Translations under genes and position numbers: made by a program
The notes under the pieces: generated by a model
Seen by the model: the letters and a program-made list of their open reading frames with translations, nothing else
What the model was told of the DNA's origin: nothing
Databases searched by the model: none
Origin: Haliea alexandrii
Lineage (GTDB): Bacteria; Pseudomonadota; Gammaproteobacteria; Pseudomonadales; Halieaceae
NCBI RefSeq assembly: GCF_003719295.1
Contig: NZ_RFLW01000002.1
Location: 672,763-736,762 of the forward strand
Direction: 5' to 3'
DNA: 64,000 nucleotides
Part shown: piece after piece, positions 1 through 64,000 of the stretch
Numbering within the stretch: the first letter of the stretch is position 1
Layout: each line of letters begins with the position of its first letter

Positions 1-833
1 GGGCACCCGGCTCGGAGGGCGCCCACAAGGCGCTAGAGCGCTTCCTGCAAGACCGTGTGGAGCACTACGCCAGCGGCCGCGACCACCCGGCTGAGCAGGC
101 GACATCGCGCCTGTCACCGCACCTGCGCTTTGGTGACGTGTCGCCACGCCAGGTGTGGCACACCGCACGCGCCACCTTGCAGCAGCAGCCGTTATTGGAA
201 GAACAGATCAACAAATTCCTCGCCGAACTGGGCTGGCGCGAATTCTCCTACCACCTGCTGTTTCACTTTCCCAGCATCGAACACTCGCCCTTCAAGTCGC
301 AGTTCAAGGACTTTCCCTGGCTCGGCAACGAAACCCTGCTACGCGCCTGGCAACAGGGACAAACCGGTTACCCGGTGGTAGATGCCGGGATGCGCGAGCT
401 CTGGCACACCGGGTACATGCACAACCGCATGCGCATGGTTACCGCCTCGTTTTTGACCAAGCACCTGCTTACGCACTGGCGCGCCGGTGAACGGTGGTTC
501 TGGGATACCCTGGTCGACGCCGACCCCGCCAGCAACACCGCAAGCTGGCAGTGGGCGGCGGGCAGCGGCGCTGACGCCGCACCGTACTTCCGCATTTTCA
601 ATCCGGTAACCCAGGGCCAGAAATTCGACGCTGACGGTGTTTACGTGCGCCGCTGGGTGCCGGAGCTCGCCGCCCTGCCCGACCGCTATCTGCACCGGCC
701 CTGGGAGGCCCCCGCGGCCGTGCTGGAGGAAGCCGGCGTGGTCCTCGGTAGCGACTACCCACAACCCATTGTCGATCACCGTGAAGCGCGTGAGGCGGCG
801 CTCGCGGCCTACCAGGAGATACGCAAGGGCTAA
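1..833 (+). CDS. phrB: Deoxyribodipyrimidine photolyase, C-terminal part (5' end outside window)
   Basis: This enzyme repairs cyclobutane pyrimidine dimers in DNA using blue light and FAD. The reading frame is open from base 3 at the window edge, so only the last 276 residues are present. They form the helical FAD-binding domain. Recognisable family blocks include EGAHKALERFL at the edge, GWREFSYHLL, a TGYPVVDAGMREL segment, HNRMRMVTASFLTKHL, and the ASNTASWQW and FRIFNPVTQ blocks that line the flavin and lesion pocket. It ends normally with TAA. The antenna-binding N-terminal domain cannot be seen. The family is certain; the CPD (class I) rather than (6-4) subtype is inferred from these blocks. 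Confidence 0.95.
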   Translation, partial: APGSEGAHKALERFLQDRVEHYASGRDHPAEQATSRLSPHLRFGDVSPRQVWHTARATLQQQPLLEEQINKFLAELGWREFSYHLLFHFPSIEHSPFKSQFKDFPWLGNETLLRAWQQGQTGYPVVDAGMRELWHTGYMHNRMRMVTASFLTKHLLTHWRAGERWFWDTLVDADPASNTASWQWAAGSGADAAPYFRIFNPVTQGQKFDADGVYVRRWVPELAALPDRYLHRPWEAPAAVLEEAGVVLGSDYPQPIVDHREAREAALAAYQEIRKG

Positions 834-957
834 GCGCACCACCATCAACAGGCCACTACCTGTGATGTACACACAGCGCTGGAAATCCGCGCAAAGAGCG
901 TCAATACTGTGTGCTGGTAGCGCGGTAGATCACCCTTCCACACGGAGCACGTTCACA

Positions 958-1797
958 ATGGCACTGAACCAGAAAACCCTGTACACGGCATTGCTTCTTA
1001 CGCTGGGCCTGCATGCAGCACCCGGCCACGCGGATACCGCAGAGGTCATAGATGCTGAAGGCAACCGCATGTCGTTTGAATACCAGGGAAACCAGCTGCG
1101 GGTCAATGTCGCGCAGGAACAGGGCAGCTATATGCTGGCCAACGAGCAGAGCCTGTATGTCGTTACCGACAACGACGGCCAGATCATGGTGATTGATGTA
1201 CAGCAGGCCATGTCCATGTTTGGCGGCATGGCACAAGCCGCGGTGCCGGACCTGGCAGACGTTCGCGTCGACAAGCTGGAGGCAACCGGTCGCAAGGAGA
1301 CGGTAGCCGGCATCGAAGGTGAGGTGTATACCCTCAATTTCGTCGACCACAATGGCCAGACGCAGCAGGCGGAACTGGTGCTCTCGCCCGACCCGAGGGC
1401 CGTCGGCTTCCGCGATGCCATGCATCGCATGGCTTCACGCGTCGGTGACATGGTGGATCAGAAAGACGCCGCCAACCTGTTGCAAACCCGACTGAACGAC
1501 AAGGAGCTCGGTGTATTGCGCTACGGACAGGATATGCGGGTGGCCAGCATCACGACCGATAGCATTGATCCCGCGCGCTTCACGCTGCCGGCAGAGCCCA
1601 CCGACCTCTCCGCACTCGGCGGTCTGTTCGGTGGCGGTAATGGCTCCGAGGAAGGTGGCATGGGCGGCATCATGTCCGGCATTTTCGGCGGCAACGCCGA
1701 GGAGGCACCGAGTGAAGAAGGTGCACCCGCAGAAGACAGTCTGGAAAACGCCACCAAGGAAATCGGCAAGGCATTCGGCAAGCTGTTCGGTAACTGA
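958..1797 (+). CDS. Secreted hypothetical protein with acidic, Gly-rich C-terminus
   Basis: I do not recognise this 279-residue protein. The ATG at 958 is chosen because it follows a GGAG motif and begins a convincing signal peptide (MALNQKTLYTALLLTLGLHA, then an AxA-like site near residue 26). A longer frame upstream overlaps the photolyase and is not credible. The mature part looks like a beta-rich domain of about 190 residues, followed from about residue 220 by a low-complexity tail rich in Gly, Glu, Ser and Ala (repeated GGLFGGG, GGIMSGIFGG). It is probably periplasmic. It lies alone between phrB and infA, and the flanking gaps are too large to claim an operon. Confidence 0.75.
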   Translation: MALNQKTLYTALLLTLGLHAAPGHADTAEVIDAEGNRMSFEYQGNQLRVNVAQEQGSYMLANEQSLYVVTDNDGQIMVIDVQQAMSMFGGMAQAAVPDLADVRVDKLEATGRKETVAGIEGEVYTLNFVDHNGQTQQAELVLSPDPRAVGFRDAMHRMASRVGDMVDQKDAANLLQTRLNDKELGVLRYGQDMRVASITTDSIDPARFTLPAEPTDLSALGGLFGGGNGSEEGGMGGIMSGIFGGNAEEAPSEEGAPAEDSLENATKEIGKAFGKLFGN

Positions 1798-1813
1798 GCG
1801 GCAGTTTTGCCGC
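1798..1813 (+). repeat. Hairpin just after the stop codon of the secreted hypothetical gene
   Basis: GCGGCA and TGCCGC form a 6-bp perfect stem around a GTTT loop, starting directly after the TGA at 1795-1797. No T-run follows, so it is not a textbook intrinsic terminator. It may stabilise the 3' end of the upstream message. Confidence 0.4.
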
Positions 1814-1816
1814 ATA

Positions 1817-1844
1817 TTGAACTGGTACATGCGGCGGCTTTAGT
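1817..1844 (+). promoter_or_regulatory. Possible sigma-70 promoter for infA
   Basis: TTGAAC (1817-1822) is followed after 16 nt by TTTAGT (1839-1844), about 40 nt before the infA ATG. The -35 is good and the -10 matches only 4 of 6 positions. Placement between the upstream hairpin and infA supports it, but it is a visual call. Confidence 0.3.
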
Positions 1845-1883
1845 GCAAAATGCGCCCCTGATTTTACGAGGGACTGCCGCCGC

Positions 1884-2102
1884 ATGGCAAAAGAAGACCA
1901 GATCGAGATGGAAGGTGAGGTTATCGATACCCTGCCCAACACAACGTTTCGCGTACAACTCGAAAACGGCCACGTTGTAACTGCCCACATCTCAGGCAAA
2001 ATGCGCAAGAACTACATTCGCATCCTCACCGGCGATAAAGTTCGCGTGGAACTCACCCCCTACGACCTCACCAAAGGCCGTATAACCTACCGCGAGCGCT
2101 GA
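1884..2102 (+). CDS. infA: Translation initiation factor IF-1
   Basis: IF-1 is a 72-residue OB-fold protein that binds the ribosomal A site during initiation, with IF-2 and IF-3. The whole sequence matches the family: [13 protein letters not shown] at the start, then [27 protein letters not shown] and a closing [11 protein letters not shown]. Length is exactly typical. It is convergent with clpA, an arrangement conserved in many gammaproteobacteria, and a GC-rich hairpin (2105-2122) lies between the two stop codons. Confidence 0.99.
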
Positions 2103-2104
2103 TA

Positions 2105-2122
2105 CCGCGGCCGAAGCCGCGG
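2105..2122. terminator. GC hairpin between convergent infA and clpA
   Basis: CCGCGGC and GCCGCGG pair perfectly (7 bp) around a CGAA tetraloop, directly after the infA stop. A second shorter hairpin (CCGCCT/AGGCGG, 2142-2157) spans the clpA stop codon. Neither has a T-run, so termination strength is uncertain, but the position between convergent genes fits a shared 3' end structure. Confidence 0.45.
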
Positions 2123-2149
2123 CATCATCAGAGCGCGCCCGCCGCCTCC

Positions 2150-4426
2150 TCAGGCGGGTTCAGCCTCCGTTTCCTCTACATGCACTTCCAGGCCATCTCG
2201 CGCCGGGTTGAGCCGCACCTGTGCCACGCCGCCGCTCTGTGCCAGAGCGCCAAACAACACCAGCTCCGCCAACGGCTTCTTGATGTATTCCTGAATCACG
2301 CGCGCCATGGGTCGAGCACCCATATTGCGGTCGTAACCCTTCTCCACCAGCCACAGGCGAGCGTCTTCATCCACATCCAGCGTCACGCGCTTCTCGTCCA
2401 GCTGGCCCTGCAGTTCGGTGAGGAACTTGTCGACAACCGTGAGGATAACGTCTTCACCCAACGGCTCGAACTGCACAATACTGTCCAGCCGGTTGCGGAA
2501 TTCGGGGGTGAACATGCGGTTGATGGCTTCCATCGCGTCCGTACTGTGGTCCTGGGTCGTAAAACCGATAGTGCGACGACTGATGCTCTCGGCCCCCGCG
2601 TTGGTCGTCATCACCAGAATCACGTTGCGGAAATCCGCCTTGCGACCGTTGTTGTCGGTGAGCGTACCGTGGTCCATTACCTGCAATAACAGGTTGAACA
2701 CCTCGGGATGGGCCTTTTCGATCTCATCGAGCAGAATCACAGCGTGTGGGTGCTTGGTCACCGCATCAGTGAGCAAACCGCCCTGATCAAAGCCGACATA
2801 GCCCGGCGGTGCACCGATCAGCCTCGACACCGTGTGCCGTTCCATGTACTCCGACATGTCGAACCGAATCAGCTCCAGACCAAGTTGCCGCGCCAGCTGC
2901 TTGGTGACCTCGGTCTTGCCCACCCCGGTGGGGCCGGCAAGCAGGAAGGAACCGATAGGCTTGTCCCCGGAGCGCAGGCCCGCCCGCGCCAGCTTGATGG
3001 AGGTGGCCAGGCTGCTGATCGCCGCCGTCTGGCCAAACACCACCATCTGCAGATTCTGTTCGAGCTTCTGCAGCGTTTCGCGGTCATCCGAGCTCACGGA
3101 TTTCGGCGGAATACGCGCAATCTTGGCGACCACCGCTTCAATATCGGCCACGCCAACCACTTTCTTGCGCTTCGAAGGTGGCTGCAGCTGCTGATAGGCG
3201 CCCGCCTCGTCGATGACATCGATGGCCTTGTCGGGCAGAAAGCGGTCAGTGATGTAGCGCGCAGAGAGGTCGGTGGCCACGCGCAGCGCCTTGTTCGTGT
3301 AACGCAGGCCATGGTGCTCCTCGAAACGCGACTTCAGCCCCTTGAGGATGAGATACGCGTCGTCGGGGGATGGCTCCAGCACATCGATCTTCTGGAAGCG
3401 CCGGCTGAGCGCCTTGTCCTTGTCGAAAATGCCGCGGTATTCCTGGAAAGTCGTGCTGCCTATACAGCGCATTTTCCCCGAGGTCAGCAGCGGCTTGAGC
3501 AGGTTGCTGGCATCCATGACACCGCCGGACGCCGCGCCGGCGCCGATGATGGTGTGAATCTCGTCGATGAAAAGAATCGCTCCCTCGCGCTTCTTCAGGT
3601 TGGCCAGCAGGCCCTTGAAGCGCTTTTCGAAATCACCGCGATACTTGGTACCCGCCAGCAATGCCCCCAGGTCCAGCGAGTACACCACGCTGTCCTTGAG
3701 CATATCCGGCACGTCGCCATCGACGATCATTTTCGCCAGGCCCTCGGCAATCGCCGTCTTGCCCACACCCGACTCACCCACCAGCAGTGGGTTGTTCTTG
3801 CGCCGTCGCGCGAGAATTTGCGCGACTCGCTCCACCTCCGGCATGCGACCAATCAGTGGGTCGATACGCCCGGCACGCGCCTCTTCGTTGAGGTTGGTGG
3901 AATAGGTATCCAGTGGGCTTTCTTCGGCCTCTTCCGCGGTCGCACTGTCGCTGGCTGGCCCGCCGGCGGCCCCACTCTCCCCGTCTTCGGGCACGCGGGA
4001 AATACCGTGGGTAATGAAGTTCACGACATCAAGACGCGCAATGCTCTGCGTCTTGAGAAAATACACCGCCTGGCTTTCCTGCTCGCTGAAAATAGCCACC
4101 AGCACGTTGGCCCCGGTGACTTCGCTGCGGCCGGACGACTGCACGTGAAACACGGCGCGCTGCAGTACCCGCTGGAACCCCAGGGTAGGCTGCGTTTCGC
4201 GGTCATCGCTGTCTTCGGGAATCAGCGGCGTGGTCGCGTCCACGAATTCCATGAGGTCTCCGCGCAGAGCGTTGATTTCTGCGCCGCAGGCCTTGAGTAC
4301 GCGAATGGCGTCGTTATTGTCCAGCAGCGCGAGCAGCAGATGCTCGACCGTCATGAACTCGTGGCGCTTGCCCCGGGCCTCGCGAAAGGCCTCGTTGAGG
4401 GTCAACTCCAGATCCTTGCTCAGCAT
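2150..4426 (-). CDS. clpA: ATP-dependent Clp protease ATP-binding subunit ClpA
   Basis: ClpA is a hexameric AAA+ unfoldase that feeds substrates, including N-degron proteins delivered by ClpS, to the ClpP peptidase. The 758-residue length is normal. The N-domain occupies residues 1-145 and is followed by an acidic linker rich in Glu, Ser and Ala. AAA module D1 has Walker A GESGVGKT at 217-224 and a DEIHTIIGAG Walker B region. D2 has GPTGVGKTE and LLDEIEKAHP. An IGF tripeptide in a TIGFTTQ segment corresponds to the ClpP-docking loop (IGL in E. coli). It lies 17 nt or slightly more downstream of clpS and is presumably co-transcribed with it. Confidence 0.98.
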   Translation of the reverse strand: MLSKDLELTLNEAFREARGKRHEFMTVEHLLLALLDNNDAIRVLKACGAEINALRGDLMEFVDATTPLIPEDSDDRETQPTLGFQRVLQRAVFHVQSSGRSEVTGANVLVAIFSEQESQAVYFLKTQSIARLDVVNFITHGISRVPEDGESGAAGGPASDSATAEEAEESPLDTYSTNLNEEARAGRIDPLIGRMPEVERVAQILARRRKNNPLLVGESGVGKTAIAEGLAKMIVDGDVPDMLKDSVVYSLDLGALLAGTKYRGDFEKRFKGLLANLKKREGAILFIDEIHTIIGAGAASGGVMDASNLLKPLLTSGKMRCIGSTTFQEYRGIFDKDKALSRRFQKIDVLEPSPDDAYLILKGLKSRFEEHHGLRYTNKALRVATDLSARYITDRFLPDKAIDVIDEAGAYQQLQPPSKRKKVVGVADIEAVVAKIARIPPKSVSSDDRETLQKLEQNLQMVVFGQTAAISSLATSIKLARAGLRSGDKPIGSFLLAGPTGVGKTEVTKQLARQLGLELIRFDMSEYMERHTVSRLIGAPPGYVGFDQGGLLTDAVTKHPHAVILLDEIEKAHPEVFNLLLQVMDHGTLTDNNGRKADFRNVILVMTTNAGAESISRRTIGFTTQDHSTDAMEAINRMFTPEFRNRLDSIVQFEPLGEDVILTVVDKFLTELQGQLDEKRVTLDVDEDARLWLVEKGYDRNMGARPMARVIQEYIKKPLAELVLFGALAQSGGVAQVRLNPARDGLEVHVEETEAEPA

Positions 4427-4443
4427 ACATTACCACTCCCGGG

Positions 4444-4806
4444 CTACTCGCCCTCCGATGCCTCGATTTCGCACAACAACGGGTGCTGATTGTCTCGCGC
4501 GTACTGATTAACCTGGGCCGCCTTGGTCTCGGCAATATCCCGGGTATATATTCCACATACGCCCTTACCCTTGGTATGGACTGTCAACATCACATGCGTG
4601 GCCTGCTCGCGGTTCATGCGAAAGAACACCTCAAGCACCTCAACCACAAACTCCATGGGGGTATAGTCGTCGTTCAGCAAGACCACTTTGAACAACGGCG
4701 GCTTCTTGAGCTCCGGCTTGGCGTCCTGCAGCGCGAGGCCGCCTTCCCGGTCGCCCTGCTCGTCGTCGGACATGAGCCACACACCGGCCCGAATACCCTC
4801 GTTCAC
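4444..4806 (-). CDS. clpS: ATP-dependent Clp protease adaptor ClpS
   Basis: ClpS binds N-terminal destabilising residues and hands these substrates to ClpA. Family motifs are clear: [15 protein letters not shown], then the [17 protein letters not shown] and [10 protein letters not shown] segments. I chose the GTG at 4806 because a strong AGAGGA Shine-Dalgarno sequence lies 5-6 nt upstream, which gives 120 residues. The ATG at 4773 (109 residues, typical length) and the ATG at 4824 are alternatives with weaker ribosome sites. A perfect TATAAT lies about 50 nt upstream. The core domain is certain; only the N-terminus is ambiguous. Confidence 0.95.
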
Positions 4807-4855
4807 GCCTTTCCTCTCACACATCTTTCCTGTCATAGATAGTGGATATTGGCCC

Positions 4856-4861
4856 ATTATA
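4856..4861 (-). promoter_or_regulatory. -10 element of a probable clpS-clpA promoter
   Basis: A perfect TATAAT on the reverse strand sits about 50 nt upstream of the clpS start and downstream of the icd terminator. I do not see a good -35 hexamer at 17 nt, so the promoter may depend on other contacts. Confidence 0.45.
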
Positions 4862-4907
4862 AGTCAATTCAACCCCCGTCGGTTTTTCGCCACCAAACAC
4901 CGCCCAC

Positions 4908-4937
4908 AAAAAAGGGCCCGTGCTGCCACGGGCCCTT
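4908..4937 (-). terminator. Intrinsic terminator of icd
   Basis: Read on the reverse strand, AAGGGCCCGTG pairs perfectly over 11 bp with CACGGGCCCTT around a 4-nt loop, and the stem runs straight into a T-tract (the run of six A at 4908-4913 on the forward strand). It starts about 23 nt after the icd stop codon. This is the clearest rho-independent terminator in the window and separates icd from clpS. Confidence 0.93.
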
Positions 4938-4960
4938 CCCGGTAAGCCTGCAGAGCCGGC

Positions 4961-6214
4961 TTACATGTTGTCGATCAGCTTCTGACCGAATTCGGAGCAG
5001 CTGACCAGCGTTGCACCTTCCATGAGGCGCTCGAAGTCATAGGTGACCGTGCCTTTCTGGATGGCGCCGTTCATGCCATTGATGATCAGGTCCGCGGCCT
5101 CGTTCCAGCCCATATGACGCAGCATCATCTCGGCAGAGAGGATCAGCGAGCCCGGGTTGACTTTGTCCTGACCGGCATATTTTGGCGCCGTACCGTGAGT
5201 GGCCTCGAACAGGGCTATGGTGTCTGACAGGTTGGCGCCCGGCGCAATGCCGATACCGCCTACCTGGGCCGCCAGGGCATCCGACAGGTAGTCGCCGTTC
5301 AGGTTGAGGGTCGCCACCACACTGTAGTCCTTCGGACGCGTGAGGATCTGCTGCAGCATCGCGTCTGCGATCACATCCTTGATGACGATATCCTTGCCCG
5401 TGTTAGGGTTCTTGATGGTGACCCAGGGTCCGCCATCGAGCAGTTCCCCGCCAAACTCCTGTTGGGCCAGCTCGTAGCCCCAATCACGGAAGGCACCTTC
5501 CGTGAACTTCATGATGTTGCCCTTGTGTACCAGTGTCACCGACGGCAGATCCTGGTCAATGGCGTACTGGATGGCCTTGCGCACCAGACGCTTGGTGCCT
5601 TCCTCGGAAACCGGCTTGATGCCAATACCCACATTCTGCGGGAAGCGGATCTTGGTCGCGCCCATCTCGTTGATGATGAAATCGACAACCTTGTTCGCCT
5701 CGTCGGAACCCGCCTTGTATTCGATACCGGCGTAGATGTCTTCAGAGTTTTCGCGGAAGATCACCATGTTGCAGGCACCGGGATCTTTCACTGGCGACGG
5801 CACGCCCTCGAACCAGCGCACCGGGCGCAGGCAGGTGTAGAGATCAAGCTCCTGGCGCAGTGCCACGTTCAGGGAGCGGAAGCCGCCACCGACCGGTGTG
5901 GTCAGGGGGCCCTTGATACCGACCGAGTACTCCTTGATGGCCTGCAGTGTTTCCTCGGGGAACCAGTCACCATCGTACAGTTCAGCGGCTTTCTCACCGG
6001 TGTAGATCTCCATCCAGGAGATCTTCTTGCTGCCACCGTAGGCTTTCTCGACCGCGGCGTCGACCACGTTGATCATGACCGGGCTGATATCGACACCAAT
6101 GCCGTCACCCTCAATGTAGGGGATGATCGGGTCGTTGGGGACGTTCAGGCTGAAATCGTCATTGACCGTGATCTTTTCGCCGGTCGCCGGCACCTTGATG
6201 TGCTTGTAGCCCAT
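4961..6214 (-). CDS. icd: NADP-dependent isocitrate dehydrogenase
   Basis: It oxidatively decarboxylates isocitrate to 2-oxoglutarate in the TCA cycle and produces NADPH. The 417-residue protein matches the E. coli-type dimeric enzyme throughout: [12 protein letters not shown] near the start, the substrate-binding serine region [42 protein letters not shown], and the coenzyme region [25 protein letters not shown] ribosome site precedes the ATG by about 8 nt. It is transcribed divergently from rluE and ends at a strong terminator. Confidence 0.98.
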
Positions 6215-6360
6215 AGATTGTTCTCCGTCGCTGTGGGTCCATTGAGTCTCGGGGTGCGGTATCCTTGTGGGATCCCCCGTTAAAACGGCGCTTAGTGTAT
6301 CAGGTTTCCCGGCCTTTCTCTTGAACCGGGGAGCAGTTTTTTAACCGCTACGGAGCCACG

Positions 6361-7032
6361 ATGGCCACGGTAATTCTTTTCAACAAGCCCTTTCAGGTAC
6401 TGAGCCAGTTCAGCGACCGCGGTGACCAACCCGGGGGCGCTGAGAGCGCCGCGACGACAACCGCAGACAACGCTGCGCGCCCGCGCCGTGCCACCCTGGC
6501 GGACCACCTGCAGGCGCCGGCCTTCCGGGTTGCGGGGCGCCTGGACTACGATTCCGAGGGCCTGCTGCTACTCACCGACAACGGCGCGCTGCAGCAACAG
6601 ATTACCCACCCGCGCCACAAACTCTGGAAAACCTACTGGGCCCAGATTGAAGGCCGACCCAACCCGGAGCAGATTGCCGCACTGCAGGCCGGCGTCACGT
6701 TGCGCGACGGCCCCACCCTGCCCGCGCGTGTGCGCGCCATCGAGCCGCCCAGCACCCTCTGGCCACGGGACCCGCCTGTGCGTGTGCGCCTGACCGTCGC
6801 CGACAGCTGGCTGGAAATCAGTATCCGCGAAGGGCGCAACCGTCAGATCCGCCGGATGACCGCGGCAGTCGGGCTGCCCACCCTGCGCCTGATTCGCGTG
6901 GCCATTGGTGACTGGACACTGGAGGGCCTGCCACCCGGTGCCCACCGCAGGCTGACCGTGCACCCGCCTCGCAAACGCAGCGGGGCAAAAACCGGCGGCG
7001 AGCAAAGCCGCCGCAGGAGGCAAAGACCATGA
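6361..7032 (+). CDS. rluE: 23S rRNA pseudouridine synthase RluE-type
   Basis: This RsuA/RluE-type synthase isomerises a uridine of 23S rRNA (U2457 in E. coli). Family motifs visible are FNKPFQVLSQFSD near the start, the catalytic-Asp motif GRLDYDSEGLLLLT, the KTYWAQIEG strand and REGRNRQIRRM near the C-terminus. At 223 residues it is normal for RluE, with a short basic C-terminal tail. CGGAG precedes the ATG. It opens the forward operon: its stop overlaps the nudJ start by 4 nt (ATGA). Confidence 0.95.
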   Translation: MATVILFNKPFQVLSQFSDRGDQPGGAESAATTTADNAARPRRATLADHLQAPAFRVAGRLDYDSEGLLLLTDNGALQQQITHPRHKLWKTYWAQIEGRPNPEQIAALQAGVTLRDGPTLPARVRAIEPPSTLWPRDPPVRVRLTVADSWLEISIREGRNRQIRRMTAAVGLPTLRLIRVAIGDWTLEGLPPGAHRRLTVHPPRKRSGAKTGGEQSRRRRQRP

Positions 7033-7481
7033 GCGAGTGGTTTGCCCACGTCACCGTGGCCACTGTGGTGTTCGACGAAGGGCGTTACCTCATGGTCGAA
7101 GAGCGCGATAAAACCAGCGGCAGGCGCGTGTTCAACCAGCCCGCGGGGCACCTTGAGGCCGGTGAAACACTCCTCGAGGCCGCACTGCGTGAAACCCGCG
7201 AGGAAACGGGCTGGAGCGTAGAATTACAAGGGGTGCTGGGGCTGGCGCGCTATGTCGCGGCGGGCAATGGGGTGACTTACTATCGCACCACTTTCTGGGC
7301 GCTGCCACGGGAACTGCTGACCGGCGCAGAGCGTGATCCCGACATCCTGGCGGTGCACTGGCTGGACTACGAGGAAATCCTCGCCAGTTCTGCTAGAATG
7401 CGCAGCCCGCTGGTACTTGCCGCCATTGAGCAGCACCGCAGCGGCATTCGCTATCCTCTGGACCTGATTTCACCAGCATGA
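7029..7481 (+). CDS. nudJ: Nudix phosphohydrolase NudJ
   Basis: NudJ-type enzymes hydrolyse nucleoside di- and triphosphates and the thiamine precursor HMP-PP. The 150-residue protein has a perfect Nudix box, [20 protein letters not shown] followed by TGW, at about residues 39-61. The N-terminus [19 protein letters not shown] is the expected first strand. It overlaps rluE and mnmA by 4 nt on each side (ATGA), so translation is probably coupled. Gene order rluE-nudJ-mnmA matches E. coli and supports the assignment. Confidence 0.93.
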
Positions 7482-8569
7482 GCCTCAACGCATCGACCAA
7501 GGTAATCGTCGGCATGTCAGGTGGCGTGGACTCTTCCGTCGCCGCGCTGTTGTTGCGCGAGCAGGGGTATCAGGTGGAAGGCCTGTTCATGAAGAACTGG
7601 GACGAGGACGACGGTACCGAGTACTGCACGGCCAAGGCGGATTTTGCAGACGCGCAGGCAGTGGCTGATGCACTCGACATTCGCCTGCACGGAGCCAATT
7701 TTGCCGCCGAGTACTGGGACAACGTGTTCGAGCACTTCCTCGCCGAGTACCAGGCCGGGCGCACACCCAATCCCGACATCCTCTGTAACCGCGAAATCAA
7801 GTTCCGCGCCTTCCTCGACTACGCCCTGCTGCTGGGAGCCGATCGCATTGCCACCGGGCACTACGCGCGTCGCGGAGAGACACAGAGCAAAGCCACGCTG
7901 TTGCGGGGGCTGGATGACAACAAGGACCAGAGCTACTTCCTCCACGCCGTAGGCCACCGCGAGCTGGCACAAACATTGTTCCCCGTCGGCGAGATCGCCA
8001 AGCCCGAGGTGCGGGCCATCGCCGCGCGCCACGCACTGGTGACCTCGGACAAAAAAGACTCCACCGGCATCTGTTTTATCGGCGAACGCCGTTTCAAGGA
8101 TTTCCTGCAGCAATACCTGCCCGCGCAGCCCGGTGACATCTACAGCCTGGACGACGAGTTGCTGGGCCGGCATCAGGGCCTCATGTATCACACCATAGGC
8201 CAGCGCCAGGGGCTGGGCATTGGCGGCCTCGCCGACCATGGTGACGCGCCCTGGTACGTTGTCGGCAAGGACCTCGAACACAACATCCTGCGCGTGGCAC
8301 AAGGCAACAACCACCCCGCCCTGTTCAGCAATAGCCTGCACGCCGGTGCCATTTTCTGGATTACCGGCGAAGCGCCGGAATTCCCCCTGCACTGTACCGC
8401 CAAGGTGCGCTACCGCCAAGCCGACCAGGCCTGCCGTGTCAGCCCCGCCGCCGGCGGTTTCCGGGTCGAGTTTGACGCGCCACAGCGTGCCGTCACCCCC
8501 GGCCAGTCCGTCGTGCTCTATGACGGCGAACGCTGCCTGGGAGGGGGTGTCATTGAACGCACCGACTGA
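7478..8569 (+). CDS. mnmA: tRNA-specific 2-thiouridylase MnmA
   Basis: MnmA adds sulfur to U34 of tRNA-Lys, -Glu and -Gln in the cytoplasm, using a persulfide carried by the Tus/Isc relay. The PP-loop GMSGGVDSS lies at residues 12-20. Two catalytic cysteines stand where expected: Cys103 in [10 protein letters not shown] and Cys199 in [12 protein letters not shown]. The 363-residue length is standard. It overlaps nudJ by 4 nt, and the hflD start lies inside its last codons. Confidence 0.98.
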
Positions 8570-9239
8570 ACCCGGCGCACAAACGGTGCCGCTACTGGAC
8601 CAGCAGACCATCGCCCTCGCTGGCGTTGCCCAAGCCGCGCGTCTGGTGGATCAGGTATCACGCACGGGGAGCTGCCCACCGGAATTCCTGCAGGCCTCGC
8701 TCAACAGCCTGTTTGTGTTCGACAGCGAAGCAGTGGATGACATCTACGGTGGCCTGGGTGGTGTTAAACTGGGCCTGGATACGCTGGCCATGGTGCTGCA
8801 CAATCAACAGCCGCAGGAACTGCGCGACATGGTGCGCTATGTCTTCAACCTGCTGTACCTGGAACGCAAGTTCGCTGCGGACACGGCAATGATGCGGGTC
8901 GTGCACTCCCGACTGCAGCACACCAGCTTTCGCGCCGAGCACTTCGCCGGCAACGTGAACGACATTTGCCACAGTGTGTCCGGTGTGTACCAGGATACGC
9001 TGAGCACGCTGAAGTTTCGCATCAAGGTAAACGGCAACGCGCAACACCTGCAGAACCGCCAGAATGCCGACACCATCCGCGCCCTGTTGCTGGCGGGCAT
9101 ACGCTCCACCCACTTGTGGCGCCAACTCGGTGGCCGGCGCTGGAAGCTGCTGCTGCAGCGGCGCAGTATCGGGCGGCGCGCCCATGAACTGTCACGCCAG
9201 CTGGGCGTGGCGCAACACCCGACCGATTCTCCGGAGTAA
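8553..9239 (+). CDS. hflD: HflD-like lysogenization regulator
   Basis: HflD is a peripheral inner-membrane protein. In E. coli it counteracts phage lambda CII, and its ordinary role is unclear. The conserved blocks are present: [13 protein letters not shown], the SLNSLFVF segment, [21 protein letters not shown] and [14 protein letters not shown]. The TTG at 8553 is chosen because GGAGG lies 8 nt upstream; it gives 228 residues and overlaps mnmA by 17 nt. A GTG at 8547 lacks proper spacing. A GTG at 8586 would give 217 residues, nearer the E. coli length. Position between mnmA and purB is the conserved one. Confidence 0.9.
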
Positions 9240-10619
<1,380 letters not shown>

Positions 10620-10625
10620 CGCTCC

Positions 10626-11738
10626 GTGCAGGGGCTGCAGCCGGCACTGTTTCTGGAGCGGTACTGGCAGCGCGAGCCACTGCTGCTGCGCGCCGCCGTC
10701 CCCGGCTTTGTGCCGCCGGTCAGTGCCGACGAACTCGCTGGCCTGGCCATGGAGGATGAGGTTGAGTCGCGCATCGCCGAGTGCAGCGGTGCCGCAGACA
10801 ATGCCAGCAGCTGGCAACTGCACCACGGGCCGTTTGGCGCCAGTGATTTTCAGCGCCCGCACCCCTGGACACTACTGATCCAGCGCGTCGACCAACTACT
10901 GGACGAGGTCGCCGAGCTGCGGCGCCTGACCGATTTCATCCCGCGCTGGCGCCTCGATGACATCATGGTGAGCTACGCCACGGACGGAGGAGGCATCGGC
11001 CCCCACTACGACCTGTATGACGTCTTCCTGCTACAGGGCGAGGGAGAGCGCACCTGGCGGATCGGTCAGCGCTGCAACGCGGATACGCCCCTGCTGGCGC
11101 ATGCTGACCTTAAATTACTGGCAAACTTCGACTGCCAGGCTGAGTACACCCTGCGCTGTGGCGATGCACTCTATATTCCACCGGGGGTTGCGCACTGGGG
11201 CATTTCCCGCGGCGAGTCCACCTGTTTCTCACTCGGTTTCCGAGCGCCGCGCATGGCGGACCTGCTTTCGCGCCTCACTGATACACAACTGGAGCGAACG
11301 CCAGACAACCTGCTACTGCGTGACGCCGGGCGCGAAACAGCCAGCCGGTGTGGGGAAATTACGGCCGCCGACACCGCGCGGGCGCGCGAGCAGATCCAGG
11401 CCCTGCTGGCCAGCGCCCGCGAGGACAGCTGGTTTGGCGAACTGGTGACCGAGTCCAACAACGAACCCCTGGCGTCGAACGATGTGCAGCAGCTAACCGC
11501 CCAGGTGCAGGACGGCAACGGGGTGCGCCTGGCGCCGGACGCCCGCGTGGCCTGGCAGCACAGCGAGAGAGAGGGCCTGCGGGTGTTTGCCAATGGCGCA
11601 AGCTGCAGCGCGCCGGAAGCGCTGCGCGACTGGCTGGCTCAGCTCTGTGCAGACCACGTAGTGCACTGGCCGGGCGGCGAGAACACGATGCCCGTGCTAC
11701 AGTTCCTGATGCAACAGGGAGCATTGGATGTCGAGTGA
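10626..11738 (+). CDS. roxA: Ribosomal protein uL16 arginine hydroxylase (cupin, JmjC-like)
   Basis: RoxA (YcfD) is a 2-oxoglutarate/Fe(II) oxygenase that hydroxylates an arginine of ribosomal protein L16. The 370-residue protein carries the metal triad HxD...H: His127 and Asp129 in GPHYDLYDVF and His190 in PPGVAHWGIS, followed by a C-terminal winged-helix-like region. The start is a GTG 6 nt after purB, with GAGGA about 10 nt upstream. Its 3' end overlaps the next gene by 11 nt. Homologues next to purB are common in gammaproteobacteria. The substrate is assigned from family knowledge. Confidence 0.9.
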   Translation: MQGLQPALFLERYWQREPLLLRAAVPGFVPPVSADELAGLAMEDEVESRIAECSGAADNASSWQLHHGPFGASDFQRPHPWTLLIQRVDQLLDEVAELRRLTDFIPRWRLDDIMVSYATDGGGIGPHYDLYDVFLLQGEGERTWRIGQRCNADTPLLAHADLKLLANFDCQAEYTLRCGDALYIPPGVAHWGISRGESTCFSLGFRAPRMADLLSRLTDTQLERTPDNLLLRDAGRETASRCGEITAADTARAREQIQALLASAREDSWFGELVTESNNEPLASNDVQQLTAQVQDGNGVRLAPDARVAWQHSEREGLRVFANGASCSAPEALRDWLAQLCADHVVHWPGGENTMPVLQFLMQQGALDVE

Positions 11739-12651
11739 ACCGACACAAGAGCTGGACGTGCACACGGCCGCCTGGGACCAGCAGCAGGATACCCTGCGCG
11801 CGCTGCGCGAGACGGTATTCATCCTGGAGCAGGGCGTGCCACGCGATATCGAGTGGGATGGCCAGGATGCCACTGCCGTACACGTGCTGGGCACCTTGCA
11901 GGGCGAGCCGGTGGCCTGTGGGCGCCTGCTGCCGGGTGGCAAAATCGGGCGCATGGCCGTGCTCGCCCCACACCGCGGCCGCGGCTACGGGGCCGCCGTG
12001 CTGGAAGCGCTGATCAACGCGGCGCGGGAGCAGGGCCTGGAGACGGTGTACCTGCACGCGCAGCAGCACGCCGCAGACTTCTACGCGCGCGCCGGCTTTG
12101 TACCCGAGGGTGAGCCGTTTACCGAGGCTGGCATATCCCACGTTGCCATGCGCCGTGATACAGGCCTCGGCAAGGTCTACGGCAATGGCATTGCCTACCC
12201 GGAACCGTTTACCCGCTGGGCCGTGGCCCTGTGCCGCAATGCATCACGTGAAATCTGCATACTCAGTCACGACCTGGATCATCGCGTCTTCGATGACAGC
12301 GAACTCGCCACCGCACTGAGTGCTCTCGCGCGACGCGCCCCGCAGTCACGGGTGCGCATTCTGGTCAGCGACTACCGGCCCATGATCCAGCGCGGCCACC
12401 GCTTGCTGGCACTGGCGCGCCGGCTCCCCTCCTCCATCATTCTGCAGCAGCTCAATGAACACCCCGACTGGAAGGGAGAGACCCTGGTGCTGACGGACCG
12501 CAGCGGCGTACTCTGTAAACCGGCAGAAAGCGACAAGGCAGCATTCTGCGAACCGGACTCGCGGGCACGCGCGGAACGCTACCGTGATTTCTTCGAGGAG
12601 TTGTGGCGCCACAGTGGGCCGCATATCGAGTTTCGCAGCGTGCCGCTTTAA
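11728..12651 (+). CDS. GNAT acetyltransferase fused to a C-terminal DUF7931-like domain
   Basis: Residues 1-145 form a GCN5-related N-acetyltransferase domain of the ElaA-like kind. The acetyl-CoA loop is visible in RMAVLAPHRGRGYGAAVLEA, and HAQQHAADFYARAGF follows. Residues 150-307 are a second domain with no acetyltransferase features. It resembles the domain now called DUF7931, and the stretches REICILSHDLDHRVFD and SRVRILVSDYRPM look like strand-turn elements of a phospholipase D-like fold. The gene overlaps roxA by 11 nt and ends the operon. The acceptor substrate is unknown. GNAT is certain; the DUF name is from memory. Confidence 0.85.
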   Translation: MSSEPTQELDVHTAAWDQQQDTLRALRETVFILEQGVPRDIEWDGQDATAVHVLGTLQGEPVACGRLLPGGKIGRMAVLAPHRGRGYGAAVLEALINAAREQGLETVYLHAQQHAADFYARAGFVPEGEPFTEAGISHVAMRRDTGLGKVYGNGIAYPEPFTRWAVALCRNASREICILSHDLDHRVFDDSELATALSALARRAPQSRVRILVSDYRPMIQRGHRLLALARRLPSSIILQQLNEHPDWKGETLVLTDRSGVLCKPAESDKAAFCEPDSRARAERYRDFFEELWRHSGPHIEFRSVPL

Positions 12652-12653
12652 CC

Positions 12654-12672
12654 TTGCAGGCGCCGCCTGCAA
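12654..12672. terminator. Palindromic hairpin between convergent genes
   Basis: TTGCAGGCG-C-CGCCTGCAA is a perfect 19-nt palindrome starting 3 nt after the acetyltransferase stop codon and 28 nt before the end of the convergent symporter gene. No T-run follows on either strand, so it may serve as a weak bidirectional 3' end or a pause site. Confidence 0.45.
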
Positions 12673-12699
12673 CGCACGGGTAGAGCGGGCCCACTCACG

Positions 12700-14046
12700 T
12701 TAATCACGCGCAACGGCAGCACCCAACCAACGCTGCGTCACCACACCCGCAGTCATGGCACCGTTCACATTGAGCGCCGTGCGCGCCATGTCGATCAACG
12801 GCTCAATGGAGATCAACACGGCGGCGACTGTGACGGGAAACCCCATGGCGGGCAGCACAATCAGCGCGGCAAACGTCGCGCCCCCGCCGACACCGGCCAC
12901 GCCGAAGGAACTGATGGCAATAACACCCACCAGGCCCGCCATGAAGTCCCAGGCCAGCGGGTCTATGCCCATGGAGGGTGCGATCATCACCGCCAGCATG
13001 GCAGGGTAAATCCCCGCGCAGCCGTTCTGCCCGATGGTCGCCCCCAGCGTGGCCGACAGATTGGCTATAGGTGTGGCCACCCGCAGTTTCTCCACCTGGG
13101 TTTCCACGTTGAGCGGAATGCTGGCGGCAGAGCTGCGCGAAGTAAAGGCAAACGCGAGCACCGGCCAGACCGACCGAAAATAATGACGCAGGCCAACCCC
13201 GTGCACGCCCAGCAGCAGCGCATGAATGGCGAACATGATGCCAATGGCGAGGTAAGAGGCCGCAATAAACGCGAGCAGATTGACGATGTCCGCGGCATCA
13301 GAGCGCGCCACGACACCCCCGATCAACGCGAGAATTCCGTAGGGGGTGAGCGCCATGACGATATGCACCAGACGCATCACAATCAATCGGGTGGTATCGA
13401 CAAAGCCCTCTATCTGGGCGCCACGCTCCGGGTCTGTACGCGCAACCTGTAGCGCCGCAATGCCAAACAGGATGCCGAATATCACCACCGCGATAATGGA
13501 TGTGGGACGCGCCTCCGTGAGGTCGTAGAAAACGTTGGCGGGCACAAAGCGCACCAGCATGTCGGGCAGCCCCAGCCCGGCAACCGTCTCATAACGCTGC
13601 GCAAGTGCTTCAGCGGAAGCAAACTCCCGCGCGCCCTGCGTGATACTGTCGGCACTCAAACCAAACGCACTGGTGACCAGGATGCCCACCACCGCCGCTA
13701 TCATCGTGGTTGCAATCAACAAACCGACCACAGCGCCACCGATTTTGCCCAGGTCCGCCACTGCACGCATCTTCAGCACGGCGGCCACCATCATCACCAG
13801 CACCAGCGGCATAATGATCATGCGCAAGAGGCTGACGTAGCCACTCGCCACAATACCCGTCCACTGCAGTGTGTTGGTGAGCAGCTGGGTGTGCCCGGGC
13901 CAGGCGAACTGCAGGGCCAGCCCGTAGAGTCCACCGGCCACCAGGCCGGCGAGAATCTGCCGCGAGAGCGGCCAGCCGCGGCTGCGCAACCGGTACAACA
14001 GGTAACAGAGGGCAATAAAGCACAGCAAATTGACTAGCAGGGGCAT
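12700..14046 (-). CDS. tcyP: Cation:amino acid symporter, L-cystine transporter TcyP-like (DAACS family)
   Basis: This 448-residue integral membrane protein belongs to the dicarboxylate/amino acid:cation symporter family. It resembles E. coli TcyP (YdjN) throughout, with TFAFTSRSSAASIPLNVE-like and ATIGQNGCAGIYPAMLAVM-like blocks, AGVGGGATFAALIVLPAMG, and EPLIDMARTALNVNGAMTAG at the end. The re-entrant serine-rich loop and the NVNG metal-binding region are intact. I start at 14046 (MPLLVNLLCF) because AAGGAA lies 6 nt upstream; a frame extending to 14097 is less likely. Cystine as substrate is inferred, and cysB occurs in the same window. Confidence 0.88.
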   Translation of the reverse strand: MPLLVNLLCFIALCYLLYRLRSRGWPLSRQILAGLVAGGLYGLALQFAWPGHTQLLTNTLQWTGIVASGYVSLLRMIIMPLVLVMMVAAVLKMRAVADLGKIGGAVVGLLIATTMIAAVVGILVTSAFGLSADSITQGAREFASAEALAQRYETVAGLGLPDMLVRFVPANVFYDLTEARPTSIIAVVIFGILFGIAALQVARTDPERGAQIEGFVDTTRLIVMRLVHIVMALTPYGILALIGGVVARSDAADIVNLLAFIAASYLAIGIMFAIHALLLGVHGVGLRHYFRSVWPVLAFAFTSRSSAASIPLNVETQVEKLRVATPIANLSATLGATIGQNGCAGIYPAMLAVMIAPSMGIDPLAWDFMAGLVGVIAISSFGVAGVGGGATFAALIVLPAMGFPVTVAAVLISIEPLIDMARTALNVNGAMTAGVVTQRWLGAAVARD

Positions 14047-14078
14047 GGCAGTTCCTTGGGGCTGAGGTGAAAACGGCG

Positions 14079-14396
14079 TCAATCGGGGAGCATGCACCCG
14101 ACTTCATTGCCCTCGTAGACCAGTGGCCAGGTTTTCAGTGCGCGGCAGGGTTCTTCAGAGGCCTGCAACAGCGCGCCGTCCGTCAGCCGAAAGCGGTAAC
14201 GGTGCAGCGGGCACTCGATTACGCCATCACGAATCGACGCCACATCGAGTGCATGCTCCCGGTGCGGACAGCGGGACTCGAACAGATACAAGTCGCCATC
14301 CTGCATCGCCAGCAGCAACGCCAGCTCATCGATGCGAAATTCGCGCCGGTAACCTTCGTGCAGATTGATCAGTTTTTCCAGCGGCCGGAAGCGCAT
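14079..14396 (-). CDS. Small Rieske [2Fe-2S] protein
   Basis: This 105-residue soluble protein is essentially one Rieske domain. The cluster ligands are Cys43 and His45 in SRCPHREH, and Cys62 and His65 in ECPLHRYRF. It lacks a transmembrane anchor and a catalytic oxygenase domain, so it fits a ferredoxin-like carrier or a NirD-like subunit. It lies between the symporter and meaB on the same strand with short gaps, which does not reveal its electron partner. Confidence 0.85.
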   Translation of the reverse strand: MRFRPLEKLINLHEGYRREFRIDELALLLAMQDGDLYLFESRCPHREHALDVASIRDGVIECPLHRYRFRLTDGALLQASEEPCRALKTWPLVYEGNEVGCMLPD

Positions 14397-14443
14397 GCGG
14401 GCACACTCAGCGGAGAATCACAAAGGCATAGTAGCAGCTGGGA

Positions 14444-15403
14444 TCAGAGCAGGTCGATCAGCTGGCGCGCCGCGGCGTAAGGGGTGGTTGTACCCTCCTC
14501 CACCGCCTGTTCCAGTTCCGGCAGCAGCGCGCGTATGCGCGGGTTCTGCTGCAAGCGCTGCAGCAAAAGGTTGTTCAACAGCGAGCGCATCCAGTCACGG
14601 TTCTGCCGCGCGCGCTTGGCGTTGAAAGCGTTTGCCTTGCGGGCCTCGGTCCAGTAATCCACCAGCATGCCCCAGACCGCATCGATATTGCGATCCTTCA
14701 GGGCCGAGCAGGTCATGACCCGCGGGGTCCAGAACGTGGTCTGGCGCAACAGGTGCATGGCGGCGTTGTAGTGCTGGCCGGTCTGCTTTGCCAACTGCTC
14801 GCTGTCGCCGTCGGCCTTGTTGATCACCAGTGCATCCGCCAGCTCCATGATGCCGCGCTTGATGCCCTGCAGCTCATCGCCGCCACCGGGTAGCATCAAA
14901 ACCATAAAAAAATCGACCATGCCGGCGACCTGGTATTCAGACTGGCCTACGCCCACCGTCTCCACCAGGATGACGTCGTAACCGGCCGCCTCACAGAGCA
15001 GCATGGTTTCGCGGGTTTTCTGTGCCACACCGCCCAACGCCCCCGCGGCCGGCGACGGACGAATAAACGCCTCCTCGCGCCGCGAGAGCATCTCCATGCG
15101 GGTTTTGTCGCCCAGGATAGAGCCACCGGTGCGCGGCGAGCTTGGGTCCACCGCCAGCACCGCCACGCGCTTGCCCTGGCTGATGAGGTAGAGGCCAAAC
15201 GCTTCGATGAAGGTGGATTTACCCACCCCGGGCACACCGGAGATACCCACCCGAATGCTGTTACCGGTTTTCGGCAACAGTGTTTCAAGCAGGGTCTGGG
15301 CGCTCTCGCGGTGCGCCGCAAGCGAGCTTTCCACCAGCGTGATGGCCCTGGCGAGGGCACGGCGATTACCCGCCTGCAGAGCTTCCAGATCGACAGCTGT
15401 CAT
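14444..15403 (-). CDS. meaB: Methylmalonyl-CoA mutase-associated GTPase MeaB
   Basis: MeaB is a G3E P-loop GTPase chaperone that protects and reloads the adenosylcobalamin cofactor of methylmalonyl-CoA mutase. Walker A GVPGVGKST lies at residues 56-64. LAVDPSSPRTGGSILGDKTR, the switch segment VETVGVGQSE and NKADGD follow. I start at the ATG 15403, 4 nt after the mutase stop (TGA 15408-15410), giving 319 residues, normal for the family. It is the last gene of the propionate operon. Confidence 0.96.
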   Translation of the reverse strand: MTAVDLEALQAGNRRALARAITLVESSLAAHRESAQTLLETLLPKTGNSIRVGISGVPGVGKSTFIEAFGLYLISQGKRVAVLAVDPSSPRTGGSILGDKTRMEMLSRREEAFIRPSPAAGALGGVAQKTRETMLLCEAAGYDVILVETVGVGQSEYQVAGMVDFFMVLMLPGGGDELQGIKRGIMELADALVINKADGDSEQLAKQTGQHYNAAMHLLRQTTFWTPRVMTCSALKDRNIDAVWGMLVDYWTEARKANAFNAKRARQNRDWMRSLLNNLLLQRLQQNPRIRALLPELEQAVEEGTTTPYAAARQLIDLL

Positions 15404-15407
15404 GGCG

Positions 15408-17570
<2,163 letters not shown>

Positions 17571-17593
17571 AATCGCTGTCTCCGCTCGCCCGC

Positions 17594-18004
17594 TCAGTGC
17601 TCGTCGCCGGGCTGGTTAATTTCAATGAGTACGCCGTCACAGCTCTTGGGGTGAATGAAAATCACGCGGGAGTTGTGCGCACCGGGTGTCGGCGCCTCCG
17701 AGAGGAACTGGTAGCCTTTTGCTTTCAGGCGCGCTACATCTTCCTCGATATTGTCCGAGCGGAAGCAGAGGTGATGCAGTCCGCCTCCACGCTTCTCCAG
17801 GTAGGTGGCGATAGGCCCCTCCCCGTTGAGCGGGTGCACCAGTTCGATATTGGTTGGCGGCAGGGGGAAGAAAGCCGTGGAGGTCTTCGCCGGCACAACG
17901 TCCTCAGTGCCTTCGAAGGGCAGCCCGAAGTCTTCCATGAAACGCTTGATGGCCTTCTCGAAGTCCGGCACGGCAATGGCAATATGATCCAGCGCGGTAA
18001 TCAT
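17594..18004 (-). CDS. mce: Methylmalonyl-CoA epimerase (VOC fold)
   Basis: It converts (S)- to (R)-methylmalonyl-CoA, bridging the carboxylase and the mutase. The 136-residue protein has two beta-alpha-beta-beta-beta modules with metal ligands in [10 protein letters not shown] (His7), [10 protein letters not shown] and a C-terminal GVLIEINQ glutamate. The ATG at 18004 is chosen for the GAGGAG site 6 nt upstream; the longer frame to 18067 overlaps the carboxylase gene. Its position between carboxylase and mutase in one operon confirms the role. Confidence 0.95.
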
Positions 18005-18014
18005 TCGGAGCTCC

Positions 18015-20828
18015 TCAGATAACTTGCTGCAGAAAACGTGCGGTGGATTCACGGCGCTGCAATGCAACCGCCTCGGGAGACACTTCCTCGATCTTTTCGT
18101 CCGGTGTCACCTTGAACAGGGTCTGTCCCTTGTGGATGATCACACCGTCGGTATCGATTAGCACTTTGTCTACCGTGCCGGCGAACGGCGCGTAGACCTT
18201 GTTGAACATCTTCATCACTTCAACAATGTACAGCGGGTCACCGGCTTCAAAGTGATCACCCTCCTGCACATAAAGCTCATGCTGGGGGGATTCCCGCCCG
18301 TAGAACATACCGCCGCTTTCGGCGAGAATTTCGTCAGACTTTGCCACTGGCGGCGGCACCAGCACCTTGGCCATGCGGTGCTGCAGATCGCCGTCGAGCA
18401 GGCGCTCGGGAATGTGAACGGTGAGATCCTCGTTGACCGTGAGGTCAAAGAAGCCCGTCGTCTCGGCAATACTGGGCAGTACTGCGAGGATATCCGCCCC
18501 GGACTGGAAGCCCGCATGCGCCGCGCGCACCTGCGTCCAGCTCTCTGTCGTGAACCCGTCAGGTACCGCGGAATCGGCCAGTACGCTCTGCAACTGCACC
18601 CAGTCGCCGACATCCAGCCGCTGCGACAGCTCGGTGTAGAAATCGAGCGCGTCCTGCAGCAGGTCGTGATCGTGATCCCAGACCACGGTAGCAGCGGGTG
18701 CCTCCGGGCTGTAGTCCATGTTCAGGAAGTGGTAGGTGTCGGCGAGCATTTCGATCGGGTTTTCGTTCCAGCTCACTTTGCCGTCAATCAAGGTATAACA
18801 GTCGCGATTGATGCTCAGCCATCCCGCCAGGATGTGCGGTTCTGCCAGCAAACGCTCGAGAGGCCGCAACAGCAGGGTGGACTTCAGCTCCAGGCTGGTT
18901 TTGAGTGCTTTTGCCGCCTCTTCACCCTGCTCCTTGAGCGCCGCCCGACTGATTTGCTGCCACGCGTAGTCGATATCGAGCTTGTCCGCCTGGGCCTTCA
19001 ATTCCCCCACGGCCGTGAGATAGGGCACGATAAACCGGGTCGTTGGCCGCGCGTTGATATTCTGGCCAATGAACCAGTTGACCAGCCCGTAGTGAAACTC
19101 CAGGTTGGTCGCCAGGTCCTTGCCGCGCATACGGGTACGGCGTATCACCTCGGCCATGCGCTCGTAGGTTTCCAGGCGCGTGTCACCCACGGTCAGCAGC
19201 AGGGCGATGTTGGAGTCGTAAGCACCCGCGAGGGTGTACTTCATGAAGACGTCAGTATCGGGATTGTGCAGGCTGATGCCCTGATCGTCGCGAATTTCAC
19301 CGTCCAGTGCATCGCTCCAGCCTTCAATAACACCACCGGCCGAAGGCTGCAGCGCCTGGTTGGTAGCATTCAGCCGCGCTTCCACCGAGTCGTTGTGACG
19401 CAGCACGCGCTCCGGGCACGGCAAAGCAGAACCATGCGCGGCCAGCAGCACCATGGCTTCCACCAGTGACTGCACAATAAAGAAGTCGCGCTCATCGTCC
19501 GGGTTGGTGAACTTCAGCGAGTAGCAGAGCTCCGTCACCCGGTGCTCAACCTGGATGCGGGTGTTCATTTCCATGAAGAAGTGCTTGTCGCGATCGACAA
19601 TACACTCGAAGGTGGACACAGAATCCAGGCCTACCGCCGCACCAAAGCGCGCCGCTTCGTCTTCCATTTCTTCCAGGGTCAGGAGGTCCTGGCGCAACAC
19701 CTCCGCTTCCGTGCTGTTTCCCGACGCCTCCGCCTGCGCCAGTGCAGTCTGCAATGACTCGATCGTCACTGATACCTCAAGCAGCTTCTGCTCGTGCATC
19801 TGCAAGGAACAGTCGCGACCACCCAGGGTGATGCACCAGTCGCCATTGCCGATCACCTGGATTTCCTGGTGACGGGTGGTTTCGATGTTCAGTTCAACGA
19901 GAACGTTTTTGTTGTCGCCGACCCCCGTTGTTTTCACCTCGTTGAGAATTTCCCGCACCAGCTCCGGCGTGCGCTCTGCCTCGCCAATACCGAGAATACG
20001 CTGGCCCTTGCCGCCACCGCCGCTGATCGCCTTCAGGCGCACGCGGTTCTGCGGGTAATCCTCGGCCATCCTTTTCACAGCCTCGGTGAGCGTTGCACAC
20101 AGTTCGTCCACTGTGTAGAGGTCCACACCCTTCTCGTAGGAAGCCGCCAGTACGGTGTCCGCTTTGTCTTCCAGGGTGATATCCGGGTTATCCAGCTGTT
20201 CGTTGTCGACCGCAAGGTCGTTGGCGGCACACAGGGCTTTCAGTGCGGCAACGTCAGGGTGCTTCTTGAGCAGCGTGAGCGCAGTGCCGTTGTCGATACC
20301 GGGGGTGACCGAAACACCCGCCTTCAACGCCGTACGCTTGGCTTCGTCCTTGAGGCCCGCATCGTGCACCGTGCGCGAGCAGGGGCCGATAAAGTTAAGG
20401 CCGGCACGCTCCATGGCCGCCACCATGGCCTGGTCTTCCGCCATGAAGCCATAGCCGGCGAAAATGGCGTTGTAGCCGTTGTCGTGGGCGATACTGATGA
20501 TTTGCGCAATGCGCTGGTCGCGTTCTTCCTTGTTCGCCCCGGTGTAATCCGGCACGCGGTGGACACGATCAGGGTCCGTCAACGAGCGCAGTTCAGGCGC
20601 CTGGGCGTTGCGGTAGACAATCGAGTCTTTCTCCGAAAGCAGGATACCGAAATGCTCGATACCCATCTCGGTGAAGACATCCATCGCTTCTTTGCGAATG
20701 GGGCCGCGACAGATAATCAGCGGCCGCAAGCCCGAACAATCGAAGCGACGCACCCAGGCGGAGGGGTGCTCCGCCAGGCGACGCTCGCGGTGAATCAGGG
20801 GATTGCGCAAGTAAAATTCGTTGGACAC
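18015..20828 (-). CDS. Acyl-CoA (probably propionyl-CoA) carboxylase, biotin carboxylase plus biotin carrier, atypical large form
   Basis: This 937-residue protein would carboxylate biotin with ATP and bicarbonate. The biotin carboxylase part is recognisable but diverged: LIICRGPIRKEAMDVF, an AGYGFMAEDQ segment, AISGGGGKGQRIL (ATP-grasp glycine loop), RHQEIQVIGNGDWC and FFMEMNTRIQVEHRVTE. An extra segment of roughly 60-80 residues separates the VTPG strand from the glycine loop, compared with ordinary enzymes. A linker of about 300 residues follows, then a biotinyl domain with the lysine in EVMKM (about residue 873). The start GTG 20828 is chosen for GAGGA 8 nt upstream; a TTG at 20843 is possible. 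Operon context argues for propionyl-CoA as substrate. Confidence 0.88.
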   Translation of the reverse strand: MSNEFYLRNPLIHRERRLAEHPSAWVRRFDCSGLRPLIICRGPIRKEAMDVFTEMGIEHFGILLSEKDSIVYRNAQAPELRSLTDPDRVHRVPDYTGANKEERDQRIAQIISIAHDNGYNAIFAGYGFMAEDQAMVAAMERAGLNFIGPCSRTVHDAGLKDEAKRTALKAGVSVTPGIDNGTALTLLKKHPDVAALKALCAANDLAVDNEQLDNPDITLEDKADTVLAASYEKGVDLYTVDELCATLTEAVKRMAEDYPQNRVRLKAISGGGGKGQRILGIGEAERTPELVREILNEVKTTGVGDNKNVLVELNIETTRHQEIQVIGNGDWCITLGGRDCSLQMHEQKLLEVSVTIESLQTALAQAEASGNSTEAEVLRQDLLTLEEMEDEAARFGAAVGLDSVSTFECIVDRDKHFFMEMNTRIQVEHRVTELCYSLKFTNPDDERDFFIVQSLVEAMVLLAAHGSALPCPERVLRHNDSVEARLNATNQALQPSAGGVIEGWSDALDGEIRDDQGISLHNPDTDVFMKYTLAGAYDSNIALLLTVGDTRLETYERMAEVIRRTRMRGKDLATNLEFHYGLVNWFIGQNINARPTTRFIVPYLTAVGELKAQADKLDIDYAWQQISRAALKEQGEEAAKALKTSLELKSTLLLRPLERLLAEPHILAGWLSINRDCYTLIDGKVSWNENPIEMLADTYHFLNMDYSPEAPAATVVWDHDHDLLQDALDFYTELSQRLDVGDWVQLQSVLADSAVPDGFTTESWTQVRAAHAGFQSGADILAVLPSIAETTGFFDLTVNEDLTVHIPERLLDGDLQHRMAKVLVPPPVAKSDEILAESGGMFYGRESPQHELYVQEGDHFEAGDPLYIVEVMKMFNKVYAPFAGTVDKVLIDTDGVIIHKGQTLFKVTPDEKIEEVSPEAVALQRRESTARFLQQVI

Positions 20829-20866
20829 GCGGTATTTCCTCAATCAGGCGATGGCCGTGGCCGTGG

Positions 20867-22600
20867 TCAGTGAAATTCGCGCTGCACGGAGGCAAGCGGT
20901 TCAGGCGTGTAATGCCGCAGGCAGAAATCCATGTGCTCGGCCAGTACCGTGCGCAGGTCTGAAGGCATGACGATCTGCGAGATAGAGCCGAGGCTCAGCG
21001 CCTCATTCGGGTTCATCAACTCCTGCTCGTAACGCTGGGCAAGTGCCTGCTCTTCCGACTTTACCCAACCCTGCACGAGTTGCTCCGCTGCTGAGCGGGC
21101 ATCCTCATCCGACAGACCGGCCGCTTTTTGCGCGTCGGTCTCGGCGGCGACTTTGCCCGCCACGCTGCCGCGGATACGCCGCAGCTCGTCCTTGTAGACG
21201 TACTCCACGCCGGCCGGCCCCATCACCGCTACGCGAGTGGTCGGTAGCGCTACCACGAAGTCTGCCCCGGTGGGGTAATTGTTGTAGGACGCGTAGGCAC
21301 CGCCGAAGGCGTTGCGCACCAGCACCAGGAAGCGCGGCGTGCGCAGGTCGACGATCGCATCCAGCATCGCGCGACCGGCCTGCACAATACCGCCGGCCTC
21401 CTGCTCGCGCCCGGGCAGGAAGCCTGTGGTGTCCTCAAGGAAAATAATCGGGATGTTGTACAGATTGCAGAAGCGGATAAAGCGCGCGTTCTTGTAGGCT
21501 GCGGCGATATCGATCTGGCCCGACGCCACCGCAGAATTGTTCGCCACAAAGCCGACAACGTTGCCGCCCATACGCCCCAGCGCGGTGATAGTATTGCGTG
21601 CACGTTCCGCCTGGATCTCCAGGAAGTCACCATGGTCGCACAGTTGCTGAATCAGGATGCTGATATCCACCGGAGTGTTGTAGCCCGTGGGTGAGTTGAA
21701 CGCTTTCTTCAGCAGGATATCGATGTCCCAGGTCTTGCGCGTAACCGGGTCAGAGGACGCCTGGTAAGGTGCCAGGGCACTGTTATTATCCGGCAGGTAC
21801 TTGAGCAGTTCGCGCACCTTGCGCAACGCGGCGACTTCATCGGGCACCACGAAATCGGTCACACCACTCTGGCTATGTACACCGGGACCACCCAGTTCAT
21901 CCGGCGTCACATCCTCGCCCAGCACCGACTTCACCACCCCGGGACCCGTGAGGCCGAAGAAGGTGTCGTTGGGCTGAATCAGAAAACTGCCCTGCCGCGG
22001 CAGATACGAACCACCGCCGGCGTTGAAACCGAACATGCACATGATGCTCGGCACAACACCCGAAATCTTGCGCAGTGCAGTAAAGGCATCTGCGTAACCG
22101 TCGAGCCCGCCTACACCGGCAGGGATGTAGGCACCGGCCGAATCGTTGAGGCCCACCAGCGGAATCTTGCGTTTCGCCGCCAGCTCAAACAAACGCGCCA
22201 ACTTCTTGCCGTTGGTGGCATCCATGGAGCCTGCGCGCACGGTGAAATCGTGGCCATAAATGGCGACATCGCGCCCGTTGACCTTGACCAGCGCCGTGAC
22301 CAATGAAGCACCATCCAGATTCGGGCCCCAGTTCTGGTAAAGCACCGTGGGCGCTTCATCCGCGAGACACTCGATACGCTCCCAGATGGTCATGCGCTTC
22401 TTCTGGTGCTGACGCTGTGTATTGCGCACGCCAGCGGCACGCAGCGGACGCTGCTGCAGCTCCCAGCCCGCCTTCAACGCCTTTTCATACAGGCCGGGTT
22501 GCGAAGCCACCTGGCCCGGCACGCCAAACTCCCGCTCGGGCGCGCTGGCGAAGGGGTTCTGCAGAGACGCAATCAGTTCTGAATCAGTGCTTTTCTTCAT
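20867..22600 (-). CDS. Acyl-CoA (probably propionyl-CoA) carboxylase, carboxyltransferase subunit
   Basis: This subunit transfers the carboxyl group from biotin to the acyl-CoA. The roughly 577-residue protein shows the two crotonase-like halves of the PccB/AccD-A family. The N half has [31 protein letters not shown] and [19 protein letters not shown]-like acyl-CoA and oxyanion loops. The C half has [18 protein letters not shown] and [13 protein letters not shown]. It is the first gene of the propionate operon, followed after 38 nt by the biotin subunit. The start may be the ATG at 22600 (GGGA upstream) or 22612. A promoter and inverted repeat lie upstream. Confidence 0.92.
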
Positions 22601-22915
22601 TCTGTTTCCCATGCTGGTACGTTACCGCTCCGTGGAAGCCGGCAACAGCTTCTACCTTCTGTCGAGGTTCCCGGGTTTACATGCGACGGCGGCCGGGCTT
22701 ACGATGACTGCCCGCCCGAATTCGGCGCACCACATTAATTCCATGCCCCTTGAATGTCAATTTAACGACACTCAAATACGAGTGTCGAAGACCTCGCAAA
22801 TGCTCAGGTTTTCCCGGCCAGATACCGAAGATTGCGTAGTTTTTGCGTTGGTTTCCTACGAATATATGAGGTGTAAACATTTGACCTCCCCCGTCTGGCG
22901 AGCCGGGGTGGCGTC
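22601..22915. promoter_or_regulatory. Divergent intergenic region between carboxylase operon and pabB
   Basis: These about 315 nt hold no credible gene. On the reverse strand a perfect -35 TTGACA (22755-22760) is followed at 17 nt by TAATGT (22732-22737), a plausible promoter for the propionate operon with a leader of about 130 nt. A perfect inverted repeat at 22766-22787 lies 5 nt upstream of that -35. GAGGT (22868-22872) and ACCTC (22884-22888) form a weaker inverted pair near pabB, possibly by chance. No clear pabB promoter is visible. Confidence 0.6.
22766..22787. promoter_or_regulatory. Perfect inverted repeat, candidate operator of the propionate operon
   Basis: CGACACTC and GAGTGTCG are perfect 8-bp arms around a 6-nt AT-rich spacer (AAATAC). 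The dyad length and symmetry fit a dimeric regulator such as a TetR- or MerR-family protein. It sits directly upstream of the -35 hexamer of the carboxylase promoter. No regulator gene is adjacent, so the binding protein is unknown. Confidence 0.6.
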
Positions 22916-24274
22916 GTGAAACTGCATATCGACGAGCTGCCCTGGCAAGCGGATAGTGCGCCATTGTACGCGGCGTTGCGCGACCTCCCCGGCGCCGCCT
23001 GGCTGGACAGCGCACAACCCTGGGCCAGCGGCGGTCGCTATGACATCCTGGTGGCGGACCCGATTGCAGAAACGCCACAGGCCCCCGCTACCAGCGCGAC
23101 AAACAGCTGCTGGCAGCGCTACCTGCAGGCGCTGGCCGACCTGCACCGGGAGCGGTATGCGACTATCGCACCCGCCAGTCAGCGCCTGCCCTTCTGTGGC
23201 GGACTGCTGGGCTACCTGGGCTACGAGCCCGGCAACACCCTGCATGGGGTAACGCACCCCGGCGCATCCCAGCCCACCTCGCCCGCTGCCGCCATAGGCT
23301 GCTACGACTGGTGTATTGTGCAGGACCATCTATTACAGCGCTCAGCACTGGTGGCCATGCCGTGGGTTGCGGGCAGCGCGCGGGCCGACATTCGCGCCAG
23401 GCTGGCAACGGCCAATCACGCCTTGCGGCCTTTCACCCTCGGCGGCAGCTTCCAGCCCGCCATGAGTCGCAGCGATTACCACAGCGCCTTTACCCACATT
23501 CAGGACTACATTGCAGCGGGCGACTGCTACCAGGTCAACCTTGCACAACGCTTTGACGCCACCTACGACGGCGACCCTTTCACCGCCTACTGCGCCCTGC
23601 GTGAAGTGGCTGCGGCACCCTTTTCCGGCTATCTCGAGCCCGCAGCGCAACAGGCGCTGCTGTGCCTGTCACCCGAGCGCTTCATCTCCCTGCAGGGGCA
23701 ACAGGTAGAAACCCGCCCCATAAAAGGTACCCGCCCTCGCTTTGCCGATCCGGCGCGCGACCTGCAAAGCGCCACCGCATTGCGGGAAAGCCCCAAGGAC
23801 CGTGCGGAAAACCTGATGATTGTGGACCTGCTGCGCAACGACCTCGGGCGCAGCTGTGTGCCGGGCAGCATCCATGTCGAACAGCTGTTCGCACTGGAGA
23901 GCTATCCCACCGTACACCATCTGGTGAGCACTATCCGTGGCGAGCTGGCGGCCGGGCGCGGACCAATCGACCTGTTGCGCGACAGCTTTCCAGGGGGCTC
24001 CATCACCGGCGCGCCAAAACGCCGCGCCATGCAGATCATCGCCGAACTGGAACCCTGCAGCCGTGAGGCCTACTGCGGCTCACTGCTGTATGTCAGCGCC
24101 GATGGCCACATGGACAGCAACATCGCCATCCGCAGTCTGGTCGCCAATCACGGCAGCCTGCGCTGCTGGGGCGGCGGCGGCATTGTGGCCGACTCCGAGG
24201 TCGACCAGGAATACCAGGAAACCTACGACAAGGTCGGACGCTTCCTCAGCACACTGGAACAACGATTTCGTTAA
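22916..24274 (+). CDS. pabB: Aminodeoxychorismate synthase component I
   Basis: PabB aminates chorismate to 4-amino-4-deoxychorismate for folate synthesis, using ammonia from the glutaminase PabA. The 452-residue protein shows the chorismate-utilising fold. The motif PIKGT (in ETRPIKGTRPR), with the PabB-type lysine instead of the alanine of TrpE, separates it from anthranilate synthase. Other blocks are IQDYIAAGDCYQVNLAQRF, SPKDRAENLMIVDLLRNDLG, FPGGSITGAPKRRAM and GGGGIVADSEVDQEYQET. It starts with GTG at 22916 and has only a weak G-rich ribosome site. Confidence 0.93.
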   Translation: MKLHIDELPWQADSAPLYAALRDLPGAAWLDSAQPWASGGRYDILVADPIAETPQAPATSATNSCWQRYLQALADLHRERYATIAPASQRLPFCGGLLGYLGYEPGNTLHGVTHPGASQPTSPAAAIGCYDWCIVQDHLLQRSALVAMPWVAGSARADIRARLATANHALRPFTLGGSFQPAMSRSDYHSAFTHIQDYIAAGDCYQVNLAQRFDATYDGDPFTAYCALREVAAAPFSGYLEPAAQQALLCLSPERFISLQGQQVETRPIKGTRPRFADPARDLQSATALRESPKDRAENLMIVDLLRNDLGRSCVPGSIHVEQLFALESYPTVHHLVSTIRGELAAGRGPIDLLRDSFPGGSITGAPKRRAMQIIAELEPCSREAYCGSLLYVSADGHMDSNIAIRSLVANHGSLRCWGGGGIVADSEVDQEYQETYDKVGRFLSTLEQRFR

Positions 24275-24278
24275 CGGT

Positions 24279-24328
24279 GTTGGCAGCATGCACGCTGCCA
24301 TCAAGCCCCGTGGATGGGTTCTCGACGA
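24279..24328 (+). repeat. REP-like element, copy 1
   Basis: This 50-nt unit begins GTTGGCAGCATG, contains an internal hairpin (GGCAGC ... GCTGCC, 24282-24298), and ends GGATGGGTTCTCGACGA. It starts 5 nt after the pabB stop codon and is about 80 percent identical by eye to copy 2 at 24380. Confidence 0.8.
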
Positions 24329-24355
24329 TTCAAACAGGCCTCGCGGGGGCGCGTG

Positions 24356-24453
24356 TGCCCGTGTGGGGTATGCAGGACCGTTGGCAGCATGGATGCTGCC
24401 ATCGAGCCCCCATGGATGGGTTCACGGCGAGTCCAGCATACCCCACACGGGCA
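24356..24453. repeat. REP-like element, copy 2 framed by 18-nt perfect inverted repeats
   Basis: An 18-nt arm at 24356-24373 (TGCCCGTGTGGGGTATGC) is repeated as its exact reverse complement at 24436-24453. Between the arms lies the second 51-nt unit (24380-24430, GTTGGCAGCATGGATGCTGC...), which has its own GGCAGCAT/ATGCTGCC hairpin. The arrangement is typical of intergenic palindromic elements and could fold into a large cruciform. Short reading frames crossing it are not coding. It may also act as a 3' end structure between convergent pabB and thrH. Confidence 0.85.
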
Positions 24454-24483
24454 TGCGCGCCCTACCCACCCAAGCCACCAGCA

Positions 24484-25101
24484 TCAAACACTCAACGCCC
24501 GCGCACTAGCCTCAACAAACGCCTGCTTCAATGACGGAAAGTCATGCAGCGCCTTGAACTGCGGAAATTCGTCAATCACATTCTGCGGCGCGTGGAACAG
24601 CAGACCGACATCCGCCTCTGCCAACATGGTGGTGTCATTGTAGGAATCCCCCGCCGCGATAATGCGGTAATGCAGACTGTGCAGGGCCTGCACCGAAGCC
24701 CGCTTGGGATCCTTCTGCCGCAGCTTGTAGTCCACCACCCTGCCCGACTCATCCACTTCAAGACGGTGACAGAGCAACGTGGGCCAGCCCAACTGGCGCA
24801 TCAGCGGCGCCGAGAATTCATAGAACGTGTCCGACAGGATGATCACCTGAAACCGCTCGCGCAGCCAGTTGAGGAACTCGGCGGCACCCGGCAGCGGTTC
24901 CAGCGTGGCAATCACCGCCTGGATATCGTCGATCTTCAGGCCGTGCTCATCCAGCAGGCGCAGGCGCTGTTTCATCAGCACATCGTAGTCGGGGATGTCG
25001 CGGGTGGTGGCGCGCAGGGCGTCAATGCCGGTTTTTTCCGCAAACGCAATCCAGATTTCGGGGATGAGCACCCCTTCCAGGTCAAGGCAGGCCAGTTCCA
25101 C
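24484..25101 (-). CDS. thrH: Bifunctional phosphoserine phosphatase / homoserine phosphotransferase ThrH
   Basis: ThrH, first characterised in Pseudomonas, is a HAD-superfamily enzyme that dephosphorylates phosphoserine and can pass the phosphate to homoserine. The first HAD motif is DLEGVL, with the Glu that marks ThrH in place of the second Asp. The sequence then follows the family closely: EIWIAFAEKTGIDAL, TRDIPDYDVLMKQRL, a VIILSDTFYEFSAPLM motif II, LRQKDPKR, and AAGDSYNDTTML as the acidic metal motif. At 205 residues it has the usual length. It is convergent with pabB across the repeat cluster. Confidence 0.95.
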   Translation of the reverse strand: MELACLDLEGVLIPEIWIAFAEKTGIDALRATTRDIPDYDVLMKQRLRLLDEHGLKIDDIQAVIATLEPLPGAAEFLNWLRERFQVIILSDTFYEFSAPLMRQLGWPTLLCHRLEVDESGRVVDYKLRQKDPKRASVQALHSLHYRIIAAGDSYNDTTMLAEADVGLLFHAPQNVIDEFPQFKALHDFPSLKQAFVEASARALSV

Positions 25102-25184
25102 GCGGTATACTCCAAGAGGCTTTCAGGAAGCGGCCCAATCTACCCAAGCACCGCACGGGCCACAAGCGCAACGGGCACAAAAAA

Positions 25185-26206
<1,022 letters not shown>

Positions 26207-26288
26207 GGAGCTTATACAGAATAGTAGTTAAAGCTGGCTGTTGCCAAGAGCAATGGAATAACAGACCCGTGGAATAAGACACCGCAGG

Positions 26289-27188
26289 CTAGCGGTTGGC
26301 AACACCGTGTGGCACATGGCCGGTGGCAATGTGCGGACTGGCGAGCTGGCAGTGCGTCTCCTGATCGTCAAAAAACACATCCGCCTGGTAGGCGCGCAGG
26401 AACTCGGTCTTGTTCAGGCCACCGAGAAAGATGGACTCATCAATACGAATATTCCAGGCGCGTAGCGTGCGTATGACGCGTTCATGCGCCGGCGCCGAGC
26501 GCGCAGTCACCAGCGCCGTGCGTATGGGTGCCTCACTGGCGGGAAACGCCTGCTGCAAACGATGCAGGGCCGCGAGAAAGGGTTGAAACGGCCCGCCACT
26601 CAACGGTGTGCGCGCGGCTGCGCGTTCGCTGGCAGTGAAGGCTTCCAGCCCCTGCGACTTGTAGACCTGTTCGGCCTCATCGGAAAACACCACGGCATCG
26701 CCGTCAAAGGCGAAGCGCAGCTGGTCGGTGCCTGAATTGCCGCTCTTGTTGGACACCAGCGTGGCCGCGGCCACCCCACAGGCGAGCGCATAGCGCACAT
26801 CCTCGGCTTCGTTGGAAAGAAACAGCTGGCACCCGAAGGCATTGATATAGCGCCAGGGGCTTTCACCGCCACAAAAGGCCGCCCGGGTGATCGGTAGCTC
26901 GTAGTGCTGGATGGAGTTGAACACGCGCAGGCCGGTGTCGGCACTGTTGCGCGACAGCAACACCACTTCCACGCCCACACTGTCGCCCAGCAGCGAATTC
27001 AACCGCAGCATTTTCTGCACCAGCGGGAAGGCCTCGCCGGGTGCCAGCGGCTCTTCTTCGTGAGCGATCTGGTATTCGGAATAGGCCTTCAGGCCGTCCT
27101 GTTCGAACACCTGATGGCTGGCATCCAGGTCGAACAGCGCGCGCGAAGAAATCGCGATAACCAGCTTGTTGGGGGTTTCATCTGCCAT
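26289..27188 (-). CDS. Cytosolic 5'-nucleotidase (NT5C1-like family)
   Basis: This 299-residue protein belongs to the 5'-nucleotidase family related to animal cytosolic 5'-nucleotidase I, which dephosphorylates nucleoside monophosphates through a HAD-type Asp. The nucleophile region is ISSRALFDLDASHQVFE (residues 13-29). SRNSADTGLRVFNSIQHY, ITRAAFCGGESPWRYI, HLFLSNEAEDV-like and DVFFDDQETHC segments follow, the last as the metal-binding acidic motif. Substrate preference cannot be read. It lies about 130 nt upstream of cysB on the same strand. Confidence 0.88.
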   Translation of the reverse strand: MADETPNKLVIAISSRALFDLDASHQVFEQDGLKAYSEYQIAHEEEPLAPGEAFPLVQKMLRLNSLLGDSVGVEVVLLSRNSADTGLRVFNSIQHYELPITRAAFCGGESPWRYINAFGCQLFLSNEAEDVRYALACGVAAATLVSNKSGNSGTDQLRFAFDGDAVVFSDEAEQVYKSQGLEAFTASERAAARTPLSGGPFQPFLAALHRLQQAFPASEAPIRTALVTARSAPAHERVIRTLRAWNIRIDESIFLGGLNKTEFLRAYQADVFFDDQETHCQLASPHIATGHVPHGVANR

Positions 27189-27271
27189 GGATGGCAGTGT
27201 AACCGCAACCCTCCTGCGCGCCTAGCGGCCATAACACGGGATGCCGGGGCGCGCCGAGAGGCCGCTGCAGC

Positions 27272-28621
27272 TCAGGCCTCCGGTGCAGGCTGACCGTCGA
27301 AATAGGCCCGGCTGATGCGAAACACCAGCGGCGCCAGCAGGATCAGCGCAATCAGGTTGGGGATGGCCATGAAGGCGTTGAGGGTGTCGGCAATCAACCA
27401 GACCAGCTCGAGATCGATCAGCGTACCCACCGGAATGGCCAGCACCCACAGCAGCCGAAAAGGCAGGCTGGCACGAATGCCAAACAGGAATACCGCGCAA
27501 CGCTCGCCATAGAATGACCAGCCAATCATGGTGGTGAAGGCGAACAGGCAGAGCCCCAGGGTCACCACGTATTCACCCCCGGGCATGCCTTGGGCAAACG
27601 CCATGGAGGTCAGGCTGGCGCCACTGACACCGGTGGGCAGTACATCCATGATAACGATGACCAGCCCGGTCATGGTGCAGACGATAAGCGTGTCGATGAA
27701 CGTACCCAGCATGGCGATCATGCCCTGCTGCACCGGCTGACTGGTCTGCGCCGCCGCGTGCGCGATGGGCGCGCTGCCGAGGCCTGCCTCGTTGGAAAAA
27801 ATGCCGCGCGCAACACCAAAGCGAATCGCGGCCCACACCGTCGCCCCGGCAAAGCCCCCCGCTGCGGCCGAGCCACTGAAGGCTGCGTTGACGATGGTGA
27901 CTACTGCCGCTGGAATCGCCGTAACGTGGGTGACCAGTACCAGCACCCCCATGAGGATGTAACCCAGTGCCATCATCGGTACCAGCCAGCTCGCGACGCG
28001 CGCAATCCGCTTCACACCGCCAAGAATCACCGCGGCGACCAGGCCCATCAGCACCAGTCCGGTTGCCAGTGGTGGCACCGCGAGAAAGTCCTCAAGAACC
28101 TGCGCCACCGAGTTGGACTGCACGGTGTTGGCAATACCAAAGCCCGCCAGGGTACCGAAAATCGCAAAGGCCCAGGCCAGCCAGTGCCAGCGCTGGTGCA
28201 GCCCATTGCGAATATAGTACATGGGCCCACCACTGTAGTTCCCCGCTGCGTCCTGCTCCCGGAACCGCACAGCGCAGACTGCCTCGGCGTATTTGGTTGC
28301 CATACCCACCAGCGCCGTAATCCACATCCAGAACAGGGCACCCGGGCCACCGAGCACCAGTGCAGTGGCGACCCCGGCGATATTGCCGGTACCGATGGTT
28401 GCCGAGAGTGAGGTCATGAGTGCGCTGAAGGGAGAAATATCACCCTGCCCCTGCCCTCCCCGGCCGCTGAGAAGAAGGCGGAATGCGCGGGGGATATTGC
28501 GCAGGGTGAGAAAGCGCAAGCCTATGCTCAGATAGAGGCCAGTGCCCAGCAGGAGAACCAGCATCACGGGGCCCCAGGCCCAGCCATTGATTGTGGTGAC
28601 GAATTCGCCGAATGCCTGCAT
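27272..28621 (-). CDS. Alanine/glycine:cation symporter (AGCS family)
   Basis: This 449-residue inner-membrane protein is a sodium- or proton-coupled amino acid carrier. It has about 10-11 hydrophobic segments. Family blocks include GPGALFWMWITALVGMATKY, with the diagnostic TALxGMATKYAE, SLSATIGTGNIAGVATALV, GGPMYYIRNGL, and FSNEAGLGSAPIAHAAAQT in the fifth-sixth membrane region. Alanine or glycine is the usual substrate. It is 18 nt downstream of the desulfhydrase-like gene on the same strand, so it is likely part of the yajC-dcyD transcript. Confidence 0.92.
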   Translation of the reverse strand: MQAFGEFVTTINGWAWGPVMLVLLLGTGLYLSIGLRFLTLRNIPRAFRLLLSGRGGQGQGDISPFSALMTSLSATIGTGNIAGVATALVLGGPGALFWMWITALVGMATKYAEAVCAVRFREQDAAGNYSGGPMYYIRNGLHQRWHWLAWAFAIFGTLAGFGIANTVQSNSVAQVLEDFLAVPPLATGLVLMGLVAAVILGGVKRIARVASWLVPMMALGYILMGVLVLVTHVTAIPAAVVTIVNAAFSGSAAAGGFAGATVWAAIRFGVARGIFSNEAGLGSAPIAHAAAQTSQPVQQGMIAMLGTFIDTLIVCTMTGLVIVIMDVLPTGVSGASLTSMAFAQGMPGGEYVVTLGLCLFAFTTMIGWSFYGERCAVFLFGIRASLPFRLLWVLAIPVGTLIDLELVWLIADTLNAFMAIPNLIALILLAPLVFRISRAYFDGQPAPEA

Positions 28622-28639
28622 GATTACTATGACCCTGAA

Positions 28640-29656
28640 TTAACCGCTGGCGGCGGTGTGTAAGAAACCGAACTGGTCCGCCTGCGGGAACACACCGAAT
28701 ACGCCCCCGGAGTGCAGAAATACAATATCGCGCTGATCGTCGAAACGGCCCGTCGGCAGCTCTTGAGCGAGCCCATGGAAGGCCTTGCCGGTGTACACCG
28801 GATCGAGCAATACGCCTTCCAGTGCCGCCAGGTCTGCGATAACCCGCAATACCTCAGGGCTCGCCACACCGTAGCCCGCACCGACGTACCCATCGATCAC
28901 ACGCGGTGTCACCGTTGCTGCGGGTTGGCCGGGGAAACGGCTGCGCCAGTCCGCTACATCCGTCGCGACCTTATTGAGGAAATACGCCTCATCGTCACAG
29001 ACGTTGACGCCCCAGACCGTAAGCGGCAGAGCGTGCAGGGCCGTGCCCAGGGTGAGGCCCGCCTGGGTGCCGCCGGAACCCGTGGCGGTCACCAGGTGAG
29101 CCGACTCGATATCGGCTTGGGCAAGGTCCTCGCGCAGTTCCTCACAGGCGGCAATGTAGCCCCAGATACCGAGGCCATCGCTGCCGCCGGTGGGAATAAT
29201 CAGCGCCTTTCTACCCAACCCTGCGTAGTGCGCTCGCCAGCTTTCAAGCAAGGCGGGCAGTTCAGCAACATAGTGGCTCTTGGGGTAGCAATTGATGGTG
29301 GCACCGGCCAACTGACCGAGCAGGTAGTTGCCCTGACCCGTGAACGGCGTGTCTCCACGCAGCACGAGGTGTGCCGAGAGGCCGGCCTGTGCCGCGGCAA
29401 AAGCCGTTGCGCGACAATGGTTGCTTTGCAGACCACCGCAGGTGATCAGCGTGTCGTAGCCTTCGGCGAGCGCATGCGCAATGATAAATTCGAGTTTGCG
29501 CACCTTGTTGCCGCTCAACAGACAACCCGTCAGGTCATCGCGCTTGATCCAGAGGCGCTTGCCACAGCCCCAGCGCTCAGTGGCCCGGGGCAAGTACTGC
29601 AGGGGCGTGGGGCGCTGGGCCAGCGCAATCCTTGGCGGCAGCGCAAGCCCTTTCAT
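28640..29656 (-). CDS. PLP-dependent D-cysteine desulfhydrase / ACC deaminase family enzyme
   Basis: This 338-residue fold-type II PLP enzyme would eliminate sulfide and ammonia from D-cysteine or deaminate 1-aminocyclopropane-1-carboxylate. The Schiff-base lysine is Lys51 in LLSGNKVRKLEF. TCGGLQSNHCRATA binds the substrate carboxylate and TGSGGTQAGLTLG binds the phosphate. DPVYTGKAFHGL and FLHSGGVFGVF follow at the C-terminus. Desulfhydrase activity is favoured because these residues are general to both activities and cysteine/cystine genes occur nearby, but this is inference. Its ATG overlaps the yajC stop (TAATG). Confidence 0.88.
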   Translation of the reverse strand: MKGLALPPRIALAQRPTPLQYLPRATERWGCGKRLWIKRDDLTGCLLSGNKVRKLEFIIAHALAEGYDTLITCGGLQSNHCRATAFAAAQAGLSAHLVLRGDTPFTGQGNYLLGQLAGATINCYPKSHYVAELPALLESWRAHYAGLGRKALIIPTGGSDGLGIWGYIAACEELREDLAQADIESAHLVTATGSGGTQAGLTLGTALHALPLTVWGVNVCDDEAYFLNKVATDVADWRSRFPGQPAATVTPRVIDGYVGAGYGVASPEVLRVIADLAALEGVLLDPVYTGKAFHGLAQELPTGRFDDQRDIVFLHSGGVFGVFPQADQFGFLHTAASG

Positions 29657-29991
29657 TAGCCGATGGACTTGAGTGTTCCTTTCGGCAACACCGCGTGGAT
29701 ATGGATGCGCTGGAACTTCATGTCGACATTATTCGCCACGTTCAAGACCACATAGTTGTCGTCGAGCCCGGTGATGCGGCCGAGGATTCCAGAGCTGGTC
29801 ACCACTTCGTCGCCCTTGCCGAGCGCGGCCACCATCTGCGCATGCTCTTTCTGCCGCTTGCGCTGTGGGCGGATGGCGATGAAGTAGAACAGCGCGAACA
29901 GCCCCACCAGAAATACAATCTGGAAGATCTCGCCGCCACCCTGGGCGCCACCCTGGGCTTGGGCGTGAGCACTGGCAATGAACAAACTCAT
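29656..29991 (-). CDS. yajC: Preprotein translocase accessory subunit YajC
   Basis: YajC is a small inner-membrane protein associated with SecDF. The 111-residue protein has a short Gln/Gly/Ala-rich periplasmic start (AHAQAQGGAQGGGE), one transmembrane helix (IFQIVFLVGLFALFYFIAI), then the hallmark RPQRKRQKEH and a small beta domain with GDEVVTSSGILGRI. The ATG at 29991 has AAGGAG 6 nt upstream. Normally it lies between tgt and secD; here neither is present, and the downstream partner is an amino acid enzyme overlapping by 1 nt. Confidence 0.95.
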   Translation of the reverse strand: MSLFIASAHAQAQGGAQGGGEIFQIVFLVGLFALFYFIAIRPQRKRQKEHAQMVAALGKGDEVVTSSGILGRITGLDDNYVVLNVANNVDMKFQRIHIHAVLPKGTLKSIG

Positions 29992-30096
29992 GACAACTCC
30001 TTGCAGCCTGCGCCGACTGGCGCGAGCGGTAACGGGGGGAAAATAACAGGCGCCAAATGTACAGCGAAACCCTCGTTGCTGCAATCTGGCGGGCAG

Positions 30097-30252
30097 TCAG
30101 GACTGCAGGTCGAGGTCGTACACCATGATTTGTGGCGCGTGATCGGAAAAACGCTCGGCCATATGGGCGTCCTGCTGCGCCAACCAGTCGTGAAATCCCT
30201 TGCGCGCGGCGCCGCGGATGCCGTTGGTATTGCCGGTTAAAGTGGTCGCCAC
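30097..30252 (-). pseudogene. Internally deleted remnant of an exodeoxyribonuclease III (Xth/ExoA) gene
   Basis: The 51-codon frame starts with GTG at 30252 and ends with TGA. Its first 29 codons read like the start of exonuclease III proteins (GNTNGIRGAARKGFHDWLAQ, compare the NGIRAAARKGF block of that family). Its last 18 codons read like the end (RFSDHAPQIMVYDLDL), with the catalytic SDHAP motif that normally lies about 220 residues later. The central catalytic core is missing, so this is a deletion relic. It is too short for standard gene calling. It lies about 105 nt upstream of yajC. Confidence 0.75.
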
Positions 30253-30451
30253 TGCGTGTCCCCGCTGTCAGGTCCATGAGCATTGGCGCGAGGTACCTGC
30301 ACCGGGCAAAGCGCGCCAGTGTAGCGGAATGCACCGGCGCCGTTCAATTCGCCACAGGCCGCCGGCAATACTGCCCCTGCCATCGCCGCTTGTGTATCAT
30401 GCCCCGACTTCAACCCGTATCCCTGACGACGACTGGAGACTACTGACCGCC

Positions 30452-32158
30452 ATGAATGATGTCGCCGCCCTCAGCGCGAACCTGCGCGCCGCCGCCGAAC
30501 AACTGACTGCTCCCGGAGCGCCCTTCGAACTCAAAGACTGCACCATCAATGGTGTCGCCATGCGCTGCTACGCCAATGCACCCGCCACCCTGCGCGACGC
30601 GCTGGATGCCGGTCGTGCCCATGGTGACAAGACCGCAATCACCTACGAGGATGAACGCTACACGTTCACGGAATTCTTTGCCGCGGCCGACCGCTTTGCA
30701 CACTATCTGGTGCACCAGGCGGGCATACGCAAGGGGGACCGGGTTGCCATCGCCATGCGCAACTACCCGGAGTGGATGTTCGCATTTGTCGGCATTCAGG
30801 CAACGGGCGCGATCGTTGTCCCGCTCAACAGCTGGGGGCGCGCGGAAGAGCTGGGCTATGCATTGAACGACGCCGGGGCGCGGCTGGTCGTCTGCGACCT
30901 TGAGCGCCACACGCTGGTGCGTGCGCAGCTCGCCGAGCTGGACTGCCAGGCGGTGGTGGTGCGCAGCGGTTCCGCAGACATCGCGCCGGCAACGCGCTGG
31001 GAGGCGACCCAGGAAAGCCCGGCACAGGCGCCAGAGGTGGCGCTGGATAGCGAAGACCTGGCAATGATCATGTACACCTCGGGCACCACCGGCAAACCGA
31101 AGGGTGCGGCTTCAACCCACGCCGCCATCTGCCAGGCACTGCAGAACTTCGAGCTGATGGCCTACGTATCAGCCATGACCAACCCCGAAGTCATCGGCAA
31201 GATGATGGGGTCGGGCTTTGAGCCCTGCACCCTGCTTGCGGTGCCGCTGTTTCATGTGTCCGGCTGCTACGCCATTTTCCTGCTCAACCTGCGCGGCGGT
31301 CGTAAAACCAGCATTCTCTACAAATGGGATCCAGAAGAGGCGCTCAAGGTCATTGAGCGCGAGCGCATTACCGTTTTCACCGGTGTGCCGGCCATGACGA
31401 TTGCCATGCTCGAATCACCAGCCTTTGAGCGTGCCGACACGCGCAGCCTGTTCTCACTCGGTGCGGGTGGCGCGGCCTGCCCGCCACACTTGAAAGATCT
31501 CATTTACCGCAAGGTTCCCGATGCCTACCCGGGTACGGGTTACGGCATGACCGAAACCAATGCGACTGGCAGCAGCTGTACCGGCGAAGCGTACCGCCTG
31601 CAACCGACGGCGGCGGGCACCATTTCCCCCATCGTCGATATGCAGAGTGTAGACCCGGAGGGCAATGTACTGCCGGCCGGGCAGCCCGGCGAGCTGATGG
31701 TGCGCAGCCCGACCAATGCGCGGGAATACTGGAACCTGCCCAAACCCACCGCGGAAACGTTTGTCGATGGCTGGGTGAAAACCGGCGATATCGGTTTTGT
31801 GGACGAATACGGTTTTGTTCACGTGGTTGATCGCATCAAGGACATGGTCATCCGCAATGGCGAAAACATTTACCCGGTCGAAGTGGAAGGCGTGTTGACC
31901 GCCCATCCACAGGTGATTGAAGCGTCAGTCTATGGGCTGCCCCACCCGGACCTTGGCGAGGAGCTGGCGGCCACGGTAAATGGCGCAACCGATCTTGAGG
32001 TTGACCACTTGGTGAGCTACCTGCGTGAGCACATGGCGGGCTACAAGATACCCACCCAGTGGCGCTTTACGCAGCAAGCGCTGGTGCGCAACGCCACTGG
32101 CAAACTGCTGAAACCCGATATTCGTGCCGCGCACCTGGCACAGTGGCCACACCGCTAG
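30452..32158 (+). CDS. Acyl-CoA synthetase (class I adenylate-forming enzyme)
   Basis: It would activate a carboxylic acid to its CoA thioester via an acyl-AMP. The 568-residue protein has the P-loop MYTSGTTGKPKG at residues 208-219, the A5 region GTGYGMTETNATG, the hinge region TGDIGFVDEYGFVHVVDRIKD, and the A10 catalytic lysine in VRNATGKLLK. The ATG at 30452 is chosen because upstream sequence reads as non-coding. The acid substrate is unknown; neighbours (P450, molybdenum hydroxylase, hydrolases) suggest a catabolic intermediate rather than an ordinary long-chain fatty acid. Convergent with the next gene. Confidence 0.93.
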   Translation: MNDVAALSANLRAAAEQLTAPGAPFELKDCTINGVAMRCYANAPATLRDALDAGRAHGDKTAITYEDERYTFTEFFAAADRFAHYLVHQAGIRKGDRVAIAMRNYPEWMFAFVGIQATGAIVVPLNSWGRAEELGYALNDAGARLVVCDLERHTLVRAQLAELDCQAVVVRSGSADIAPATRWEATQESPAQAPEVALDSEDLAMIMYTSGTTGKPKGAASTHAAICQALQNFELMAYVSAMTNPEVIGKMMGSGFEPCTLLAVPLFHVSGCYAIFLLNLRGGRKTSILYKWDPEEALKVIERERITVFTGVPAMTIAMLESPAFERADTRSLFSLGAGGAACPPHLKDLIYRKVPDAYPGTGYGMTETNATGSSCTGEAYRLQPTAAGTISPIVDMQSVDPEGNVLPAGQPGELMVRSPTNAREYWNLPKPTAETFVDGWVKTGDIGFVDEYGFVHVVDRIKDMVIRNGENIYPVEVEGVLTAHPQVIEASVYGLPHPDLGEELAATVNGATDLEVDHLVSYLREHMAGYKIPTQWRFTQQALVRNATGKLLKPDIRAAHLAQWPHR

Positions 32159-32230
32159 CACGGCACAGTCAGCGGGTGCCTCAAGGCACCCGCAACCGCG
32201 TTTTTACCGGGGCTTATCCCCAGCGCCGGT

Positions 32231-32680
32231 TCAGAGTTCCATGAAATCAGGTGTGTTGAACACCCAGCTCTTTTCCTCCGCACGGCGACGTATACGCCAG
32301 CCCTGCCCTGTGCGCACATACTCATCAACGTACCAGAGGCCCAACAGGAAAACGTGACGCCCCCCATCCGGCAATGCCATTTCCATCGGGTTGAAGCACA
32401 TGACACGGCCGGTCGCCGTGTCGCCATTCACCACGAACTGCAGGTTGGCGTTCAGGTGCTGGCTGTTGGGGAAGATGCCATCGGAAACCGCATCCTTGAG
32501 GTAGGCAATGGTCTCCTCGAGGTTGCCGACTGAACCACCGAAGGCCGAGTAATCAACGTGTGCGTCCTCGGTGAATACACCGCGCAGGTCATCGAAGGAC
32601 TTGCTGTCGATCAGGTGCGAGTAGTGGAATACGAGATCCTGCAGTTCCAGACGGTCTGACAGTTCCTGTTGTGATAGCAT
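32231..32680 (-). CDS. NTF2-like / SnoaL-like protein
   Basis: This 149-residue protein belongs to the SnoaL-like group of the NTF2 fold, whose members include steroid isomerase-type and dehydratase enzymes. Evidence: LSDRLELQDLVFHYSHLIDS at the start, then FTEDAHVDYSAFGG, and a FLLGLWYVDEYVRTGQGWRI final sheet. The activity cannot be told from sequence. It is the downstream gene of a reverse-strand group with the GST (18 nt), amidohydrolase and P450, which suggests a shared degradation pathway. Confidence 0.85.
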   Translation of the reverse strand: MLSQQELSDRLELQDLVFHYSHLIDSKSFDDLRGVFTEDAHVDYSAFGGSVGNLEETIAYLKDAVSDGIFPNSQHLNANLQFVVNGDTATGRVMCFNPMEMALPDGGRHVFLLGLWYVDEYVRTGQGWRIRRRAEEKSWVFNTPDFMEL

Positions 32681-32698
32681 GAAAATTCTCCCTTTTTG

Positions 32699-33463
32699 TT
32701 AGAAATCCAGCGGCAGACGGATGTGTTCGCGATACATGCGGTCGCGATGGGCCAGCAGCCGTGGCGTGAGCCAGCGGGTAGTCTTCTCAGCACCGGAAGC
32801 ATACATGCCACGCAGGTAATCCGGCATGGGATTGACCTCCGGGGGCAGCGGCAACACCATGCCGACAAAGTTGGCCCAGTAGAAATCCACGGCGGTGACG
32901 CCCTCCCCAACCAGCCAGGGGTTGCCGGCGGCTTCCTGCGCGGCGAGGCGCTCATCCAGCAGCCCCGCGATGGCAGCCATGCGCTGGTCAGCCTGTGCGG
33001 CTGCCTGCTCACTCCAGCCGTACTTGCCGGCCATGCGCACAATCGACTCTGGCGGCTCGGCCAGCGCCATGCCCGGCACAAACAGCTGCAGGCGGCGCTG
33101 CCAGCCAAACCCGTCAACACCCGCAATCAGCGCCGACAGGCCGAGCACTTCGGCACGCTGTGCCGGGTCGGCGGGCAACAGCGCCGGCGTTGGCGCCAGC
33201 CGTTCAGCCAGGTGCAACAGGTCCAACCAGTGGCACACGGGCGGCAGATCGTCGAACACGGCAACCGGCGCAGAGCTCTGCCCGGTCCAGGACACCAGCT
33301 CGGCGTTTTCGCCGCCCCCCTCCTGACGCACCGGCAGGTACTTGAGCCCCTTGTAGTCGAAGAGTGACTTCGCGGTTTCACCCCAGGGCCCCGGCACACC
33401 GGCGCTGAGCACCAACCGCAATCCGGGGGCATTTACCGCCTGTTCGACTTCGACGTATTCCAT
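32699..33463 (-). CDS. Glutathione S-transferase-like protein
   Basis: This 254-residue protein has an N-terminal thioredoxin-like half (residues about 15-85, LVLSAGVPGPWGETAKSLFD, then QSSAPVAVFDDLPP with the cis-Pro region) and a C-terminal all-helical half (VEGVTAVDFYWANFVGMVLPL-like region). No catalytic Tyr/Ser/Cys can be assigned confidently, so a non-canonical GST is possible. The ATG at 33463 is preferred over an adjacent TTG; AGGAG lies 7 nt upstream. It starts 10 nt after the amidohydrolase gene, in the same probable operon. Confidence 0.82.
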   Translation of the reverse strand: MEYVEVEQAVNAPGLRLVLSAGVPGPWGETAKSLFDYKGLKYLPVRQEGGGENAELVSWTGQSSAPVAVFDDLPPVCHWLDLLHLAERLAPTPALLPADPAQRAEVLGLSALIAGVDGFGWQRRLQLFVPGMALAEPPESIVRMAGKYGWSEQAAAQADQRMAAIAGLLDERLAAQEAAGNPWLVGEGVTAVDFYWANFVGMVLPLPPEVNPMPDYLRGMYASGAEKTTRWLTPRLLAHRDRMYREHIRLPLDF

Positions 33464-33472
33464 CAACCGCTC

Positions 33473-34345
33473 CTATTTATCCAGTTTGAATACACGCAGC
33501 GCGTTCTCGCGCAGGAACTTGGGCCACACTTCGTCCCGGAAAGGCACATCCGGCATTTCGCGGAAAATACGGTCCAGCGACAGGCCCATGGGGAAATAGC
33601 CGGCATACATCACTTGATCGGCACCGCGCGTGTTGGCGAAGTGCACGATGTCCTTTGGATAATGCTTGGGCGCAAACGCGCTGGTCATGTAATGCAGGTT
33701 TGGGTATTTCAACATCATTTTCCAGGCCACGTCGGTCCAGGGCTCGCAGCCATGACGCGTGACCACGTTGAGCTCGGGAAAGAACCACAGCACCTCGTCG
33801 AGCAATTCAACTTTCTGCGGCCCAAAGGGCAAGCGGGGGCCGGGAATACCCATGCAGGGGCAAAATGGTATATCCAGTTCAACAAGTTTCGCGTAGATGG
33901 GGTACCACTTCTTGTCGTTTACGGGCACCGGCGGACAGATCATGGCGGGCGATGCGGTAACCGCCTTGATATCGAACTCTTCCTTCAGTGCGACAATGGT
34001 ACGCACCTCGTCCATGCCGTTGTTGGGATTGGCTTCGTAGCAGGCAAAGAATCGATCGGGGAACCTGCGCAGGGCTTCCTTGTGCTGCTCCGCGTACGGG
34101 CCAACCCCGATCATGGCGCGCTCGATATTGTGCTTGTCCATCTGCGCCACGGTGTAGGCCACGTAATCGTCCTGCCCGTCGATCTGCGGAATGTCCTTGA
34201 ACATGTACTGCGCGGGCATCTTGAACATCTCATGGCTCTGCTTGTCCATGAGCATGGGCTTGATCCACTCGTAGAAATTGCTGTTGTCGTCGCCGGGTAC
34301 GGCCAGCATGAGGTCGATAACACCGATATCGGTAGGCATGGGCAT
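33473..34345 (-). CDS. Amidohydrolase-family protein (ACMSD-like, amidohydrolase 2 type)
   Basis: This 290-residue protein resembles the amidohydrolase 2 family (ACMS decarboxylase/OHCU-type TIM barrels). Blocks include VDKHNIERAMIGVG-like, RFFACYEANPNNG, the substrate strand PVNDKKWYPIYAKLVELDIP, VVTRHGCEPWTDVAWKMM (family His and Trp) and QVMYAGYFPMGLSLDR near the end. The usual N-terminal HxH metal pair is not evident; the start reads IGVIDLMLAVPGDDN, so metal binding may be altered. The ATG at 34345 follows AAGGAG by 9 nt. Likely co-transcribed with the P450 upstream. Confidence 0.8.
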   Translation of the reverse strand: MPMPTDIGVIDLMLAVPGDDNSNFYEWIKPMLMDKQSHEMFKMPAQYMFKDIPQIDGQDDYVAYTVAQMDKHNIERAMIGVGPYAEQHKEALRRFPDRFFACYEANPNNGMDEVRTIVALKEEFDIKAVTASPAMICPPVPVNDKKWYPIYAKLVELDIPFCPCMGIPGPRLPFGPQKVELLDEVLWFFPELNVVTRHGCEPWTDVAWKMMLKYPNLHYMTSAFAPKHYPKDIVHFANTRGADQVMYAGYFPMGLSLDRIFREMPDVPFRDEVWPKFLRENALRVFKLDK

Positions 34346-34513
34346 GGTCAGTTGCTCCTTCAATGACAGACCCGCCATTGTGCTGTGACCGGGCCCCCAC
34401 ACCAAGGTCAGGGCTCTCGCCGCGGCCAGAATTCAACGTGGGGCACAATAGCATGAACCGTGGGGCAAGCCCCTGCGGCCCGCACCCGGCGACCGGGCGC
34501 GAGTGGGGCCTCC

Positions 34514-35740
34514 TCAGGCCACGTCGAACACGATGGGCATGTGCTTGATGCCGTGAATGAAGCTTGAACGCAGCCACTGAATTTCACCGTCGAGGCGCGG
34601 ATTACGCATGCGGCGCACAATTTCCTCAAAAATCACGGTCAGCTCCAGACGGGCCAGGTGAGAGCCGAGACAGAAATGCTGCCCCACACCGAACGCACGG
34701 TGGCCATTGCGCACATCCTCGCGCTGATTGCGCAGGATATCAAAGCGCTCGGGATCGTCGAATACGGTCTCGTCAGCACTGGCTGCACCGTAAAACAACT
34801 GCACCAACTCGCCCTTGCGGATGTTGCGGCCACCCAGCGTGGTGTCCTCTGTCGCCGTGCGCCGGAACGCAATCACAGCCGGGTTGTAACGCAGGAATTC
34901 CTCGATGGCATCGGGCACCAGCGCCGGATTATCGACCAGCGCCTGAAACTGCGCAGGATTCTCCAGCAGCATGCGCATGCCCTGACTGGTGACTGTGCGC
35001 GTCGTTTCATTGCCGGCGACAATCAGCAACATGAAGAAATTACAGAACTCTTCATCCGTGAGAGGTTCGTCTTCCACAGTGCCGTCCAGCAATGTGGCAA
35101 CAATCCCCTCGGAACCGTTCTCCCTGTGGGCTGTGGCCAGCTCCATACCCATCATGAACATCTCGACCATGGCGTTCATGCCATCCTCCGCCGAGGTGGT
35201 GAGGTCAGGGTCGTCCATGCCGAGCATGATATTGGTCAGCTCAAACAGGCGCTGGCGCTTCTCCAGCGGCACCCCCATCAGCTCGCAAATCGCAATCAGC
35301 GGCAACTCCATGGCGATGTCTTCGACAAAGTCACAGCGCCCCGCAGGGAGGGCGCGGTCGAGAATTTCCCGGGCGATTTCGCGAAACCGCGGTTCATAGC
35401 TGTCGACTTTGCGCGGAGTGAACGCGGAACGCACCAGGCGCCGGTATTTCAAATGCTTGGGGGGGTCCATGTTGATCATCAGCGCCTGCATCATCTCCAC
35501 CTCGTCCGGCGTGGGATTGTTCAACATGCAGGTCCGTTCGGCGGAGGAAAATAACTGCGGGTTTTTCGACACTTCGTCGATTTCCGCTTGCCGTGTGACC
35601 GCCCAGTAACCCGGGCTGCCATGACTGGGCTCATGCCAGTACACCGGCTCTTCGCGTCGCAGGTAGGCGAATGTGTCACGCGGCAACCCGCCCCGGTAGC
35701 TTTCCGGGTCGTTCAGGTCAAAGTGTGGGCAACGGCTCAT
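34514..35740 (-). CDS. Cytochrome P450
   Basis: This 408-residue soluble bacterial P450 has the I-helix oxygen-activation motif AGNETTRT, the K-helix ExxR in EEFLRYNP, and the heme loop FGVGQHFCLGSHLAR with the thiolate Cys357. It resembles bacterial terpene- and steroid-hydroxylating families (CYP111/CYP125-type) by general appearance, but the family number cannot be given without alignment. No ferredoxin or ferredoxin reductase gene is adjacent. A TetR-style palindrome overlaps its promoter at 35767-35787, and GAGGAG precedes the ATG. Confidence 0.95.
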   Translation of the reverse strand: MSRCPHFDLNDPESYRGGLPRDTFAYLRREEPVYWHEPSHGSPGYWAVTRQAEIDEVSKNPQLFSSAERTCMLNNPTPDEVEMMQALMINMDPPKHLKYRRLVRSAFTPRKVDSYEPRFREIAREILDRALPAGRCDFVEDIAMELPLIAICELMGVPLEKRQRLFELTNIMLGMDDPDLTTSAEDGMNAMVEMFMMGMELATAHRENGSEGIVATLLDGTVEDEPLTDEEFCNFFMLLIVAGNETTRTVTSQGMRMLLENPAQFQALVDNPALVPDAIEEFLRYNPAVIAFRRTATEDTTLGGRNIRKGELVQLFYGAASADETVFDDPERFDILRNQREDVRNGHRAFGVGQHFCLGSHLARLELTVIFEEIVRRMRNPRLDGEIQWLRSSFIHGIKHMPIVFDVA

Positions 35741-35766
35741 GGGTCTCTCCTCGGGCAGATACCGCC

Positions 35767-35787
35767 ATTATACTAATGCGCGTTAGT
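35767..35787 (-). promoter_or_regulatory. P450 promoter -10 with overlapping palindromic operator
   Basis: On the reverse strand TATAAT (35767-35772) lies 27-33 nt upstream of the P450 ATG. The adjacent 16-bp near-palindrome ACTAATGC/GCGTTAGT (35772-35787, one mismatch, written on the forward strand) occupies the -10/-35 spacer. ACTAA...TTAGT arms around a GC core are typical of TetR/AcrR-family repressor operators, so repression relieved by a substrate or CoA ester is plausible. No regulator gene is adjacent. Confidence 0.65.
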
Positions 35788-35823
35788 CTGTACCCGAAGC
35801 GAGACCCCGTCAAGGACTTGCCG

Positions 35824-37998
35824 TCAGCCCATGCGCAGTGGCAGGCGCCGCTGACGCTCCCCTGTGGCCGCGAACAGGGCATTGGCGAGCGCAGGAGCCG
35901 CGGGGGGCGTGCCCGGCTCACCCACCCCGGTAGGCGGCGCCGCACTGTCGATCAGGACAACCGTCATGGGGGGCGTATCGGTCTGCCGCAGCAGCTGATA
36001 ATCGTGGTAGTTGCTCTGCTCCACCGCGCCGTTTTTCAGCGTGATTTCGCCGTGCAGCGCAGCGCTCAACGCGAACACGATACCGCCGATCATCTGGTCA
36101 CGCACTATGTCCGGGTTGATCACCTGGCCGCAATCGATCGCGCAATACACGTGCTCCAGTTTGGGCTTGCCATCCACCAGCGATATTTCCACCACCTCCG
36201 CAACGCAGGACTGGAAGGAATCGTGCACGGCAATACCCTGGTAATGGCCCGCAGGGGCATTGCCCCAGCTTGCCGCGGCGGCCACAGCGTCCAGTACCCG
36301 GCGCTCGCGGGAGTCTGCGGCAAGATGTTTGCGACGAAATTCCAGCGGGTCAACACCGGCCGCATGCGCGAGTTCGTCGACGAAACTCTCTACCACAAAC
36401 GCATTGTGACTGTGCCCGACTGACCGCCAGTATCCCAGCGGCACCGGCACCGGCACGTTGTGGTAGCTGACACTAACACCGTCGAACTGATAGGGCAGCT
36501 CTTTGGAGCCCTCCACCGACGCGAAATCCTTTTTGCCGACAAAGTCGCCCACCAGTTGCCGCGGTCCGCCCGGAATCCACTGGGGCAACATGGCGCCCAT
36601 CAACACCGGCAACACCTGCTGGTTAATGCTGGGCCCCGCAATACGGTGCTGCCAATGGCTGATGCTGCCATCGGCATGCACGCGGGCTTCAATGGCACCC
36701 GCCATGGGCGGCCGGTACCAGTCGTGGCGCATGTCGTCTTCGCGGCTCCACACGAGTTTCACCGGACGTTTCAGTTCCCGCGCGATAGCGACGACCTCGG
36801 CAACGTTATCCGCCGCGGCGCGACGGCCAAAACCACCGCCGAGAAACTGGTTGTGGATAACCACTGCCTCTCGCGGCACGTCGAGCACGCGGGACGCCGC
36901 ATCCTGCGCCAGGTCCGGTGCCTGCGAGCCCACCCAGACCTCGCAGCCGCCCTCAGTGAGACGACAGGTGGCGTTGAGCGGCTCCATCGCGGCATGCGCC
37001 AGAAACGGTACGGCGTAACGCCCCGACACCAGCGTGCCCTGCCCCGCCTTGGCGCTTGCCGGATCGTCCCGGACACTGGCGAAATCATCGCCGTCCAGTG
37101 CCGCGGTGAGCGCCTCGGTAATTGCCGCACTATCGCGCAGGCCACCGCCGGGCGGGGTAAAGGTCACCTCGACCTTGCCCGCCGCTTGCCGGGCCGGCCA
37201 ATAGCCTTCGGCGACCACGGCAACCCCGTGTTCGGTGGCAAACACCGCGACCACCCCGGGGTGCTCCAGCGCGTGTTCCGCATTAAAGGACTCGACGGCA
37301 CCATCAAACCACGGGCAGCGCAGCAATACCGCAGTCAGGCAGCCTTCGGGACTTGCGTCCATGCCGAAGCGCGCGCTGCCGTCCGTCTTTGCCTGTGCGT
37401 CCACGCGTTGGTCGTAGTGGCCGATCCACTGCCACTGATCCGCCGGTTTCAGCGCCACATCGCTGACCACCGGTAACGCGCGGGCGATCGCCACCAGATC
37501 CGCATAGGCGAGGTCCACCGCCCCATCGGTACTGCGCACGCGCCCGTCCCGCGCTGCAAGGCTGGCCCGGTCGAGTCCACTTTGCTGCATGGCGGCGGCA
37601 ATCAGGGTCTCTCTGGCACTGGCACCCACCTGACGCAGGATTTCGTGGTAGACGCGGATGGAGGCACTGCCGCCGGTAATCTGCAGGCGCATCTCAGGGT
37701 CGGCGAAGGCGCTATGTACGGGGGCCATGGCATAGCCGATACGCTCCGGGTGTACCTCCAGCTCCTCGGCGACCAGAGTCACCATGCCCGTAACCACGCC
37801 CTGCCCCATTTCCGCCTTGGGAATCTGCAGGATGATGGCACCATCAGGCTCGATGCGCAGGAAAGCATCCGGCTGGAAGTCCGCCTCACTCCCGAGTTGC
37901 AGGGGTTTCCCCGAACACGCGGTAAGCTGGAAGCCCAGCGTCAGAGCACCACCGGTCACGGAGACATTGCGAATGAACTGGCGTCGGGTCAGGCTCAT
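35824..37998 (-). CDS. Molybdopterin-binding large subunit, isoquinoline 1-oxidoreductase-type (xanthine dehydrogenase family)
   Basis: This 724-residue protein is the catalytic subunit of a two-subunit molybdenum hydroxylase or aldehyde oxidase of the IorB type. It begins with a Tat-like leader ([20 protein letters not shown]) with a twin Arg and a lipobox-like TAC, consistent with periplasmic export. The Moco-binding blocks include [22 protein letters not shown], a [17 protein letters not shown] region and the catalytic glutamate in GVGEPGTPP near the C-terminus. The start overlaps the small-subunit stop by 4 nt (ATGA). The substrate is unknown. Confidence 0.92.
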
Positions 37999-38471
37999 GA
38001 TGCATCCTCCGCGGCGGGCTGCCAGTGCTCTACCGCCGCCACACTCAAGATCGCCCGCTGCACTTTGTGATAGGTGCCACAGCGGCACAGGTTGCCGGAC
38101 ATGGCCTGGCGAATGTTCTCTTCGTCAGGCTGCGGGTTGGATGCCAGCAATGCCGCGGCCGACATGATCTGCCCGGACTGGCAATATCCGCACTGGGGTA
38201 CGTTGTGCTCGACCCAGGCCCGTTGTAGCGGGTGATCGCCACCGAGGCCTTCAATCGTCGTCACACTGCGCCCGGCAGCCTGCGACACCGGTGTCGAGCA
38301 GCTGCGAATGGCCGCGCCGTCGAGATGCACGGTGCAGGCTCCGCAGAGCCCCATACCGCAGCCGAAGCGCGTGCCGGTCAGACCCAGGTGATCCCGCAAC
38401 ACCCACAGCAACGGCGTAGCAGGATCTACTTTGAGTTCAACGTTGCGCCCGTTGAGGCTGAAGGCAACCAC
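37995..38471 (-). CDS. [2Fe-2S] small subunit of molybdenum hydroxylase, IorA-type
   Basis: It passes electrons from the molybdenum site through two [2Fe-2S] clusters. The 158-residue chain has the plant-ferredoxin-like cluster ligands Cys38, Cys43, Cys46 and Cys58 ([17 protein letters not shown]) and the second cluster Cys94, Cys97, Cys129 and Cys131 ([11 protein letters not shown] and NLCRCGTY). It starts with GTG immediately after bcp (1 nt after that gene's stop). Without an adjacent cytochrome c gene, its electron acceptor is unclear. No Tat leader is present; co-export with the large subunit is the usual model. Confidence 0.94.
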
Positions 38472-38472
38472 G

Positions 38473-38949
38473 TTACAACCCGAGCTCTTTGATCAGGGCG
38501 AGCACATCATCGTGGTGGCTTTTCGTCTTCACTGTATCCATCACGTGTTTGAGGCGTCCGTCCTTGCCGATGATAAAGCTGGTACGCAGGATCCCCATGA
38601 ATTCGCGGCCCATGAATTTCTTCAGCCCCCAGGCACCATATTTCTCGGCAACCGCGTGATCCTCATCGGACAGCAGCGTGAAGTTGAGGTCCTGTTTTTC
38701 GATGAATTTTCCGAGGCGCGCCACCGGGTCAGGGCTGACGCCAAGTACCACGGTATCGGCCTTCTCCAATGCCTTCTTGCTGTCCCGGATACCGCAGGCC
38801 TGCACCGTGCAGCCCGGCGTCATGGCCTTGGGGTAGAAGTAGAGGACAACGTTTTTCTTGTCCCGGAACTGCTTCAGGGTGACGCTGTTACCGTCCTGAT
38901 CGAGCAGGGAGAAAGCCGGAGCCAGGTTACCAACTTTGGGGAATGCCAT
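38473..38949 (-). CDS. bcp: Thioredoxin-dependent peroxiredoxin, Bcp type
   Basis: Bcp-type peroxiredoxins reduce hydrogen peroxide and organic hydroperoxides. The 158-residue protein has the peroxidatic Cys47 in AMTPGCTVQ and the resolving Cys52 five residues later (ACGIRDS), the Bcp/PrxQ spacing. Other blocks are [11 protein letters not shown] and [19 protein letters not shown]. It lies directly upstream of the molybdenum hydroxylase genes (stop and next start 1 nt apart), so it may be part of that transcript and could remove peroxide formed by the flavin- and molybdenum-dependent enzymes nearby. Confidence 0.95.
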
Positions 38950-39001
38950 AGGTTGTCCTCCTCATGTGTGCAAGTATTTTCCAGCGCGATGACGGCGAAT
39001 A

Positions 39002-39547
39002 TCAGCCCGGCGGTCGACGCCGCTCTATGGCCGACACCCGCACGGGAAAATGCCCGGATGCGCTGTCGGCAAAAAACTCCTGAAGCGTTTCCTGAACCAC
39101 TGGAAAGGCGATTTCGCCCCAGGGAATATCTTCCTGGCGGTAAAAACCACTGTCGGTGCTTTCCGGCCCAACGCCAAATTCCCCGTCAACCACGTTGCAG
39201 CGGTAAAACATGTACACCTGATTGATGTGTGGCACATCAAAGACGCGGTAGAGTTCCAGCTCTGTGACCCGGGCACGCGCTTCCTCCCAGGTTTCACGCG
39301 CCGCCCCCTGCACTGTGGTTTCACCGTTTTCCATGAACCCTGCGGGCAGTGTCCAGTAGCCCAGACGCGGTTCAATCGCGCGCTTGCACAGTAGAATCCG
39401 CCCCTCGTACACAGGAACGCAGCCCACGATCACGCGCGGATTCACGTAGTGCACCACGTCGCAGGCGCTACAGACAAAGCGCTCGCGATCGTCGCCCTCG
39501 GGGATCCGCAGGGCTACGGTTGCGCCACAGAGCGTACAATAATTCAT
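39002..39547 (-). CDS. Nudix hydrolase with N-terminal zinc ribbon
   Basis: This 181-residue protein begins with a zinc ribbon (Cys4, Cys7, Cys26, Cys29 in NYCTLCG and FVCSACD), followed by a Nudix domain with the box GFMENGETTVQGAARETWEE. After REUxEE, the usual Gly is replaced by Arg (ARARV), which is seen in some members of this group. It may hydrolyse an ADP-ribose- or NAD-type nucleotide, but the substrate cannot be told. The ATG at 39547 is chosen because the zinc ribbon starts there. Upstream, the flavin reductase gene lies 22 nt away. Confidence 0.88.
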   Translation of the reverse strand: MNYCTLCGATVALRIPEGDDRERFVCSACDVVHYVNPRVIVGCVPVYEGRILLCKRAIEPRLGYWTLPAGFMENGETTVQGAARETWEEARARVTELELYRVFDVPHINQVYMFYRCNVVDGEFGVGPESTDSGFYRQEDIPWGEIAFPVVQETLQEFFADSASGHFPVRVSAIERRRPPG

Positions 39548-39569
39548 GCGCTCAACGCCCCGTGCAGCC

Positions 39570-40049
39570 TCATGCCAGCGCGCGATAGGCGCCGCTGTAG
39601 AACACCAGCGGCTCGCCTTCCACTTGCGCATGCATAGCGTGCACCCGGCCCACGATAATCAGGTGATCGCCGCCGGGATGTGTCGCATCCAGACTGCATT
39701 CGAACTGCACCAGCGCATCGTTGATCAGCGGTGCACCACCGTGCTCGCCTGGCGTAAAGTGCTCGGCATCCAGCACATGGTCGCCCTTGCGAGCATAACG
39801 CGAAGAAAGCTCCTGCTGGTTTCCCGCCAGCACATTGATCGCGTAGTGCCGGGCCTTGGAATAGGTGGTGAAGACCTCCGAGTTGTTCTGCAGGCTCCAC
39901 AGCACCAGCGGTGGGTCCAGCGACACCGAGCTGAAAGAATTGGCGGTCAGTGCCAGTGCCTCCCCTTCCTCATTCACTGCGGTGATCAAGCACACGCCCG
40001 TGGCAAACCGTCCCAGAGCGCTGCGCAGCTCTCGTCCATCCAATTCCAT
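39570..40049 (-). CDS. Flavin reductase-domain protein (FMN-binding split barrel)
   Basis: This 159-residue protein matches flavin reductases of two-component monooxygenases, which supply reduced FMN/FAD. Evidence: RSALGRFATGVCLITAVNEEG, LTANSFSSVSLDPPLVLWSL and FAEHFTPG-like loops, then VGRVHAMHAQVEGEPLVFYSG at the end. AGGAGA lies 7 nt upstream of the ATG. The luciferase-like monooxygenase at 41510 is a candidate partner, since both depend on flavin; this is inference. It lies 51 nt downstream of moaE. Confidence 0.88.
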   Translation of the reverse strand: MELDGRELRSALGRFATGVCLITAVNEEGEALALTANSFSSVSLDPPLVLWSLQNNSEVFTTYSKARHYAINVLAGNQQELSSRYARKGDHVLDAEHFTPGEHGGAPLINDALVQFECSLDATHPGGDHLIIVGRVHAMHAQVEGEPLVFYSGAYRALA

Positions 40050-40100
40050 AACCTTCTCCTGTGCATTGTTGTAATAATACTGTTTTCAGACGCTACAGGT

Positions 40101-40592
40101 TCACCCGCCGGGGGACCCATTGGCATCCCCTGTTCGGGTTAACTGCCAGCGCTGTGCGCGCGCAACGTCGCTGGCGCGGGCATCCACCCAGCGTGCGCCC
40201 TGCGGACCGTGTTCCTTTTTCCAGAAAGGTGCGCGGGTCTTGAGTGCGTCCATGATGAATTCACAGGCCGCAAAGGCCTCGGCCCGGTGCGCGGCGCATA
40301 CCCCCACCCAGACGATAGCCTCTCCTGCATCAAGACGCCCAACCCGGTGCACCACATGCGCGGCCGTGAGTACCCAGCGCGCTGCCGCCTCCTCGGCAAT
40401 CGCCTGCAGGCTGTGTTCGGTCATGCCGGCATAATGCTCCAATTGCAGCGCGTCGACCGCGCCTCCCGCTCCCACATCCCGCACGTTGCCGGTAAACGTC
40501 ACCACTGCCCCCGCTGCGGGCAGCGACCGCTGCAGCTGGTCGGGGCTGAAAGCCGCCTCCTGCACTCGCACGCGACAGTCACTCTGTGTCAC
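40101..40592 (-). CDS. moaE: Molybdopterin synthase catalytic subunit MoaE
   Basis: MoaE, with the thiocarboxylated tail of MoaD, inserts the dithiolene sulfurs to make molybdopterin. The 163-residue protein shows VVTFTGNVRDVGAGG, ALQLEHYAGMTE, a HRVGRLDAGEAIVWVGV sheet and the active-site lysine in APFWKKE. The GTG at 40592, 1 nt after the moaD stop, is chosen because the longer frame would lie inside moaD. Order moaC-moaD-moaE on the reverse strand forms a minimal Moco gene group. Confidence 0.95.
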   Translation of the reverse strand: MTQSDCRVRVQEAAFSPDQLQRSLPAAGAVVTFTGNVRDVGAGGAVDALQLEHYAGMTEHSLQAIAEEAAARWVLTAAHVVHRVGRLDAGEAIVWVGVCAAHRAEAFAACEFIMDALKTRAPFWKKEHGPQGARWVDARASDVARAQRWQLTRTGDANGSPGG

Positions 40593-40593
40593 G

Positions 40594-40845
40594 TCAACCC
40601 CCGGTAACCGGCGGGAAAAAGGCGACTTCGTCACCCGACACAAGCGGGGTTCCCGGCTCGGCGAGCGACTGGTTTACAGCGGCCAGCAGGTTTGCGTCTG
40701 CCAGCGCTTCTTTCCACACCGGTCCGCGCTCGGACAGAGCCGCGCGCAACGCTGCGAGACTGTCGATACCGGGTTCACTGGCCAGCTCAAGCGACTCGCA
40801 GCCGAGCTGTTCACGCAGCCTGGCAAAAAACAGGACCCTCAGCAT
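40594..40845 (-). CDS. moaD: Molybdopterin synthase sulfur carrier subunit MoaD
   Basis: MoaD is a ubiquitin-fold sulfur carrier whose C-terminal Gly-Gly receives the thiocarboxylate. The 83-residue protein begins [14 protein letters not shown], contains [24 protein letters not shown], and ends in the required VTGG. It overlaps moaC by 7 nt at its start. Confidence 0.96.
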
Positions 40846-41333
40846 GAGGCGTCATCCGGCGACCGCTGCCAGCTTCCCGAGTTGCCGCCGTGTTTCTCCT
40901 GCAGCCCCAGGTTCTGGATCAGCATGCCACGGTCCACGGCCTTGCACATGTCGTAGATTGTGAGGGCTGCCACCGAGGCGGCGGTCAGGGCTTCCATCTC
41001 GACTCCCGTCTTGCCGGACACACGACAGCGCGCAGCAATGTGCACGCAGCTGGCGTCGTCATCAAGCGTGAAATCGAGATCGATACTATTGAGCATCAAG
41101 GGGTGGCAGAGCGGAATAAGCTCTGCGCATTTCTTCGCGCCCTGAATGCCGGCAATCCGCGCCACCGTAAGCACATCGCCTTTGGCATGCGCACCCTCGC
41201 GCAGCAGGCGCAGGGTTTCGGGCTGCATGCTGACGCTGGCCGTGGCAACTGCCTCGCGCCGCGTTTCCGGCTTGGCCCCCACGTCCACCATGCGCGCTGT
41301 GCCCGACGCATCAAGATGCGTCAGCTGAGACAT
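40839..41333 (-). CDS. moaC: Cyclic pyranopterin monophosphate synthase MoaC
   Basis: MoaC, acting with MoaA, forms cyclic pyranopterin monophosphate, the first intermediate of Moco synthesis. The 164-residue protein has [66 protein letters not shown] and the AVDRGM active-site loop. The ATG at 41333 is preceded by AAAGGA; the longer frame to 41585 covers the divergent promoter region. moaA is not in this window. Confidence 0.97.
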
Positions 41334-41509
41334 GACATCATATCCTTTCCCGGTTCCAACTGCCGCGGAAGTGTATCCAATGGCCGCGCAGAATAACACG
41401 CCTGCACACTTGCGACAGGCCCCATGGCCGTTTTCGCGCATCACCTTGGGCCGCGATTGGGGTAGAGTAGCTCTTACAATAATGCACACCCAAGGTGAGG
41501 ACAGGCAAC

Positions 41510-42523
41510 ATGGGCAAATTGACGCTGGGACTGCAACTCGGCTACTGGGGCGCGCAACCGCAGCCAAACATGGTCGAGCTGGCACAGGAGGCGGAGCGGC
41601 TGAACTTTGATTCGGTGTGGGTCGCCGAGTCCTGGGGCAATGATTGCTTCACTCCCCTGGCGTGGATTGGCAGCCAGACGTCTCGCATTCGGCTCGGCAC
41701 GGCCGTCGCACAGCTTTCCGCGCGCACACCTACCGCCTGCGCCATGGCCGCCATGGCCCTTGACCACCTTTCAGGCGGACGCATGATACTTGGCCTCGGC
41801 GTTTCCGGCCCCCAAGTGGTGGAGGGCTGGTATGGCCAGCCTTACAGCAAACCGGTGACACGCACACGGGATTATGTCGATATCATTCGCCAGGTATTGG
41901 CGCGACAGGCACCCGTCACCAGCGACAGTGAGTTCTACCCCCTGCCCTACCACGGCCCGGGCGCCTGGGGCATGGGTAAACCGCTCAAGCCCATCGTCCA
42001 CCCGCTACGGGCTGACTTGCCCATCTTTATTGGCGCCGAAGGCCCGAAAAATGTCGAGCAGACCGCGGAAATTGCCGATGGCTGGCTGCCGCTCTACTAC
42101 TCCCCCTACCGCCAGGAGGTCTACGCCAGCCAGTTGCGCAACGCCAGACCCGGCTTCGAAATTCCGGCGCTGGTACTGTGCAACATCAACGACAACCTTG
42201 ATGAAGCGCTGTACCCGGTCAAGGCGATGCTGGGCTTCTACATTGGCGGCATGGGGTCCAAAGCACGCAACTTCCACAAGGAACTGATGGCGCGCATGGG
42301 TTTCGCGGATGAAGCCGAACAGATTCAGGCGCTGTTTTTCGCCGGCAAACGGGACGAGGCAATTGCGCTGGTGCCCGACGCCTTCGCCGACGAGATTTCG
42401 CTCTCGGGCCCCCGAGACCGCATCAAGGAAAAGCTGCGCGACTGGGAAGACTCCCCGGTCACCAGCCTGCTGATCAATGGCGACACAGCGCTGCTGCGCG
42501 AAATGGCGGAGCTGGTAAATTGA
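41510..42523 (+). CDS. Luciferase-like (LLM class) flavin/F420-dependent oxidoreductase
   Basis: This 337-residue TIM-barrel protein belongs to the luciferase-like monooxygenase superfamily, with F420- or FMN-dependent members. Blocks: [20 protein letters not shown] at the start, [63 protein letters not shown] and the flavin phosphate region [20 protein letters not shown]. The last suggests the F420-type subgroup (TIGR-like mer family). The ATG at 41510 is preferred over a GTG at 41495. Divergent from moaC; a partner may be the flavin reductase at 39570. Confidence 0.9.
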
Positions 42524-42582
42524 CCTGAATACCGCTTCCGTTATATTGGGCACACTATAAAAAAGACAAGGATGCCACAGCC

Positions 42583-43887
42583 GTGACTACAGGCCAGCCG
42601 GACTATTCTCCCGCGTACAAGCGTTTTGTACTGGTCATGCTGACCATGGTCTACGCCTTCAATTTTATCGACCGGCAGATTCTGGTGATTCTGCAGGAGC
42701 CGATCAAGGCCGACATGGGCCTGTCCGACACCCAGCTCGGCCTGCTCAGCGGTTTCAGCTTCGCCCTGATCTACGTCACCGCCGGGATCCCCATTGCCTA
42801 CTGGGCTGACCGCGGCAACCGGCGCAATATCGTATCGCTGTCACTCGCCGTGTGGAGCGGCATGACCGCGTTGTCCGGGTTTGTGCAGAACTACGCCCAG
42901 CTGCTGGCAGCACGTATCGGTGTGGGGCTGGGTGAGGCCGGTGGCAGCCCACCGTCGCATTCGATGATCAGCGACTATTTTCCGCCGGAACAGCGGGGGC
43001 GCGCGCTATCGTTCTATTCCATGGGTATTTACGTCGGCATACTGCTGGGCTTCATGTTTGGTGGCATGATCGCGGAAGCCTTCGGCTGGCGCGCGGCTTT
43101 CCTGATCGTCGGTATTCCTGGCGTGCTGTTCGCCATCGTATTGCGTCTCACGGTACAGGAACCCTTGCGCGGACGGTGGGAGACCGCCGCCGACAATGCC
43201 GCCGCCCGCCCCTCCTTGCAGGACACCCTGACACTGCTGCGGCAGCTGCCTTCCTTCTGGCTTATCGCCGTGGGCTGCGCCCTCACTGCCTTTGTCAGCT
43301 ACGGCGTGGGCAACTTTTTCCCCTCGTTCCTGATTCGCAGCCACGGCCTGAGTGTGGCGCAGGTCGGTATCGTGCTCGCTCTGGTGTCCGGGATTGGTGG
43401 TGCCCTGGGTACCTATCTCGGTGGGTATCTCGGTGACCGCTTCGGCGCTCGCGACCCACGCTGGTATCTGTGGGTACCCATGCTTGGCGGGCTGATCGCC
43501 TTTGGGCCCTATCTCTATGTGCTGCTGACCGACAACACCACCCACCTGCTGGTTATCCTGGTGTTCACCAATATCCTGACAGCGATGTACCTGGGGCCCT
43601 GCATTGCCCTGTCACATGCCCTGGTGCCGCCCAATATGCGGGCGCTGACCTCGGCCATCCTGTTTTTCGTCCTGAACATGATCGGCCTCGGCCTGGGCCC
43701 CTTCCTGACGGGGCTTGCCAGCGACCTGCTCGCGCCGCGCTTTGGCACCGACAGCCTCCGCTACGCCATGGTCCTCGCCTCACTGTTTGGTCTCGTTGCC
43801 ATCGGCCTGTTCTACTTCGCGGCCCGACGACTGCCTGAGGACCTGGCCAAACGCCGGCGCGCCGCAGAGGCATACAGCGTGGTCTGA
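42583..43887 (+). CDS. MFS transporter
   Basis: This 434-residue protein has about 12 transmembrane segments of the major facilitator superfamily. The loop 2-3 signature is seen in YWADRGNRRNIV, with RIGVGLGEAGGSPPSHSMI in the fourth segment and ISDYFPPEQRGRALSFYSMG after it. It starts with GTG. Position between the luciferase-like enzyme and a DUF3604 gene suggests uptake of the catabolic substrate, or a related sugar or aromatic acid. The substrate cannot be deduced. Confidence 0.9.
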   Translation: MTTGQPDYSPAYKRFVLVMLTMVYAFNFIDRQILVILQEPIKADMGLSDTQLGLLSGFSFALIYVTAGIPIAYWADRGNRRNIVSLSLAVWSGMTALSGFVQNYAQLLAARIGVGLGEAGGSPPSHSMISDYFPPEQRGRALSFYSMGIYVGILLGFMFGGMIAEAFGWRAAFLIVGIPGVLFAIVLRLTVQEPLRGRWETAADNAAARPSLQDTLTLLRQLPSFWLIAVGCALTAFVSYGVGNFFPSFLIRSHGLSVAQVGIVLALVSGIGGALGTYLGGYLGDRFGARDPRWYLWVPMLGGLIAFGPYLYVLLTDNTTHLLVILVFTNILTAMYLGPCIALSHALVPPNMRALTSAILFFVLNMIGLGLGPFLTGLASDLLAPRFGTDSLRYAMVLASLFGLVAIGLFYFAARRLPEDLAKRRRAAEAYSVV

Positions 43888-43921
43888 GCACATCAACACA
43901 CCCAGCAGGGAAACTCCCATA

Positions 43922-45799
43922 ATGAATAATATTTTGCTCACCAAGGCCCTCTTCAGTTCTGCGCTCCTGCTCGCTGGCACCACCCTGGCCCGCGCCGATG
44001 CGTACTCGCCCTGGGCGGACCACGACTACCCACAACAGGTCTACTGGGGTGACACCCACCTGCACACCGCAACCTCCCTCGACGCCAACCTGTTCGGCGT
44101 GCACAACCTGACCGCCGCCGATGCCTACCGTTTCGCCCGTGGCGAAACGGTCACCAGCAGCACAGGCCTGCGCGCGCGCATGAGCCAGCCGCTGGACTTC
44201 CTGGTGGTAGCCGACCACGCAGAGTACCTGGGTGTCATGCCGCGGGTTCGTGCCGGTGACCCCACGCTCATGCAAAACGACACGGCGCGCCGCTGGCGCG
44301 ACGTTCTCGCCAGCGGCGACCCGGTGGGCTTTGGCCGCATGATGCTGGATATCGGCGCCTCCTACGCTTCGGGAACGCCCCTGGTGACATTGCCAGCCTC
44401 CTTGCCCTCCCCCTGGGAAGCCAATACGCGCATGGCGGATGAGGCCAACGAGCCGGGCGTGTTCAGCGCCCTCATCGGCTTCGAATGGTCGGCCATGCCC
44501 AATGGCAACAACCTGCACCGGGTTGTGGTGTTGCGGGATAACGCTTCGCGCGCCAATCAGGTCACGCCATTTTCCGCGTTCGACAGCGAGGACCCCGAGG
44601 CACTCTGGCGCTATCTCGCCGACTACGAGCAAAACACCGGCGGGCAAGCGCTGGCTATTCCGCACAACGGGAACCTGAGTGGCGGTCTGATGTTTGCCGA
44701 CAAACGCGCCAATGGCGATGCCATCACGGTCGCTTACGCTCGTGAGCGCCTGCGCTGGGAGCCACTGGTGGAGGTGACGCAGATGAAAGGTGATGGCGAG
44801 GCACATCCGCTGCTGTCCCCCACTGACGAATTTGCGGATTACGGCACCTGGGACCAGTACAACATTGATATGAGTACCGCGCAGGAAGACTGGATGCAGC
44901 GCTTCCAGTACGTGCGCCCGGCATTGCAGACCGGTTTGCGGGTAGAGCAGCAGACGGGCGTCAATCCCTTCCAGTTCGGCATGATTGGCAGCACCGATTC
45001 GCACACCGCCCTGGCCGCCGTGGAGGAGGACAACTTCTGGGGCAAAATGTCCAGCCACGAGCCTTCAGCCGAGCGCGCCAGCCGCCTGTGGGGGATACCC
45101 GAGGCAGAAATGAGCAGCGCGGGGTTGCTCGCCGCCGGCTATGCCGCGGTGTGGGCAACCGAGAACACCCGCGAGGCGCTGTTTGACGCGATGCGCCGAC
45201 GCGAAGTCTATGCCACAACGGGCCCGCGTATGCGTGTGCGCTTCTTTGGTGGCTGGGATTTCAGCGAGCAGGATCTCACGGCAACGGATTCCGCACTGCG
45301 GGGCTACAGGAAAGGTGTGCCGATGGGGGCCGTTTTGCCGACGCGCAAGGGGGCACAGCCAGCCCCCGTTTTCATGGCGCAGGCGCTCAAGGAGCCAGAG
45401 GGTGCGCACCTCGACCGGCTACAGGTCGTCAAGGGCTGGGTGGACAGCTGGGGCGAAACACATGAAACGGTCTACGACGTGGCGTGGTCCGGTGCTCGCG
45501 AACCGAATGCCGAGGGCAAACTGCCGCCTGTCGGCAACACGGTGGACACCGACACCGGGCACTATGCAAACACCATTGGCAGCGCTGAACTGAGCGCCGT
45601 ATGGACCGACCCGGACTTCGACCCCGAACAGGCCGCCGTCTACTACCTGCGTGTTCTGGAAATACCCACGCCGCGCTGGCCCGTGCACGACCGGGTACGC
45701 CTGCAGGCAGACCTCCCGGCGGGCACAACCCTCACCCACCAGGAACGCGCCTACACCTCGCCCATCTGGTACCAACCCGAGGGCAGCGACACACCATGA
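43922..45799 (+). CDS. DUF3604 protein, secreted, PHP-like metal motif intact
   Basis: This 625-residue protein belongs to the uncharacterised DUF3604 family. A signal peptide (LLTKALFSSALLLAGTTLARA) precedes a domain beginning YWGDTHLHTATSLDA, with His46 and His48 as an HxH-type metal pair, VVADHAEYLG, LAIPHNGNLSG, and MIGSTDSHTA as further putative ligands. Such motifs resemble PHP/amidohydrolase-type phosphoesterases, so metal-dependent hydrolysis in the periplasm is inferred. A C-terminal block (VYDVAWSGAR, TSPIWYQPEG) is shared with the paralogue at 51594. The APH-like kinase gene overlaps its stop (ATGA). Confidence 0.88.
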   Translation: MNNILLTKALFSSALLLAGTTLARADAYSPWADHDYPQQVYWGDTHLHTATSLDANLFGVHNLTAADAYRFARGETVTSSTGLRARMSQPLDFLVVADHAEYLGVMPRVRAGDPTLMQNDTARRWRDVLASGDPVGFGRMMLDIGASYASGTPLVTLPASLPSPWEANTRMADEANEPGVFSALIGFEWSAMPNGNNLHRVVVLRDNASRANQVTPFSAFDSEDPEALWRYLADYEQNTGGQALAIPHNGNLSGGLMFADKRANGDAITVAYARERLRWEPLVEVTQMKGDGEAHPLLSPTDEFADYGTWDQYNIDMSTAQEDWMQRFQYVRPALQTGLRVEQQTGVNPFQFGMIGSTDSHTALAAVEEDNFWGKMSSHEPSAERASRLWGIPEAEMSSAGLLAAGYAAVWATENTREALFDAMRRREVYATTGPRMRVRFFGGWDFSEQDLTATDSALRGYRKGVPMGAVLPTRKGAQPAPVFMAQALKEPEGAHLDRLQVVKGWVDSWGETHETVYDVAWSGAREPNAEGKLPPVGNTVDTDTGHYANTIGSAELSAVWTDPDFDPEQAAVYYLRVLEIPTPRWPVHDRVRLQADLPAGTTLTHQERAYTSPIWYQPEGSDTP

Positions 45800-47160
45800 C
45801 CGAGCCCACTCACGATTTGCCAGAAGGCCTGCTGCCCTGGGTCGCCAGTCTGGGCCCGGGACACATATCACGCCTTGAGCGCCATGTTGCGCGACGCGAG
45901 GCCTGGGTCGTCGATATCACCCGTGGCGATGGCAGTGTGCTCGAAGGTTTTCTGCGCCTCGACCGCGAGCCGGCCGCCGCCCGCAATGTTTCCCTGCAAC
46001 GCGAAGCGGCCATCTGTCGCGCGCTGACGGCTACCGATGTGCCCGTGCCCGAGCTGCTGGGCTGGAGCGATACCTACCACGCCGCACTGTTCAGCCGGGT
46101 GCCCGGCAGCGCCGACCTCCCGGGTGTCGACGACCCACAGCGCCAACGGCGCATCATGGAGGACTTTATTGGCGCCATCGCCCGCCTCCACTGCCTCGAC
46201 CTGGACAGTCTGGAGCTGGATGAGATACTCGGTGCACGCCCCAGCACACCCGCGGAAGCTGCGCTGGGCGACCTCGATGCCCAGCTGCAGGCTTTCGCGG
46301 CTTTTCTCAAGCACTATCAGGACCCACTGCTCGGCTATGGCGCAGGCTGGCTGCGCCGATTTGCGCCCCGCCAGATTGCCCGGGTTTCGCTGGTGCAGGG
46401 CGATACCGGGCCGGTCAATTTTCTGTTTGAGGGCGACCGGGTAAGCGCCGTAGTCGATTGGGAATGGGGGCACTGGGGTGACCCCATGGAGGACCTGGGC
46501 AACATTTGCGTCCGCGAGTTCTGGAATCCCAGCGGCGGCCTGAGCGGGTTGTTCGAACGCTATGAGCAGCTCTCGGGAATCCCCTACACCCGGGCCGCGG
46601 CACAGTACTACCGAATCCAGCAGAATGTGCGCGGCATGATCCCGATTCACGCCGCCTGCAGCCAACCGGGCCTGCGCGAGTCCATGGCCTGGTACCTGAG
46701 CTACCGCTACGTGGGGGACCGGTCTACCTGCGAGGCGCTGGGGGATGCCATGAACGTTGCCGTGGAGGCGCCGCCCATGCCGGACACATCAAGTGATCAT
46801 TCAGTGCTACTGGCGGCGGCATCCGCCACCCTGCAGCGCGATGTGCTGCCCGCGCTGGACAGTCCCTTCGCCCGCTCGCGGCTCAATGACGCGCGTGTGC
46901 TTGTGGCCTGCGCGGAGCGCGAGCAGCGCTACGGCGAGGCTGTGCGTGCCGCCTGCTGTGAGGACATCGGACGCCTGCTAAGGAGGCAAACACGGGGCTA
47001 CGAGCGAGCTACAGGCCAACTTATGGAGGCCATCGCCGAGGGGCGCGTTGCCGACGAGCCTCTTATCCAGCTTCTGGCGCGCAAGGCCTATCGGGAGGAG
47101 TGGCTGTATCAACCCGCGGCCGCCCTGTACCCGGAGCGGCGCTGGGCCGCGCTGGACTAG
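45796..47160 (+). CDS. Aminoglycoside phosphotransferase-like kinase (APH/choline kinase fold)
   Basis: This 454-residue cytoplasmic protein has the protein-kinase-like APH fold. The catalytic loop reads LVQGDTGPVNFLF, with the usual HGD altered to QGD, and the metal site AVVDWEWGHWGDPMED matches. An additional C-terminal region (about residues 330-454) is helical and of unknown role. It resembles bacterial APH-like kinases/acyl-CoA dehydrogenase-associated proteins. Its substrate is not known; the gene is coupled to the DUF3604 gene by a 4-nt overlap. Convergent with the SRPBCC gene. Confidence 0.85.
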   Translation: MTEPTHDLPEGLLPWVASLGPGHISRLERHVARREAWVVDITRGDGSVLEGFLRLDREPAAARNVSLQREAAICRALTATDVPVPELLGWSDTYHAALFSRVPGSADLPGVDDPQRQRRIMEDFIGAIARLHCLDLDSLELDEILGARPSTPAEAALGDLDAQLQAFAAFLKHYQDPLLGYGAGWLRRFAPRQIARVSLVQGDTGPVNFLFEGDRVSAVVDWEWGHWGDPMEDLGNICVREFWNPSGGLSGLFERYEQLSGIPYTRAAAQYYRIQQNVRGMIPIHAACSQPGLRESMAWYLSYRYVGDRSTCEALGDAMNVAVEAPPMPDTSSDHSVLLAAASATLQRDVLPALDSPFARSRLNDARVLVACAEREQRYGEAVRAACCEDIGRLLRRQTRGYERATGQLMEAIAEGRVADEPLIQLLARKAYREEWLYQPAAALYPERRWAALD

Positions 47161-47181
47161 GGGCTGCCGCGGGCAAGGCGG

Positions 47182-47601
47182 TCAGGCGTTGGCGGCAACT
47201 TCCAGTTTGGCGAGCATATCGGCATAAATGCCTTCGAGCATCGCCTGCCCTTCCGTTTCAGAAATGCCCTCGGGCTTGGCCGAGCAATTCCAGCGCGCCA
47301 GGGTACGGGCGCCGTTGTCCAGGGATTCCAGCGATACCTCGGCGCGGTATTCGCTCACCGGCATCGGCATCTTCGGAATCGTGTAGCTGAACGAGCGACT
47401 GGCGGCATCCATGGCTTCCAGTATTTCGTCGATGGGCTCCATGCCTTCCATATGAATGCGACGAATCATGCCCGGGCCGTCGCCGATGGCCTCCAGATCA
47501 GTCCATCCGGGGTACCAGTTCAGATTGCCGAAATCCTCCAGCAGCGCCCACACCTTGTCGACAGGCGCATTCAATTCACGTTCTACTTTGACTCTGATCA
47601 T
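47182..47601 (-). CDS. SRPBCC-family (polyketide cyclase/START-like) protein
   Basis: This 139-residue protein has the START-like hydrophobic-cavity fold. Evidence: VKVERELNAPVDKVWALLED, then NLNWYPGWTDL, and a C-terminal helix (AMLEGIYADMLAKLEVA). Members bind hydrophobic ligands or act as cyclases/dehydratases. The start overlaps the deacylase stop codon by 1 nt (TGATG), so translation of the two is coupled. The ligand may be related to the deacylase product. Confidence 0.85.
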   Translation of the reverse strand: MIRVKVERELNAPVDKVWALLEDFGNLNWYPGWTDLEAIGDGPGMIRRIHMEGMEPIDEILEAMDAASRSFSYTIPKMPMPVSEYRAEVSLESLDNGARTLARWNCSAKPEGISETEGQAMLEGIYADMLAKLEVAANA

Positions 47602-49373
47602 CAGGCTGCTTCCTCTTTGTTGTGGGGTTGGGGGGTGTTTGGTAAATGGGTATCGCCCTGCTTGCCCGCGCGTACGAGTCGCCCTGGGAGTGCCCCTGTC
47701 GGCGCTCCATCCTGCATGATGACCTCGCCGGACACCAGAGTGTAGCGGTACCCTGTGGCGCCTTGAAAAACGCGACGTCCGCCCGCGGGCAAGTCGTAAA
47801 TCACCTGCGGCGATGCGATCGCCAGCTGATCGAGGTCGATAATGTTGATGTCGGCTTTCATACCCGCTTCCAGCGTGCCGCGGTCAGCGAGGCCCATGCA
47901 GCGGGCAGTTTCCAGCGTGTGCATACGCACGGCCTGTTCCAGGCTGAAACGGGCCCCGCGCTGACGGTCACGCACCAGATAACTGAGCAGCCAGGTGGGA
48001 ATACTTGCATCGGAGAGTACACCGCAGTGGGCGCCTGTATCGGCAAGGCTGATGACTGAGCTTTCATCGGAGAGCATTTCCAGCTGACGATCGAGGCTGC
48101 GCATGTCGTAGCCAAACAGCGGGCAGTAGAGCATGCGCTTGCCATCGTTCTCGAGCAGCGCATCGTAGGCATACTCCGCAGGTGTTACACCGGCGCGCTC
48201 AGCCAGGTGTTGAATGCTGTCCTCCCCTGCGGGCTCATAATCGGGGTTTTCTGCCAGTACATAAATATTGTCGAAGCCGTCGACAATCTTGTCCATGATG
48301 TCGTGGCCCATATGCGGCGGCGTTTCATCGACGATTGCCCTGCGCACAGCGGGATCGCGCAGGCGCGCAAGGCGTTCCTCTGGCGCCAGCCCTGCCAGCG
48401 GTGCGAAGCTCTGATGGAACATGAAGGGGTTCACGGTGCCTTCCCAGCCCATCAGGATATTCACCGGTCGGGCACCCACATGGGGGATCAAACGCGCTCC
48501 ATCGGCACGGGCGTCCTTCACGTATTGCAGCTGTTGCTGCACACGGGGCCAGTCGGCCTCGGAGCGGTAGAAAAGCACAAAGTTCACCTGGCAATCGTTT
48601 TCGATGGAAAGGCGTTTCATCCACGCCATTTCCTCTTCCCAGTTGCTGAAGTCGGACACCAGGCCGTAGATCCCCTGTCCGGCTTCACCGATCACCTGGC
48701 CTATACCCAGAAGCTCATCGGCATCCGCGTAGGTGCCGGGCATGACCTCGCCGTTGCGGGTGGTGTGCAACTGAGTTCGTGAGGTGGTAAACCCCACTGC
48801 GCCCGCCGCCAGACCCTCGCGCACGATACTTGCCATACGCGCCACATCGTCTGCCGTGGCCGGTTCATTGCGCACACCGCGCTCGCCCATGACATAAGTG
48901 CGCACGGCACAATGCGGTACCTGTGCGCCGATGTCGATGGCGCGCGGCATGCGATCCAGGGCATCAAGGTATTCCGGGAAGGTCTCCCACTCCCAGGTAA
49001 TGCCCTCGGCCAGCGCTGCTCCCGGGATATCTTCCACGTCTTCCATCACTTCAATCATGCGCTGACGCTCCGCGTCATCAGGCTTGCAGGGCGCAAAGCC
49101 GACACCGCAGTTCCCCATAACCAGGGTGGTAATGCCGTGGTTGGAGGCCGGGCTGCAATACGGGTCCCAGGTGGCCTGGCCATCCATGTGCGAGTGTGTA
49201 TCCACCCACCCCGGCGCCACAACCAGCCCACGGGCATCGATCACCTTGCGTGCCTCACCCTGCACATCGCCCACCGCAACAATGCGCCCGTCAAGCACTG
49301 CGATATTGCCGACAAAGCCCGGCTGACCCGTGCCGTCAACAATCTTGCCATCACAAATGAGTAGGTCGTACAA
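47601..49373 (-). CDS. N-acyl-D-amino-acid deacylase-like amidohydrolase
   Basis: This 590-residue metal-dependent hydrolase resembles D-aminoacylases and related amidohydrolase family members. Evidence: [19 protein letters not shown] at the start, the HxH metal ligands in [10 protein letters not shown] (His60, His62), [10 protein letters not shown] with the metal-bridging Cys89, and AEGITWEW. The start is a TTG at 49373, chosen because GGAGG lies 8 nt upstream and it gives the usual first residues YDLLI; an upstream TTG (49391) and a downstream ATG are poorer. The amide bond cleaved is not known. Confidence 0.9.
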
Positions 49374-49557
49374 AGGACTATCCTCCGGCAATTGCTTATC
49401 ATTTTAGTGTTCGACAGACTACTGGATTGCCCCCGGAGGTTAAAGCAGGTGCGTCACGCGGCCTGCGGAACCCTGTGCTGGTGCAGAGATTTAGCCTGTT
49501 TACGGTCACGGCAAGCGCCCGGAATTCACCGGCCTGCACAAGGAGAGTCTGCATCCC

Positions 49558-51516
49558 ATGTTTTTTCGCTTCCCCAGATCGGCCCTTATCCTGGCAACAG
49601 CGGGCTTTGTATTGACGGCCTGTAACGCCAGCGATTCCGAGCCGACACAGCACCAGCCCCTGCCACCGCAGCTGGCAGAAAAGCACGCACACTGGGGCCA
49701 CTACGGTGGCGATGAGGGCGGTGCGCGGTTTGTCAGCCACACCCAAATCACGCCGGCGAACGTGGACGCGCTGGAGCCCGCCTGGACCTACCGCACGGGC
49801 GATCTGGCCCCCGAGAGCTTCCCCGACCCCTTCAACAGTCCGGCACTGCAAACCACGCCGATATTGGCCCGCGACACACTGTACCTGTGCTCGCCACGCA
49901 ATCGGGTGATCGCACTCGACCCAGTCACCGGCGAGGAGCGCTGGCACCACGATGCCGATCCCGCACTGACGGGCCTCTACAGCGTGACGTGTCGCGGCGT
50001 GGCCTTTCATGACAGCGGCGATGCAGGCACAAACGGGGCGTGTGCGGCACGCATCCTCGCCGGCACATTGGACGGCCGCCTGCTTGCCCTTGATGCCGAC
50101 AGTGGCAAGCCCTGCGAAGACTTTGGCGACTCCGGTGAAATCGACCTGATCGCCGATCTCGGAGATGTGCGTCCCGCCGAATATGCCCTGACCTCGGCGC
50201 CGACGGTCGTTGGCGACCGCGTGGTCGTGGGTGCCCATGTCGCTGATTTGCGCCGCGGTGGAGTGCCCAGTGGTGTCATACGCGCTTTCGATGTGCGCAC
50301 CGGTGAGCAGGTGTGGGACTGGGAGGCACTGCCTCCGGAGCAGCGTGTGGAGGGCAGCTACACGCCCGGCACCCCCAACGCCTGGGCACCGTTTTCCGCC
50401 GACAGTGCACGGGGCCTGGTCTTCATTCCCACAGGAAATCCGGCCGGTGACTACTACGGCGGCGAGCGCAACGGGCGCGACACCTTCGGCAGCTCCGTGG
50501 TGGCGCTGGACGCACTCACCGGGGAGCGCCGCTGGTCCTACCAGACGGTGCATCGGGACATCTGGGACTACGATGTGCCCTCCCAGCCGCTGTTGATTGA
50601 CTACCCGGGGCCAGACGGCCCGGTACCCGCGCTGGTACAGGCCACCAAAATGGGGTTCCTGTTTGTGCTCAACCGGGAGACAGGCGAACCACTGTTACCG
50701 ATTGAAGAGCGGCCCGCACCGGGCGGCGGGCCAGCGCCAGATGCGCTCTCTCCCACGCAACCCTGGCCGCTGCTGCCGGAGCCCCTGCACCCCACGGAGC
50801 TGACTGAGGACGACATGTTCGGTTTCCTGTGGTTTGACCGGCAGGCCTGTATCAAGCAGTTTCGCAGCCTCAATTACGCCGGGCTTTTTACCCCGATCAG
50901 CACCCAGCCAACGCTGGTCTATCCCGGCTTCATGGGTGGCAGCAACTGGGGCAGTGTCAGCTGGGACCCGGTGCGCAAGCTGCTGCTGGCCAACACCTCC
51001 CGAATACCGGCCGTCATCGAACTGATTCCGCGCGCGGTGGTAGAAGCACCGGGGTTCAGCGAACCGGTTGAACTGCAGCTGGACACCCCCTACGCGGTCA
51101 AGCGCCGCCCCATGCTGTCGCCGCTCGGCGCCCCCTGCAACAGGCCGCCATGGGGTGTACTCACCGCCATCGACATGACGACCGGCAAGAAAGCCTGGGA
51201 AGTCCCGCTGGGCAGCACCCGTGATCTCGCCCCCTTTCCGCTGTGGCTCAACCTGGGGGTACCGAACAGCGGCGGCTCCATGGTGACCGCGAGCGGCCTC
51301 ACCTTCATCGCCGCAGCCACCGACAGTTACCTGCGCGCGTTTGCCACTGAGACCGGGGAGGAGTTGTGGAAAGCGCGCCTGCCGGCGGGCGGGCACGCCA
51401 CGCCGATGAGCTACACCGGGACAGACGGCGCGCAGTACGTGGTGATCGCAGCCGGTGGCAACCGCATGCTGGGTTCCACCATGGGTGATGCCATTGTGGC
51501 GTTCAGGCTGCGCTAG
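49558..51516 (+). CDS. PQQ-dependent quinoprotein dehydrogenase, lipoprotein form
   Basis: This 652-residue protein has a lipoprotein signal with the lipobox LTAC (Cys22), then an eight-bladed quinoprotein propeller. It is like the membrane glucose or quinate dehydrogenases but lacks their N-terminal transmembrane domain. Evidence: AHWGHYGGDEGGARFVSHTQ, ITPANVDALEPAWTYRTGD, WRRWSYQTVHRDIWDYDVPS-like, KMGFLFVLNRETGEPL, and the tryptophan-docking blades ATGEELW-like. It would oxidise an alcohol or aldose in the periplasm and feed electrons to ubiquinone. Substrate unknown; PQQ synthesis genes are not in the window. Confidence 0.9.
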   Translation: MFFRFPRSALILATAGFVLTACNASDSEPTQHQPLPPQLAEKHAHWGHYGGDEGGARFVSHTQITPANVDALEPAWTYRTGDLAPESFPDPFNSPALQTTPILARDTLYLCSPRNRVIALDPVTGEERWHHDADPALTGLYSVTCRGVAFHDSGDAGTNGACAARILAGTLDGRLLALDADSGKPCEDFGDSGEIDLIADLGDVRPAEYALTSAPTVVGDRVVVGAHVADLRRGGVPSGVIRAFDVRTGEQVWDWEALPPEQRVEGSYTPGTPNAWAPFSADSARGLVFIPTGNPAGDYYGGERNGRDTFGSSVVALDALTGERRWSYQTVHRDIWDYDVPSQPLLIDYPGPDGPVPALVQATKMGFLFVLNRETGEPLLPIEERPAPGGGPAPDALSPTQPWPLLPEPLHPTELTEDDMFGFLWFDRQACIKQFRSLNYAGLFTPISTQPTLVYPGFMGGSNWGSVSWDPVRKLLLANTSRIPAVIELIPRAVVEAPGFSEPVELQLDTPYAVKRRPMLSPLGAPCNRPPWGVLTAIDMTTGKKAWEVPLGSTRDLAPFPLWLNLGVPNSGGSMVTASGLTFIAAATDSYLRAFATETGEELWKARLPAGGHATPMSYTGTDGAQYVVIAAGGNRMLGSTMGDAIVAFRLR

Positions 51517-51521
51517 CCTGC

Positions 51522-51551
51522 ATGGGCTAACTGAACATGGGCTAAACGAAC
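51522..51551 (+). repeat. Tandem 15-nt direct repeat
   Basis: ATGGGCTAACTGAAC (51522-51536) is followed immediately by ATGGGCTAAACGAAC (51537-51551), differing at two positions. It lies just after the PQQ dehydrogenase stop codon and before the second DUF3604 gene. Confidence 0.7.
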
Positions 51552-51593
51552 CTGATGCCATCCAGCTCCACCAGCAACTCGAGGAGAATAATA

Positions 51594-53603
51594 ATGAGGA
51601 AGCGCTGGAAATACACGACGGCCCTTGCGGCAGTGTTGTCGCACGCGGCCGTCGCAGACACCATCAACGATTATTTTGGCAGCGCCGCTGCACCGCCTTT
51701 CGAAGTCGCCGAGCAGCAGCCCTGTCGCCAGAACAATCCGCACCGCAACGTGCATTTCGGCGCGACCCACATCCACACCACACTCTCTGGTGATGCCAAT
51801 GCATTCGGCGTGACCAACCGCCCCGATGATGCCTACGCTTTCGCACGTGGTGAGCCCATCACCCTGCCCGCGCCCTTCAACCAAACCCATGGCAGCCGCG
51901 TGCAACAGCTCGCGCGCCCATTGGACTTTGCGGTCGTCACCGACCACGCTGAATACCTGGGCGAGGTTGTACGTTGCTCAACGCCCGGCAGCTCCAGTTT
52001 CAACAGCGCCACGTGCAAAATGTTTCGCGGTGAAGAGTTGGGCGGCTGGCCTGAAGAGATGGCCCATCTCGCCAGGATGTTCGCGCTGGTCCTCAAAGGT
52101 GATGCGGCCCCCCGTAATCCGGATGTCTGTGGTGAAGACGGTACGGCGTGTATCGAGGCAATGTCCGGCCCCTGGCTGGAAATACAGCGCGCGGCCGAAA
52201 CGTGGAATGACGCCAGCGAGGATTGCGCTTTCACCACTTTCGTGGGCTATGAGTATTCACTGGCTGTCGACTCCAACAACATGCATCGCAACGTCATATT
52301 CCGCAATGCGACGGTTCCAACCTTGCCCGTTAGCGCGCAGGAGGCAGGAACGCCGCAGGCCCTGTGGCGTAACCTGGAAAGGAACTGCCTCGACAGCGAC
52401 ACGGAGTGCGATGTGCTGGCGATTCCGCACAACTCCAACTGGAGTGCAGGGCGCATGTTTTATTCCGAATATCCCGGCGCCAATACCCCCGCCGATGAGA
52501 TCCGCATGGCCGAATTGCGCCAGCGCCTCGAACCGCTGGTGGAGATCATGCAAGTGAAGGGTGACTCTGAGTGCCGCAATGGGCTGCACCAGGTACTCGG
52601 CAGCGCCGACGAGCTGTGTGATTTTGAAAAACTGCGTGAGCCGGCTGAACCCGCAGTGGACTGCGAATTGAGTACGGGTGTCGGGGGCATGCAACTCAGC
52701 AGTTGCATCTCACGACTCAGCTTTGTCCGTTATGGCCTCATTGAGGGCCTGAAAGAACAGCAACGCATCGGCGTAAACCCGCTCAGGCTCGGTATCATTG
52801 CCGCGAGTGATAACCACAACGCCACGGGTGGAGCCGTCGCTGAAGCCGGCTTTGAGGGGTCCTCGGGCCAGGACACCTTACCGGCGGACCGCCTTCAAGG
52901 TGAAATCAAGGTGGGAAACGTTGCCACCAATTCCCCGGTACGAAGCAATCCGGGAGGGCTTGCAGGTATCTGGGCTGAAGAAAACAGTCGCGAATCCCTG
53001 TTTACCGCGATGAAACGGCGGGAAACTTTTGGCACCAGTGGACCGCGTATTGTGCCGCGGTTCTTTGGCGGTTGGGAGTTCCCGCAGGACATGTGTAAAG
53101 GTGGAGACTTTGCCGCGCAGGGCTACGAGCACGGTGTGCCAATGGGCGGTGAGCTGCCTTCCACACACGGGCCAGAAAGTGCGCCCGTCTTCGCGCTCAA
53201 TGCCCTGCGTGATGCCAGCGATGAGGGCGCGCCACTGCAGCGCATTCAGGTTGTGAAAGGCTGGGTGGATGATCTGGGCCGTATGCACCAGACTATTTAC
53301 GATGTGGCAGGCAACGCCAACAACGGCGCCAGCGTGGATATTGAAACATGCGAACGCAAGGGCGAAGGTCACGCACAATTGTGCAGCGTCTGGCAGGACC
53401 CCGACTTCGACGCCAAGCGTGATGCCGTCTATTACGCCCGCGTTGTAGAGAATCCCAGTTGTCGCTGGTCCACCTACCAGTGCAACCAGCTCAACCCGGC
53501 AGACAGGCCGCCCAGCTGCAGCGACCCCAACGTGCCCAAGACAATTCAGGAGCGCGCGTGGACATCGCCTATCTGGTACACGGCGCCACGCCAGCGCAAT
53601 TGA
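51594..53603 (+). CDS. DUF3604 protein, second paralogue
   Basis: This 669-residue secreted protein has a short signal peptide (TTALAAVLSHAAVADT) and the DUF3604 blocks: HFGATHIHTTLSGDANAFG, VVTDHAEYLG, LAIPHNSNWSAG and ISDNHNATGG-like. At the first motif the usual GDTHxH Asp is Ala (GATHIH), while His59 and His61 remain. It has extra cysteines (CRQNNPH, CSTPGSSSF, CKMFRG) lacking in the other copy, so disulfides are possible. The C-terminus matches the other copy (VYDVAGNA-like, TSPIWYTAP). GAGGAG lies 8 nt upstream of the ATG. Confidence 0.87.
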   Translation: MRKRWKYTTALAAVLSHAAVADTINDYFGSAAAPPFEVAEQQPCRQNNPHRNVHFGATHIHTTLSGDANAFGVTNRPDDAYAFARGEPITLPAPFNQTHGSRVQQLARPLDFAVVTDHAEYLGEVVRCSTPGSSSFNSATCKMFRGEELGGWPEEMAHLARMFALVLKGDAAPRNPDVCGEDGTACIEAMSGPWLEIQRAAETWNDASEDCAFTTFVGYEYSLAVDSNNMHRNVIFRNATVPTLPVSAQEAGTPQALWRNLERNCLDSDTECDVLAIPHNSNWSAGRMFYSEYPGANTPADEIRMAELRQRLEPLVEIMQVKGDSECRNGLHQVLGSADELCDFEKLREPAEPAVDCELSTGVGGMQLSSCISRLSFVRYGLIEGLKEQQRIGVNPLRLGIIAASDNHNATGGAVAEAGFEGSSGQDTLPADRLQGEIKVGNVATNSPVRSNPGGLAGIWAEENSRESLFTAMKRRETFGTSGPRIVPRFFGGWEFPQDMCKGGDFAAQGYEHGVPMGGELPSTHGPESAPVFALNALRDASDEGAPLQRIQVVKGWVDDLGRMHQTIYDVAGNANNGASVDIETCERKGEGHAQLCSVWQDPDFDAKRDAVYYARVVENPSCRWSTYQCNQLNPADRPPSCSDPNVPKTIQERAWTSPIWYTAPRQRN

Positions 53604-53615
53604 TGCCGCCCGCGC

Positions 53616-55082
53616 CTATTGTGCAGCAACCTGCCGACCCGCAAGGCGGCCAAAAAAGCTGCCGTCACCCAGGGAAATACCGGAACAGTAGGCCTCGCCC
53701 CAGCGCGGCAGGCCACAGCTGGTGCGGCCGGCGGCATACAGCCCGGGTACCGCCACGCCGTCGCCGTTGAGCACTTCGCCAGACGCCGCCGTGAGTAGAC
53801 CGCCGAGGGTAAAGCCGGTCGCCGGGTAATCTTCACCGGTGAAGCTGAGCGCCGCGAAAGGCGGCTCGATCAGTGGCCGCATCCAGTCCGCATGCTTGTG
53901 CAGCACCGGGTCCTCGCCTGCGGCGGCATAGCGGTTGTAGCTTTCCACCGTGTGCACCAGTTCGCCGGCCGGTATACCCAGCTCCGTCTCCACCTCAGCC
54001 CAGGTTTCACCGACGGCGGCAATCTGGATATCCGGGTTGAAATCGGGACGCGCAAAAATGCCGTTGTCCATCAGCAACCAGGCGCGGCCATTGGGCTGAC
54101 GCAGGATGTAATGCGTCGCGCGACCGTGGTACGCGTCTTCATTGATGAAGCGTTGCCCGCGCTCGTTGACAAAAATACCGAACACCATATTGTCCGGCGG
54201 GAACGACGGCTTGGTGGCGAAAAACTCGTTCATGTGGCTCACCGCGCCACCAACGGACATGCCCATGCGAATACCGGAGCCGTCATCGTTGCCGCCGCTG
54301 GTAGGCATTTCGGCCGCAGCCAGCGCCCCGGGCGCAAAGCGCTGCACCATATCCTTGTTGCAGATAAAACCGCCGGCGCACAGCACCACGCCCTTGCGCG
54401 CACGCACAAAGCTGATTTTGCCGTCGATGCGAGCCACTACCCCGTGCACCGTATCGGTCGCGTCAGCCACCAGGCACAGGGTACGCGCGTTGAAGTGCGC
54501 CTGCGCACCGCAGGCCAGCGCACGTTCGGCCAGTTTATCCATGACCAGACGCCCGGCACCCATACCCTCCATTTGCGCGGCGTGGGCGCGCGGTGCCGGG
54601 TCCGACACCTCGGAAAACGGCCAGGCCCGCTCGCTCCCAGACCAGATCAGTGTGTCATCAGTTACCGGCTCCAGCCATTTTCCGGGCAAGTAGGTGCCCT
54701 TGAACGGAATGCCCTGCTCCGCCAGCCATTCGTAGTGTGCGACCGCTCCATCGGCATACAGGCGTACTTTTGCCTCATCTACACCGGGACCACCGCTTTG
54801 CAACAGGTACTTGAACAGCGCTTCGCTGCTATCTTCAAAACCTGCTGCCTGCTGCACAGGTGTGCCACCGCCAAGATAAAACTCACCACCCGAGAGCGCC
54901 GCACTGCCGCCGTGTGTACCGGCGACTTCAAGTACGGTGACGGATGCGCCTGCGCCGGCGGCTTCAATCGCCACGCAGGCGCCGGCAATGCCAAAGCCCA
55001 CGACCACCACATCGGTTTCGATATCCCAGGCCGGCACCTGGTCGAGCCGGCAGGGTGTTGCTGCAGAATAATTCGCCGTCAC
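53616..55082 (-). CDS. FAD-binding oxidoreductase, 3-ketosteroid dehydrogenase (KstD)-like
   Basis: This 488-residue flavoprotein belongs to the fumarate reductase/3-ketosteroid 1-dehydrogenase superfamily. The Rossmann glycines lie at VVVVGFGIAGACVAIEAA (residues 25-42), and ARKGVVLCAGGFICNKDM plus GLYAAGRTSCGLP, GEAYCSGISLGDGSFFGRLAG bind the FAD. It would introduce a C=C bond into a ketone or dicarboxylate next to the catabolic enzymes. It starts with GTG, with GAGGAG 8-9 nt upstream, and is convergent with the second DUF3604 gene. Confidence 0.9.
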   Translation of the reverse strand: MTANYSAATPCRLDQVPAWDIETDVVVVGFGIAGACVAIEAAGAGASVTVLEVAGTHGGSAALSGGEFYLGGGTPVQQAAGFEDSSEALFKYLLQSGGPGVDEAKVRLYADGAVAHYEWLAEQGIPFKGTYLPGKWLEPVTDDTLIWSGSERAWPFSEVSDPAPRAHAAQMEGMGAGRLVMDKLAERALACGAQAHFNARTLCLVADATDTVHGVVARIDGKISFVRARKGVVLCAGGFICNKDMVQRFAPGALAAAEMPTSGGNDDGSGIRMGMSVGGAVSHMNEFFATKPSFPPDNMVFGIFVNERGQRFINEDAYHGRATHYILRQPNGRAWLLMDNGIFARPDFNPDIQIAAVGETWAEVETELGIPAGELVHTVESYNRYAAAGEDPVLHKHADWMRPLIEPPFAALSFTGEDYPATGFTLGGLLTAASGEVLNGDGVAVPGLYAAGRTSCGLPRWGEAYCSGISLGDGSFFGRLAGRQVAAQ

Positions 55083-55278
55083 AAACGCTTCTCCTCTACA
55101 CTCTCAATAGCATGGCGACCCCAACGGGCCACATTTTTACGGCACTGATACTACCCGTTCGTTCCCCGCTGTGCCGCTCTCGCCCGGATAAAGCGCGATC
55201 CGGTTAAACTCTGCAGACCCGCGGGGAGCCCCGCCCCCGGGACCACCGCACCGCCACAGCCACGAGCCGAGGGGATTG

Positions 55279-56205
55279 ATGGACGATCAGGGAGCAGAGG
55301 CCGCATTGGCCGGGCTGGCGTTACAAGAGCGTACGGTACGGGACCTCGCCTGGGCCTGTTTCACCCCTGCACTACTGCATTTACCGCAGGCAGATCTCGG
55401 CACGGCAGCGTTCCCACTCACCGGCGCCCGCAGTGCCTGGCTGCAGGCGCTGGATCGGGACCCGGGGCCACTGCAGGATTGGTTGCAGCAGCGCCCGGCG
55501 ACACGGCTGGGTGTCTATTTCGAGCGCCTGTGGCAGTTCTTCCTGCACAGCGACCGCGATACCGAGCTGATCGCCAGCAACCTGCCGGTGCGCGCGGGTG
55601 GCCAGACACTGGGGGAATTCGATTGCCTCTACTGGTGCCACCAGCGGCAACGGGCGGTACATCTGGAACTTGCGGTAAAATTTTACCTGGGCCTGACAAC
55701 TGCCACGCCAAGCGCTGGCTACAGCAACAGCGGCGACTGGATCGGCCCCAACACGGTCGACCGCCTTGATCGCAAACTGCAACGACTGCTACAACACCAG
55801 ACACAGCTCAGCCAGCAGCCGGCAGCACAGCCTGTTCTCGCAGCCCTGCACGCGGAAAAACCGCTGCGGGAAGCGAGGGTAGCGGGCTGTCTTTTCTCAC
55901 CGTCGGCGGCTCCACTGCCGCCGCCCCGAGGCTACAACACGGCACTGCCGCTGGGCCGCTGGCTGCCACTTGAAGCATGGCGCGCTGAGTGCGCGGGCGA
56001 CTGGCAGATCATTCCGCGTCTCCACTGGCTGGCGCCCCTGCGTGCCTCGCGCCATGGGCAAGCAGGTGCAACGCTCGCCGCCACGTTGGAGACGCATTTT
56101 CGACAGGGGGGCAAACCGCAATTGGTCGCCGCGCTGGACGCTCACGGCAACGAACGCAGCCGCTGTTTCGTGGCGCCAGATACATGGCCAGATTCACGCA
56201 AATAA
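55279..56205 (+). CDS. DUF1853 family protein
   Basis: This 308-residue cytoplasmic protein matches the DUF1853 family, whose function is not known. Recognisable segments are VRDLAWACFTPALLHLPQ at the start, RLGVYFERLWQFFLHSDRD, and GEFDCLYWCHQRQRAVHLEL. The EFDCLYWC and HLELAVKFYLG stretch resembles a PD-(D/E)xK nuclease core (E-x-K type), which is inference only. The ATG at 55279 is preferred over a TTG one codon earlier; GAGGGG lies about 5 nt upstream. Confidence 0.85.
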   Translation: MDDQGAEAALAGLALQERTVRDLAWACFTPALLHLPQADLGTAAFPLTGARSAWLQALDRDPGPLQDWLQQRPATRLGVYFERLWQFFLHSDRDTELIASNLPVRAGGQTLGEFDCLYWCHQRQRAVHLELAVKFYLGLTTATPSAGYSNSGDWIGPNTVDRLDRKLQRLLQHQTQLSQQPAAQPVLAALHAEKPLREARVAGCLFSPSAAPLPPPRGYNTALPLGRWLPLEAWRAECAGDWQIIPRLHWLAPLRASRHGQAGATLAATLETHFRQGGKPQLVAALDAHGNERSRCFVAPDTWPDSRK

Positions 56206-56273
56206 TTCAGGCGGCCCCCCTTGGCAACTGATAGAGTCGCGGCATTAGAAGCGCCTCCTTTCGGGACACATTG

Positions 56274-57233
56274 ATGCCTAAACAAACCTGCAAAGCTCTG
56301 ATGCTGGTGGCATTATGGCTATTGCTGCCATGTGCAGGCGTCAGCGCTGAAGAGGACGACGTCGAAGACGAGACACCCTGGCTCGACCAGGGGCACCGTT
56401 ACGTGTCCACCCGCGCAGATGACCTCGCAGGCTGGATGGACAGTTTCTTCGGCGTAAGGCGGGTGGATGCAGAAGCAGCCTATTCCACGCTGCGCCTGCG
56501 GCCTTCACTGGAGTGGAGCGAACAGTACGGCTGGGACACTGGCCTGAGCTTGCGCGGCAAGGTCAATCTGCCCAACCTCGATGAGCGTGTCAGCCTGCTG
56601 TTCTCTGACGAGGATAGCGGCAGCCTCGGCGATGAATTGTTGCGCGATCAGCAGAATCAATCCGATGATATTGCCCTGCAGGTCGTGGGCCGCGAGGGCA
56701 CTCACGACCGCATAGACTTCAGGCTGGGATTCAGCTCCGGCATCAACCCCGAGTTGGCAGCGCGCTACCGCTACCAGACACCGCTCTCCGAGCAGGTGTC
56801 GGCGCGTTTTCGCCAGGAGCTGTTGTATCGCACGGACGACCGCTTTGGCACGGACACCCGCTTTGACATCGACGTCGCGGTGAGCGCCGACCGCCTCCTG
56901 CAGTGGTATAACCGGGCGCGCTGGGACGAAAAGCGCGACGGCTTCGGCTGGAACACGGGGGTGACGGTAAATCAACGCCTGAGCAACAACCGCGTTATTG
57001 GCGTTTACGGCACGCTCAACGGCAGAACCCAGCCGCGCCATCTTACCCAGGCTTACGGCATGGGCATGCGCTACCGGCAAAACCTCAACCGCAAGTGGCT
57101 GTTTCTCGAGGTACAGCCCGGCTACTTCTGGCGCCGCGATGTGCTGGAAGATGAGCGCCGCGGCAGCGCGGAGATTGTCCTGCGCCTGGAAGCAGTCTTC
57201 ACCGGCGATATCGAAGAAGCGTTCTCGCGTTAA
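56274..57233 (+). CDS. Secreted hypothetical protein, probable outer-membrane beta-barrel
   Basis: I do not recognise this 319-residue protein. It has a signal peptide (CKALMLVALWLLLPCAGVSA, then an AxA cleavage) and an acidic mature start (EEDDVEDETPW). The remainder shows alternating hydrophobic/polar strands (LRLRPSLEWS, LSLRGKVNLP, IDFRLGFSSG, RYRYQTPL, RFRQELLYR) with long loops, as in a beta-barrel, and ends VLRLEAVFTGD. A surface role in the outer membrane is inferred. It starts 68 nt after DUF1853 and ends just before modC, which is convergent. Confidence 0.75.
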   Translation: MPKQTCKALMLVALWLLLPCAGVSAEEDDVEDETPWLDQGHRYVSTRADDLAGWMDSFFGVRRVDAEAAYSTLRLRPSLEWSEQYGWDTGLSLRGKVNLPNLDERVSLLFSDEDSGSLGDELLRDQQNQSDDIALQVVGREGTHDRIDFRLGFSSGINPELAARYRYQTPLSEQVSARFRQELLYRTDDRFGTDTRFDIDVAVSADRLLQWYNRARWDEKRDGFGWNTGVTVNQRLSNNRVIGVYGTLNGRTQPRHLTQAYGMGMRYRQNLNRKWLFLEVQPGYFWRRDVLEDERRGSAEIVLRLEAVFTGDIEEAFSR

Positions 57234-58304
57234 CTAGCGCAGCAGCGCCACCGATTTGATCTGCAACCAGAAGCGTTCGCCCGGCTGCACGCCAAGGCGC
57301 GCCTGTGACTGGCATGTGATGCGTGCCAGCAGCGATGTGCCGTTGGCGTCGAGTCTCACCAGTACATGCGCCGGTGAATCAGTGGGAGCCAGCTCGACAA
57401 CGTCCGCCTGCAGCAAATTGACGATACTGCTCTGTTCGTTGCGCTCGCGCGCAAGGCTGACGTCTCGCGCCAGTACCCGGCAGCGCAAGCGTGACCCTAC
57501 GGGCTCGGCACAGCGCGCTACCCAGAGGCTGCCGCCGGAAAATATCAACCGCGACAAATGCCATTGCGTGTCGTGTTCGGCCACCTCGGCCTCGATGACA
57601 ACACCGGCATCCTCTGCCGCGGCCAACGGCAGATCCAGACGGCTCAGCACGCTTTGCAGGGGGCCTTGCGCAACCACCCTGCCCGCCTCGAGCAAAACCA
57701 GATAGTCGGCCAACCGTGCGACCTCGCGCAGGCTGTGGGTCACGTAGAGCATGGGCACCGCGAAACGCGCGCGCAGCTGCTCGAGAAAGGGCAGTATCTC
57801 TGCCTTGCGCGCATCATCCAGCGCGGCCAGCGGCTCATCCAGCAGCAGCAGTTGCGGGCTGGCCAGCAGCGCGCGCGCCAGGGCAATGCGCTGTCTTTCG
57901 CCGCCGGAATAGGTCTGTGGGTAGCGCGCCAGCAACGGCTCTATATCCAGCAGCTGCACCACCTCGTCCCAGGCGATACGACGCTCATGTGCAGGTGTTC
58001 GCTGTAAACCATAGCGCAGGTTGCCAGCCCCGCTCAGGTGCGGAAACAGGCTGGCTTCCTGAAAAACCACACCCAGTGGACGACGGTGCACCGGTAGAAA
58101 CAGCCCCTCGCGCTGCCATTCGGCACCGTTGACCGAGAGCGCCCCCTGCGCCGCTCGCTCCAGCCCCGCCACGCAGCGCAGCAGCGTGCTCTTGCCCGCG
58201 CCAGAGGTGCCGTAGATAACCGTGACGCCCTCACCCGGCAGAGTCAGGTCCACATCAAGCCGGAATTCACCCTGTTGCAGGGCAAAGCGTGCCTCGATAG
58301 TCAC
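57234..58304 (-). CDS. modC: Molybdate ABC transporter, ATP-binding protein ModC
   Basis: ModC powers molybdate import. The 356-residue protein has Walker A GTSGAGKST at residues 32-40, the signature YSGGERQRIALARALL, Walker B LLLLDEPLAALDD, and a C-terminal TOBE/molbindin-like region (about residues 290-356, LLARITCQSQARLGVQPGER). The GTG at 58304 overlaps the modB stop by 4 nt (GTGA), so the longer frame extending into modB is a shadow. The gene order modA-modB-modC is canonical. Confidence 0.95.
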   Translation of the reverse strand: MTIEARFALQQGEFRLDVDLTLPGEGVTVIYGTSGAGKSTLLRCVAGLERAAQGALSVNGAEWQREGLFLPVHRRPLGVVFQEASLFPHLSGAGNLRYGLQRTPAHERRIAWDEVVQLLDIEPLLARYPQTYSGGERQRIALARALLASPQLLLLDEPLAALDDARKAEILPFLEQLRARFAVPMLYVTHSLREVARLADYLVLLEAGRVVAQGPLQSVLSRLDLPLAAAEDAGVVIEAEVAEHDTQWHLSRLIFSGGSLWVARCAEPVGSRLRCRVLARDVSLARERNEQSSIVNLLQADVVELAPTDSPAHVLVRLDANGTSLLARITCQSQARLGVQPGERFWLQIKSVALLR

Positions 58305-58987
58305 CCGGGCACCCCCACCGCCCGCGCCCGCCGGTTGACTGCGTAAACCAGCGTCAACAACGACAGGGACAACACAACCAGGGTGAGGGCAAGCGCGTGC
58401 GCAGCGCCGTAATCCAGCGATTCCACATGGTTGTAAATGGCGATTGACGCCACGCGCGTTTCGCCGGGAATGTTGCCGCCCAGCATGATGATGACGCCAA
58501 ATTCCCCGAGTGTATGCGCGAACGCCAGCACGGCGGCAGTAAGATAGCCGCGCCGCGCCAGGGGCAGCGCGATCGTTAAAAAACGGTCCAGCGGCGATGC
58601 ACGCAGGGTAGCCGCCACGTCGAACAGGCGCGCGCCCGTGGCCGCAAAGGCGTTCTGCAATGGCTGCACCACGAACGGCAGGGAGTACACCATCGAGCCG
58701 ACGACCAGACCGCTGAAACTGAACGCCAGGTGTCCTACGCCGATACGCTCCAGCGTGCCGCCCACGGCACCCTCCGGGCCCAGCAGGAGCAGCAGGTAAA
58801 ACCCGAGCACAGTCGGCGGCAACACCAATGGCAAGGTGACCAGTGCTTCGACCAGTACGCGCCCCCGTGCTGCGGTCTGCGAGAGCCACCAGGCCAGTGG
58901 TGTCGCCAACAGCAGCAACAGTACGGTACTGACCGCCGCCAGTTGCAGGGTTACCCACAGGGCGGTGAGGTCTTCCGCTGACAACAT
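58301..58987 (-). CDS. modB: Molybdate ABC transporter, permease ModB
   Basis: ModB is the membrane permease of the molybdate importer. The 228-residue protein has about five transmembrane helices and the EAA loop ATLRASPLDRFLTIALPLARRG (residue positions near 125-145), followed by GEFGVIIMLGGNIPGETRV. The ATG at 58987 is adjacent to a GTG one codon upstream; ribosome site is weak either way. It lies 15 nt after modA. Confidence 0.95.
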   Translation of the reverse strand: MLSAEDLTALWVTLQLAAVSTVLLLLLATPLAWWLSQTAARGRVLVEALVTLPLVLPPTVLGFYLLLLLGPEGAVGGTLERIGVGHLAFSFSGLVVGSMVYSLPFVVQPLQNAFAATGARLFDVAATLRASPLDRFLTIALPLARRGYLTAAVLAFAHTLGEFGVIIMLGGNIPGETRVASIAIYNHVESLDYGAAHALALTLVVLSLSLLTLVYAVNRRARAVGVPG

Positions 58988-59002
58988 CACAGGGACACCC
59001 GC

Positions 59003-59788
59003 TCAGCCACGGCGATAGCCAGCGGCTTCAATGATGGCAGCCGCCTCGGCATCGTCCTGCAGCCAGCGCAGAAAATGCCGCGCGGCTGCCGTGGCGCGGG
59101 CACCGCTGAGCAACACCGCGCCCTGCGTCAGAGGTGCGTACAGGTCCGCAGGCGGAATCCAGTATGACCCTGGTACACCCTGCGCTGTTTGCACCTGCGC
59201 CAGCGCCACGAACCCCAGCTCAATGGCACCGCTGGCGATCTGGCTGTGGGTTTGGGCAACGGAACTGCCGCGCACCAGCTGTCGACGTCGCTCCAGTGAA
59301 TCCCACAGGCCCAGCGCCTCCAGCACACTGCGCGCCGCAGCGCCATACGGCGCGGTGCGCGGCTCGGCGATCGCCAGATAGCGGAACTGCCCCTGACGCA
59401 GCACGCCGGCCTCGGCGTCGATCAGCGTGGCGTCCGGGCTCCACAGAACGGGTATGCCCTGCGCGTAGACAAACGCGGTGCCCGCCACCGCCATACCGTG
59501 TTCAACCAACTTGCGCGGACGCAGCTCATCGGCCGCCAGGAACACATCAAACGGCGCCGCGTTGGCGATCTGGCTATACAAGGCGCCGGTGGCACCGGGG
59601 CTGATGACCAACCGGTTGCCGGAAGCTTGCTCATACGGACCAGCAAGCGCCTCCAATGTGGCCGTGAAATTCGCGGCGACGGCCACCCGGATGTCCACGC
59701 CGGCCAGCGCCGGTTGGCCCCATAGCGCCAGCCAGCCCAGCAACAGCCACACCCTGCGGAGCGCACTTTGTTTCATCGCCAGATTCAT
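59003..59788 (-). CDS. modA: Molybdate ABC transporter, periplasmic substrate-binding protein ModA
   Basis: ModA captures molybdate or tungstate in the periplasm. The 261-residue precursor has a signal peptide (RRVWLLLGWLALWGQPALAG) and mature blocks VAVAANFTATLEAL, FDVFLAADELRP, and AEPRTAPYGAAARSVLEALG that form the oxyanion site. The ATG at 59788 is preferred, with 59776 possible; neither has a strong ribosome site. No ModE regulator gene or clear ModE operator is seen upstream. Confidence 0.95.
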   Translation of the reverse strand: MNLAMKQSALRRVWLLLGWLALWGQPALAGVDIRVAVAANFTATLEALAGPYEQASGNRLVISPGATGALYSQIANAAPFDVFLAADELRPRKLVEHGMAVAGTAFVYAQGIPVLWSPDATLIDAEAGVLRQGQFRYLAIAEPRTAPYGAAARSVLEALGLWDSLERRRQLVRGSSVAQTHSQIASGAIELGFVALAQVQTAQGVPGSYWIPPADLYAPLTQGAVLLSGARATAAARHFLRWLQDDAEAAAIIEAAGYRRG

Positions 59789-59931
59789 CGCGTGAGCATA
59801 CTTGCTGGAGGCGGCTGTGGGAATCAGGAGCAACCAATGGCGCATCGATAGCCGTGTATGACAGGCTGGACTGCACCTCCTACTCAGGGCATGATCCGTC
59901 GCTAACAACCATAACAGACAGGAGTAACACC

Positions 59932-60324
59932 ATGACGACATTGCTGCAGCTGGCGCTCTATATGACGGTACTCACGTTTGTCGCTATTCTGCTGGGCGCT
60001 ATTCTGCGCAACCGCGAGTGGACCGCCGAGGGCCTCAAGGCAGGCCTCAGCAACCGCGACCAGCTACCGGCTGCGACTGCACTCGGCGGGCGCGCGGAAC
60101 GCGCGGCAAACAATACCAAGGAAGGTTTCCTGCTCTTCGTACCGCTGGTGCTGGTTGCGCACGTGAGCGGCCATGGCGCAGAGGCTCTGCTCGGTGCACA
60201 GGTATTCTTCTGGTCCCGGGTGGTGTACCTGCCGGTCTATCTGGTCGGCATCACGTACCTGCGCAGCGCCATCTGGGGTGTCAGTGTTGCCGGCCTCGCC
60301 ATGATGCTGTTCGCTATGCTTTAA
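59932..60324 (+). CDS. MAPEG-family membrane protein
   Basis: This 130-residue integral membrane protein has four hydrophobic segments and the MAPEG-type cytoplasmic loop R-A-E-R-A-A-N-N (GRAERAANNTKEGF), the family's glutathione-related region. Its activity (glutathione transferase/peroxidase-like or other) is not known. AGGAG lies 8 nt upstream of the ATG. Its last 11 nt overlap the end of the convergent DUF2894 gene. Confidence 0.88.
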   Translation: MTTLLQLALYMTVLTFVAILLGAILRNREWTAEGLKAGLSNRDQLPAATALGGRAERAANNTKEGFLLFVPLVLVAHVSGHGAEALLGAQVFFWSRVVYLPVYLVGITYLRSAIWGVSVAGLAMMLFAML

Positions 60325-60790
60325 CCGACTTGCGTCGTCGGGCGGCACGGGCAGGGGCGGCCGGCCTGGTCGCCCCCTGCAGGCTGCACAACATTTCCGC
60401 GTGGCGCATCAGGCGCTCCACGTATTCCGGTGATACGGCCTGCAATCGCGCGACTGCCCGAATCACCAGCGTTTCCGGATTCAGTGGCCCCGGCGCCTCC
60501 GGCAATGCGGCGCGGAACTCCAGCAACAACTGGTCGATCACCTGCGAGGCATGCTGTTCGCGGTAACGGCGTGCCGCCACCAAACCATCCGCTTGCGGCT
60601 CAGCGACACTAACGCCATCTGCACCACCGAACGCAGCGAACTCCTGCCCCTGCAGCCTGGCTTCCAGCGCCAGCCGCGGCGAGGGAGGCGACAGCGCCTG
60701 CACGCCGCGTTCAAGCAAACCGGGCAGCGCGCGCAGGGCTTCTCTCCCGGGCCGCGCTGGCAGTCCACCCGTGATCTTTTCGCTGCTCAT
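60314..60790 (-). CDS. DUF2894 protein, last gene of the motor-like operon
   Basis: This 158-residue protein resembles the DUF2894 family, which occurs next to DUF802 and OmpA-like genes in other proteobacteria; the name is from memory. It has no signal or transmembrane segment. A central acidic/hydrophobic part (LNPETLVIRAVARLQAVSPE) is followed by a basic C-terminal tail (RAARRRKSVKA). Function is unknown. Its ATG overlaps the OmpA-like gene's stop by 4 nt (ATGA), a sign of coupled expression with the channel proteins. Confidence 0.8.
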   Translation of the reverse strand: MSSEKITGGLPARPGREALRALPGLLERGVQALSPPSPRLALEARLQGQEFAAFGGADGVSVAEPQADGLVAARRYREQHASQVIDQLLLEFRAALPEAPGPLNPETLVIRAVARLQAVSPEYVERLMRHAEMLCSLQGATRPAAPARAARRRKSVKA

Positions 60791-61434
60791 CCAGCGGGCT
60801 CCTGCTCCACGCGCGGCGTGCGGGGCACCGGGGCAATCTCCACCCGCCGGTTGCGCGCCCGGTTGTCGGCATCCGTGTTGGGCGCAATGGGCTGCTGCTC
60901 GGCAAACGCCGAGGCAAACACCAGTTCACGTGACAGCCCGGCGTCCACCAACGCCCGGGTCACGGTCAACGCGCGCTGCGCCGAGAGCTCCCAGTTGTCG
61001 GTGAACACCCGGTTATCCGCGTGAATGGGCAGGTCATCGGTAAAACCACTGACCATCAGCAGGTGGTCGCTCTGGCTCAGGTAGTGTGCCAGCGGTGCAG
61101 CGAGGCTGGCGATCAACGCCCGACCCTCAGGCTGCAACTCTGCGGAATTGAGGCCGAACAACAGTTGGCCACTGATGCCGATGCGGCCGTCGCGCAAGGT
61201 AATGCGGTTACTTGTCAGCGGGTCTGCCAGCGCCTGCTCCAGCTCCATGCGGCGCTGCTGCTCGGCCTCCCGCAGGGCCACTTCATCCTGCAGGGAGCGC
61301 GTCAGTTCAACCTGCAAGCCCAGCGTCCACACCAACAACAGCACGAAAATGCCCACCAGTGCCGCCATGAGGTCGCCGAACACCGCCCATACCGGGGTGT
61401 CCTGACCATCGCCTTCGTACTCGTATTCAGACAT
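60787..61434 (-). CDS. OmpA/MotB-domain protein, stator partner (ZorB-like)
   Basis: This 215-residue protein has a short cytoplasmic N-terminus, one transmembrane helix (DLMAALVGIFVLLLVWTLGL) carrying Asp21 in FGDLMAAL, a coiled linker (LQDEVALREAEQQRRMELEQ) and a C-terminal OmpA-like peptidoglycan-binding domain. That domain has FGLNSAELQPEG, the SGFTDDLPI turn, WELSAQRALTVTRALVDAG and NRARNRRVEI. The Asp in the helix corresponds to the ion-binding Asp of MotB and ZorB. It pairs with the channel protein encoded 17 nt upstream. Confidence 0.92.
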   Translation of the reverse strand: MSEYEYEGDGQDTPVWAVFGDLMAALVGIFVLLLVWTLGLQVELTRSLQDEVALREAEQQRRMELEQALADPLTSNRITLRDGRIGISGQLLFGLNSAELQPEGRALIASLAAPLAHYLSQSDHLLMVSGFTDDLPIHADNRVFTDNWELSAQRALTVTRALVDAGLSRELVFASAFAEQQPIAPNTDADNRARNRRVEIAPVPRTPRVEQEPAG

Positions 61435-61451
61435 TGCCCAAGCCTGCTGCG

Positions 61452-63299
61452 CTACACACTGCGGCTGATCTCTCGCAGCTGGTCCAGCAACTTCTGCTGT
61501 GCCAACGCGCTGTGATCAATCACCTCACGCGCCTGAGCCACATAGTAGGCGAGCTGTTCGTCACTGCGACCCGCCGCCTCCTCCATACCCTGCGCCAGTT
61601 GCTGCAGCGTGGTGGACAAGCCCTGGGCTACTGCGTCGAACTGCGCCACGGCGCTGCCCAGGGCATCGCCCAGTGCAGTCAATCCCTGCGCCCCCGCGGC
61701 GAACTGGCCGCCCACCTCGGCGAGCCGGTCGGCTTCCTGCCCTACAGTGGACGCAAACTGGAGGGCTGTGGCATCCAGCGCGGTGGCCGTCTGCTGCGCG
61801 AACGCCTCCAGGGTGCTGCGATACGCCGCTGAATCCTGCGCCAGCGCCCCTGCCGTCGCCTGCAGCCCGGCCACCAGCTCGCGCTGGGACTGGAGTAAGC
61901 TCTCATCCCGCTGCAATGCTTCGCTCGCCTCCTTACGCACCGTCGCAACCGCGCTAGCCAGCCCGGCCATGGTCGACTCCACTATCGGACGCAGCGTATC
62001 GACCGTCAGCTGTGCGTTGGTCGTCATGGCGGCGGTGAGTGCGTTCTGCACGCTGTCAGCCTGGGCCTCAAGAAGCGCCTGCTGCTGCTCGTTAAAGCGC
62101 GTGCGTTCCGCCAACCACTGCTGTTCCAGCCGCTCGCGGTGAGCGCTCAACTGCTCACCCACCTGTTGCAGCATCGCGGTGGCATTCGCAGCCTGCGTGT
62201 CGAGACTGCTACCGGCATCGCGCACCGTGGCTTCCAGCGCCAGCCGCAGACTGTCCTGCGCGGCTACCGCGGAGGCCTGTGACGCCACCAGGGCACGGGT
62301 ATCTCGCACGGACTGCGCAGCCTGCACGCGCACCTCGGCCAGCGCGGCGAGCTGATTGTCGACACCAGTGCGAACGGTCGTCTGCGTCGCCTCAGTTTGT
62401 GCCGCAATCGCCTGCAGGGTGTCGCGCAGTATTGGCGCCATGCTCTCACCGGCTTCACGCCCGCTGGCGGCAAAACTCTCACGCAATGACTGGCCCACAT
62501 GTTCGAACAAGCCCGTGTGCAACTCCACGAGCTTGTTCTGCAAACCTTCCTGCCCCTCGAGCATGCGCGCATGCAGGCTGTCGGTGGCGCTATCAACGCG
62601 GGTCAGCAGTGCCTCGACCTGTGCCAACAGCAGCGGCAACTGCCCGGTTTGCGTGCGGGCCTCGTGCAGCATCTGTCGACGGTAATGCAGCGGCCCCTGG
62701 CCGGGGAACAGCCGCGCGCCCTGCACATCGAGTTCGCGCACGACCGCAAGCCTCTGGCGCCTGGCCATGGCTGACAGCAAACCCAGCACGGCGGACGCCG
62801 CCACACCGCCCACCGAGGTACCGAACGCCATGCTCAGGCCCTTGATGGGCGCGGTCAGCCCGGCGCGGATGGCGGCGAGTTCAGTGCTGCCCTCCAATGC
62901 ACCCACAGCCCCCTGCAGGGCGATCATCATGCCAATAAACGTACCCAGCAGGCCCAGCATCACCAGCAGCCCCGTGAGGTACGGCGTCAGTAACGGCCCC
63001 GGAAGCGCAATCGGTTCACCCTGGATGCGCCGGGCAACGGCGCTGCGCAAGGCCGCCGGCAAGGTCGCCAGCCAGTGTTCAAATTCCGTGGCCTCGCTAT
63101 CACTGGCTTGCAGCGCCTGCTGCAAACGCTGCGTGTCGCGCTGGAACACCCAGAGTTCCAGCGCGCCCACCGTGTAGGCCAGCGCAATCACCAGCGTGAC
63201 GACCAGCGCCAACAGACTGCTGGCGGCAAAGCCCAACGCGAGCCAGGCGAGCAGCCCCGCACCGAGCAAAAACAGGCATCCTGCGAAAAAACGTATCAT
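61452..63299 (-). CDS. MotA/ExbB/ZorA-like channel protein with long coiled tail (DUF802)
   Basis: This 615-residue protein has two N-terminal transmembrane segments (about residues 3-24 and 27-52), a cytoplasmic loop, and two more (107-130 LTGLLVMLGLLGTFIGMMIA, and 157-178 AFGTSVGGVAASAVLGLLSA). The GTFIG and SxxGxxAS motifs are those of MotA/TolQ/ExbB/ZorA proteins. From about residue 190 to the end there is a very long Ala/Gln/Glu-rich tail with heptad-like repeats, which is typical of DUF802 and of ZorA tails. It starts in the DUF3348 stop (TGATG, 1-nt overlap). With the OmpA-like partner it should form an ion-driven stator/motor. Confidence 0.88.
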   Translation of the reverse strand: MIRFFAGCLFLLGAGLLAWLALGFAASSLLALVVTLVIALAYTVGALELWVFQRDTQRLQQALQASDSEATEFEHWLATLPAALRSAVARRIQGEPIALPGPLLTPYLTGLLVMLGLLGTFIGMMIALQGAVGALEGSTELAAIRAGLTAPIKGLSMAFGTSVGGVAASAVLGLLSAMARRQRLAVVRELDVQGARLFPGQGPLHYRRQMLHEARTQTGQLPLLLAQVEALLTRVDSATDSLHARMLEGQEGLQNKLVELHTGLFEHVGQSLRESFAASGREAGESMAPILRDTLQAIAAQTEATQTTVRTGVDNQLAALAEVRVQAAQSVRDTRALVASQASAVAAQDSLRLALEATVRDAGSSLDTQAANATAMLQQVGEQLSAHRERLEQQWLAERTRFNEQQQALLEAQADSVQNALTAAMTTNAQLTVDTLRPIVESTMAGLASAVATVRKEASEALQRDESLLQSQRELVAGLQATAGALAQDSAAYRSTLEAFAQQTATALDATALQFASTVGQEADRLAEVGGQFAAGAQGLTALGDALGSAVAQFDAVAQGLSTTLQQLAQGMEEAAGRSDEQLAYYVAQAREVIDHSALAQQKLLDQLREISRSV

Positions 63300-64000
63300 C
63301 AATTTCCTTCCCCATGCGCTGTACACGCCTCCACCAGGCCCAGCGCTGGCTGCAGACGCTGCTCCAATTCGGCCAGCAATAGTTCCCTGAGTTCGCTGAT
63401 CAGCAGATCCTGACTGCCCGCATCAGCGTCATTCGCCAATAGCGCCTCCCAGCGCGGCACCAGCAGCGGCGGCACGATGGCCAGCGCCGCCTCCCCCGCA
63501 CGCATCACATGGCGTTCAAGGGCTTCGTCCAGTGCGGCGAGGCCCGCCAGTGCAGGGCTTACCCGCCGCAGATACGCCCGCAGGTCGCGCCGCAGCGCCT
63601 GTATACGCAGCTCCATTTCACGCTGCCAGGCGGCGTGGAAACGCCGTAAACGCTCCGCGGCACTCAGGCCGTCCAGACTACTGGGCGCGTCAAACCTGGG
63701 CAGGGGAAGCAGCGCGCCCTCAGCGGCAGTGAAACTCCGGACTAACTCGCCCAACACACCACGCTGCACCGCCAGCAGTGTTTCCTCGCAACTGCCCAAC
63801 GTTTCCGCTGCACCACCCTGCCCCGGCACAGGCTTGACCGGCTCCTCGCGGGCTCCCCGCGCTCCCTGCGTCGACAGCACGTCAGCGAGCTCACTGGCGC
63901 TGTGCAAGTCCAGCGGCTGCCCGAGCCACGCCAGCAATTCCCCGCTGGGCACGACCGCCGCGTCAATCGGTACAATCGACAGGGCTCGCTGCAGGCGTGA
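63299..64000 (-). CDS. DUF3348-like protein, first visible gene of the motor-like operon (5' end outside window)
   Basis: The frame is open from the window edge at 64000 to its TGA at 63299, giving at least 233 residues. The first visible residues (SRLQRALSIV, then LLAWLGQPLDLHSASELADVL) match the beginning of DUF3348 proteins, so only about 20-30 residues should be missing. A variable Gly/Ala/Glu-rich linker is followed by a helical domain with RFHAAWQREMELRIQALRRDLR and EALLANDADAGSQD. There is no membrane segment. Function unknown; the association with DUF802 genes is family knowledge. Confidence 0.8.
   Translation of the reverse strand, partial: SRLQRALSIVPIDAAVVPSGELLAWLGQPLDLHSASELADVLSTQGARGAREEPVKPVPGQGGAAETLGSCEETLLAVQRGVLGELVRSFTAAEGALLPLPRFDAPSSLDGLSAAERLRRFHAAWQREMELRIQALRRDLRAYLRRVSPALAGLAALDEALERHVMRAGEAALAIVPPLLVPRWEALLANDADAGSQDLLISELRELLLAELEQRLQPALGLVEACTAHGEGN

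What the first reader, a model, noticed from the sequence alone, without database searches (positions are those of the whole stretch)
60314..64000. Four-gene ion-motor-like operon (DUF3348 / ZorA-like channel / ZorB-like stator / DUF2894)
The channel protein has a four-helix MotA/ExbB/ZorA arrangement followed by a coiled cytoplasmic tail of about 425 residues. Its partner has the membrane Asp (FGDLMAAL) and an OmpA peptidoglycan-binding domain. Long-tailed motors of this design are known from Zorya defence (ZorA/ZorB), where the tail is thought to carry a signal to effectors. Here the effector genes ZorC/ZorD/ZorE are absent from the visible operon, and two small soluble proteins of unknown function (DUF3348, DUF2894) flank the motor with 1-nt and 4-nt overlaps. 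This could be a distinct motor-driven system for envelope sensing, defence or motility-independent force. That the genes form one unit is seen in the sequence; the function is inference.
Basis: partly seen in the sequence, partly recalled or inferred. Interest (0 to 1): 0.82.

Follow-up and report, generated by a model that had tools for sequence, protein, structure and literature searches.

The report
Zorya type III long-tailed motor operon
These four genes are a marine bacterium's copy of Zorya type III, an already described ion-driven membrane motor that protected E. coli from phages in an earlier study; what stands out is that some bacterial genera keep it at a fixed chromosomal place like an ordinary gene, which makes its everyday role worth testing.

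Summary
In detail: DUF3348, a MotA/ExbB-like channel with a helical tail of about 415 residues, an OmpA/MotB-like stator with an invariant membrane Asp, and DUF2894 form one tight operon. PADLOC models identify all four as Zorya type III (E 6e-66, 3e-174, 3e-100, 1e-18). Payne et al. 2021 (PMC8565338) defined that type by this gene set and reported anti-phage activity in E. coli. It is a new member of a known kind; the two "unknown" flanking proteins are already named ZorF and ZorG.

Seen here: the four-gene unit is nearly invariant (40 of 41 loci; 79 of 81). ZorB and the end of the ZorA tail are conserved while ZorA length varies. No nuclease was recognised in either DUF protein. No match in 50,697 phage records; 27 of 72,556 plasmid records, all large. 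DUF3348 is near-universal in some genera (18/18, 8/8, 7/8, 5/6), at a shared site where checked (Haliea, 15 of 18 Zhongshania), patchy in another (30/81), and the deep ZorAB tree disagrees with rpoB. Whether type III is purely defence or also a resident envelope motor stays open.

The parts
63299..64000 (-). DUF3348 protein (ZorF in Payne et al. 2021; PADLOC-DB calls the same family ZorG3); gene continues 45 bases beyond the window, 248 aa in full (L002 10062-10808)
   Evidence: Pfam PF11828 4.3e-21; PADLOC PDLC00657 6.3e-66; full gene
61452..63299 (-). ZorA-type channel with long helical cytoplasmic tail, 615 aa from the ATG at 63299 (624 aa from an upstream GTG at 63326)
   Evidence: PADLOC ZorA3 3.3e-174; model with four channel helices plus all-helical tail; best Foldseek hit ZorA of 8vvn E 7.5e-4; start codon check
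60787..61434 (-). ZorB-type stator: one hydrophobic segment with Asp21 at its start, OmpA-like peptidoglycan-binding domain, 215 aa
   Evidence: PADLOC ZorB3 2.8e-100; NCBIfam PRK09040 1.4e-97; Pfam OmpA 5.2e-16; D21 in 40 of 40
60314..60790 (-). DUF2894 protein (ZorG in Payne et al. 2021; PADLOC-DB calls the same family ZorF3), 158 aa, conserved GPLN...SPxY motif near the C terminus
   Evidence: Pfam PF11445 6e-12; PADLOC PDLC00652 1.1e-18; alignment A4

Best explanation
The locus is a Zorya type III system of a Haliea species. ZorA and ZorB form an ion-driven (probably proton-driven, probably 5:2) inner-membrane motor anchored to peptidoglycan by ZorB; the long ZorA tail reaches into the cytoplasm. 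The most likely action: a phage-caused envelope or peptidoglycan disturbance opens or turns the motor, and the conserved end of the ZorA tail engages the two soluble partners (DUF3348 and DUF2894), which pass the signal on or block the phage. Shown here: the gene set, its linkage, the predicted channel fold, the membrane Asp, the conserved tail end. From the literature: anti-phage activity of another type III system in E. coli, and motor structure of types I and II. Inferred: stoichiometry, ion, trigger, and contact of the tail end with the DUF proteins. The effector step is open: no nuclease was recognised in either DUF protein (DUF3348 by sequence and fold; DUF2894 by sequence only, it was not folded).
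For: All four proteins match PADLOC type III models. Four-gene order kept in 40 of 41 loci; all four present in 79 of 81. ZorA model: the only PDB hit with E<=0.001 is type I ZorA 8vvn; by sequence profile the best PDB hit is also 8vvn, 3.8e-12 (most of the following hits are apolipoproteins and other helical proteins, likely composition). ZorB Asp21 40 of 40. ZorA row lengths 487-986 aa, yet residues 574-600 near the tail end are 0.76 conserved against 0.43 for residues 201-545. Published: type III from Stenotrophomonas nitritireducens lowered plaquing of at least one tested phage in E. coli (PMC8565338, passages); the ZorA tail, ZorB peptidoglycan binding and ion flow matter in types I/II (PMC11890865, abstract and passages).
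Against: No phage test for this copy. In Burkholderia cenocepacia no predicted defence gene (a Zorya III among the systems) changed fitness under CRISPRi during Bcep176 infection (PMC12584637, passages). Near-universal presence in some genera is unusual for a defence system. The model has no beta strand, while a recent survey ties an interface beta-sheet to Zorya-type A subunits (PMC12505986, figure-legend passages). In bits, ZorB scores better against NCBIfam MotB, MotD and TssL models than against PADLOC ZorB1/ZorB2 models. By VIA-align the channel is as close to ExbB as to ZorA (Z 12.8 and 12.0).
Confidence: 0.8

Rival explanations
1. A lineage-retained envelope motor: the complex works in uninfected cells (wall tension, outer-membrane or division upkeep, like Tol-Pal), and the phage protection seen in E. 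coli is a by-product of that activity or of over-expression.
For: DUF3348 in 18 of 18 Zhongshania species, 8 of 8 of genus g4, 7 of 8 of the own genus, 5 of 6 of g61; hsdR over its cut-off was in 7 of 18 of the same Zhongshania genomes. Collinear flanks in three Haliea relatives; 15 of 18 Zhongshania genomes share two or more flank families from a set I chose. No match in phage records and only large replicons among plasmid records. CRISPRi in Burkholderia showed no effect against one phage. The flanking-gene families shown are mostly metabolic or transport (25 of 132 families shown).
Against: Patchy in genus g27: 30 of 81, and only 58 of 293 genomes in the order. The ZorAB tree does not follow rpoB at depth (Mantel rho 0.07, 221 of 999 permutations as high), with copies in two further Halieaceae-group genera (G077; G221, G320) placed among the Zhongshania ones. 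Anti-phage activity was reported in E. coli.
Confidence: 0.25
2. Depolarising suicide channel: on infection ZorF/ZorG open the ZorAB pore and the cell dies by loss of membrane potential.
For: Payne et al. restate this older proposal for ZorAB and suggest ZorF/ZorG as regulators. No effector enzyme was recognised in the DUF proteins.
Against: For types I/II the paper turns from depolarisation to DNA damage by the effectors (PMC11890865; the passage with the voltage-dye result was cut off in what I saw). A pore alone would not need a long tail with a conserved end (inference).
Confidence: 0.12
3. A flagellar or surface-motility stator pair.
For: The ZorB peptidoglycan domain resembles MotB and MotD.
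Against: The MotB/MotD models listed score below their curated cut-offs (MotD 92.9 of 283 bits, MotB family 94.8 of 259); the channel carries a long tail; no motility family is among the 25 of 132 flanking families shown.
Confidence: 0.03

Closest known systems
Zorya type III (ZorA, ZorB, DUF3348, DUF2894; Payne et al. 2021, PMC8565338)
   Same: Same four families, DUFs flanking the motor pair; all four match PADLOC type III models.
   Different: Host lineage (Haliea); DUF2894 protein at the short end (158 aa; 107-341 aa as called). Activity of this copy untested.
Zorya types I and II (structures 8vvn, 8vvi, 8qyd)
   Same: MotA/ExbB-like channel with long helical tail, OmpA-type ZorB with membrane Asp.
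   Different: No ZorC/ZorD (type I) or ZorE nickase (type II) in the operon; no beta strand in the model.
ExbBD / TolQR / MotAB motors
   Same: Channel fold (VIA Z 12.8 to ExbB); peptidoglycan-binding domain like MotB.
   Different: Long tail with a conserved end and two dedicated soluble partners; scores below the curated cut-offs of the MotB-type models listed.

Membership tests
Zorya type III | ZorA of type III (MotA/ExbB-like channel with long tail) | tested here: met
   PADLOC ZorA3 3.3e-174; model with four channel helices and long helical tail
Zorya type III | ZorB with membrane Asp and OmpA-like peptidoglycan-binding domain | tested here: met
   PADLOC ZorB3 2.8e-100; OmpA 5.2e-16; Asp21 in 40 of 40
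Zorya type III | motor pair flanked by DUF3348 and DUF2894 genes | tested here: met
   conserved in 40 of 41 and 79 of 81 loci
Zorya type III | ZorC, ZorD, ZorE absent from the operon | tested here: met
   Neighbours are a MAPEG protein and an ABC transport operon on one side, a short-chain dehydrogenase on the other; no Zor model among the 6 PADLOC families hit at E<=1e-10 by 50 other window ORFs
Zorya type III | anti-phage activity | not testable with these tools
   reported for a Stenotrophomonas system in E. coli (passages)
Zorya type III | 5:2 motor stoichiometry (shown for types I/II) | not testable with these tools
   single-chain prediction only
Zorya types I/II | effector genes ZorCD or ZorE in the operon | tested here: not met
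Zorya types I/II | beta-sheet in the interface domain of the A subunit (PMC12505986, legend passages) | tested here: not met
   no strand in the AlphaFold2 model; blocks covering residues 61-110 have pLDDT 78-95; one single-chain model from 40 rows, so a weak test
Flagellar stator MotAB | match over the curated cut-off of a MotB/MotD model | tested here: not met
   MotD 92.9 of 283 bits, MotB family 94.8 of 259 bits (best 25 of 38 families shown)

The most novel reading that the evidence does not exclude
Zorya type III is not mainly a mobile defence system but a resident, genus-retained envelope motor with a cytoplasmic output arm: it monitors peptidoglycan or membrane tension all the time, and phage protection is one of its outputs, carried out without a nuclease of its own through DUF3348 and DUF2894.
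Probability: 0.22. Interest if true: 0.7.

Novelty: new member of a known kind. Interest (0 to 1): 0.35.

Why it matters
Types I and II of Zorya have solved structures and proposed effectors; in five searches of the held library and the passages I opened I saw no mechanistic study of type III. Two features make its mechanism testable: a ZorA tail end that stays conserved while total ZorA length about doubles, and two partner proteins in which no enzyme was recognised. Genera in which every sampled species has it give natural hosts where deletion can separate a defence role from a house-keeping role.

Tried and rejected
Distinct new system: rejected once PADLOC and Payne et al. matched all four genes.

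Mobile defence island: not supported. No relative confirmed in viral contigs (single-sequence query, close relatives only), none in phage records, plasmid hits in 27 of 72,556 records, all 366 kb or larger. Of 115 flanking proteins from 29 loci, no PADLOC family matched more than 3 at E<=1e-10; 97 families were hit, 25 shown, and a few flanks do carry defence-like genes (a reverse transcriptase and a Cas1-type hit). No control set of flanks was scanned.

Strictly vertical core gene: also not supported.

Fold of DUF3348: pLDDT 84 but all-helical; no Foldseek hit with E<=0.001; VIA Z up to 8.0 (a designed bundle, then Mx/dynamin stalks), within the range the tool warns is common for helical bundles. 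DUF2894 was not folded (both jobs used). Sequence profiles of both against the PDB gave nothing convincing.

Empty-site test in the own-genus genome without a DUF3348 match (G354): its best ModA relative is only 36% identical, so I could not find the site. Rfam on the window: none.

Naming differs between sources: the paper text calls DUF3348 ZorF and DUF2894 ZorG; PADLOC-DB labels them the other way round.
Full report
What is there. The operon is on the minus strand at the right edge of the window. The window is contig C5:672763-736762 of a 3.96 Mb genome; the DUF3348 gene starts 45 bases outside the window. The host is most likely a Haliea species: its channel protein is 95% identical to that of Haliea salexigens DSM 19537, and the own-genus genome G312 has a contig of the same length, 574,834 bases, as that record.

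Identity. Pfam finds DUF3348, OmpA and DUF2894. NCBIfam places the stator in PRK09040, a 'hypothetical protein' equivalog, and gives the channel only a weak ZorA_2 match (33.6 bits, cut-off 100). PADLOC matches all four to Zorya type III. Payne et al. 2021 (passages) named this arrangement, counted 6,401 cases (their text says pairs of 'zorBC'), and saw reduced plaquing of at least one tested phage in E. coli with a Stenotrophomonas nitritireducens system. Library searches for DUF802, 'Zorya type III', DUF3348/DUF2894, ZorF/ZorG with Zorya, and 'Zorya III' returned 1, 2, 2, 3 and 2 papers. Of PMC8565338, PMC11890865, PMC11953036, PMC12584637, PMC9148166 and PMC12505986 I saw passages only; PMC13064858 and PMC554113 only in listings. 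None of what I saw gives a type III mechanism. The Nature paper on Zorya structure was not held.

Conservation. Forty loci from the order plus the own locus, all chosen for a DUF3348 match: 41 of 41 have ZorA and ZorB; 40 have DUF2894, in the same order, mostly with short overlaps (gene starts are mechanical). Starting instead from ZorA, the best 80 of 476 confirmed relatives were kept; with the own locus, 76 of 81 pass an automatic order test, and three more (L129, L144, L150) hold all four genes with an over-long ZorA start call, giving 79 of 81; L117 is cut by a contig end and L146 has no detected DUF2894 (the script printed '76 of 80' because its denominator left out the own locus). The two sets overlap. 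Mean column identity is 25% for ZorA, 60% for ZorB, 28% for DUF3348 and 25% for DUF2894. In ZorA the channel (1-200) averages 0.66, the middle tail (201-545) 0.43, residues 574-600 near the end 0.76, while row lengths run from 487 to 986.

Structure. ZorA (40-row alignment): mean pLDDT 72.7, pTM 0.43, channel well predicted, tail all-helical, no strand. Best Foldseek hit is type I ZorA 8vvn, the only one with E<=0.001; by VIA-align ExbB and ZorA are tied. DUF3348: pLDDT 84, helical, no clear relative. Invariant DUF3348 residues are Q141, E226, R230, G236; invariant DUF2894 residues besides Met1 are G101, P102, N104, L108. These do not look like a nuclease centre (my reading).

Distribution. 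DUF3348 was matched in 58 of 293 genomes of the order (57 over cut-off), 37 of 120 of the family and 20 of 398 of the phylum (19 over cut-off, all in the same class). All five genera were picked because they already had hits, so these shares are not a random sample of genera. As a yardstick, hsdR over its cut-off was in 7 of 18 Zhongshania genomes, though 17 of 18 had some match; this is one yardstick only.

Place in the chromosome. Against L034, L035 and L037 (three Haliea relatives), 8, 10 and 5 flanking ORFs of the own locus have collinear counterparts at 48-99% identity; the large ABC ORF beside the operon has only a 26% match in L035, and the solute-binding protein has none in L037. In Zhongshania 15 of 18 genomes share two or more of the flank families that I chose, one shares one, two share none. 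In g27 I examined 22 loci of 30 positives: 13 share one neighbourhood on at least one side (10 next to a DnaJ-type gene, 8 near a GAPDH gene), 5 share a second site, 4 lie elsewhere (my reading of its rows; families). Sites in g4 and g61 were not compared. Across 121 loci no other gene is shared like the four: the largest non-Zor clusters occur in 28, 22 and 18 loci; those of 28 and 18 lie wholly on the opposite strand over the operon and look like shadow frames, and the one of 22 was not identified.

History. For 35 genomes with both sequences, ZorAB and rpoB distances (FastTree, no support values used) do not correlate (rho 0.066; 221 of 999 permutations as high), though 11 of 32 splits are shared, against a permutation mean of 0.2 and maximum of 2; the shared splits hold two to four genomes each. 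Seven of the 42 genomes asked for were left out: five had no rpoB match, G327 had a partial one and was not fetched, and G354 has no DUF3348 match. My reading: inherited within genera, exchanged between them.

Mobile elements. None in phage records or viral contigs (close relatives only); 27 of 72,556 plasmid records, 366 kb to 3.5 Mb, 20 typed non-mobilizable and 7 mobilizable, all under 60% identity.

Evidence against a defence role in a native host. In B. cenocepacia the first one or two genes of the Zorya I and III operons changed in transcription, but knock-down of the predicted defence genes had no fitness effect with phage Bcep176 (passages). The authors give reasons why that may be a false negative.

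Verdict. A complete new member of Zorya type III. Its membership is well supported; its mechanism beyond the motor is inference; its role outside phage defence is an open question that the distribution makes worth testing.

Noticed in passing
window 57234-59941: ABC operon next to the system: ATP-binding protein with TOBE domain, permease and a solute-binding protein, molybdate-type by my reading; kept beside the motor in L034, seen in part in L035 and L037.
   Followed up: partly
window 59854-60324: MAPEG-family membrane protein, convergent with the operon; its 3' end overlaps the DUF2894 3' end by 11 bases.
   Followed up: no
window 637-60324 (50 ORFs): The rest of the window looks metabolic in the 25 of 79 Pfam families shown (methylmalonyl-CoA mutase and MeaB, MoaC/MoaE, DUF3604 twice); six PADLOC models hit: PDC-S08 (1.2e-133), PDC-M37B twice, DolB, mad3 and an oxidoreductase.
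   Followed up: no
L054-L058, L190-L203: Zhongshania carries divergent type III versions at what looks like one chromosomal site in most species; the ZorAB of G077 and of G221/G320 from the window's family group with them in the tree, suggesting exchange between families.
   Followed up: partly
flanks of 29 loci (A5): One flanking protein each matches reverse transcriptase and Cas1-type models, so some copies may sit near other defence genes.
   Followed up: no
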